This document shows positions 1-64,000 of a DNA stretch of 64,000 nt, piece by piece. This DNA comes from Chloranthus sessilifolius (taxonomy: Eukaryota > Streptophyta > Magnoliopsida > Chloranthales > Chloranthaceae). Positions within the stretch are counted from its first letter, which is position 1. Each line of letters begins with the position of its first letter. The notes beneath the pieces were generated by a model. The model made no database searches and had not been told where the DNA came from. It was given only the letters and a program-made list of their open reading frames with translations. The stretch is from NCBI GenBank assembly GCA_021018995.1, contig CM037591.1:2548001-2612000 (forward strand). Direction: 5' to 3'. The position numbers were made by a program, and so were the translations under genes.

Positions 1-126
1 CATCTTTACGCTTAATCGAATGTCGTCTTTTAAGTTCGATACAAAACACCCAACTAAGAAAATTTTGGGTAAATGAATCGTGCAATTAAATAAACGCTTA
101 AATTGGGTTTGATAATCCCGAATTGT

Positions 127-640
127 CGTGGTTTGTTTCACCTTAGACAAAACCCCATTCGGATGTGTCCTCACTTTCTGGTGGGCCGACTCGTGCGCAC
201 AAGGCATGTGTGAATTGAGCCCACGAAATCGTTCCCATAATCTTCTCTGTACACCAAATTTATGGTATGGCATCGTTCATCAAGTACATAGATTTTGGTT
301 CCACCATCTAATCATTTGGAATTTGGTTAAATTTTTTGAATCGCTCCCCCGAATGTTCCCACTGGGTTGGATCTTCTCCATCAAAGCGTGGGAAATCCAG
401 GCAAATGGTTCAGTTTTTAATCTCTGTGTGACCCGATTCTTCTAGATCTATGCGCTGCATTTCGTTCCGATCATGCATGAAGATTCCTTTCTTTGATTAG
501 TGTTAGCTTTCGTAAGATCTCCTCCAAGACTCGACCGTGATCCGCCAATCCTTCCTTGAGAGAACCGATGCTGGCTTCAACCTTTTGAAAGCGGGTGCCA
601 TAGCAATTGTTTGTCATCGCCTCAAGATCGCCCGCTTTGA
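127..640 (-). pseudogene. Ty3/gypsy-type gag fragment (degenerate)
   Basis: On the minus strand, 640 to about 525 reads MTNNCYGTRFQKVEAS followed by SLKEGLADHGRVLEEIL, the coiled N-terminal type seen at the start of plant gypsy gag. Further on (about 410-130) short frames give LPRFDGEDPTQWEH, ERFKKFNQIP and ISWAQFTHALCARVGPPESED. These match the retrotransposon gag pattern (FDGxDPxxW, then ISWxxFxxALxxRFGP). Stops and frame changes separate the pieces, so it is dead. No LTR or pol from the same element is visible; the left window edge may cut it. The family call is from motif memory. Confidence 0.6.
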
Positions 641-959
641 TACTAGAGGATGCGACACCGGAGAATTACAATAAATAAAAATAGAAGTCATAACTAAATA
701 GGATTCCTATGGCAACTATGTGTACGGTGGTTTTGTGCGGTGTACATGCACGTCTATAGTGACGTGCCTATTAGAAAAAAAAGGTGATTGCATAGCGAGG
801 GGATACACTAGACTGAAACAAAGAAAAACAAAGGAAACAAGGAAAGAACATAACAAAACGCATGAGCTGGGCAAGCTCAAAAACCCAAAACATGTAGCAC
901 GATTGATCCATCCCCCAGACACCAAGAGAAGCCCACTAGAAGGCAGAGCTACCTCCCAC

Positions 960-2000
960 TAATTCAACCCAACACTCCCGAATATCTTGTATCAACTCTT
1001 GTCTATCCCGTCCCTCAGCCTCCACCCAACACTAGCGGGAAAGCTTTCCAATTGTCAAGGCATTTCATACGTCTCTCCCTGACATACACCACAACACCCC
1101 AAGCGCCTTCGAAAACCAGCACTAGACCGCCTTAAAGAAAGAGCAATGGAAAAAGAGATGATTGACCTTATAAACCACATAAAACATAGTTGTTTCTCAT
1201 ATCCATTCCTCTTTTACTCAGCTAATCCACCGTGAGCATCTATTCCCAAACCACCTTCCAGGCGAAGAAAGCTATTCTCGACGGGCATGCATCCTCCAAG
1301 CACTTCCTAACTCTTGCCCGCCTCTTTCTTGAACCACAACATATTGTTAAAAGGCTTGGACCAAGTAAAGTCCCTTCTTCCCCGGTTTCTAAATTCTTTT
1401 ATCAGTTCCTTGATTATTCAAATTAGTTTTCTGAAGACTAGACGAGATTTAAGAATTGCTCTGCTTCTTCATTCCTAAGATTTGGTGTAAGCCGTATATC
1501 CCACCAATGATTTTCCTCGTAGCCTTTAGAATCATCAACCACCAACGCATTTTTATTCACCACTCGTCTTAAACATCTTTATCCCTGTATATCACACACA
1601 CACACACACACACACAACCCATAGATCATACCAAACAGAGATTTGGTTACCACCACCCAACCCATAGATCATGCCAAAAAGAGATTTTGTTACCCCCCCA
1701 ACAACTGTAGCTAATATGAGAGAAGAATTGCTCACCCATCGAAAGCACACCCTTCCTCCAAGCTGACCATCCTCTTCCTTGGTGCTCCAAACTTACACCT
1801 CATTTATCATCACTTCCTCCATATTTTGCATGACTAATTTTGATCCAACACACCTATCTTTCTTCCCCTATTTTCCATCACCATTTAAGCAGAAGAGCCA
1901 AATTGACACTTCTGAGATCTCTTATACCTACACCACCTTCCTTTTTCATTAGAGTGCATCTGGCCCAATTTACAAGGTGGAACTTCTTAGAATAACTCCT
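960..2000 (-). pseudogene. LINE 3' part: RT C-terminal region and zf-RVT
   Basis: Read on the minus strand from 2000 downward, broken frames give VNWARCTLMKKEGGVGIRDL, then LLKWWWKIGEE and KISHAKYG, the conserved region after the RT of plant L1-type LINEs. Further down (about 1300-1150) PSRIAFFAWKVVWE, LTVD, LSKRGMDMRNNYVLCGL matches the zf-RVT (zinc-binding in reverse transcriptase) domain. It is the downstream half of the LINE whose RT lies at 2920-3760; an LTR at 2035-2917 separates them. A (CA)n tract at 1592-1617 lies inside. Many stops. Confidence 0.7.
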
Positions 2001-2034
2001 TATCACGAGAAATTTCTTTGAATTCTCCCCAGGT

Positions 2035-2917
2035 TCTCAATAACCGAAACAGGAAAGAACATTGACATAATAAATACCAACAAGTTGACAAGAGTTGCTT
2101 GGATGAGAGTCAACTGACCTCCAATAGATAGCAACCAGATAACAAGTCTGTTGTGATCTGCTCAGGATAGTCGCTTGAGAGGGTACTAGTTTTGACACAA
2201 AACTAGTAAAACCTCCAAAAAAACTGAAATTAGTATTCCAAGGTGGTTGAATTAAGGAATATCCACCAAAATTCCTCTGCCAGTGAACCCGCACTAACAC
2301 TTACTAGGCTAATATTAACCGCAACTAGTAGGGCTTCAAAAGCTTCAAACAAATTATTTAATCCAAATTTCTCTTTTTAAAATTTCAATATTAATGCCTT
2401 TAAATAGGCTTTTACCAAGCATAAAATTAGAAATCCTAGTCTAGCTCTAATTCCTAATCTAATGAAAGAAATATTTTAATTTTTCTAGAACAATAAAATA
2501 AATTCTTAAATAATATGAAAACTAGACCTATTTTTAATAAAAGAAACAAATCATATTTGCTAATAAAATAAATTAATCCTAATTCAACTAGAAGTCCTGA
2601 AATTCGATACTTTCAGTGCAGCCTCCGAAAACTGACCATAACTTCAATACTTGTCGGAATTGCACGTTTCTTAGCTCGCCGGAAAGTTACTTCGATAAGT
2701 TTTTAAATCAGATGATTTTCACATCAATCTGACATCGTTTGACACTTAAAAATATGTCAAACATAAAAGTGACCGGATTGAAAGTTGAAGACTCTGTAAC
2801 CGCCCAATCAAAGACTTTTCTTCAATAAATATAAGATTTCTCTCTTCTTTCATTTTTTCTTCCGATTCTTCTTAAACTTCTTTAATTTTCTTATGTTCCT
2901 CTTACTGCCCTGCATCA
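2035..2917 (-). mobile_element. Solo LTR-like sequence inserted in a LINE
   Basis: This block interrupts the LINE between its YLGLPL motif (about 2990-2970) and its KKEGGVGIRD motif. On the minus strand it begins TGATGCAGGG at 2917 and resembles, over several hundred bases, the plus-strand block 40214-41000. Shared landmarks in the same order are AGAGAAATCTTA, GTCAGATTGATG, a GGAATTAGAG stretch, the TATA-like CCTATTTAAAGGC (about 2393-2407) and TCAAAACTAGTA. One end starting TG, a TATA-like box in mid-block and no coding sequence fit a solo LTR, probably gypsy type. No clean target duplication was found. The 3' boundary is approximate. Confidence 0.6.
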
Positions 2918-3760
2918 AAGTCTTTTCTCCACCCTTTCAACAATTAGTTCCCACAAACTCTGCTTGGTGTTCCATTACACAGAGGAAGGCCCAAGTATGA
3001 AGATAGAAGCTTATCCCGACAGCAACCAATGGTTAGCTATCTCTTCTATGTCATTGTACTCGCTTCTAATACCCAGGATCTTTGTCTTTTCCAAGTTTAC
3101 TTTCTGCCCAGAGATGTAGCTTTAACGCATCTAGCCTCCCCCACTAAGTTACCTCAATGCTTGCCCCAAAATAAATCATGGTATCATCCGCATATTGAAG
3201 GTGCAAGATAACTGATCCTTCTCTAACCATGCTGAATCCCTTGAAATACTGCTGATTAGTAGCTTCCCCGATTAGTCTCCTTAGAGCCTCTCCCACTAAG
3301 TTAAAAAGATTAGGGGAGAGGGGATCCCCTTGCCGAAGTCCTCTAGAGCTTTTAAAATACTCGCATGGGTTTCCATTTAGTAGAATAGGGGACCAATGCA
3401 GAAGAATAGCATGCCGACATCCATCTTCTCCTCCTTTGGCCAAAGCCCATCTTCTTTTTCATGTAGTCCAGAAAACTGCTAGTTAGCCCTCCCCTAAGCT
3501 TTTTTCATATCTACTTTCCATTTTAGCCCAGGCTCTCTAGACTTGTATTTGGAGTCAAGCACCTCATTTGCTATAACTGCCACATCCATAAAGTTGTCTG
3601 CTACCCACAAAAGCACCTTAGAATTTGGAAATACCTCCTTCATAACTGGCTTCAAGCGAGTAGCAAGAGCTCTTGCAATGATCCTGCATACACTACCCAA
3701 CAAACTTATCGGCGTGAACTTCGAAATTCTTTCGGCGCCCTCCTTCGTATCTAAGTGATA
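2918..3760 (-). pseudogene. LINE (L1-type) reverse transcriptase fragment
   Basis: Minus-strand frames in order: VCRIIARALATRLKPVMKEV (RT palm entry), VLDSKYKSREPGLKWKVDMKKA (the DMKKA equivalent of KLDMEKAYD), then SSRGLRQGDPLSPNLFNLV and LQYADDTMIYFG. The last is the catalytic YADD box. About 2990-2920 continues with YLGLPL and a VEKR-like end. A frame change separates the 3494-3703 and 3144-3443 pieces. The element is cut by the LTR at 2035-2917 and resumes below it. It reads antisense to the ABC transporter gene, and could lie in that gene's upstream intron. Confidence 0.85.
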
Positions 3761-4389
3761 AAGGTGGAGTTAAGGACTTTTCTACTCTTACTCTCTGTAA
3801 AGAATTCAGCAAAGACCTCCATCAAATCCCCTTTAATGATACCCCAAAAACTTGTGAAGAGTTCAATAGTGAAACTTTCATATGCCAAATGCTGCTCGCT
3901 TAATTTCATCCTCCGTGGAAGGGATTATCAACCTATGTTACTTAATTCGCTCATTCATTTAGTGAATTGAAAATTAATTTACAGCGAACCAGTTCACAGT
4001 TCAATACGCTTTTATTCGTCATGACAAGTGAATTGAGTGGTTATGCTAACTATTTTGTATTAAAACAAAATTTTAAAAGCATAAAGAGAGGATTTGAACC
4101 TAAGACGTAATGGCCTTTAAGTTCTATAGTTAATCACGAGGTCATTTGCATTTCTTTTATTATAGAGTGCAAATTGAAAGTATAAAATTATTAAATACTT
4201 CTAAAACTCATCCTACCCCTAATGAATCAGGTTCGCTTGATAGTAGCAGATTGCGAATTGCAAACCCGAATTCGAACCAATCAAACTAGCGAACTAAGTA
4301 ACTTTGCTTCCAACCGTCTGCTTCTCCCATTCTGATAGTTCATTGACACTATCTTAAATTTTTTCCTGATTTATGTTTCTTTAATGTAG

Positions 4390-25710
<21,321 letters not shown>

Positions 25711-26460
25711 TCAATGAAAAGAATGATGCCAGAGAGAACCATTGAAATGAATTCATGACATCCAAAGCCTTTGGATATGAGTGACAGTTAAGGGTTCAAG
25801 GGTAACCTCCAACACCGTCTGATATGTTATATGATCATAATTCAATGTGGAACCCATAGCTCCCATAGCGTCGGATAATTAACCAGATTGTTAACTCTCT
25901 TTTCTTGTATCCTACTTTGTAAATAAGTCATGTCCCCACAGAAATACGGATATTTTTTATTCTTTACGAAGGTAGGCAAAGGATCCAGTGATGCTAGCTC
26001 ACACCATTCCTCACAGTTGTTGATTCTGCCATTAGTGCTTTGTTTCCAGAGTATCGCCATTTTTAGCTTATGATCAGATCTTGTAATCTATAAATTAGTG
26101 CTTAGTTTCCAGATTATCGCCATTTTTATCTTATGATCAGATCTTGTAATCTATAAATTATCATTTTTACGAGATCATAGTACTGACAGTGTGATGTTAA
26201 TGTACACTACCCGAGTCTTGCAACACCCTCTTTTGGAGGGAGCTGAGTTGTCGTCTGAACCTTACAATTCAAGTCTAATCGTACGATTTAGATTGAATCT
26301 TGCACGATTCCAGTCTAGGTTAGGAACCCACAAAATGAGTCAGATACACAAATTGGTAACATATGGTTCATGTATGGTGGTCACTTGTTCATTTGTTTTT
26401 ATTCTTTAAAAAAATGAAAATTAAACTGAGTTAGCTTAAGAATAGCTAAACTGGAAGGTA
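25711..26460 (+). other. Probable 3' UTR and flank of the ABCB29-like gene
   Basis: No further exon is needed after TGA at 25708-25710. The stretch holds a 63-bp tandem duplication (26031-26158) with TTGTAATCTATAAATTA in both copies, near where a 3' end might lie. No clear poly(A) signal could be chosen. Confidence 0.4.
26031..26158 (+). repeat. 63-bp tandem duplication
   Basis: ATTAGTGCTT(T/A)GTTTCCAGA begins copies at 26031 and 26094, and both end GATCTTGTAATCTATAAATTA. Nearly identical. Confidence 0.92.
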
Positions 26461-26464
26461 GATG

Positions 26465-26543
26465 ATTTGGGGTTGACAAATATGCTCCATTAATTTGAGT
26501 CCTCGATCATCCCCTCTGTAGGGATTTATGCCCCCTGCTGACC
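26465..26543 (+). mobile_element. SINE 5' part, cut by the hAT transposon
   Basis: TAGGGATTTATGCCCCCTGCTGACC matches the SINE at 23561-23765 (positions 23641-23668) in two blocks. The SINE stops at TGCTGACC (26536-26543) and resumes at the identical TGCTGACC at 32638-32645. The promoter end is weakly conserved. Confidence 0.65.
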
Positions 26544-26984
26544 CATGGGTCAAAAAATCGTCTTCGCCCAATACGTATTGGTTTTGGACCTAGGTGGTAC
26601 GATGCATTGCCTATGTATCGTACCCCCTAAAAATAGGGTAATTATCGTCCGATAATCTTTTTCTTTTTTTTAATTTAAAAAAAATGAAATTATCGGACGA
26701 TACGGACAAAGTATTGCCTGTATCATCCGATACATCTAATAGTTTGAAATTATCGGGCGGGCCTCAGCTCTGTCTTTTTTTCTTTTGTTTTTGTCCTTTT
26801 CTGTTTGTTTTTTTATTTATTTTTTACTAATCATTATAAAAGCGGCAACGGATATGATTTTATATCCGTTACATATGTTTTTTTTATTTTTTTATTTGTT
26901 AAAACGTTGCAAAAGCAGCAACGGATATAATTTTATCTCTGTTACATTTGCTTTTTACAACGGATATTAGCGGCAACGGATAGT

Positions 26985-27165
26985 TGCAACCTGCTATAAA
27001 ACCCACCCGAGAATTCCTCTTCTTCACTTGCAAACCACCCGAGGATATCTTCTTTTTCTTCACTTGCAAATCACCCGAGGATCTCTTTTTCTTCTTTACT
27101 TGCAAACCACCTGAGGATCCCTTCTTTTACACTACTATACTTCTTTTTCTACTTGCAATTCACTA
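26985..27165 (+). promoter_or_regulatory. Candidate transposase promoter and leader with 37-bp repeats
   Basis: TATA-like CTATAAAACC (about 26993-27002) precedes four units containing ACTTGCAAACC and CACCCGAGGAT at a spacing of about 37 bp (near 27025, 27062, 27099; partial near 27150), in a pyrimidine-rich strand. Position inside the transposon and upstream of the transposase suits a promoter and leader. Function is inferred. Confidence 0.4.
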
Positions 27166-27600
27166 TATTTCTTATTTCTTAACCATCGGAGACCGAAATC
27201 GTAGACACCGGATTGTCACACTCATATTTTCGTCGAATATTTAAGAGAATGTATGATTTTTCATCATCTAACTTGTAATTTTAATTATTTTTTCATTAGA
27301 TCTATCATATTTATTACTATTTTTTTAAATTAATTTTTATTTATTACTAATTTTATCATTAGATCTACCATACTGCCTGGATGATGCTCATACTCATACT
27401 GCTTGAATGATGCTTATTCATCCTACGAAGTACTTTCAAGCTCAGCTACATAAAATTGAGAGGACTTTGGTGGAGGGCATGGGTAAAAAAATATCTTTTT
27501 TTTTTAACTAAACTTTTTTTTTACTAATTCTATTTTAAAACTAAACTTTTATATTTTGTTACTTATTTTGTGTTACTAATTTTGTGCTACTAATTTTTTG

Positions 27601-27775
27601 ACCTATGCATGTGACACATATCACGTGTGATGTGTTGCGACACATGTGACATGTGTCACGTGTGATGTGTCGCGACACATGTGACACAGTGACACAGGTG
27701 TCGCGGCATATGTAATGATGTGTCGCACATGTAATTGATGTGTCACACATGTGACACATACCCTATGACATATAA
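27601..27775. repeat. Cluster of short palindromes (TGTGACACATGTG type)
   Basis: ACACATGTGACA, TCACGTGTGATGTG and TGTCGCGACACATG recur about ten times in both orientations within 175 bp. The block lies between the putative promoter and the A-rich repeats of the hAT transposon. Confidence 0.85.
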
Positions 27776-27837
27776 ATTACACTAATTTTTTGTTACTAAT
27801 TTTGTAATACAAAGTTTAACTTTAAAAAAAAATTAGT

Positions 27838-28775
27838 AACACAAAAATTACTAATTAGTAACAGAAAACAAAAACAAAATTTAATTTAAAGAAAAAAAGT
27901 TTAGTTTTAAAAACAAATTTAAAATTAGTTTAGTTTTAAAAATTAGTAAGACAAAATAAAAAAATTTAGTCTTAAAATAAAATTAGTAAAAAAAAAGAGT
28001 TTAGTTTTTTAAAAAAAATTAGTAAAACAAAATTAAAAATAATTTTAAAACTCAAATTACTAATAAAAAAAGTTTAGTTTAAAAAAATAACACTAAAAAT
28101 TAAAAAAAAATTAGTTTAAAGAAAAATTAGTAATAAAAGAAATTAGTAACACAAAAATTACTAATTAGTAACAAAAAATTAATAACAGAAAACAAAAAAA
28201 AAGTTTAATTTAAAAAAAAAAAGTTTAGTTTTAAAAACAAATTTAAAACCAATTTAGTATTAAAAATTATTAACACAAAACAAAAAAATTTAGTTTTAAA
28301 ACAAAATTAGTAAAAAAAAAGAGTTTAGTTTTTAAAAAAAATTAGTAACACAAAATTAAAAATAATTTTAAAACTAAAATTACTAATAAAAAAAGTTTAA
28401 TTTAAAAAAGTAACACTAAAATTAGTAACACTAAAAATAAATAAAAAATTAGTTTAAAGAAAAATTAGTAACACAAAAATTACTAATTAGTAACAGAAAA
28501 CAAAAAAAAATTTCATTTAATGAAAAAAAGTTTAGTTTTAAAAACAAATTTAAAACTAATTTAGTTTTTAAAATTAGTAACACAAAATAAAAAAATTTAG
28601 TTTTAAAACAAAATTAGTAAAAAAAATGAGTTAGTTTTAAAAAAAAATTAGTAACACAAAATTAAAAACAATTTTAAAACTAAAATTACTAATAAAAAAA
28701 GTTTAGTTTAAAAAAGTAATACTAAAATTAGTAACATTAAAAATTAAAAAAAGTTTAGTTTAAAGAAAAATTAGT
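27838..28775. repeat. Three tandem copies of an A-rich unit of about 310 bp
   Basis: AACACAAAAATTACTAATTAG starts copies at 27838, 28148 and 28470 (spacings 310 and 322). Each copy continues through AAAAGTTTAGTTTTAAAAAC and ACAAAATTAGTAA words. The block lies inside the hAT transposon, upstream of the transposase. Only A, T and a little C and G; non-coding. Confidence 0.85.
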
Positions 28776-29013
28776 ATACTTTTTTAGGGGGTCCGATATA
28801 ATCATACAATGTCTATATATCGAACCGCCAAGGTTCAAAACCGATACATATCGGACGATACATATCAAATAAATTTTATTTTCAAGTATTATCTAAATGT
28901 TTTAATTTAGTCCAATCGTTTGGTCATTAATGCAGGTGAAAGAAATAAGCATGGTACGATCATCAGATTCAACCTGACAATACGGTACAGCAATAGATGG
29001 TGATAGACTCTGA

Positions 29014-32000
29014 ATAGATTGTAAATTTTGTGAAAAAAAATGATTGTGAGGAGGTATCACACGATTGAAGGAGCATTTGGCTCACGTAAAGGGAGAGACA
29101 GAAGGGTGCTCCAATGTACCCAGAGAGATAAGAGAAGAAGTCAGAGTCAATTTACATGCGGCTAAGGAAAAGAAAAAGGCAGAACCCGACCGGGATAGAG
29201 AAATGTATGAGAGAATAAGGATGAGAGATCCAGAGTTTTCTGCACCTGAACATGGAGATGATGAAGATGAGGATGAGGATATTGTGACAACGAGAGTCAT
29301 AAGGGAAAGTGCTAGAGAAGCACGACAGCGACGAGATCAAGAAGAAGTCGATTATCGGTTTCGATCCAGCTTGAGGGGCCCATCCATGCCTACTACTGGT
29401 GGTCGATCTAGTCATAGGCCACATGTTATTGATGATGAGGAGGAGGATATTCATGGCACTGTCGGGTTGCGTAGGTCAGCATTAGTGAGGGACACCAGGT
29501 CGTCTACTACAGGTCGTATTATAGGTCCCATGGATCCGTTCATGTATCGGACAGAAAGCTTAAAGCAAAGTAAATTAAGCACAATTTCACAGAAAAAATG
29601 AGAAAAGAGGCTTGAAAAATCGATTGCAAAGTTCATGATATACAGTCACATTCTAAGTCAAGTGGTGGAGTCACCGTACTTCAAAAGTATGATTGATACA
29701 AGTGCAGAAGCTGGTCTAGGAGTCAAAAAGCCTTCTGCATACGAGGTATCCCGGCCCCTACTAGATGATAAGTACACAGATATAGGAACTTACATGGGCA
29801 GCTTCCACGAAGTATGGGATGAGAGGTTGCACAATTATGTGCGATGGATGGACAGGTCTCATAAAGAAGAGTTTGATCAATTTTTTGGTCTATAGCGATG
29901 CCGGAACAATATTTCTAAAATCAGTTGATGCTTCAAAGTACGCGAAGACAACTGATTACCTCTTTCAACTAATGGATAAAGTAGTTGAAGATGTTGGAGA
30001 GCACCGGATTGTGCAGGTGGTAACAGACAATGCCACCAATTATAAAGCTGCAAGTCGTCAGTTAATGTTGAAGAGATGTCACTTGTATTGGATTCCGTGT
30101 GCCGCTCATTGTGTGGACCTCATTCTTGAGGATTTGGGAAAAAGAAGCAAAGCACAAACAACTATTCAGAAGAGAAGAATGATTACTTCCTACCTATGCA
30201 ACAGTGACAAGTTGGTGAATTTGATGAGAGACTTCACCAAGTACGAGCTGCTCCGGTCTGCGATTATACGATTTGCGACACAATTTTTAGCCCTACAGAG
30301 CTTGGTTAGATATAGGCATGAGCTGAAAAGTATGGTCTCGTCTGAAAAATGGAGAAAACATGAGTTAGAACTTTCACAAGCAAGGAGACCTACTTGTAAT
30401 GAAGTTGTCGACCTGATCTACAGTCCGCGGTTTTGGCCAGATGTTGACCGCCAGATCGCCGTCACTATCCCGTTGGTACAAGTGTTGAGGTTGGTAGATG
30501 GTGATGAGAAACTAACGATGGGGTACGTTTATGAGTCGATGGCTAAAGCCAAATTGGCTATTAAAACTAAATGTTCGACAAAATATAAACAATATTGGGC
30601 AATTATCGATAAGAGGTGGGATGCACAATTCTACCAGTACTTACATGCCGCAGGTATAACATGTTAAACTACTTATGTAGTGATTTTCATTCATTTATTA
30701 TTTTTTATATTATTCATTGTTTCTATATATTGATAAGATTGTTCATATTTGATGTATAGCGCATTACTTAAATCCGGTCTTCCAGTATACGCGACGCTTT
30801 GAGTTGACTGAGGTCGATGACGTCTACAGCTGTTTGCTCAATGTGATCCAACGAATGTTCCCTGAGTTGGCAGAGCAAGGTCAAGTCATAAGAGATGTGG
30901 GTAATAATACCTTATAAGTAATAATACAGGTGTCATATGATCTGTTTATTGATATGTAGGTTATTGATATATTCTGCAAGAGACATGGGTCATTTGGGAC
31001 CCCATTGGCGCAATCCTAAATTAAGTATGATAAACTCGCTGATTGGTGAATGCATTATGGAAGTGATGGCCCGATATTAAGGCGGGTTGCCATAAGGGTT
31101 TTATCGCAAACTTGTTTCTCGTCCAACTGTGAGCGAAATTGGAACACCTCTCTCATTCACACGAAAACAAGGAATAGGCTAACTACGAAACGATTGAAAA
31201 AAGTTAGTCTATTGTCACTACAACATGAGATTAAGGGTCAGAAATATGCAGAGAACTAATCACTGTAAGATTTTATATGAAGTCTTAGTTCATACAATTT
31301 TTATTTGATCTAATTGAAAAGGCATCAGACATATATTAATTCATCTATCATATTTTACCTTACAGATACTGAATATTTTGATCCTATCCAGTTGGATTGT
31401 ATATTCATGGAGGATGACCTTTTAAATCAGTAGATCGAAGAGAGAGAAGAGTCAGTGTTAGATACTGAGGACACCGCATGGCTGGATAATGCTGAAAGAG
31501 CAGCAGATGAGCAAGCTTCCCAACCACCGAGACGGAAACGAAGATTAAATCGTCACTCAGTTGTTGGATCTAATGACGAAACGCAGCCCGATAGTGATAA
31601 TGATGATGGAGGCGATGAAACCAACGTTGGCACTAGTGGTGGAGCGGATGATATTGATTCATATACTTCTGGAGGTATTGCCGAATAGGATGAAGACCCG
31701 CTAACAATATATGACACTCCTATATTTAGAGGTGGAGGGATTAAAGGAAGAGGAGCGTCATAATCTTATCAAACACCACATCCACCACCACCACAAGGTC
31801 CACAAGATGATGTGGGTTATATGACTTCTAGCTTTGGGGGATTTAGTTTGCAAAATACTTAAGATTCAACAGCAAGTAACTCATACTATCTGCCTCAACC
31901 AACCTATCCCGAGCCATATGACTTTATTGGTCAAATTTTTGGATGACCAACCTTCACCTATTACACTGAGCCATATTTGTCGCTAATGCCTCAGTTTCAA

Positions 32001-32114
32001 GGAGGCACACATGATCATGAGTATCAATATGGCCAACATTATAGGGAAAGCTCGTGCACCGATGATGATGATAACAAGGGCCAAGAACCACCACGAAATT
32101 CAATGTGGCTCTAA
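29014..32114 (+). pseudogene. hAT transposase (BED finger, DUF659-like core, hAT dimerisation), inactivated
   Basis: Order along the strand: BED-type zinc finger (CKFC at 29020-29031, then GGITRLKEHLAHVKG), an acidic linker with DEDEDED, the core with SAYEVSRPLLDD, MCDGWT, INFLVYSDAGTIFLKSVDAS, VVTDNATNYKAA and IPCAAHCVDLILEDLGK, an intron (30654-30759), HYLNPVFQYTRRF, and the C-terminal dimerisation block with YGSDGPILRRVAIRVLSQT and SSNCERNW followed by IHTKTRNRL. A low-complexity tail ends at TAA 32112-32114. In-frame stops: TGA at 29041, 29047 and 29599; TGA where the family has WW just before the YGSDG motif; TAG at 31686; TAA, TAA, TGA later. A one-base frameshift lies near 29820, between FHEVWDE and CTIMCDGWT. 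It cannot make a full protein. Confidence 0.9.
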
Positions 32115-32637
32115 AGTAATTAAGTTTTTTATTTATAATATACCTTTTAATTTTGATATTTAGTCATATATAATAAAAATTTGATCATTAGTTATGCACA
32201 ATGAAAATTAGTCATGTACAATGAATCAACTATGTTAAGAGTGATCTTACCTTTGTTGTGGACTTATATCCTAATATATTTTTGTTGTCTGTTAATAAAA
32301 TTTTCATTTATTAAACTATAAAAAAGAAATAAAAAAGTTGAAAGCTTTTAGTCGTAATTATGCATGGTCAGAAGAGGTCATACTTTAATTAGGGATCCGT
32401 CCTATTATGAAATATGCATTAAATAAGCTTTAAATAAATTTTTAAAAAAGTAGAAAAAAATAAAAAATCATTAAATTTATTTTTCTTAATTTTTTCATAT
32501 TTTTTTGGATTTTTTGAAAAAAAAATTAAAAAATTTAATGTATCAAACCGATACATTCAATATATCGCCGATACCCGATACGTATCGTCCTGGAGGTCAG
32601 GACGATACATATCGTTTTTCCGATTTTTTTATCCTTG

Positions 32638-32750
32638 TGCTGACCTGGCATATGTTAATCTAGGGCACACATGTGCCCCTCGGATTAGTCGGTTGCTCTA
32701 AGAGGCCCGGACACCCAGATTATCAAAAATATAAAATAAAATGGGGTCCT
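32638..32750 (+). mobile_element. SINE 3' part, right of the hAT transposon
   Basis: From TGCTGACCTGGCATATG the block runs through TGTGCCCCTCGGATTAGTCG, GTTGCTCTAAGAGGCCCGG, CCCAGATTATCAAAAA, matching 23664-23760 of the intact SINE. An A-rich tail follows. Confidence 0.75.
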
Positions 32751-32764
32751 AGAACTCAATTAGT

Positions 32765-33228
32765 CGGGTGCTCTAAGAGTGCACCCCTTTTTTTTTTCTT
32801 TGAGTGGCATTATTTGCACCCATTTTTTCTTGTGAAGAACACACATTATCCCATAAAAAATCGTTGATTCCCTTGAATCAGGCGATGGAGCTCGTTTCGC
32901 GTCCCAATCTTTCGTGCAATAGATCTTGCGATCATGCACAACTATCATTCGGTCATATCTTGATCCCAGTTGGCACACTTCCCCAAAAGTGACACTTAAG
33001 AATCTTTTCTTTCTCATGATACACTTATGATCACAATTATTTTTGGGAATTTGTGTCTCATGGAATCAACATGTGACATTCTGATAAGTGGGGCGAGAAA
33101 TGATGTTTATCTCTAATTTAAGAAAGTCAACTGTATTTTATGGGGAAATGTGTGTTCTTCACACGGGAAAACGGGTGCAAATAATGCCACCCAAAGAAAA
33201 AAATTTGGTGCAGTCTTAGCAACGCTCT
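32765..33228. mobile_element. TIR element with about 60-bp terminal inverted repeats
   Basis: The left side TGGCATTATTTGCACCC then TGTGAAGAACACACATT (from 32806) and the reverse complement of the right side TGGCATTATTTGCACCC then TGTGAAGAACACACATT (to about 33190) are nearly identical. The similarity extends outward through CTTTG(A/G)G to GTGCACC-like ends. The interior carries CCCAATCTTTCGTGCAATAG with ATCTTGCGATCATG, a block spread through this window. No target duplication was secured. Confidence 0.75.
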
Positions 33229-33339
33229 TTTAGAATACCCTGTATACTTTTTTTAGGGTAAGATTGAACTTAGGACCTTAAGGTGGCAATATTGCTATCG
33301 TTCTAATTAAGTTGTAGGACCCTAGTTTATTCTATATTT

Positions 33340-33890
33340 TTTTATAATCCGGGTGTCAAGATCGATTGTCTGATGATACGACCATGGTCTCAAGATCCAT
33401 CATCTGAAAGATTTGGGGTGTAAAATGATCTCCACCCTCAGATTCAAAGCAGTCAATGGATTTGTTTATGATTTATAAGTAATGAGGTTTTGGTAATTTC
33501 CTTGCACCCACACATTCTCTGAAGGTGCTTACCCTCATACCCTTTCGGTTCAGATGACAGAGATCTTATTTCACCCCATATCTTCCACACAATAGAACTT
33601 GAGATCATGGCGCACCTATCCGGCAGTCAATTTTGGATTACATGTGTCACAAATCCCCAAAAAATTACTATTCAATCATATGACACACATCACGCTCAAA
33701 TGTGATTTTAGGGCCATTATGGGAGATTTGGGACACATGGAATTAAAAAATTGATCGGTAGATAGATGCACCATGATCTCAAGATCTATTTCGTGGAATA
33801 TTTGAGTGAAATATGATCTCCATCATTTGATATGAAGCAATCATCGGTTTTCAAGGGGTGTGGGACGTCGCTGCGAACAAAGGTACCCTT
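33340..33890. mobile_element. Foldback element with AGATCTTGAGATCATGG-type arms
   Basis: The block carries CATGGTCTCAAGATCCAT, then ATCTTCCACACAATAG with AACTTGAGATCATGG, then the reverse orientation CCATGATCTCAAGATC with TGATCTCCATCATTTGAT. Similar words occur at 18600-19150, 34935-35080, 36258-36678 and 47440-47740. The right side ends in AAAGGTACCC, like the MULE-type element at 36258. Ends are unclear. Confidence 0.5.
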
Positions 33891-34046
33891 CTTCCTTAGA
33901 TCCCCAAGATAAGGTCGTTAATTGCACATACAATTTGTATCCTTGCACACAATTTTCTTTTTTTAAAAAATCTATATTTTACGATTTTTCAAATAACCTT
34001 CATTCATTTAGCAAGTGATTTCCCGGGCCAAAGATTTAAAAAAGGG

Positions 34047-34908
34047 GTAATGGCTCCTGGCCGACATTTAGACACCAAATAGTGTTTAAATGATTTTTCA
34101 CCATTCAATTATCACTTTTTATCTCACATCATTAAAGTGTGATTTATCATTATGTCATGTGGTACACATCTATGATCAATCTAAATGGCTCAAGTGGCAA
34201 TCCATAGTTGGAACATGTCCCAGCCAAAGAATCATGCTTATAAGTGGGGTAAACCATCGAATCAATGAACTTCAATATTAGTCATGAGAATTAAGAACAA
34301 CCATTGATATTAGAGTGTACATATTAGACTCTAGAATCTCCCAAAAAGTCTAAATTTTTTTACCCATATATCACTTTGGCAGCATGTATTTTCAAGATCA
34401 TAAGCCAATAAATGGTGTAAGATTGTTTAAACACCATTTGGTGCTTAAATGACAGTCATGAGAGTCAATCCCTCGAAAAAAAAAAAGGGACCTACTCTCC
34501 TGCCCGTCAATTAAGCACCAAATGGTGCTTAAACAATTTTATACCATTTATTAGCTTATGATCTTGGAAATTCATACGGTCAAAGTGATATATCATCAAT
34601 TAAAGGGCTATGGGTAAGAAATTCATACTTTTTGGGAGATTCGAACTATCCGTTGTTCTTAATTTTAATGGCTGATATTAAAGTTCACCAATCGGATGGT
34701 TTACATCCACTTATGAGCATGATCCTTTGGATGGGACTTGTTCCAATGATGGATTGCACTTGGAAAATTTAGAATTATCATATATGTGTGCCAAATGGCA
34801 CAATGATCAATCACACTTCACTGGTGTGTGAGATAAAACGTGGCATTTTAATGGTGGAAGATCATTTAAACACCATTTGATATTTAAATGGTCTGGAGCC
34901 ATTATAAA
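34047..34908. mobile_element. Large foldback element, arms of about 415 bp
   Basis: 34047-34460 and the reverse complement of 34495-34908 align along nearly their whole length. Shared markers are TAATGGCTCC, TTTTATCTCACA, AAGTGTGAT, GGAACA(T/A)GTCCCA, AATCTCCCAAAAAGT, ATCATAAGC and CACCATTTGGTGCTTAA. Each arm is itself bounded by inverted CACCAAATGGTGTTTAAATGA-like ends, so the whole looks like two copies of a TIR element of about 410 bp placed tail to tail. 36790-37380 is a diverged relative. Confidence 0.75.
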
Positions 34909-34934
34909 AAAAAAAAAGCCTCTAAAATCAAGTT

Positions 34935-35085
34935 TGATGTGATGTGTGCCATATGCGCCACTTATTTGGGATTTGTATCATGTGGAATGAGAAATTGACC
35001 GACTGATGATACTCTTGTAGTGTCAAGATCCATTGTGCAAAAGATTAGGATGAAAAATAATCGCCGCCATTTGATTACAAGTAGT
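34935..35085. mobile_element. Fragment of the foldback family
   Basis: GTGTGCCATATGCGCC, ATCATGTGGAATGAGAAATTG, GTCAAGATCCATTGTGCAAA match one arm of 36258-36678. Confidence 0.45.
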
Positions 35086-35087
35086 AC

Positions 35088-35277
35088 AAAGAGGCGTTAA
35101 CCTTGTTGGTACGGTCCCTCCAATGTGGGGGAGTGGGTCGTGGGTTTAATTCTCGTCCTCCACCCAACCCATACATTTTAAAGTCAAGAGTGAGAAACAA
35201 TGGAGGACGAGAATTGAACTCACGACCTTCTCTCTCACTTTATAGGGAGCGTACCAACTGAGCTAACGCCTCTTTGA
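35088..35277. mobile_element. Inverted pair of tRNA-like SINE heads
   Basis: The plus-strand half (35090-35165) reads GAGGCGTTAACCTTGTTGGTACG to GGGTTTAATTCTCGTCCTCC. The reverse complement of 35190-35277 reads GAGGCGTTAGCTCAGTTGGTACG to GAGTTCAATTCTCGTCCTCC. TTAGCTCAGTTGGTA is a good Pol III A box and GTGAGTTCAATTC a B box. Neither half can be a functional tRNA; they are SINE or tRNA-pseudogene heads in opposite orientation. Confidence 0.65.
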
Positions 35278-35529
35278 TAGCACCAAATGGTCTTACACCA
35301 TTAAAATAAGACTTTTAATCTCTTATCATTGTGCGGTGTGGGTCATATCTATGACCAAGGACTACTGTTAAATCTTGGATAAATTTAGCTTGGTTGACTT
35401 TGAGATCTTCAATTTAAAGCGTAAGTTACATGACTCGTGAGCACCATTTCTTTTTTATAATTTTTTATTTAAAAATTTAATTATTTTTCTCCAAGATCTC
35501 CATATTTAGGTGACTTATATAGTACTACA

Positions 35530-35880
35530 CTAATTTATAGCCATGTGACACCCAATCTTAACAATCCGATGTCATGAATAGGAGTGGCTAGATGATCATA
35601 ACAATTTTGTGAGCAAAATTTAAAATAAAAAATCTAAAATTGCATAGACAATGGCATAAACCTCGGTGAGAAAAAAACGGTAAAACAAAATGTGATTTTA
35701 CTGGTCATTTTACAGGCAATTGAGGTTTTTGACAGGACAGCATGATTATATATATATATTCACAAAATAATTATGATTATCAAGTTGCCCCTATCCATGG
35801 CATCTAATCATGAGATGGGTGCTACATGGTTTCAAATTAGTATGGCGATTAGGTGAGTTACATGGCCCATGGTATCAGAT
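35530..35880. mobile_element. Decayed copy of the foldback MITE at 24556
   Basis: CATGTGACACCCAATC, GAGTGGCTAGATGATCATAAC, GGTAAAACAAAATGTGATTT and GATCATCAAG-like words follow the order of 24605-24905. AATCATGAGATGGGTGC near the right side matches 24892-24907. Confidence 0.55.
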
Positions 35881-35949
35881 TAACATTGCCTTAAGATTAA
35901 TTTACATCATTTCTCTATACCCATTTCTTTGATTTCAAGTATATTGAAT

Positions 35950-36180
35950 TATATTACCATAAAGGCATTAGCCCAATTGGTAGGCTTCCTCCACTCTGAG
36001 GGAGGAGGTCGCTCTTGTCTTTACAAGGTATAAATTAGGTTTTGTTAGTTAACCCTTATCATTATAGTTAGTGCTCTTTGATACTGTTCTGCAATTATCA
36101 TATGTGTACGTGTGCTATACAAGTATCATATGTGCTCCTCAGTTCTCGAGGTTTATATAAAAAAAAAAAAGAAAAAAAGT
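35950..36180 (+). mobile_element. tRNA-derived SINE with A-rich tail
   Basis: AAGGCATTAGCCCAATTGGTAGG is A-box-like. It is followed by TCCTCCACTCTGAGGGAGG, then CTCATCATTATAGTT-like and ACTCC-like blocks and an A-run at 36161-36178. 37505-37695 has the same body (CTCCATTGTGAGGGAGGAGG, ATCATTATAGTTGGTACTCC) without the head. Confidence 0.6.
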
Positions 36181-36257
36181 GTTTTGAATTATATTTTCAC
36201 CAACCTCTAGATTTAGAGTAAGCCATATGAATTCCTTCTCCATGTCCATTTAAGTTA

Positions 36258-36678
36258 GGGTACCTCTAGTAGCCTACATAATCTCTAAACGTTCCGACTA
36301 GTGAATCGCTTCAAAATCATTGATTGCTTTGGATTTGGTGATAAATATAATTTTTTAGCCTGATATTTCACACAATGGATCTTGAGATCATATCACATCT
36401 ATCAGATGATCAATTATTTATTTCACATGTCATAAATCCCCCAAAAATGCCCTTTGAATCCTATGGCATACATCACACTAGGGTCATTTTTTGGGGATTT
36501 GTGACACATGAAATCAAAACCCAATCGTTTGATAAGTGAGACATGATCTCAAGATCCATTGTGTAGAAGATCAGAGTAAAGCATGATCTCCATCATCTGA
36601 TCTGAATCGTCAATGATTTTGAAAGGGTTTTCGATGCAGGTGGTTTCAGAGATTGTGTGAGTGCTAATAGAGGTACCC
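36258..36678. mobile_element. MULE-type MITE, 421 bp, 9-bp TSD
   Basis: The ends GGGTACCTCTAGTAGC and, reverse complemented, GGGTACCTCTATTAGC are inverted repeats. The flanks TTTAAGTTA (36249-36257) and TTTAGGTTA (36679-36687) match at 8 of 9 bases. The interior is a foldback with CACACAATGGATCTTGAGATC on one arm and GATCTCAAGATCCATTGTG on the other. Non-coding. Confidence 0.8.
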
Positions 36679-36756
36679 TTTAGGTTATTATGATCTTAGA
36701 GCCATTACTTGCACATGAGAAGTTGCCCTTTGCATGTTGTTAAAAAGTCTCATCCC

Positions 36757-36784
36757 ATATATATATATATATATATATATATAT
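36757..36784. repeat. (AT)n microsatellite
   Basis: About 28 bp of AT repeats next to the second large foldback element. Confidence 0.93.
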
Positions 36785-36789
36785 GACTA

Positions 36790-37380
36790 TAAGTGAATGT
36801 GAACCATTCAATTAATTAACTTTAATATCAACTATTAAAGTAAAAAATATCAATTAATATTATAGTTCTCAGATTGGATGATTTAAGCCTCTATAAAACA
36901 CTATTTTTCTAAGTCTTTATAAAATACTATTTTTGAGCATGTTACACTTCAAACTATGATCTATCACTTTGACTGTACGAATCACCCACATCTTATACCA
37001 TTGATGTTGTAAGATCATATAAGGACCGACTCTCCTTACCATCATTTAAACACCAAAAGATCTTACAACATCAATGAGATTTAAGATGTAAGTGATCTGA
37101 ATGATTAAAGTGATAGATTATAGATTGAAGTGGAACATGACCAAAAATAGTGTTTTTAAGAGATTTAAACCATCCAATATGTGAACTATAATATCAACCG
37201 TTGTTTTTAATTTTAATGGCTAATATTCAAGTTCATCAATCAAAAGCTTCACATTCACTTATCGTCACATTTCATTGGACTTCCAATAATAGATTATCAC
37301 TTAGGAAATTTAAATTGATCATAAATATGTATCACATAGCATAATGATAAATTACACTTTAATTGTGGGAGATAAAAATG
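36790..37380. mobile_element. Second, truncated copy of the large foldback element
   Basis: The right arm (37045-37380) carries ACCATCCAATATGTGAAC, TTAATTTTAATGGCTAATATT, CATTCACTTAT and AAATTTAAATTGATCATA, matching an arm of 34047-34908. The left arm is shorter. The centre pairs TTGATGTTGTAAGATC with GATCTTACAACATCAA. Confidence 0.65.
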
Positions 37381-37504
37381 AAATTTTTATTTTTTTTATA
37401 GGAATAAATAAAAAATAAAAAATAAAAAAATAATAATAAATAAATCAATCAATCTAACTTTTTCTTAATATCATTTAAACACCAATTTTTATTTTTTTGT
37501 ATGG

Positions 37505-37695
37505 GAATCATTTAAACACATTTTGGTCCCCTCCCTCCATTGTGAGGGAGGAGGTATTGGGTTCTGTTTTCTTGTCTTTATATAGTATGGGTTGAGTTCA
37601 GTTAACTCTCATCATTATAGTTGGTACTCCCTGACGCTGCCCCCAACTGTCATCTATATGCGTGCCTGCTCGATGTTGTCTTAACCTAAATGGGT
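37505..37695 (+). mobile_element. Headless SINE copy next to the LIF2 promoter
   Basis: The body matches 35980-36110: CTCCATTGTGAGGGAGGAGG, TGTCTTTATATAGTATGGG, CTCATCATTATAGTTGGTAC. It ends some 30 bp before the telobox pair. Confidence 0.55.
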
Positions 37696-37727
37696 ATTTT
37701 CGTAATAGCATCCGAGCAACGAAAACC

Positions 37728-37830
37728 AAACCCTAGACGATCTAGGGTTTCTCTATAAAGCCCTTTCGCTTCCTCGTCGCCAAACGTCGCTAGTTCATCG
37801 TCAATTGACCTTTTCGTACCTCAAGCTCTG
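37728..37830 (+). promoter_or_regulatory. LIF2: LIF2-like promoter core and first (non-coding) exon
   Basis: A telobox AAACCCTAGA (37728-37737) and its exact reverse complement (37741-37750) form an inverted pair with a 3-bp gap. CTATAAAG at 37753-37760 is a good TATA box directly after it. A leader then runs to TCAAGCTCTG (37830), followed by a donor GTAATTTTTCTCTC. Transcription probably starts near 37785. AAACCCTA boxes near the start site are typical of plant translation and RNA-processing genes. The exon end is inferred from the donor only. Confidence 0.6.
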
Positions 37831-38519
37831 GTAATTTTTCTCTCCTCTCTCTCTCTCTCCCTCCAGATTTCTGCGTTTTAATCTCATCTCTGCTTTGATT
37901 CGTTGTTTGTGATTATACAAGTAGAGATCTCCATGTTCTCTTTGTTCATCAATCGATTTTTTTCCCCCCGATTCGAATGAAAAATTAAGGTTTCTGATGT
38001 ATAAACCCTAGATCGAGACTTGATTCGTCCATTTAAATAGGTTTAGTGTTAGATATGCAGTAGTTGATGTTGTTGAATCGAGTTTCTTTTATCTGAAAAA
38101 TGCTGAACTAGTAAAAATTCCATTTTGTCTATAAGTATAGGAATTATTTGTAAATATTCAATGAGGATTAGATTCAAATTCATTAACCAACAATTTCACA
38201 TTTTAAATAATTTAAATAAAAAACTGGTCGTACCGGACCTGTCAAACTTGTACACATTTTGCATGATTCTGAGCGAATTGCACTATAACAGTGATAATAA
38301 TATTTACTGAGGAAACAAAAGTTGTTAAGCAGAAAAGAGCCAATTCCTGATGACTAGAACCTTCGTAATTCTTTTAATTAATTCTTGCTTTTAAAAGAAG
38401 AGTCTTTCAATGTTTATGCCCGTGTGATATAACGCAACTAAGCTGTATGCCACCCACTTACAGTGGACAGTATTATTCAGTGGACAAGTTTTTATTGACA
38501 ATTTTGCAGGCAGCTTATG

Positions 38520-38592
38520 TGGCACGATGTGGCTGGCTCCACACATAGTGGGGCCCAACCAATAGCCAGTCTAGTTGTGCCACATAAGCTGA
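38520..38592. repeat. Short inverted repeat, MITE-like
   Basis: CAGCTTATGTGGCACGA with ATGTGGCTGGC and its inverted partner GCCAGTCTAGTTGTGCCACATAAGCTG enclose about 25 bp including GTGGGGCCCAACC. Confidence 0.6.
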
Positions 38593-38836
38593 AAATCTAC
38601 CACTTAAAAAAGTAAATAATGAATAAACTGGAAATCTACGACCTACTAGTAACTCCTAAAGCAATTAATAACAACTAATAAACTTTTTATCAAAGATTCA
38701 TACCATGTAGCTCTTTCTTTTATGCATGGACGAACGTATGATCAACTGGGGTCGTAACAACCTGTAACTACTTAATGAGTTTTAAGGTTGTTTTGAATCG
38801 AGTCGAATAAAGTCCTGTTAATTAACTGAAGTCACA

Positions 38837-40051
38837 GGGCCTGTTTGGAAGCATGTAAAAAATGCTTTTTGCAAGGAAAGATGGAATTTTACTCAAAACA
38901 AAAAATTTCCCACTTCCATTGTAAAATATCAGTTTCTTACCCAAAAGGTTTGCAATGAAAAAATCATTGAAAACCTTTTTAGCCCACACTGTGGAAAAAA
39001 GCAAGGCACATATTAGGGTTGGCGCAAGAGAAGTGAGAAAGAATGAGGCGGGTACAGGGGTTGGTGTGGTGGAAAGAAACTTGGTTAATCAAACTACCAT
39101 TATATTCTATATTTGCCTATAGGGACATGACCAACATAAGAAAGATTGTAAGTTGTATATATATTCAGTTTACAATTATAGTTTACATTCAAAGATTGTA
39201 ATTTGTAAGTTGTACATGACTACATGCAGCTTTTGGGATGTGCTCATATGCCAGAGGCCCTGAAAACCCACACTTGTCTCTGAATCTCAACATAGAAGGC
39301 ATCAAGTTCCTGCAGTACATAGGTCATTAACCATGTATTTAAATAAGAACTCGCATGTCTCAACCAGCTTATAAAAGCTTAGCTAGGGCTATCAGCAGGT
39401 CTGGTCTGCCTGATATCCGACCCTCGACCCTATTCTTTATTGGGTTAGGCACGTAATGACGTAAATTGAACCCATCGGGTCAAGTTGGGCATGAAACATC
39501 CAATCTGACCTTCGGTTTGACTCAAAGATAGGATCAGGTCAGTCGGGCAAAAGTCGGGTCATGTCAACCTGAACCGATATTTTATATACAAATCAAGGGA
39601 AATAAGGGGATTTGAAAGAGTCTGTGTTGTAAACCAATACAAATGTGATGCTTATCGATTAATGCCCTATAAAGTTTCAACTCAATTGGCTTTTTGCCAA
39701 TAGCGGTTTGGACCCCCCAAAAAAGAACAGCCGAGACGATAGTACGTAAATAAAGTATTTGAATATTCATTAGATAAATGAAAACCGGTAATAATGTTTT
39801 AAATCATATGAATCGAGGCAGCATAAATTTTCATTTCAATCTGCTTCCTATGTGACCTTTGATACGGTGCTATAAAATTAAAGGTGGAGGTTGTTTCGAG
39901 GGTTTTGGGAAAATTAAATTTTACTTATTTTGTAACCAAATGGATGAAAAATAAGCTAGGATAATTTTTAAAAAAATACATGTGAATTTTTTTTATTTCC
40001 TATGCAAAGTAAAACTTTTTTTACTTTCCATGGGCTTTTCCAAACAGACCC
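38837..40051. mobile_element. 1.2-kb TIR element (GGGCCTGTTTGGAA ends)
   Basis: The left end GGGCCTGTTTGGAA and, reverse complemented, the right end GGGTCTGTTTGGAA differ at one base. Subterminal AAAATGCTTTTT/AAAAAGTTTTACTTT words continue the similarity. No target duplication could be confirmed, so the superfamily is open (hAT or PIF/Harbinger both use such ends). A GGGTCGGG-type block (39385-39570) is nested in it. Confidence 0.6.
39385..39570. repeat. CGGGTC-rich dispersed repeat
   Basis: AGGGCTATCAGCAGGTCTGG, ACCCATCGGGTCAAGTTGG, AAGTCGGGTCATGTCAACC resembles 55125-55400 (TAGGGTTATCAACGGGTTG). Probably a decayed hAT MITE; the TIR-like AGGGCTATCA is seen only on one side. Confidence 0.4.
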
Positions 40052-40213
40052 ATACGTCTGATTCTATTAGCATAAAGTTTTTAAAAGATGAATATAGAGT
40101 TTGTAAAATAAGCCCTATCCCTAGTGAATTCCACATTTCAAATGCTTAAAAGTATATCAAGTATAACCATCCAATGTGATTGCATACTTCACTTTGATTT
40201 AAAGTTTTTGTTG

Positions 40214-41000
40214 TGATGCAATCCAGAATTTTAATCCAAGTCAAAGAAAGAAGACTAGAAAAAAAAAAAAATAATAATAAGAAGAATGGGAAGAATAGAC
40301 CAAAAAAAGAGAAATCTTAAAATTTATTCATTAAAATCTGACGATTAGACGGTCACAGAGGGCTCAACTTTTAATCCTGTCACTGTTTATATATGACCTA
40401 TTTTCAAGTGTCAAACAATGTCAGATTGATGCAAAATTGTTCTTGTTTGAAAGTTCATTGAAGTAGCTTTCCAGCGAGTTGAGAATTGCGCAATCCTGTT
40501 AAGCATTGAAGATGATATGGTCAGTTTCGATTGCTGCACTATAAAGTGACAAATTTCAAGAAATTTAGTTAAATTAGGCTTAATTTTTTATTTTATTTTA
40601 TTTTAACTAATAGGACTTGTTTCTTTATTAGAAAGATATGTTTTGTTTTCTTGTTAATTAGTACTTTATTTTATTATTTTTCGGAAAATTATTAAAATTA
40701 GAATATTTCTTTACTTAAATTAGGAATTAGAGTTTGGATAGGATTTCTAATTTATGCATTGTAAAATCCTATTTAAAGGCCAGTGGTGTTGACATTTAAT
40801 TTAGAGGTAAATGAAATATTCTGTTTGAAGGTTTTTTTTTTTTTGAACGATTGTTTGAAGGTTTTTGAAGCTCTACAACAGAGGATATTCCCTAATTTAA
40901 TCACCTTAGAACTAATGGTAGCTTTCTTGTAGGTTTTGTTAGTTTTTAATCAAAACTAGTACGTTAGTCTCAAGTTGCTAGCGTGGTTCCCATCATTCTA
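40214..41000 (+). mobile_element. Solo LTR-like sequence in the LIF2 leader intron
   Basis: It starts TGATGCAATCC and follows the order of 2917-2035 (minus strand): AAGAGAAATCTTA, CACAGAGG, GTCAGATTGATG, AGGAATTAGAG, CCTATTTAAAGG (40769-40780), then TCAAAACTAGTA. It has a TATA-like core and lies in the same orientation as the gene, upstream of the ATG. Divergence from the other copy is high. No target duplication was confirmed. Confidence 0.6.
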
Positions 41001-42105
41001 TGTAAACTATGGAATATTGGATGATATACCATATTATAGCATTGCACATAAAATTGTAACTTTATGGTAATCGAGTTCTGCGGCAGTTGGATGCAAAGAG
41101 GGCTTGGTATCTCCTGAACAAACACATGTAATGATGTCTAATCACTCATGTTTTATTTTGGATACATATGATTTATGTAAATATTTTTTGTTTTGTATAT
41201 TATTTATTACATGGAATTTATATATTTCCTGTAGGATAGGAAATTCTTATGAGTTAAAATCATGACCAACCTTATGCAATAAGATAGGGTTAAGTTGTAT
41301 CTTTGCATTCTACAATTATCCCAATCCCATAGCAAAGAACATTCATTAAGCATATGAAATCATCTTAGTAACTTTTAGGTTAGCGGTACATTTTTTAACG
41401 AACTATATATGCGTACAAGCCAATCAGACTATTGAATTCAATGCCTTCTCCTTTCATACTGGTGGAGTGCTTTGCTATATTTAACCCTCTATGCTGTTAT
41501 ATTTTCTCTGAATGATTTAGCTTACTCTTTATTTTTATTTTTCTTTTATTACTTTGCCATCCATGGTTGTCAACTTGTCATTCCTGTTTGCCAAAAATGA
41601 CGAATGTCTTCTTGGATTGAACAAGAAGCAGTTTGATTGCATATTACTTCTTGGTTCTATACTATCTGTGGTCAGATTTCTTATTTCTTATGTTGCTGCT
41701 TCTTTTTCTTGTGATTGAATTGAACCGGAATTTAGACTTAAAACACTTAAACTGGAGAGTATGTTTTGGGCATCAGCCTGCTATCTATTTTTTGCAAGGA
41801 ATTCTTTTCTTCAATTTTTGCACCTGTTGAGCATCATCCTTTTGATTATCGCTCGGAATTCTTTCTTGCCTATCTCTTTTAGCACTACTACTTTTTTTAT
41901 CACCCCCTCAGAAAAATCTGTCACATTGAAACTCCTCTGAGTCATATCTCATGGCACGTGTTCGATCAAAATTCTTACTCTGCAACTCCTGTTGGCCTTT
42001 CATGCTTTTTCCACCTTTCCATGTTTGTATACTTCCTCTTGCAAATGCTTCTGGCTACTGTGCCTCCTTCACAGTTGCCTTGCAAGCTTGTATTGGATAC
42101 ATAAG

Positions 42106-45100
42106 ATGCCGAGGACGAGGGCAAGAGCAAATGCTGCTGTGGCATCAAAGGCAAAGGAACCAGAAAAGCCGGCAGAACCTGAAAAGCAAGAAGACCCTGC
42201 GGAGCAAGTAGACCTTGATAATGATGCTGATGAGACAATGGAAGAAGAGGTTGACTATGAAGAAGTAGAGGAGGAGGTGGAAGAAGAGGAGGCAGAAGAG
42301 GAAGTGGAAGAAGAGGAGGAAGTTGAAGAGGAAGATGAGGAGGAAGATGCAGGCTCTAATGGAGGTGATGCAGAGAAAAGCCCTGGTGGGGATGAAGAAA
42401 TGGAAGCTGCTGACGAAAAAGATGAGAGTGAAAAGCATGCTGAACTTCTCGCTCTTCCTCCTCACGGTTCTGAAGTTTACCTCGGTGGTATTCCTCATGA
42501 TGCGTCCGAAGAGGATTTGAAGGTCTTTTGTGAGTCTGTTGGAGAAGTCGCTGAGGTAAGATTGTGTTGTTGCTATTAGTTTCAGTATGCTAATGCATTT
42601 TGTGTGAAGTTCATTAACATTCTTAGCTGGCAATAACAGGTTAGGATCATGAAAGGTAAGGATTCAAAGGAGAACAAGGGATATGCTTTCGTGACCTTCA
42701 AAACTAAAGAATTGGCTTCGAAGGCCATTGAGGATCTGAATAATACTGAATTCAAGGTAATTCCACCACCCTATGCATTGTTGACATTATTCCATGTTCA
42801 CATATTTCATCTTGTTCTGTAATATTGAAATTTTCTTTCCCTTTTGTTTCTGGTAATGGAGAAAGTTGCATTAGTTTTGACATCAACCAATTTAAACTCA
42901 TGTGTTCAAAAGTGACCAAACTGACTTGGATTGCATCATGTAGATTGTTGTTTCTTGAAACAGCTGGTTATGCTATCTACTGGGTACTTTACTGATTAAA
43001 ATAAATACTGGGTATTTCAGTATATGAATATTTTGTCTACTGCAACTTCTGAAACATGTACACTTTGGAAACCTTCATTCTTAATAATCTGATTTCTCGC
43101 TTGAGTTTATAGTTGCATCTCATTATCAGAACGTAGCTCTGAACTAACTGAAAATGATGAGTGATCAGTAGCACCTCATTTTCAGACCGTAAGAGGTCGT
43201 ACCTTGCTGCGATGGCAAGTGTTTCGCCTAAAGCGATAGGTTGCAGGTTCGAGTCCGGGAATCAACCTCTCCAAAATGGGGGTATGGCTGCCTACCATCT
43301 ACCTCTCCCACACCCTGCTGAAAGCAGAGGGTGGGGGCTTTGTGCACAGGGTATACAGTCTTTTTAACGTATATTCTGAACAATGATTAGCATTTCTCTA
43401 AACCAACTGAAAAAGTTCAAAGCTTGTTACTTTGCACAATGCAGTATTATCTTATTGTCATGTTAATAATCATTTTTTATTGGTAGTTTAGTGATTTGGA
43501 GAAAATGATACTGTTCAGTTATCTTTGAGAAAGTGGTTGCATCACTTACGGTTCCACAGTTCCTGATGCTTCTATCATGGGTCTTTACGGTAAGTTTGTG
43601 TGTGCATGTTTCTATATCAGGGAAGAAAGGTAAAGTGTTCTTCATCTCAAGCGAAGCATCGGTTGTTTATTGGTAATGTTCCAAGAAGCTGGGGAGAAGA
43701 AGATCTGAAGAAAGTGGTGACTGAGGTTGGCCCGGGAGTTAATAATGTGGAACTATTGAAGGTAGGGTGTTTCATTAAATTTTATCAATCAAGTAGTTCA
43801 TCTTTTCTCTGAGAACTATAATATCTAATAATTAAATATTAAGGTTGAATGTGATGTTTGATGCAAACACTGCTAGTCCATGTTTCACAGACCTGGGTAT
43901 TATACCCTTGATGAATCACAGTTCTCATTAATGTTTGCACTGCAGTGAGATCACCGAAATATTTACAATAGCTGTTTGCACTGCTAGGTTAAGCAGAAAG
44001 TGTGGTGCAGCCCAAGGTATCAACCTTGGTATTGGATAGCGGTCCATCTTGGACTGATACGTATCGGCCGATACGGAGACAGTATCACCGATACCTTATC
44101 TGTCTATATTTTATTTATCTTTTGAAAAAGCAAAAAATAAAATAATAATAATTGTATCAGTCAGTATCGGCTTCTACTGAGGCAGTATAGTATTGGCTGA
44201 TACTGACCCGTATTGATCCGATATTGATACCGATATTACCTCGATACCTGTATTGAGGTGGTATTGGTATCGGTTCTCGACAAACCTGATACAAGTCGTT
44301 GATAAGTATCAGTATCGGCTGAGTTTTGATAACACGGTGCAGCATCTCTACATCAAATATATGGACTTCTGTTGATACTTGTAATACATCTTTTGTTAGA
44401 GTTTTTTTTATATAAGATAATTAGAGATATTGTCCTGTTAAACTCATTGTTTTTATTACTTTTTTGGTCTAATATTGCAGGATGTGCAGAATTCAAGCCG
44501 TAACCGCGGTTTTGCATTTGTTGAGTATTATAACCATGCTTGTGCTGAATATTCAAGGCAAAAGATGTCCACCCCAAAATTTAAGCTAGACACCAACGCT
44601 CCAACTGTAAGCTGGGCGGACCCTAAGAATGCTGATTCTAATTCTACTTCACAGGTATAGTCTCTTAGTTTTTCTTTCTAGCTTGATTAATTCCGTAATG
44701 AGGAATTATAGTGTGGTATTGAGTACATCTAAGGTTTTAATATTCCCTCTGGGATAGCACATCTAAACATTAATTTGGGGACCGGAGCTGTCTGATGAAC
44801 AACTTTATTGTGATCAAGATGCCTATCACCTGAACTTGGCAATTGATCAGACGTTTATGGTTTTCAGATTGGTGCAACTTTATTAGCTTTGGCCCATCCA
44901 AGAGGTAAACTGTGGGATCGCACCAGTCTGATCAATGACTCCTTTTTGGATGGCACATCCCATCAATTTGGGGACTTGAGCTGTCTGTTCAATGACATCT
45001 TTGTGAACTCGTGTCTATCACCTAAGCTTTGCAGTTGATCAGATGGTTATGATTTTTAGATTAGTGCAACTTTTTTTTTCCAGCTATGGCCCATCCAGGA

Positions 45101-46823
45101 GGTGGGCTGTAGAATAAGCATTGAACTGCTTTCTTTTTACAGGTGAAGGCAGTTTATGTAAAGAATTTGCCCAAAAACACAACACAAGATCAGTTAAAAG
45201 AGCTCTTCAAACATCATGGTGAGATTACAAAAGTTGTGCTGCCGCCTGCAAAGTCTGGGCAGGAAAAGAGCAGATTTGGTTTTGTTCACTTCGCAGAGAG
45301 GTCGAGTGCAATGAAGGCACTTAAGAATACTGAAAAATATGAAATAGATGGTGACCTCCCACTTTAATGATCACACATTTCCTTCTGTGCCATTTTTTAT
45401 TGAAATTTCTTTTACTTTGTCTTAATATATGTGACCCACATGATAAGTGATGTTTAAATTCTCAATTCATTTACAGGTCAAGTTCTTGAATGTTCCCTTG
45501 CAAAGCCACAGACTGATCGGAAATCTGAATCGGGATCATATGCACAAAAATCTGCTCTCCTTCCTACTTATCCACCTCGTGCTGGCTATGGGTTGGTGGG
45601 GGGTGCTTATGGTGCTCTTGGTGCAGGATATGGTGCTGCAGGCTTTGGACAGGTGAGTTGCTTTTTACAGTCGCAACTTTCTGTGAAAATCTCATTTTTT
45701 TGAAATTTCAGTTCAAAAAATTTGGAATGTTAAACTTATGAAGTGAGATTCATGGTTTAATGCTTGTTGATTTGTGATGCATATAGATTGTGGATTACAT
45801 GAGGCGCCTATATTTTATTGTTTAAAAACATCATTTATAACTTTAATGGGGATAAAGGGAGTCCAGCATCATAACGCTGAACCAGTCCCCTTATTTCCAT
45901 GTTTTCAGGTGTGCCACATGTGTATCCACATTGTGCTCATCCATCCTAGGGTTCAGCCTTCTCTAGGGCTTTTATAAGAAAAAAAATTCCTAAAGAAATA
46001 ATATATACTGTCAATCTAACGTTGTAAAATGAACGGTGTGCTGATGAAATATTTTACAGTTCATTTTTTAAACCATTGACCATGTGAAGTGTTTGATCTG
46101 GCTTGGGTGCAGAATATGATATCTGCCCCCCTTCCCTAGTGTTCTGGCGTTGCAGTGTTTGATTGTTGTCCCCCTTTCCCCAGTGTCGTGGTGCTCTTAA
46201 CTAGCTGATTATATATTTCTAATAATTTATATTATTTTATATTTTTTTATGAACTTTGAAATTTTCCCACCTCTTTTCCGAATTTATCTGAATTAAACCG
46301 AAATGGTCCCCACCGAAATACTTGCTGAAACATGACTTCGTTACTATGGCTTTTTATATATTTCGGAGAAAGTTCCCAGTTCCGAAGAAGTAACTTCTGT
46401 AAATCTTTGCTGTCCACCCACCATTTGGTGCACATGCTCATATTGATCTGGAAGGTTTAAGCATAGGCCACCTTATAGATTGCTCGTAGCCCAAATCCTT
46501 CAAATGGATTATCCTTCCCTCCATCCAGTTGCTTGCTTTGAGCAGCTGATGAATTAATGAGAAATGATCCTCAAACGGATCTTATAGATCAGATACTAGA
46601 TCAGTTTGACTTCATAGTATATCCAGTCCAAGAGGTGGGCATATATTGGATGGCTCGGTTCCATGGGAATGTGCACACAATTTGGATTCCTGGATAGAAG
46701 AATTGTTTATACAGACTTTGTTTGTATAATTTTCACTTGATGGGTTCATTTGTATATGTCTGTTGCTTTGCTTTTAAACTTACCCTACAATGCAAAATGA
46801 TGGGAATACTTATTTCTCTTGGA

Positions 46824-46861
<38 letters not shown>

Positions 46862-48248
46862 TACGTGCGTTTTTATCTCAGTTTTTTATTATTATCAGTT
46901 CTGACATGTAGATCTATGATATTCCTCTTGCAGCCTATGATCTATGGCAGAGGGCCAACTCCTGCTGGCATGACGATGGTGCCAATGCTTTTACCTGATG
47001 GACGGCTTGGATATGTCCTGTAAGTGAAATATATATCATAAATAAAATGGTGATTTGGCTGACTATTCACAAAACTCTCAGATATCTCCATTTAATTGGT
47101 CCATCGAAAGCTGAATGTGTGATTTCCTCCATGCTGTAAATTGTGATCATTGGGTGCCATGTGCAAATGAACTGTGGCTGCCTGTCCCCTCTACCCATTA
47201 GGACAAAAACCCAGTAAAATACAACTTAGCATTGATAGCAATATGTTGAAAATTGTGTTGGCCATAATCCTTAATTTTGAAATCAACAAAGAGGAGTGAT
47301 TGTATAATGCATCACATTATGAGCCTTTGCTTTAATCCATCCACCATCCTTATTGGCGCACGACCTTGATGGACGCGTTTGAAGGGCCATAGCATGGAGT
47401 CGCACCATTCAGATAAGCCAAAAGTTCTATGGGTATTGTGTTTGCAATGAGAGATTCTTGGGTCACCACCAGGGTATTTTGTCCCAATCTTCCACTACAG
47501 ATCTTTAGAGCATGGGTGTGCCATCAGAGAGATTTTGATTACATGTGGCACACATCCCAAAAAGTGAACATGATCATAAGCGTACATCAAATGTTCTCAG
47601 GTCATTGTAGGGATGTGTACCACGTGGAATCAACATCCTGATCGTCCGATGGTATGCCCATGATCTCCAGATCCACTGTGTGGAAGATTGGGATGAAAAA
47701 TGACTCATCTGATTCAAAGCGGTTAATGGTTTTTGAACATGAATACCCTTGTGGTGATGCAAGAATATCTATTTGCAAATACAGGTCCTCAGTTTCTACT
47801 AATTGGAGAGGAAAGATAATCTGGTTGGACTGATTTTTGGGTTATCTCTCATCCAAGAGTTGGACTGACAATCTCCATCCTTACCCTGAGCAAATGCATC
47901 TAATGATGCTCTGCTTTATGCTAATATTGCTTGTAAGATTACAAACTTGTTTAAGTGAACATGAAGTCAATTACTTGGTGGGAAACAATCGATTGGTTGG
48001 TTGAACTTAGTTTCGCCTCATCTGATCGACGGGTTGCTTGGATCCAACTCTCATTTTTCTTCATCAACGAGCAAATGCATAGACATATTTCAGGTTCGCC
48101 ACTTACAATTTTTTTTCCTGCATCTTAAAACAGTCAACAGCCGGGGACACCTTCAACACAGCATCGGAGCAGCGGCCGTAGTGGTGGATCAAGTGGGGGA
48201 AGGCAGAACAGCGATAATAGCCGTGGTCGTAGGTATCACCCCTATTGA
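42106..48248 (+). CDS. LIF2: LIF2-like hnRNP Q/R protein, three RRMs (488 aa)
   Basis: Eight coding exons: 42106-42555, 42640-42756, 43621-43761, 44481-44654, 45143-45350, 45477-45652, 46934-47019 and 48134-48248 (TGA). All introns are GT-AG and the total is 1467 nt. The N-terminus (about residues 29-115) is Glu/Asp-rich. RRM1 has VYLGGI (124-129) and KGYAFVTF (163-170). RRM2 has LFIGNV and NRGFAFVEY (244-252). RRM3 has VYVKNL and KSRFGFVHF (336-344). LPPHGSEV before RRM1, SWADPK after RRM2, AERSSA in RRM3, the block MIYGRGPTPAGM with VPMLLPDGRLGYVLQQPG, and the end RGRRYHPY match recalled Arabidopsis LIF2 (LHP1-INTERACTING FACTOR 2, 495 aa). Known role: nuclear RNA-binding protein that interacts with the Polycomb reader LHP1. 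A close paralogue (LIF2-like) cannot be excluded. Introns hold a SINE, an hAT MITE and tandem repeats; the frame is intact. Confidence 0.93.
43196..43368 (+). mobile_element. Au-like tRNA-derived SINE in LIF2 intron 2
   Basis: A-box-like GATGGCAAGTGTTTCGCC (43211-43228) and B box GGTTCGAGTCC (43246-43256) are followed by GGGAATCAACCTCTCC and, at the end, GGGGGCTTTGTGCACAGGG then T-rich sequence. This matches the Au SINE layout of plants, which ends TTTGTGCACTGGG. Confidence 0.8.
44012..44335. mobile_element. hAT MITE (GATACGTATC family), 324 bp, perfect 8-bp TSD
   Basis: It starts CCAAGGTATCAACC and the reverse complement of the right end reads GTGTTATCAAAACTCAGCCG. The flanks GGTGCAGC (44004-44011 and 44336-44343) are identical. 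GATACGTATC at 44056-44065 and GGTATCGGTTCTCGAC near the right side are shared, in reverse orientation, with 18410 and 19985. It lies in LIF2 intron 3. Confidence 0.87.
44752..45112 (+). repeat. 196-bp tandem duplication in LIF2 intron 4
   Basis: GGATAGCACATC at 44752 and GGATGGCACATC at 44948 start two diverged copies with AATTTGGGGAC, GAGCTGTCTG, ATCACCT(G/A)A, TTGATCAGA and GGCCCATCCA(A/G)GAGGT in the same order. Copy 2 has gained the pyrimidine run CTTTTTTTTTCCAG (to 45083), an acceptor-like site 59 bp before the true acceptor. Confidence 0.8.
45653..46933 (+). other. LIF2 intron 6
   Basis: Unassigned intron sequence. A (TA)n tract lies at 46825-46852 followed by CACACA. No gene or complete element was recognised. 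Confidence 0.5.
47440..47740. mobile_element. Foldback-family fragment in LIF2 intron 7
   Basis: TTTTGTCCCAATCTTCCACTACAG, CATGGGTGTGCCATC, TTACATGTGGCACACATCCC on one side and GGGATGTGTACCACGTGGAA, GATCGTCCGATGG, CATGATCTCCAGATCCACTG on the other form diverged inverted arms, as in 36258-36678. Confidence 0.55.
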
Positions 48249-48489
48249 TATTTTGGCCATGGCTATATTTATGGTTGTGTGAATGGAAGAGGATATGACC
48301 GTGAATTCTTCAGTTGTCTCGTGTTTTTTGGCAAGTGATTTTCTACACTTTGTAGTTGAACTCTACAGTAACTAGTGGTATATTAAGTTTAGAGATTCTT
48401 GTCTAAGTTCTCAGTATTTATGCAAGAAGCTGACGAAGATTGGAAGCATCAGTTAATTTGTATCTCTTGGCCGCATGTTCCATAACCTG
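48249..48489 (+). other. LIF2: Probable LIF2-like 3' UTR
   Basis: Sequence after TGA is T-rich and without repeats up to the SINE at about 48490. No canonical AATAAA was picked out. Confidence 0.4.
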
Positions 48490-48790
48490 GGTGTTTGGGC
48501 CTCTTAGAGCACCCTACTAATTCCAGGGATACGTGCGCACTCCAAGTTGGCACGTGGCGGGTCAGCATGGGATAAAACCCCTAGATTGGTGATTCTAACT
48601 TATGTCTCCCACCTCTTGAGGCGGGCTTGAGGTTAAAACTGAGCCAGAGCTGTGGTTTAGGGTTTTTGGTTCTAACTTATGTCTCCCGCCTCTTGAGGCG
48701 GGCTTGAGATTAAAACTGAGCCAGAGCTGTGGTTCAGAGCCACTTACTCTAATCCTCTGAGCTACAGGTTCCAACCCGTGCCCTCTGGAT
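48490..48790 (-). mobile_element. SINE (23561 family) with internal tandem duplication
   Basis: On the minus strand the head GTAGCTCAGAGGATTAGAG is A-box-like. The tail GGGTGCTCTAAGAGGCC with CAAACACC (about 48510-48495) matches the 23561-23765 SINE. A 77-bp block starting TTCTAACTTATGTCTCCC at 48593 is repeated at 48670, making this copy longer than the others. Confidence 0.7.
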
Positions 48791-48799
48791 CTGTTCCTG

Positions 48800-49620
48800 A
48801 GAATTTGATTGTCAATTTAATCTCGAAAATGAGTTAAGTAGTCTAAGAAACAGACATATTATACACATTAAGATGTGAGATAACATTACAACCTTTCTTA
48901 AATTATCGAATTGTCTTTTTATGCCACTCTAGTAAATCAATTTATGGCATTGATGAAAATTATGCTGTTGATCAGAAGTTCAAAAGGTGACGATGGAAAG
49001 GCTGGTGTGGGGCAGCTACATGTAAATCTTCACACGACACAGATCTGGTGTTGAAAAAAATCGGTGAACACATCTGGGGGATCCAAGAACTCCACATCTG
49101 ACCCTTAAGTCCTAACATTGCTAGTTTAAGTTTGATGATTGGTAGCTCCACGTCGTTCAACCGCTCCAAGTTCATTGACAAAACTTGTCCTCACAAATCT
49201 GGTGCTGCTCCTCTGTGGGGGGAAAGGGATTTTGGTGCACAGGAAGAACAGATAGTGTTGATTGCAGGTTCGAAACAAGCTTTCCCATATAATAAATAAT
49301 ATATATAAAAAAACCCCGCTGGTGTCGACCGGAACTTGGATGTGTTGATCGGCGATGATGACTATTATTATAAGAAGGGTGCTTTCTTTGAGTGCAAGTA
49401 ATGGCTCCCATGATCAAAATACGATGCAAGTTAAAAATTCCCAATTTGATAATCTCAGAGGTTACCCATATGGTCCATATCCACAATCTAGGGACAACTT
49501 TGGCTGCGGCCTGTTTGTTTATCTTGGGAGGTGCATAGCTGTCTACTGAGTGCCTAGTCACCAAAATTGCAGAATTTTTTTTGAAAAATTCATGAATTCA
49601 TTCTTGAATGATTCCTGAAT
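48800..49620. other. Intergenic stretch, no gene seen
   Basis: A 130-codon open frame on the minus strand (49172-49564) shows no recognisable domain. No repeat family was identified. Confidence 0.4.
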
Positions 49621-49629
49621 TTTTCAAAA

Positions 49630-49911
49630 TTAATTGATTTTTAATAGTTTTCAAAAATCTAATTCTTATTTTTTTATTTTTTTCTCTCTGATCTTTCTCC
49701 GAATATTTCCTCAAACTTGTTGGATTTTTTCAAATTTTTTCAAATTTTAACCTCACCAAATTATTGCGGAACCCTTCAAAAAAATTATGATTTTTAATAT
49801 ATTTTTATATGTTTAAATCTTAATTTTTTATCTTTTCTCTCCAAATATTTCCTTTAACTTGTTGGATTTTCCCAAATTTTAACCTTGCAGAATTATTGCC
49901 GAACCCCAATT
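49630..49911 (+). repeat. Diverged T-rich tandem duplication, about 140 bp
   Basis: TATTTCCT(C/T)(A/T)AACTTGTTGGATTTT with CAAATTTTAACCT and AATTATTGC(G/C)GAACCC occurs at about 49630-49773 and 49791-49911. Confidence 0.75.
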
Positions 49912-49972
49912 GCTGACGATGAGTAGGAGGGTTAATGAATGTCAAGCACACCACTAATGCACTTTTCTAGCC

Positions 49973-49979
49973 ATATATA

Positions 49980-50049
<70 letters not shown>

Positions 50050-50050
50050 C
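49973..50050. repeat. (AT)n(AC)n compound microsatellite
   Basis: AT repeats to 50040 then CACACA. They abut a TIR element starting at 50055. Confidence 0.95.
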
Positions 50051-50054
50051 ACAT

Positions 50055-50378
50055 GGGAGGATGGTCACCATATGGTCACCATTCTCTCATGTTCCATGTG
50101 GCACTTGAAAGATTGTTTCGATGACACGTGGAGTTCAGGTGCATTGCTGGGATCATTTCTAAAAAATAGAAGAAAAAAAAAATCCACTGTCTATTTTTTG
50201 AACCATGAAATTTGCACTATTGAAACCCATCAAACTTTGACTTGAGTTTTTAGAAATAAAAATTTTAAAAAAATTTTAATTTAAAAATTGATCCAAACCA
50301 TCCACACGTACCACAAATAGTATTTTGAGTGTCATGTGGACCTCCACATGGACTTTGGAGGAGGGTGACCATCCTCCC
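50055..50378. mobile_element. MITE with GGGAGGATGGTCACC ends
   Basis: GGGAGGATGGTCACC at 50055-50069 and its exact reverse complement at 50364-50378 are the termini. The interior has GACACGTGGAGTTCAGGTG, a TTTTTTGAACCATGAAAT block and AGTATTTTGAGTGTCATGTGG. Non-coding. Confidence 0.75.
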
Positions 50379-50414
50379 ATAGAGGATGGAACTGCCTCCC
50401 TATATATATATATA

Positions 50415-50722
50415 GGGAGCCAGTTAGGTCCTCCAATGGAGGACAGTGACCGTCCTCCAATGAAGGACAATGACCGTCCTCCAAGATCCACGTGGAGTAC
50501 AGGTGAACAGTTTAGATCAATATTAAAAAAAAAAAAAAAATTGAACCCACAAGGCAGTTTGACGGTTTTCATTGGTCCACATTTCATGGTTCAAAAAATA
50601 CACGGTAGAGATGAGTTTTAATTATTTTTTTATTCAAAGATGATCTAAACAATGCACCCAAGGTCCACGTGGCATCGAAACAATATTTTGAGTGTTACGT
50701 GAAAGGTTGGAGGACGGATCCC
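50415..50722. mobile_element. Related MITE in reverse order, adjoining the previous one
   Basis: The left side has GTCCTCCAATGGAGGAC and CACGTGGAGTACAGGTG. The middle has CATTTCATGGTTCAAAAAAT. The right side has AATATTTTGAGTGTTACGTG and GGTTGGAGGACGGATCCC. These are the modules of 50055-50378, but more diverged. The two elements meet at CTCCCTATATATATATATAG. Confidence 0.65.
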
Positions 50723-50982
50723 TTTTCCATATATATATATATATATATATTGATGTGAGAAATCTAAGTGTCTAATATCCTACAAGATAGAACATCATAT
50801 GAACTGATGTCAGCCTAAAACGTATGCCCATATCAAAGGATTTTGAACTACTCAAACAGCTAAAGATCCTGTCAAAAACTGACTATCACATATTGAAGGC
50901 CTATAGTTTCTGTATTAGTTATGTTTCTGACAATATTTAGTGGCTAAGGCATTTGATTGGTGGTGGTGATGATGGCCCTAGC

Positions 50983-51147
50983 CATTGTTCAAAATTCCGG
51001 ACAAAATCTTAAGATTTCGGCTAAAACGCATTGGTTTCGATCCTATCCGAAACAAACCCGAAATTATCGGTCAGACTTGTATGGAGACAAGATTTCGGCC
51101 GAAATTCAAATTTTTGGCCAAAATCCAATCGGATATTTTGATCCTTG
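50983..51147. mobile_element. Small hAT MITE, 165 bp, perfect 8-bp TSD
   Basis: The left end CATTGTTCAAAATTCCGG and the reverse complement of the right end CAAGGATCAAAATATCCG are inverted repeats. The flanks GCCCTAGC (50975-50982 and 51148-51155) are identical. The ends resemble 56945 and 58985, but the interior (TTTCGG/CCGAAAT words) differs. Confidence 0.85.
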
Positions 51148-51155
51148 GCCCTAGC

Positions 51156-51870
51156 TCTTGTCCTCTATTTTCTCAATAACCCGGGGATCGGAATTAATAG
51201 AAAAAGTGGCTATCTAGTACTTCTGCACTATTGATGAAGTAGCTTATAAATGTCAAATAGGGCAATCCATGTAAACATTTTGTTGTGCCATTTAAAAAAT
51301 GGTAGTCATGAAAAATGAACACAAATTTTCTTCACTGTTAGTCATCTGAAAAAGTATATAAGATGGTGAAATTTAGATATTTGCACCCTCTCAAAGTAAG
51401 AAACCATGGCATATAGATTTGGAACAGATTCCATTTCTATGTGCTGTCGAAGCCGCTCTCAAACAAATGGGCAACCCCAAATATATGGTGGGAAGGTGAT
51501 GATAATTACAGGTTCTATGTTAACTTCACACAAACAGATCAGAGACCCCCTGTAGTACCACGATGAATACCAAATAGTCATCCACAATGGCTCATCAACC
51601 AGTGGCGTAACTTTTCACAATGCAGTTCGTAACCATAGAATCATCTCTTAAGAGATCAGTGACAAGTACACTAACAAACTCCTGACAAGATTTGACTTCC
51701 AACAATTAAGTTTTCAGCCTTGAAATCCATTAAAAGTATTTTCTTCAAAGTCGATCACTGAGTCATAAGATGGAGCAAGGAGGTACTCCCAATTTTAAAA
51801 GTGAGTACAAAGTGGAAAATAGTAGGGGAGGCACCAGAAAATCTCAGATCGGAAACTGCTAAATCATTCG
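51156..51870. other. Intergenic stretch, no gene seen
   Basis: No supported gene or repeat boundary. If the exon candidate at 52175-52367 is real, this would be its downstream flank on the minus strand. Confidence 0.35.
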
Positions 51871-51875
51871 GAATT

Positions 51876-52082
51876 ACAAGATACAGCTCCTTATGGATAA
51901 ATAAGGTTCCGTCAAAACATAACTTAGCCGACGCAGTTTCAGTCAACAGCATATTGTAAAGGAACACAAAATTACCTTGTACAAGATACAGCTCCTTATG
52001 GATAAATAAGGTTCCGTCAAAACATAACTTAGCCGACGCAGTTTCAGTCAACAGCATATTGTAAAGGAACACAAAATTACCT
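51876..52082. repeat. 105-bp tandem duplication, almost identical copies
   Basis: ACAAGATACAGCTCCTTATG starts copies at 51876 and 51981, and both run to GGAACACAAAATTACCTT. The two copies appear identical or nearly so, implying a recent event. Confidence 0.95.
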
Positions 52083-52171
52083 TAGATAGCCATTGAATGG
52101 TTGATTCCATGGTGACATTAAGTATCCTATTGCAGTGATACCGTTGGATGAAGGCATAGATCACCGAGTAA

Positions 52172-52331
52172 CAGCTACTCGTCATCATCAGCACCATTCT
52201 CGTTTTCTTTGTCTTCCCCATCATCTTCTCCTCTGCCATCTCCATTTTGTGCAGATGACTCCGCTTCCATTTTCCGTTTCTTGTCTGCTTCTTTTGCTTT
52301 CGCCTCTGACCTCTTTCCAGCATTCTTTTTC
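52172..52331 (-). CDS. Possible 3'-terminal coding exon of an unidentified gene
   Basis: On the minus strand a good acceptor TTTCTTTCTCCAG (about 52344-52332) is followed by an open frame with FRKKNAGKRSEAKAKEADKK, RKMEAESSAQNGDGRGEDDG and EDKENENGADDDE, then TAG near 52172. Lys-rich then acidic composition is typical of the C-terminus of nuclear or nucleolar plant proteins. The family is not recognised and no upstream exon was found in the window, so it may be a gene fragment. The 105-bp duplication would fall in its 3' UTR or flank. Confidence 0.4.
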
Positions 52332-52420
52332 CTGAAGTCTGGAGAAAGAAAAGACAAATGACTCGGCAAAAAACTCTGTAGTAGCCATCTTCAGAATGAA
52401 CTGAAGGAAGCAAGTACACA

Positions 52421-53390
52421 AGACATTAAATGCATATAACAGGAATATATATAGAGAAGTGATTGACTATAGAACAGATGGTGGTAAAAAGAGGTGTTTA
52501 AAACAAATACTGTGGCATCGGTGGTGGGGCCATGATCGTACGGATCTTGAACTGACTTCCAATGGCATTAGGGTAAAATCATTTTATATCAAAGTGGTGG
52601 GAGAATCATTCCTCCAACAGAAAAACATTCAGTTGGTGCTTTTGTAGCAGGCGAATTCAAATAATGCTAAAAACATATATTGTATAATGTTGGATGTGTA
52701 GTGACCCAAACACTCATCAACTGGATCTCCTGGTTTTGAACAGTCGATAAAATTATTAATCGATTCATAAAAAAGTCAAATCGTCTGATGGTTTGAATCA
52801 TCTAGTCAGTGCAATTTTGGGTTATGGGCCTTATGGCTCATTGGAGAGGCGGCTCATTCATCATGTATCAGTGCCTGCACCATTTGATCACTATTCAATG
52901 GTGCACATTAGTTTTCTAAACCAATGAGGGTACTTCACTCTGGCTTCGAGTTCAAAGAAACAAATGGTGAAAATTTTGCCAACAGAAGAATTGTCAACGC
53001 TACCAGAAAACCTCAATATAAAAAAGCAATAGATAATAGATTCCCCAAATGACCAACAAGAGCTTCTCTTTAAATAAACCCTTCTCCTTCAAAAATGAAC
53101 TTTTGTTTTAATCAATTCCATTCAGATAAGTAGCAGCAGCAAAAGGAACCCAAACACCAAGAACCATAGCCACAGTTATTATTTTTATACAACTGTTTTT
53201 GTTTTTGGTACAAGCCCTTGAAAATTGTGTATGAAACAATGTATTGATTGGAGCAACCATCTTAAATATATTTTGCTTTTTCGATTTTCCCTGGGAGCAA
53301 CCATCTTGGATGTAGACTTGGCAAGTCTACATCTTGATTGGAGGAACCATCCTGCTGAATCACCCCGGCATGCTAGGATGAAGACCTGCC
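52421..53390. other. Intergenic stretch, no gene seen
   Basis: No clear element. GTAGACTTGGCAAGTCTAC (53312-53330) is a short hairpin. The block may be decayed upstream part of the copia fragment that follows. Confidence 0.35.
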
Positions 53391-53399
53391 AAGTCTTCC

Positions 53400-54600
53400 A
53401 TGGATCCCAAATATCATCTTCACGCTGATATTGGAGAGCCTCTTTCAGATCCATCTAAGTATCAATGTCTTGTTGAGTGTCATATATTTCTTACCAGTAC
53501 TCTGCTAGGCCTTATAGTTGTTGTATTTATTATTAATCAATTCATGCATCCACCATGGGTGCCTCATATTGACGTTGTACATCGTATATATTATGCTACA
53601 TTAAGTCTTCTCATCGGAGGCCAGAAGCAGACCCTGTACGAAAGGTTGAGACTCTACAAGTACAAGGACGTAGGAGAAGAGGAAGACCAGTGAAGACCTG
53701 GATAGAAGCCGTGAGAAGGGATATGAAGGATTGCGAAGTTATAGAGAGCTTCTCTCTAATCAGAAACGAGTGGAGAAATAGGACTTGCAAAGCCGACCCC
53801 AAATAGATGGGATAAGGCTATGGTGATCATGATGATGACGATGATAAAGTCCCCTGAGAATTTCAATTGCTTCTAATCGGTCTTTCATATCGATTCCTTC
53901 AAACGGAATTTTTGGCCGAAACCCCATGCCATAATTTCATTCAATTAATGGTCGTCCAGTGAATGCTCGTTCTATTGTCGTACGGAATCAGATTTCAAAA
54001 CCGTCCAATCCTTCGGAAAGAAGACAAAACGAAATGGATCGGAGTTTCTCTAGAAGCCCGCTCGTTCACTCATTTGAGATCGTCTCACGCATTTGACAGG
54101 ATGCATATATGAGGAACCATGACATTTTGGGTTGTCACGGAATGTCCAGCAATGCCGATTATGCTAAGGGCATTGGGGCACCTACTGATTGTCTACCTCT
54201 GGATACTGTTCATTCCTTGGAGGTAATTTTGTAGTGTGGTAACATAAAAACAAGATCTTGGATCTCAATCCAGTGTTGAATCCGAGTATAGAGCTATGGC
54301 TCATGGCACATGTGAACTTCTATGGCTTACATTTCTCACTGAGTTGGGATCCCCACCTATTCTTCCTATGCCACTTCATTGCGACAACCATGCAGTCATC
54401 GGTATTACATATGACTCGGTTCTTCAAGAAAGAACTAAGCATATAAGGCGGATTTGCATTTCCTCTGTGAAAAGTTACAAGTCGGGATCATAAATACAAC
54501 CAAAATTTCATCTTTGGAGCAGTTGGCTGATATTTTGACTAAGGGGTTGGGCCTTCTTTACTTTAAGATATTCTGGTCAAGCTGGGAAGGATGGGTATCT
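53400..54600 (+). pseudogene. Ty1/copia pol fragment 4 (RT end and RNase H), split by RTE
   Basis: About 53430-53590 reads EPLSDPSKYQCLVECHIFLT with INQFMHPPWVPHIDVVHRI, the end of copia RT. After the RTE piece come GCHGMSSNADYAKGIGAPTD (about 54130-54200), SSVESEYRAMAHGTCELLWL-type sequence (54270-54340), MPLHCDNHAVIGITYD and the tail ISSLEQLADILTKGLG (54500-54560), which are RNase H blocks. Frames change several times. (CT)n(CA)n follows at 54611-54677. Confidence 0.8.
53605..53850 (+). mobile_element. RTE-type LINE 3' end, inserted in copia fragment 4
   Basis: An ATG-less frame reads SHRRPEADPVRKVETLQVQG, RGRPVKTWIEAVRRDMKDCE and IRNEWRNRTCKADPK, the C-terminal end of RTE-clade RT polyproteins (GRPxKTWxExVRxDM). 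After TAG come GATGGGATAAGGC and a TGATGATGACGATGATAA tail, the usual RTE-like microsatellite tail. A related minus-strand fragment is at 54700-54915 and a short one at 17324-17392. Confidence 0.75.
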
Positions 54601-54608
54601 ATGCACTA

Positions 54609-54610
<2 letters not shown>

Positions 54611-54677
<67 letters not shown>
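54611..54677. repeat. (CT)n(CA)n compound microsatellite
   Basis: CT repeats at 54611-54660 then CA repeats to 54677. Confidence 0.95.
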
Positions 54678-54699
54678 CTACCTTACCCTAACTTTCTAA

Positions 54700-54915
54700 C
54701 CTTATTTTTTCTATCACAGTCAAGTGCCTTATCCCATCTATTTAGGTTGGGCTTAGCGAATCTTACTTGTCCTCTCATTTATGTTAAGGGCTAAGTTCTC
54801 TATTACACTACAATCCTTCATGTCATTTGTCACTGCTTCTCTCCAACTCTCTGTTGGTCTTCCACTTCATCTCCTTTTGGATGCTTTGATCATTTCAATA
54901 AGTGTAGGTAAAGGC
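54700..54915 (-). mobile_element. RTE-type LINE 3' end fragment
   Basis: The minus strand reads RRPTESWREAVTNDMKDCSV with IENLALNINERTSK, then TAAATAGATGGGATAAGGCAC, the same end as 53605-53850. Confidence 0.7.
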
Positions 54916-55124
54916 AAACCTAGGTGTACTCCTCAAGCTGTAGGCATGCTACGCTTGGGCATGGGGTTTCCATGTGCAACAGTAGCAAGGCAAACCTAGG
55001 CATGCACCTTTTTTGCCTAGGAGAGAATAGTAAAGCGCACATCTAGGCACCTTGTCATATATGTTATCTAATACACTTATTCTAAACTTTCTCAATTGAT
55101 CCTACTATTGATAACCACTTCAGC

Positions 55125-55400
55125 ATCATGTAGGGTTATCAACGGGTTGAATCGACCCGATACCGACCTTCCCGACCCAAGTTTGTAACCGAGTTGGGCA
55201 AACCAAATATGTTCATCCGGTCGGGTCGGGTTGACCTAAGTCAACTTTCGAGTCGAGTTTTGATGCATGACCCAACCCAATCACACGACCTGATAACCCG
55301 CATTCCCTAACCCAACCCGATAATCTGCCCTCTCGACCCGACCTAATGACCCAATACCTTAACCGGCCGACTGACTTGTTAAGTAACTTGAGTTATAAGT
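55125..55400. repeat. CGGGTC/GACCCG-rich dispersed repeat
   Basis: TAGGGTTATCAACGGGTTGAAT begins a stretch of ACCCGA, TCGGGTCGGGTT and CGACCCG words. It resembles 39385-39570 and is probably a decayed MITE of a family common in plants. Confidence 0.5.
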
Positions 55401-56104
55401 TTAAGTTATAATATATAGCCCCACCCTCATTTAAAAAATAAGTTATAACGTAACTTAAGTTTGTTGGATATTTAACAAAATAAATATTTATTATTAATTT
55501 TAAATTAATAATATTTATTGATTGTTAATTTTAAATTAATAATATTTATTTATTATGTATTACTTTAGTTTAAAATTTTTGGCTTAACTTTAAATGGTTC
55601 CATGTGGAAAAGCTATTTTTGTCAACACTTGAACCTATAACCTTCTAGTCAAAGTGATTTGAATTTTGAAAAGTATTGGAGGGAAACTATTCCCACCAAA
55701 ACTTGAAAGTGTTGTAGAAAGTTAGTACCACCTCTCTAATTTACAAGAAAGTTCCCTACCATATATATAGAATTTTCGCACATATATTGTTTGGCTTGAA
55801 GGTGGAAAAAATGCTGATAGCAGTGGTTTGCTGCCGCACACATGTGCGAATGGCGCTTTTAAGGCGCACTTTGCACTTCGCATCATCGCGAGGAGCCTTT
55901 CTTATTTGATCTAGGGTAGTCCGATCGGTTGACTGGTTGACCGAGTAGTCCTAGTTAAAATTATTACAACCAACATATTTATAAGCTACAAATTAACTAC
56001 CAACAAATAAAAATACTCTGACCTACAACTAAAATTAATTCCAAACTTGTATACCTATACTATATTGTTGTTACATAACTAACAAATACCCAAAAACATA
56101 ACAA
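55401..56104. other. Intergenic stretch, no gene seen
   Basis: A/T-rich sequence with no supported gene. Short ATTAATAATATTTATT repeats lie at 55495-55560. Confidence 0.4.
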
Positions 56105-56290
56105 AATAGGCCCACTTAAGGGCGGCAATGGGTCGGGCTTGAGTATACCCAAGCTCAGTCCGAAAAAATTAAACTTGGCCCAAGCTCAGCCAAGGCTTAT
56201 AGTGGGCTTGTAATTCTAAGCCCAATCCTAGCCCGCAACAAGCTTTCAAAACTCAAGCCCGGCCCTGCCCGAACCATTTATTCATTAGGC
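56105..56290. repeat. GGGTCGGGCTTG-type dispersed repeat
   Basis: GGGCGGCAATGGGTCGGGCTTG, AAGCTCAG(T/C)C, AAGCCCGGCCCTGCCCG are typical of another common plant hAT MITE class. The right end is unclear. Confidence 0.45.
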
Positions 56291-56294
56291 GGTT

Positions 56295-56815
56295 TCCCAC
56301 CGTTCAGATCCGACCGTTCATGAAAACATTTCTGATATAGCCGTTAGTGATTGTTCAGTAACCGAAAGATGGAACTATTCGGTGTGTACCGTTGGATCCT
56401 TGCAACCGTTTATCGAATTGATCAGGGCCCTCTATTCTAAGGAACCAACAGACACAACCGCCCCTGAAAGGGTGCATCGAACATTATAAATAGATGTCAG
56501 AGGAGGGTTTTCAAGTACTTGCATATCTCGAATCCTATCATTGTGTCCTTTAAATTCGTGTGCCTACAAGAGCGATTTTGTGCGTTCATTTCGTTGGGTA
56601 GCACACTACAGTGCAACGTAGTGTGTGATAGATCGGTGCATCACCGATGCATCACTGTATCCTGGAAGCGAATTTGTTGTTATCTCGTTGCATAGTGGGG
56701 CAAATATTGTCTTAAAGACATCGATCTAATCGTGCCTGAAGCCATTTCCAATCTATTTGCATCATTTTCTGTGTAACCCACCAACAATTTTAAGACTATT
56801 TCCATGGCATAAAAA
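56295..56815 (+). mobile_element. Probable 5' LTR and leader of copia element 3
   Basis: Non-coding sequence immediately before the copia gag start contains a TATA-like ATTATAAATAG (about 56484-56494) followed by CCTACAAGAGCG and T-rich sequence. LTR limits and the PBS were not recognised, so this is an inference from position and the promoter-like core. Confidence 0.4.
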
Positions 56816-57362
56816 GTGATGAACCTCTCCAACACGAAGATCAATAAACTCAAATGCTTTAACGGCACCAATTTCAAACAATGGCAATCAAATGTACGCT
56901 TCCTACTCACGAACTTGAAAGTCGATTACGTAATCGCTATGGGCCATGGATCAAAATTTCGTCTGATACCGATACGTCAGGACTCACCGATACGATACAT
57001 TGAATGTACCGTATCGGTGGTTCCCATTCATTTACTGGACGATACATTCAATGTATCATCCGGTACTGTCCGATACCGATACATATTGTCCGATACGTAT
57101 CGGTTTTGGGCTCAGACATTACATATCGGTTTTCCGATATTTTAATCCTTGCTATAGACTCACCACCACCGGAGAATGAAGACGAAACACTTGAAGAAAG
57201 TAGAATCCGTACAAAATAGGAATGCAACAATTACACATGCAAAGGCTATATTCTCAATTCTCTTGTCGATTCTCTTTTTTATGTTCATCAACCATACAAA
57301 GACTACAAGGGAGATATGGGAGGCTCTTGAACAGAAATACAAAGTAGAGGAAGATAGCGTGC
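56816..57362 (+). pseudogene. Copia element 3 gag N-terminal part, split by a MITE
   Basis: The frame from 56819 reads MNLSNTKINKLKCFNGTNFK with QWQSNVRFLLTNLKVDYVIA, the copia gag/UBN2 start (FxGxNFxxWQxxVxFxLTxL). It is cut by the MITE 56945-57151. After it, two overlapping frames give ECNNYTCKGYILNSLVDSLF and EIWEALEQKYKVEEDS, the next UBN2 blocks. A 4.9-kb LTR element then splits the gene at VEEDS; it resumes at 62247. Confidence 0.8.
56945..57151. mobile_element. hAT MITE (GATACGTATC family), 207 bp, 8-bp TSD
   Basis: The ends CATGGATCAAAATTTCGTC and, reverse complemented, CAAGGATTAAAATATCGG are inverted. The flanks CTATGGGC (56937-56944) and CTATAGAC (57152-57159) match at 6 of 8. CCGATACGTATCGG is at 57090-57103. 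It lies in the copia 3 gag. Confidence 0.85.
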
Positions 57363-58521
57363 TGTCACGGCGTCGTTACTTTGTGCGCCAACAAGATGGC
57401 ATGGTGGCCTTGGAACTGGATGTTTGGCTAGCAGGAAGGCGGGCGGACCTTGGAGCTAGTTGTGTAGCGCGGAGGCACGTGGCCTTGCAGCGCGTGCGTG
57501 TTCCCCTTATATATTGTGCGACGGTGACTTGAGCTAGGTATAGGTCTAGTGAGGCGACTAGACGCGCATAGGCATAGAACTTAGTGCTCCACATAGGGGC
57601 ACGCGATGTGGTGCCAAGAGGGCACGCGACGTCGTGGTGCAATGAGGCACTTGATGTGGTGCCAAGAGGGCACGTGACATCCGGGTGCCATGAGGCAACG
57701 CCATGTGATACCAGGTGGGCACTCGACATGAGGCCATGAGGACTTCGCAACGTGGTCGCGACACGGTCGCATAGGATGATGATGCGGGGCCTCAAGGGGC
57801 GTGTTGGTGTGGAGGATGGCACTGTGTGTCACGGGCAGAGGTTCGTGTGCCACGGTGGTATGACAAACCAATACTTTTGAGGTTCTCCTGCTAGATGGCT
57901 CGAGGTGGTGTTTAGACCATACTTGGGGGAAGGGAGCTATTCCCCTACACATGGGGCCTTGCGTTGCTAGAGGGGCGCATGGGTCTCCTAGGCCTGAAAG
58001 GGTGGGCCTAAGATGTCGTTGCGGTGATGCCGTGTATCACCCAAGGTGAGGTTGTCATATGGGCACGAGCTATGCGTCGCGGTGCATATGGGGCGGCAAC
58101 CTCACGAGGGCACTCAAGGGCTACGTGAGACACAGTGGTGCACGCTAGCTGAGGGCCAAATGTTGATGTGTGCTGGTCGCGTGGGCCGCACACGAAGGTG
58201 GGCTTGGTTCAGTATGTCAGCGAGGCATGTATGGAATGGGACGGCATGATGAGCTGCATGCTACTGTCGCGGGCAAGGAACTAGTGCAGTACACAGGGCG
58301 AAGCTGGGTAGGCCAAGCAGGGCACTGAGGTGCTGGCATGCATGTCGCGAGGAGACACGATGCGTTGATATGGTCGACCTCAGGTGGAGGCAACTATAAG
58401 CGTGAGTTCCCGTCCTCTAGGCAAGTGGTATCATAGTTGATGGTTGGGTAGGCTGGCCTAGCTTGTGAAGTTAGGCGCCGCACGAGTGTGATATCCGGTG
58501 TCGAAATATTGTCCCATAAAA
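57363..58521 (+). repeat. 5' LTR of the pol-less element
   Basis: It aligns with 61035-62246 throughout: AAGATGGCATGGTGGCCTTG, TTATATAT with TGTGCGACGG, a minisatellite of GGCACGCGATGTGGTGCCAA-type units of about 24 bp (57595-57740), and GTGTCGAAATATTG near the end. Lacks the 8-bp TGAGCGCG present in the 3' LTR. Confidence 0.9.
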
Positions 58522-58523
58522 GT

Positions 58524-58536
58524 TGGTATCAAAGCC
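58524..58536 (+). other. Primer-binding site, initiator-Met tRNA type
   Basis: TGGTATCAAAGCC, three bases after the 5' LTR, resembles the common plant PBS TGGTATCAGAGC complementary to initiator tRNA-Met. Confidence 0.7.
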
Positions 58537-58984
58537 AGATCGTTCCGAATGGGACTACGTTGGCGAACCAGGGCGATGAGGTGCACTTTGATCTCGTGAC
58601 AACCATAATTACTTGTGTGCAGTTGAGTTGCACATCTGCGGTTGAGATGCGCTCTGTTACAATGACTTTCAGATGAGTTTCAGAGTTTGGTCGCGCACAG
58701 AGAGATAGCTAGTGTTGGGTTATACTGTCGTGAAAATATGGTTGATGCTTGTTGGCCATGAGGACCACAAGTTGAGGTAGCGGGTCAGTCCGGGATGGAT
58801 GAACGCTAGTGACTACTGACATGAGATGTTGGGTCACACTGGTGCTGTGAGCACCGTTTCCATGGATGGCATGGAGCAAGTAAGATACTTCGTTCTCACT
58901 TCATGAGGAAGTTGAGATTTTCAAATCGGTTGCTGGTACATGACACAATGGTCTAGACCGTTGTGTGGGATAGTGTGTTGCGAT

Positions 58985-59204
58985 CATGGATCAAAATATC
59001 GTCCGATACCGATACGTATCGGATGATACGTATCGGTATCGGAGGTGGACCATACGGTACATTAAAAGTACCGTATCGCCCTTTTATATGTGTAATACCG
59101 GACGATACATTCAATGTATCGTCCGATTTTTCTTGTTAGAGTGCATCGTCCAGACGCACTGTTTTTGACCACGATACGCTTGGGTTCCGGTATTTTAACC
59201 CATG
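58985..59204. mobile_element. hAT MITE (GATACGTATC family), 220 bp, perfect 8-bp TSD
   Basis: The ends CATGGATCAAAATATCGTCC and, reverse complemented, CATGGGTTAAAATACCGG are inverted. The flanks GTTGCGAT (58977-58984 and 59205-59212) are identical. CCGATACGTATCGG is at 59009-59022, and a second GATACGTATC follows within 16 bp. It lies in the interior of the pol-less LTR element. Confidence 0.93.
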
Positions 59205-59679
59205 GTTGCGATGGACCAGGATCGAGGGTACAGTTAAGCGAAACGTTGCGAGAACTGGATTGAGCTATGTTGAACCGAAAAAAGGTCTGTAGCTTGGTGC
59301 TTTGTTGTGAAACGACAAGACATGATGTCCATGAGAGACACATGACTAGACGGGTGTTTCAGCGTAGCTTCAAAGTGCAAGAGCCAAATGGGTATCTTTA
59401 GAGGAAGTGATTCCCAGGCGATCGTCGAAATCTTGGGTCTACGAAAATGGCCGAAGTTAGTTTCTGAGCACGGCAGAGGCAGCGTGGTCAGAGTATTGAA
59501 GCGGAACAGTTCAATGTAGTTATGTTATGTTTCATGGTTAAGAGGTCAATGTCCGAGGTACCAAGGCATGATAGCCGCTAGAAAGTAAAGGTATTGGTGG
59601 CGCTCGTTAGGACACTAGAAGCATACACTGAGGCTGCGAATTGGACCGTAAATCGGGTTGCAAGAGGTGACTCGAGTCA

Positions 59680-60930
59680 CGCTATGGGTGAAGACAAAGG
59701 TCGAGGTACTATAGTGTGAGAAGCGTGGAGCTTCGTCGATTGAGCAAGGTGCTCGTAGCAAACTCTTGGGTGAAGGCACAGTGTTGAGGTACTAGAGCGC
59801 TACAGGACAGGTGAGGGCTTGTAGTGGTGATCAAGTCTAAAGGTCCGAGAAAATTGGGTTCCGTTGGTTGCTGCAATTGAAAGATATGGGGCAGCGATGC
59901 GGACTACAATAGTGAGAAGCATGGTGCTTCGTTGGGTTGAGCGTGGTTGCTCACCGACAGTCTCTTAAGTGAAGACAGACGTCGAGATACTAGAGAGCTG
60001 CAAATTTGTTACAGGCTAAGGCAGCTTGGGTAGCAAACTCATGGTTGAGAACATACGTCGAGGTACTGGAGACCTACAAATCAAACACAAGTCGAACTCG
60101 TGGGCGAAAACACAGAGGTGTTAGAGTGCGGCAATGCAGATGAGAGCTAGTCTCCTGGGTGAAGACAGAATGTTGTGAAACTAGAGAGTTGAATGAGTTG
60201 CGTGAACTTGGAACCGACGATGTGCACATCAAAGGCGCGGTTTGGTTGGTTTCAACAGTCGATTCATGCAATAATGGGAATGATGTTATTGGGTTGTTTC
60301 AGGTTGTATGAGGTGAAATACAGACTAGGCCAAGTTGTTCAGAACACTACGTGGGGTGAAGACACAGAAAATGGTCGAGGTACTAGCACAGAATTGCATA
60401 TGAAAGCAGTGAAGTATAGTAACTATGTTCAAACACAGGTTGTGTTTGGGTGCAGACTGAAATTGTGTCGAGGAACTGATGTAGGAGTTCAAGTGTTGAC
60501 GAGGACGTCGACGCATTTAAGTGGGGGAGGATGTGACGTGGTCACGACCCTGGTGCATAGAGATGCACATTTGATCAGCTAGCGAGAAGGTGGGAGGACC
60601 TTGTAGTTAGGTTGAGCCGAAGGCGAGCATGAGAAATAGAGTAGTGAAGGCATGGCCGATTACTAAGGTGTTTTGAAGGCAGAGTGTGGTGGGCGAGCTC
60701 TTGGGTGAAGACACATGGTGTTGAAGTACTGAGCGAGTTGTGATCACAAATGCTTAGTGCATGGCATAGTGACGGATAGTGTTGGTGAGGTGTCGTGCGA
60801 AGAATCAGTGGGTTGCTCGTTCGTAGGCGCGGATGAGACCAAGTAGAACTAGTGACGAGGTCGGGGCTAGGTATTTGTGGAGAATTTGCATGGGGTGAAG
60901 ACGAAAGTTGAGGAACTGATGCGAGTCTTG
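59680..60930 (+). repeat. Degenerate GGGTGAAGACA...GTCGAGGTACTAGAG repeats
   Basis: At least nine copies of a 35-40-bp core recur near 59685, 59769, 59967, 60040, 60100, 60158, 60353, 60702 and 60894, at irregular spacing of 60-350 bp. Sequence between copies includes GTAGCAAACTC and GCGTGG(T/A)GCTTCG words, also repeated. No frame is kept open, so the repeats look non-coding. Confidence 0.8.
60515..60645 (+). repeat. Relic LTR start inside the pol-less element
   Basis: AAGTGGGGGAGGATGTGACG repeats the PPT/LTR junction at 61023-61039 (GAGTGGGGGAGGATGTCATG). GCTAGCGAGAAGGTGGGAGG with ACCTTGTAG follows, matching LTR positions 61098-61125. Confidence 0.7.
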
Positions 60931-61021
60931 GTATCAGCATGGACGTTGACACGGCCAGATTGGAAGAGTCGGCGTGATCATTCCCTTGAGATATTGTGTC
61001 AACAATGACGTTAACCTTATG

Positions 61022-61034
61022 GAGTGGGGGAGGA
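61022..61034 (+). other. Polypurine tract of the pol-less element
   Basis: GAGTGGGGGAGGA sits directly before the TGTCATGG start of the 3' LTR. Confidence 0.8.
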
Positions 61035-62246
61035 TGTCATGGTGTTGTTACTCCATGCACCAGCAAGATGGCATGGTGGCCTTGGAGCTGAGTGTTTGGC
61101 TAGCAAGAAGGCGGGAGGACCTTGGAGCTAGCTGTGTAGCGCGTGAGCGCGGAGGCACGTGGCCTTGCGGCGCGTGCGTGTTCCTCTTATATATGGTGCG
61201 ACGGTAACTCAAGCTAGGTATAGGTATAGTGAGGCAACTAGACGTGTGTGGGCATAGAACTTGGTGCTCCACACAGGGGCACGCGATGTGGTGCTAAGAG
61301 GGCACGCGACATCGTGGTGTCATGAGGCACGTGATGTGGTGCTAAGAGGGCACGCGACGTCATGGTGCCATGAGGCACGTGGTGTGGTGCCAAGAGGGCA
61401 CGTGACATCCAGGTGCCATGAGGGCACGCCATGTGGTACCAGGTGGGCACGCGACATGAAGCCAGGAGGGCTTCGTGACGTGGTCGCGACATGGACATGA
61501 CACGATCGCATGGGATGATGCGGGGCCTCAAGGGGTGTGTTGGGGTGGAGGATGGCACTGTGTGCCACGGGCAAAGATTCATGTGCCACGGTGGTATGAC
61601 AAACCAATACGTTTGAGGTTCTCCTGCTGGATGGCTCGGGGTGGTGTTTTGACCATACTTGAGGAAAGGGAGTTGTGGAGCTATTCTCCTACACATGGGG
61701 CCTTGCGTTGCTAGAGGGGCGCATGGGTCTCCTAGGCCTGGAAGGGTGGGCCAAGGACGTCGCTGCGGCGATGTCGTGTGTCACCCAAGGTGAGCTTACC
61801 ATACGACCCCGAGCTACGCATCACGGTGCATATGGGACGGCAATCCCACGAGGGCACTCAAGGGCTACATGGGACAGTGATGCACGCTAGCTGAGGGCCA
61901 GATACTGATTGGTGTTGGTCGTGTGGGCAGCACACGAGGGTGGGCTTGGTTCAGTATGTCGACGAGACATGTATGGAATGGGACAGTATGAGGAGTTGCA
62001 TGCTACTGTCGCGGGTGAGGAACTAGTGCAGTGCACAGGGTGAAGCTGAGCAGGCCAAGCGGGGCACTGAGGTGCTGGCATGCGTGTCGTGAGGACACAC
62101 AGTGCGTTGATATGGTCAGCCTCAGGTGGAGGCAACCATAAGTGTGAGTTCCCGTCCTCTAGGCCGGTGGTATCAAAGTTGATGGTTGGGTAGGCTAGCC
62201 TAGCTTGTGAAGTTAGGCGTCGGTGTCGAAATATTGCCCCGTGACA
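61035..62246 (+). repeat. 3' LTR of the pol-less element
   Basis: It starts TGTCATGG and ends CCCCGTGACA. It contains the same minisatellite (61275-61480) and TATA-like TTATATATGG (61189-61198) as the 5' LTR. Confidence 0.9.
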
Positions 62247-62760
62247 GTGCGCGCATATTTAGTGACTTATTTAATTTTAAGATGTATGATTCTAAATCTA
62301 TTTTGGAGCAAGTGCACCAGATGCAGATTATCTTCAATAATCTCATAGCGGAAGGAAGTACAATAAACGAAGGTTTTCAAGTCTTTGCGGTTCTTGCAAA
62401 ATTACCTTTGGGATGAAAAGATTACCGCAAGAGTTTGAAATATGCTAAAGAAAATTGAACTATGGAGAAACTCTTAACTCATCTTCGCATGGAAGAAGAG
62501 GTTCGTCTACGTGACAAGGAGGAAGAGAAAACTGAACTCGTCTCCAAGGCTCGCATCATTGAAGATGCATCCAATTCATCAAAGAAGAACAAAGGAAATG
62601 ACTTTAAACTGAAGTCAAACAAGAAGGATTTCAAGAGAGGAAAAGACAAGGAAAAGGCAAAAATGTACTTGTTTTTATTGCAAGAAACCTAGCCACTTCA
62701 AATGTGATTGCCGATAATTCTTGAAGAATAAAAATCAAGCAAACGTTGCGGGTGAAGTAG
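62247..62760 (+). pseudogene. Copia element 3 gag C-terminal part with zinc knuckle
   Basis: After the insertion the frame continues FSDLFNFKMYDSKSILEQVH with QMQIIFNNLIAEGSTI and FAVLAKLPLG (UBN2), then a stop, then MEKLLTHLRMEEEVRLRD and a Lys-rich stretch. At 62663-62717 another frame reads CFYCKKPSHFKCDC, a CCHC zinc knuckle (C-x2-C-x4-H-x4-C). Stops and frameshifts make it a pseudogene. Confidence 0.85.
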
Positions 62761-63260
62761 ATCTCGTTGTAGTGATCTCCGAGGTCAACATGGTAGATGG
62801 CGAAAATAAATGGGGGCTCAATTCTGGGGCTACTAGGAATGTGACCTCTTATAGGAATAATTTTGTATCCTATGAGAAGGCACAGGATGGACATGAATTG
62901 TTCATGGGAAATTCCACTACTGCCAAAATTGTAGGACAAGGAAAAGTTGTTTTTAACTTCTGAAAAATTATTCACTTCTAGAAAATCTATCACCCTTAAT
63001 GATGTACTCGATGTCCCTGAAATCCGTAAAAATCTTGTATCAGCTAGTATTCTCAACAAACATGGATTCAAGATTGTGATCGAATCTGATTCCATTATAC
63101 ATTCTAAGAAAGGGATGTTTGTAGACAAGGGATATGTCTCTTGAGGAATGTTCAAGTTCAACCTCAATGAAAATCTGCTTCCTCGATTTATATGTGTGAC
63201 TCAATAAATTTATGGCATAATAGATTAGGCCATTTAAATTCACGTTATATGGTAAGTATT
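62761..63260 (+). pseudogene. Copia element 3 protease and pre-integrase region
   Basis: WGLNSGATRNVTSYRNNFVS holds the position of the aspartic protease DSGAT motif, but the catalytic Asp is Asn. FMGNSTTAKIVGQGKVV and, in another frame, ITLNDVLDVPEIRKNLVSAS follow, then LWHNRLGHLNSRYM, the GAG_pre-integrase block. Several frameshifts. Confidence 0.85.
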
Positions 63261-63269
63261 GTTAGATTA

Positions 63270-64000
63270 TAACTTATTCCTTATTCCTTATTCCTTTATA
63301 CATATAGATTATGGTAAAGATAGATGTAGTATTTGTTTACAATCTAGAATGACTAAGAAGTCATTTAAGAGTGTTGAAAGACAATCTAAATCATTATATT
63401 TAATTCATATAGATTTGTGTAGTTTGAATAACATTATTACTAGAGGCGAAAAAAAATATTTCATAACTTTCATTGATGATTGTTCTAGATTTATATATGT
63501 CTATCTACTTAAATTGAAGGATGAAGCATTTAGTAAATTTATCTCTTATAAGGCCTTAGTGAAAAATCAATTAGATGTCAAAATTAAAGCATTGAGATCG
63601 GATAGGAGAGGTAAATGCATGTCACATGAATTTTCAGATTTTTATGACAAATATGGAATTATTCATGAGGTCATCGCTCCATTTTCTCCTCAATCCAATG
63701 AAATTGCCGAAAGGAAAAATCGGACTCTATTAGAAATGGTAAATTCTATGTTAACAAATTTTGGTTTGAATTCAAATCTATGGAGAGAAGCGTTACTAAC
63801 TACATGTTATATTTTATATCGGATACCACAAAAAAAGTCTTCTAAAACTCCAAATGAAGTTTTGAAGAACAAACCTCCCAAATTATATTATTTAAAAGTA
63901 TGGGGTCGTAGAGTGCTTGTTAGGGTACCCGAAACGTACAAAATTGGTCCTAAAGCCATAGAATGTGTATTTATGGGATATTCTCTTAATAGTCCTACAT
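63270..64000 (+). pseudogene. Copia element 3 integrase core, runs off the window
   Basis: A single open frame from about 63290 to the window end reads CSICLQSRMTKKSF, LYLIHIDLCSLNN, FITFIDDCSRFIYVYLLK, ALRSDRRGKCMSHEFSDFYD, PFSPQSNEIAERKNRTLLEM and LWREALLTTCYILYRIPQ. The catalytic Asp, Asp and Glu of the integrase core are all present (HID, RSD, NEIAE), although the usual GGE after the second Asp reads RGK. The upstream frame breaks mean the whole element is probably dead. Confidence 0.88.

Follow-up and report, generated by a model that had tools for sequence, protein, structure and literature searches.

The 64,000-nucleotide stretch of Chloranthus sessilifolius DNA that we analyzed (the window) contains a plant hAT transposon that is full length but dead and belongs to the DUF659 type. 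By itself, this 6-kb element is ordinary. The whole is very probably explained by a dead DUF659 hAT, at least two subfamilies, short internally deleted elements (MITEs) mobilized in trans, and a recent burst of one MITE family.

The first-pass annotation had described a full-length hAT inside a SINE, with both ends, the 8-bp duplication, and the split host readable directly. This was confirmed to the base (Table 1). The terminal inverted repeats (TIRs) are of the CA..G type, as in hAT superfamily transposons. When the flanks were joined, they aligned with a SINE copy at approximately 23551 to 23767 with a score of 153, and the best of 300 shuffles was 38. The best 40 of 1,005 genomic SINE candidates were scored, and all 39 rows outside the window run through the junction uninterrupted, in a count where top-scored rows favor unbroken copies. 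Upstream of 26519, nearly all rows cease matching (two extend approximately 6 bases further), which indicates truncation or strong divergence of the host SINE in that part. The SINE is putatively tRNA-derived. It has dispersed copies with a common body (the 39 other rows), and a B-box-like GAGTTCGAATCC was seen by eye in the copy at 23560. At gathering scores, Rfam gave no hit anywhere in the window.

Table 1. Features of the window
Feature	Position	Strand	Evidence
hAT element, full length, coding-dead	26544..32637	+	6,094 bp; TIR 14/17; exact 8-bp duplication
Target-site duplication, left, 8 bp, TGCTGACC	26536..26543	.	Exact match to 32638-32645
Target-site duplication, right, 8 bp, TGCTGACC	32638..32645	.	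Exact match to 26536-26543
TIR, left, CATGGGTCAAAAAATCG	26544..26560	+	14/17 against right end
TIR, right	32621..32637	-	14/17 against left end
Subterminal block, left; inverted repeat of block at 28781-28858	26564..26633	+	
A-rich internal tandem repeats	27938..28776	+	TRF; repeated matches in long copies
Inverted internal copy of left subterminal block, two CGATAC motifs, just upstream of transposase ATG	28781..28858	-	
Transposase exon 1: BED region, DUF659 core	28951..30653	+	Pfam; three-frame translation; alignment with relatives
Intron 1, predicted, GT..AG	30654..30759	+	Relatives read LHAA-x-YLNP across; sequence
Transposase exons, hAT dimerization region; right limit uncertain	30760..31262	+	Dimer_Tnp_hAT on read-through
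C-terminal exon, ends ...NSMWL stop (end approximate)	31366..32116	+	Three-frame translation
Host SINE, left piece recognizable by BLAST	26519..26543	+	39/39 non-window rows span junction
Host SINE, right piece	32646..32744	+	Alignment of joined flanks; genomic rows
Nonautonomous element, second group, hAT type, other repeat nested inside	18410..19384	+	Exact TTCTGAAG duplication; TIR 10/17
Nonautonomous element, second group	19985..20269	+	Duplication 6/8; TIR 9/17; score 168 to 44012
Nonautonomous element, second group, reverse orientation	44012..44335	-	Exact GGTGCAGC duplication; TIR 5/17
Nonautonomous element, third group, hAT type, 165 bp	50983..51147	+	Exact GCCCTAGC duplication; TIR 11/17
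Nonautonomous relative, 207 bp	56945..57151	+	TIR 14/17; duplication 6/8; right-end score 70
Old member of young 230-bp MITE family, 220 bp	58985..59204	+	Exact GTTGCGAT duplication; TIR 14/17

We also scanned the window for intervals with CA..TG ends, a duplication of at least 7/8, and a TIR match of at least 11/17. Eighteen intervals passed this loose filter, and shuffles gave 2 to 14. A strict filter (exact duplication and TIR of at least 12/17) passed three, versus one in ten first-order Markov shuffles combined.

The former transposase has the order BED, core, dimerization that the annotation had proposed. Pfam detected the DUF659 core (PF04937; 3.8e-48) and the hAT dimerization domain (PF05699, Dimer_Tnp_hAT; 2.7e-07, 30.7 bits against a cut-off of 21.4). 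The BED zinc-finger match scored 16.2 bits, under the cut-off of 20.6, in a region that holds four in-frame stops. Exon 1 has a fifth stop at approximately 29599 and a frameshift near 29824. The dimerization exons contain one predicted intron (30901-30959) and a frameshift near 31199, and the C-terminal exon has several in-frame stops and a first part that is alignable with relatives. The conserved D (CDGW), D (VTDN), C.AHC, and E (CERNW) positions are present in an alignment with nine relatives. The D, D, and E positions are catalytic in hAT transposases.

A database search gave 1,138 protein matches, and the 120 listed all bear DUF659 as read from the listing; the best identity among them is 48%. 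Malania oleifera LOC131159441 (48% identical) and Cinnamomum CKAN_00150000 (44% identical) resemble the window gene in having DUF659, the dimerization domain, and the same motifs. The Malania protein has a BED domain. The window copy is broken. A PDB sequence search with the core found no match up to an E value of 10. We built a tree from the cores of the window, the genomic relatives L010, L049, and L050, and all but one of the 120 listed homologues (119). Three further relatives, L016, L018, and L028, did not enter it, as the best piece of each covered fewer than 240 residues. The tree joined the window to L010, L049, and L050 with support of 1.0 but gave this group no clear nearest outside neighbor (0.389).

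Among the private changes of the 6-kb copy, 142/211 are C>T or G>A (4,689 sites). The rates differ little between contexts (CG, 24/245; CHG, 15/185; CHH, 88/1,108), so we make no methylation-context claim and dropped methylation-type decay as a candidate. Selection on the coding region was not seen in up to seven copies, with mean identity per 100-base step of 0.83 to 0.95 in coding and noncoding sequence alike.

CGATAC or GTATCG occurs 55 times in the window, compared with 11.2 expected and a shuffle maximum of 19 (n = 30). Forty-nine of these lie inside six of eight tested elements, and the motif is clustered at both ends in 8/8 long elements. The left subterminal block of the 6-kb element aligns with its inverted internal copy with a score of 55 (shuffle maximum, 27; n = 500). 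The A-rich repeats beside that copy include a 306-bp tandem unit present approximately twice at 28177-28776 (TRF). All 6/6 tested members of the 6-kb subfamily carry the internal CGATAC block that precedes the ATG, and this block is conserved no better than its surroundings. Because both tested members of a sister subfamily do not have it, no regulatory role can be claimed, and we dropped that candidate. CGATACGTATCG had no occurrence in the literature searched.

Near-complete copies of the 6-kb element occur elsewhere in the 2.17-Gb host genome, which contains many coding relatives and many deletion derivatives with duplications (310 to 2,946 bp). The left end gave 62 matches (best 40 of 1,920 first-look candidates scored), and the right end gave 39 outside the window that are 85 to 90% identical (best 40 of 1,932 scored). 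Twenty left-end loci were fetched: eight are of coding size (two of them interrupted), one has the left 1 kb, and 11 match at the ends only. Among these first 20, duplications of at least 6/8 were found in 14 and were exact in nine. For L027, we counted the 6/8 pair at the left-end match in preference to a 7/8 pair in another part of that locus, although the latter scored better. A further 20 loci included one repeat; each of the other 19 was a complete short element, and the duplication was exact in 13. Among other long copies, the duplication is exact in three and 7/8 in one; none was found for L009, L010, L013, or the outer element of L016. As the annotation had predicted, the assembly holds copies of coding size and many short ones with 8-bp duplications. 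Other copies with both ends exist and the SINE halves are contiguous elsewhere, the opposite of the two outcomes that it had set against itself.

Many broken coding copies exist in this family, which falls into at least two subfamilies. Other core proteins in the genome are 77 to 87% identical to that of the window, and a hand count gave 27 core rows without a stop, the window included (both from the best 140 of 8,343 candidates scored). Exon 1 is free of stops in only 3/78 rows, L050 included. No coding copy found had near-identical relatives; the closest to L050 was 87% identical over the whole exon, and one partial row was 89% identical.

One short noncoding MITE family is young. All 20 fetched copies are 228 to 230 bp, 11 are identical to the consensus over 230 bp, and 55 of the 190 pairs are identical. 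Duplications are exact in 19/20, all 20 are different, and the flanks are unrelated between loci. A 61-bp piece of the interior had 97 exact genomic matches, and its reversed control had 0. In one case, a copy that deviates from the consensus sits inside a coding relative, in its BED exon, and has the duplication GGTACAGC. The window element at 58985 is 82 to 86% identical to the fetched copies. Because many copies are still identical, this is a sign of very recent amplification.

It follows that a working transposase is still present or was so until recently. We did not find an intact source of the young MITE. The sister subfamily, 5.6- to 5.8-kb hATs, has similar ends. Scores against the two MITE ends were 121/72 for N16, 107/78 for L072, and 101/72 for L074 (none shown intact), versus 33/45 for the 6-kb element and 66/47 for L049 of its subfamily. 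L071 (29/54) and L073 (116/39) fit at one end each. Sister ends are similar, not identical, to those of the MITE, with the first 17 bp the same in L074. These ends suggest that the helper most likely belongs to the sister, N16-like subfamily, present now or until recently. A hAT of a different subfamily, with its coding copy outside the scored places, would agree with finding no coding copy with MITE-identical ends among the best-scored candidates. However, the two-end scores of N16, L072, and L074 and the shared start of L074 argue against it, and we consider it rather unlikely.

The short elements in the window form at least three groups. Closest to the 6-kb right end is 56945, over approximately 110 bp (score 70, shuffles at most 28), and N16 scores 65. 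For the left end of 58985, N16 scores 111 versus 33 to 34 for the 6-kb element. The elements at 18410, 19985, and 44012 score best among themselves (78 to 168) and reach no more than 38 with the 6-kb element; 18410 also scores 67 with N16, and 19985 and 44012 are weak on inverted repeats. The 50983 element does not score above shuffles against the 6-kb element; only the outermost approximately 19 bp appear similar, and it has no CGATAC motif.

The annotation had proposed a source-and-satellite family. The coding hAT and genomic copies of both sizes bear this out, but the evidence does not support the window's short elements as its satellites; only 56945 has a long end in common with the 6-kb copy, and the sister subfamily fits nearly as well. 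We consider it unlikely that all of them descend directly from the 6-kb element or its closest relatives. They do have the end type and 8-bp duplications in common, and most have CGATAC palindromes; genomic derivatives, mostly 400 to 600 bp, also match approximately 110 bp of the 6-kb left end at 86 to 91%, as 56945 matches the right. Nevertheless, the sister subfamily fits 58985 better and matches 18410 too, and 19985, 44012, and 50983 have no extended match to the 6-kb element. Gene conversion or segmental duplication, rather than recent transposition, would account for the identity of the 230-bp copies itself and for the few of the 97 exact places that are close neighbors (e.g., on C2, C10, and C12), but the differing duplications and unlike flanks make it highly improbable.

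In the transposition explanation that we prefer, an active transposase would use its BED finger to bind the CGATAC repeats that lie close to either end, cut the element out at its termini, and insert it with an 8-bp duplication. The 6-kb copy inserted in the SINE and then decayed mainly through C>T and G>A changes. Internally deleted elements retaining the ends would have been mobilized in trans, and the 230-bp family was amplified so recently that many copies stay identical.

Among known systems, Hermes is an insect element. Its BED domains read short subterminal repeats, and its target is nTnnnnAn with an 8-bp duplication (PMC10368747). We liken the former to the putative CGATAC binding and the latter to T at position 2 in 18/30 and A at position 7 in 17/30 of the family's duplications, excluding the 20 young-MITE copies. 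Grapevine Hatvine hATs are 2.9 to 5.5 kb, have 8-bp duplications, and are high-copy as complete and deleted elements, with 125 Hatvine-1 elements having >90% of the transposase (PMC2528002). The window family is likewise high-copy, complete and deleted, a likeness by description to another species. By description also, the young MITE is like Brassica nigra BniHAT-1 and -2, high-copy hAT MITEs of another host (PMC7385995). Rice nDart1, dTok, and nDaiZ are active short nonautonomous hAT MITEs mobilized in trans (PMC12595863). Their movement was observed, whereas that of the young MITE is suggested by identical copies alone. That 2025 review tabulates plant MITEs with demonstrated movement in nine rows; hAT elements account for three rows, each of them from rice.

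The young MITE is the useful part of this finding, as a hAT MITE with identical copies in a further plant. Its burst may be ongoing or just over, with N16-like DUF659 helper copies almost gone, a tentative reading to which we give slightly less than even weight. If true, this is a natural two-component system observed close to the loss of its helper and the end of satellite movement. The young MITE would make it possible to test how satellites persist beyond the life of their helper, and it would supply ready insertion markers.

The window's 6-kb hAT element begins and ends exactly where the first-pass annotation had placed it, as judged from its termini, which form an inverted repeat at 14 of 17 positions, and from the target-site duplication on either side (see the table). 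Its flanks, when joined and aligned with a SINE copy in the window (approximately 23551-23767), gave a score of 153 with small gaps, whereas 300 shuffles gave no more than 38. Alignment with an opposite-strand SINE copy near 48482-48580 was less complete (score 103). The junction was also crossed by all 39 genomic SINE rows besides the window's two halves (best 40 of 1,005 candidates scored, a ranking biased toward unbroken copies). This agrees with the earlier proposal that the hAT split a SINE. The genomic rows end at 26519 on the upstream side, with two extending about 6 bases more, so the host SINE copy is truncated or much diverged upstream of that point. A separate inverted-repeat family (18624-19158 and 32773-33219) has a copy pair within the short element at 18410 and another just right of the host SINE.

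The 6-kb element had also been called a former coding copy by its order of BED, core, and dimerisation domains. A read-through translation has this order: zf-BED (16.2 bits, below the cutoff of 20.6), DUF659 (3.8e-48), and Dimer_Tnp_hAT (2.7e-07). A database search with read-through residues 230-760 found 1,138 homologues, the best among the 120 listed being from Malania oleifera (48% identity). The transposase gene is dead: its BED region holds four in-frame stops, further stops lie elsewhere in exon 1 and in later exons, and the frame shifts near 29824 and 31199.

Features and their positions (7/8, matching positions in the duplication; end scores are against the young MITE)
Feature	Location	Length (bp)	Duplication	Remarks
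6-kb hAT element	26544-32637	6,094	TGCTGACC	starts CATGGGTCAAAAAATCG, ends CGATTTTTTTATCCTTG
Its transposase exon 1	start ATG 28951
Extra nonautonomous hAT-type element	10374-11377	1,004	CTGAAAAC, exact	inverted repeat 13/17; absent from first-pass annotation
N16, sister-subfamily hAT	L016:2356-7970	5,615	GTAACACA	nested in copy of window's family
L072, N16-like		5,658	7/8	end scores 107 and 78
L074, N16-like		5,776	exact	end scores 101 and 72
L073		5,784		end scores 116 and 39; one end only fits
L071		4,946		end scores 29 and 54; one end only fits
L075, young-family member	within BED exon of coding relative		GGTACAGC, read from printed ends	differs from consensus

The identification as a hAT with copies genome-wide was correct. 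In the host genome (2.17 Gb, 32 contigs), a left-end search gave 62 matches (best 40 of 1,920 candidates scored). Eight of the first 20 loci are of coding size (L009, L010, L011, L013, L016, L018, L025, and L028), L013 and L016 being interrupted and extending beyond the fetched stretch. L012 kept the left 1 kb alone, and in 11 loci similarity is confined to the ends (in L015, to the left end). Duplications matching at 6/8 or better flank 14 of the 20 (9 exact, 3 at 7/8, and 2 at 6/8), around elements of 310-6,719 bp; none was found for L009, L010, L012, L013, L015, or the outer L016 element. In the second 20, L029 repeats L028; each of the remaining 19 loci holds a short, complete element (400-1,323 bp) with a duplication that is exact in 13, 7/8 in 5, and 6/8 in 1, and the median identity between pairs is 0.88. 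Beside one of these lies a second short hAT-type element (L032:1628-1919, 292 bp, exact duplication GTTGAAAC). A right-end search found the matched part 85-90% identical at 39 other scored places.

The core protein was scored at 140 of 8,343 candidate places. Identity to the window's core is 77-87% elsewhere, and 27 of the 140, window included, have no stop in the core (counted by hand). An intact coding sequence was not found in the first-set long copies, as all eight examined have stops or frame changes. In two other long relatives, L049 and L050, exon 1 is open, but later parts show breaks (judged by eye). The 88-92% identity among long copies is spread evenly over coding and noncoding DNA, so that these copies resemble neutral relics left by an old burst. 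Full-length hATs in high copy number have been described before, such as grapevine Hatvine-1, reported with n = 125 (PMC2528002), so many full-length copies alone are ordinary.

The window contains 55 occurrences of the motif CGATAC/GTATCG, versus 11.2 expected. Forty-nine of these fall in six of the eight elements tested; the remaining two, 50983 and 10374, lack it. Eight long elements, drawn from both subfamilies, have clusters of the motif at both ends, within the outer 300 bp, and L049 has a further, internal block of 19 (element positions 1256-1437), perhaps a nested short element. We infer that the repeats are binding sites by analogy with Hermes, whose subterminal repeats are held by BED domains (PMC10368747). 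Among 30 exact duplications, position 2 is T in 18 and position 7 is A in 17 (p = 0.001 and 0.004, uncorrected).

A blind scan of the window (duplication of at least 7/8, CA..TG ends, inverted repeat of at least 11/17) gave 18 intervals versus 2-14 in each of 10 shuffles, and chance therefore probably accounts for many of the window's 18. Requiring an exact duplication and at least 12/17 left three, the 6-kb element, 58985-59204, and 10374-11377, versus one in all ten shuffles together. CATGTGG-type duplicated flanks at 24617-24906 and 50102-50331 perhaps mark a further repeat family; shuffles give such intervals too.

The earlier picture of one source with local satellites is too simple. Element 56945 does share about 110 bp with the 6-kb element's right end (score 70), N16 being nearly equal (65), but the ends of 58985 fit N16 (111 versus 33-34 for the 6-kb element). 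Elements 18410, 19985, and 44012 are nearest to each other (78, 84, and 168; 18410 scores 67 with N16), 50983 stands apart in end tests, and 10374-11377 has at most weak end scores with the 6-kb family (up to 40). By eye, ABC-transporter-like exon frames span 17877-20663, with 18410 and 19985 falling in what would be introns, and a copia-like gag frame (56813-57532) is apparently split by 56945.

An unlooked-for result is a 230-bp hAT MITE family whose sequences indicate that it moved very recently. A genome search with 58985-59204, an old member, gave 39 other full-query matches at 88-89% (best 40 of 2,050 candidates scored). Twenty fetched copies have duplications that are all different (19 exact and one 7/8) and flanks without resemblance between loci. 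Eleven are identical to the consensus, and 55 of 190 pairs are identical (104 at least 99%); L062 is the outlier (17 mismatches, 10 gaps). The 61-bp interior matches exactly at 97 places on contigs C1-C16 (reversed control, 0), including a few close neighbours that local duplication might explain, and an exact interior does not imply an identical copy, as L062 and L075 carry it too. Since the fetched copies were those ranked highest by score, and the interior pattern was taken from the consensus, neither covers the family's full age range.

At its ends, N16 matches the young MITE best (scores 121 and 72, versus 33 and 45 for the 6-kb element, 66 and 47 for L049, and 48 and 41 for L050), and L074 has the MITE's first 17 bases. 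Exon 1 of L072 contains one stop, and the C-terminal part of L074 has a stop as judged by eye. A genome search with L050 exon 1 (best 77 of 10,485 candidates, 78 rows) found no row more than 87% identical along the full exon, with a single partial row at 89%; three of the 78 rows are stop-free, namely, L050 itself, L049, and L074. The proposed helper would be an element similar to N16 at its ends.
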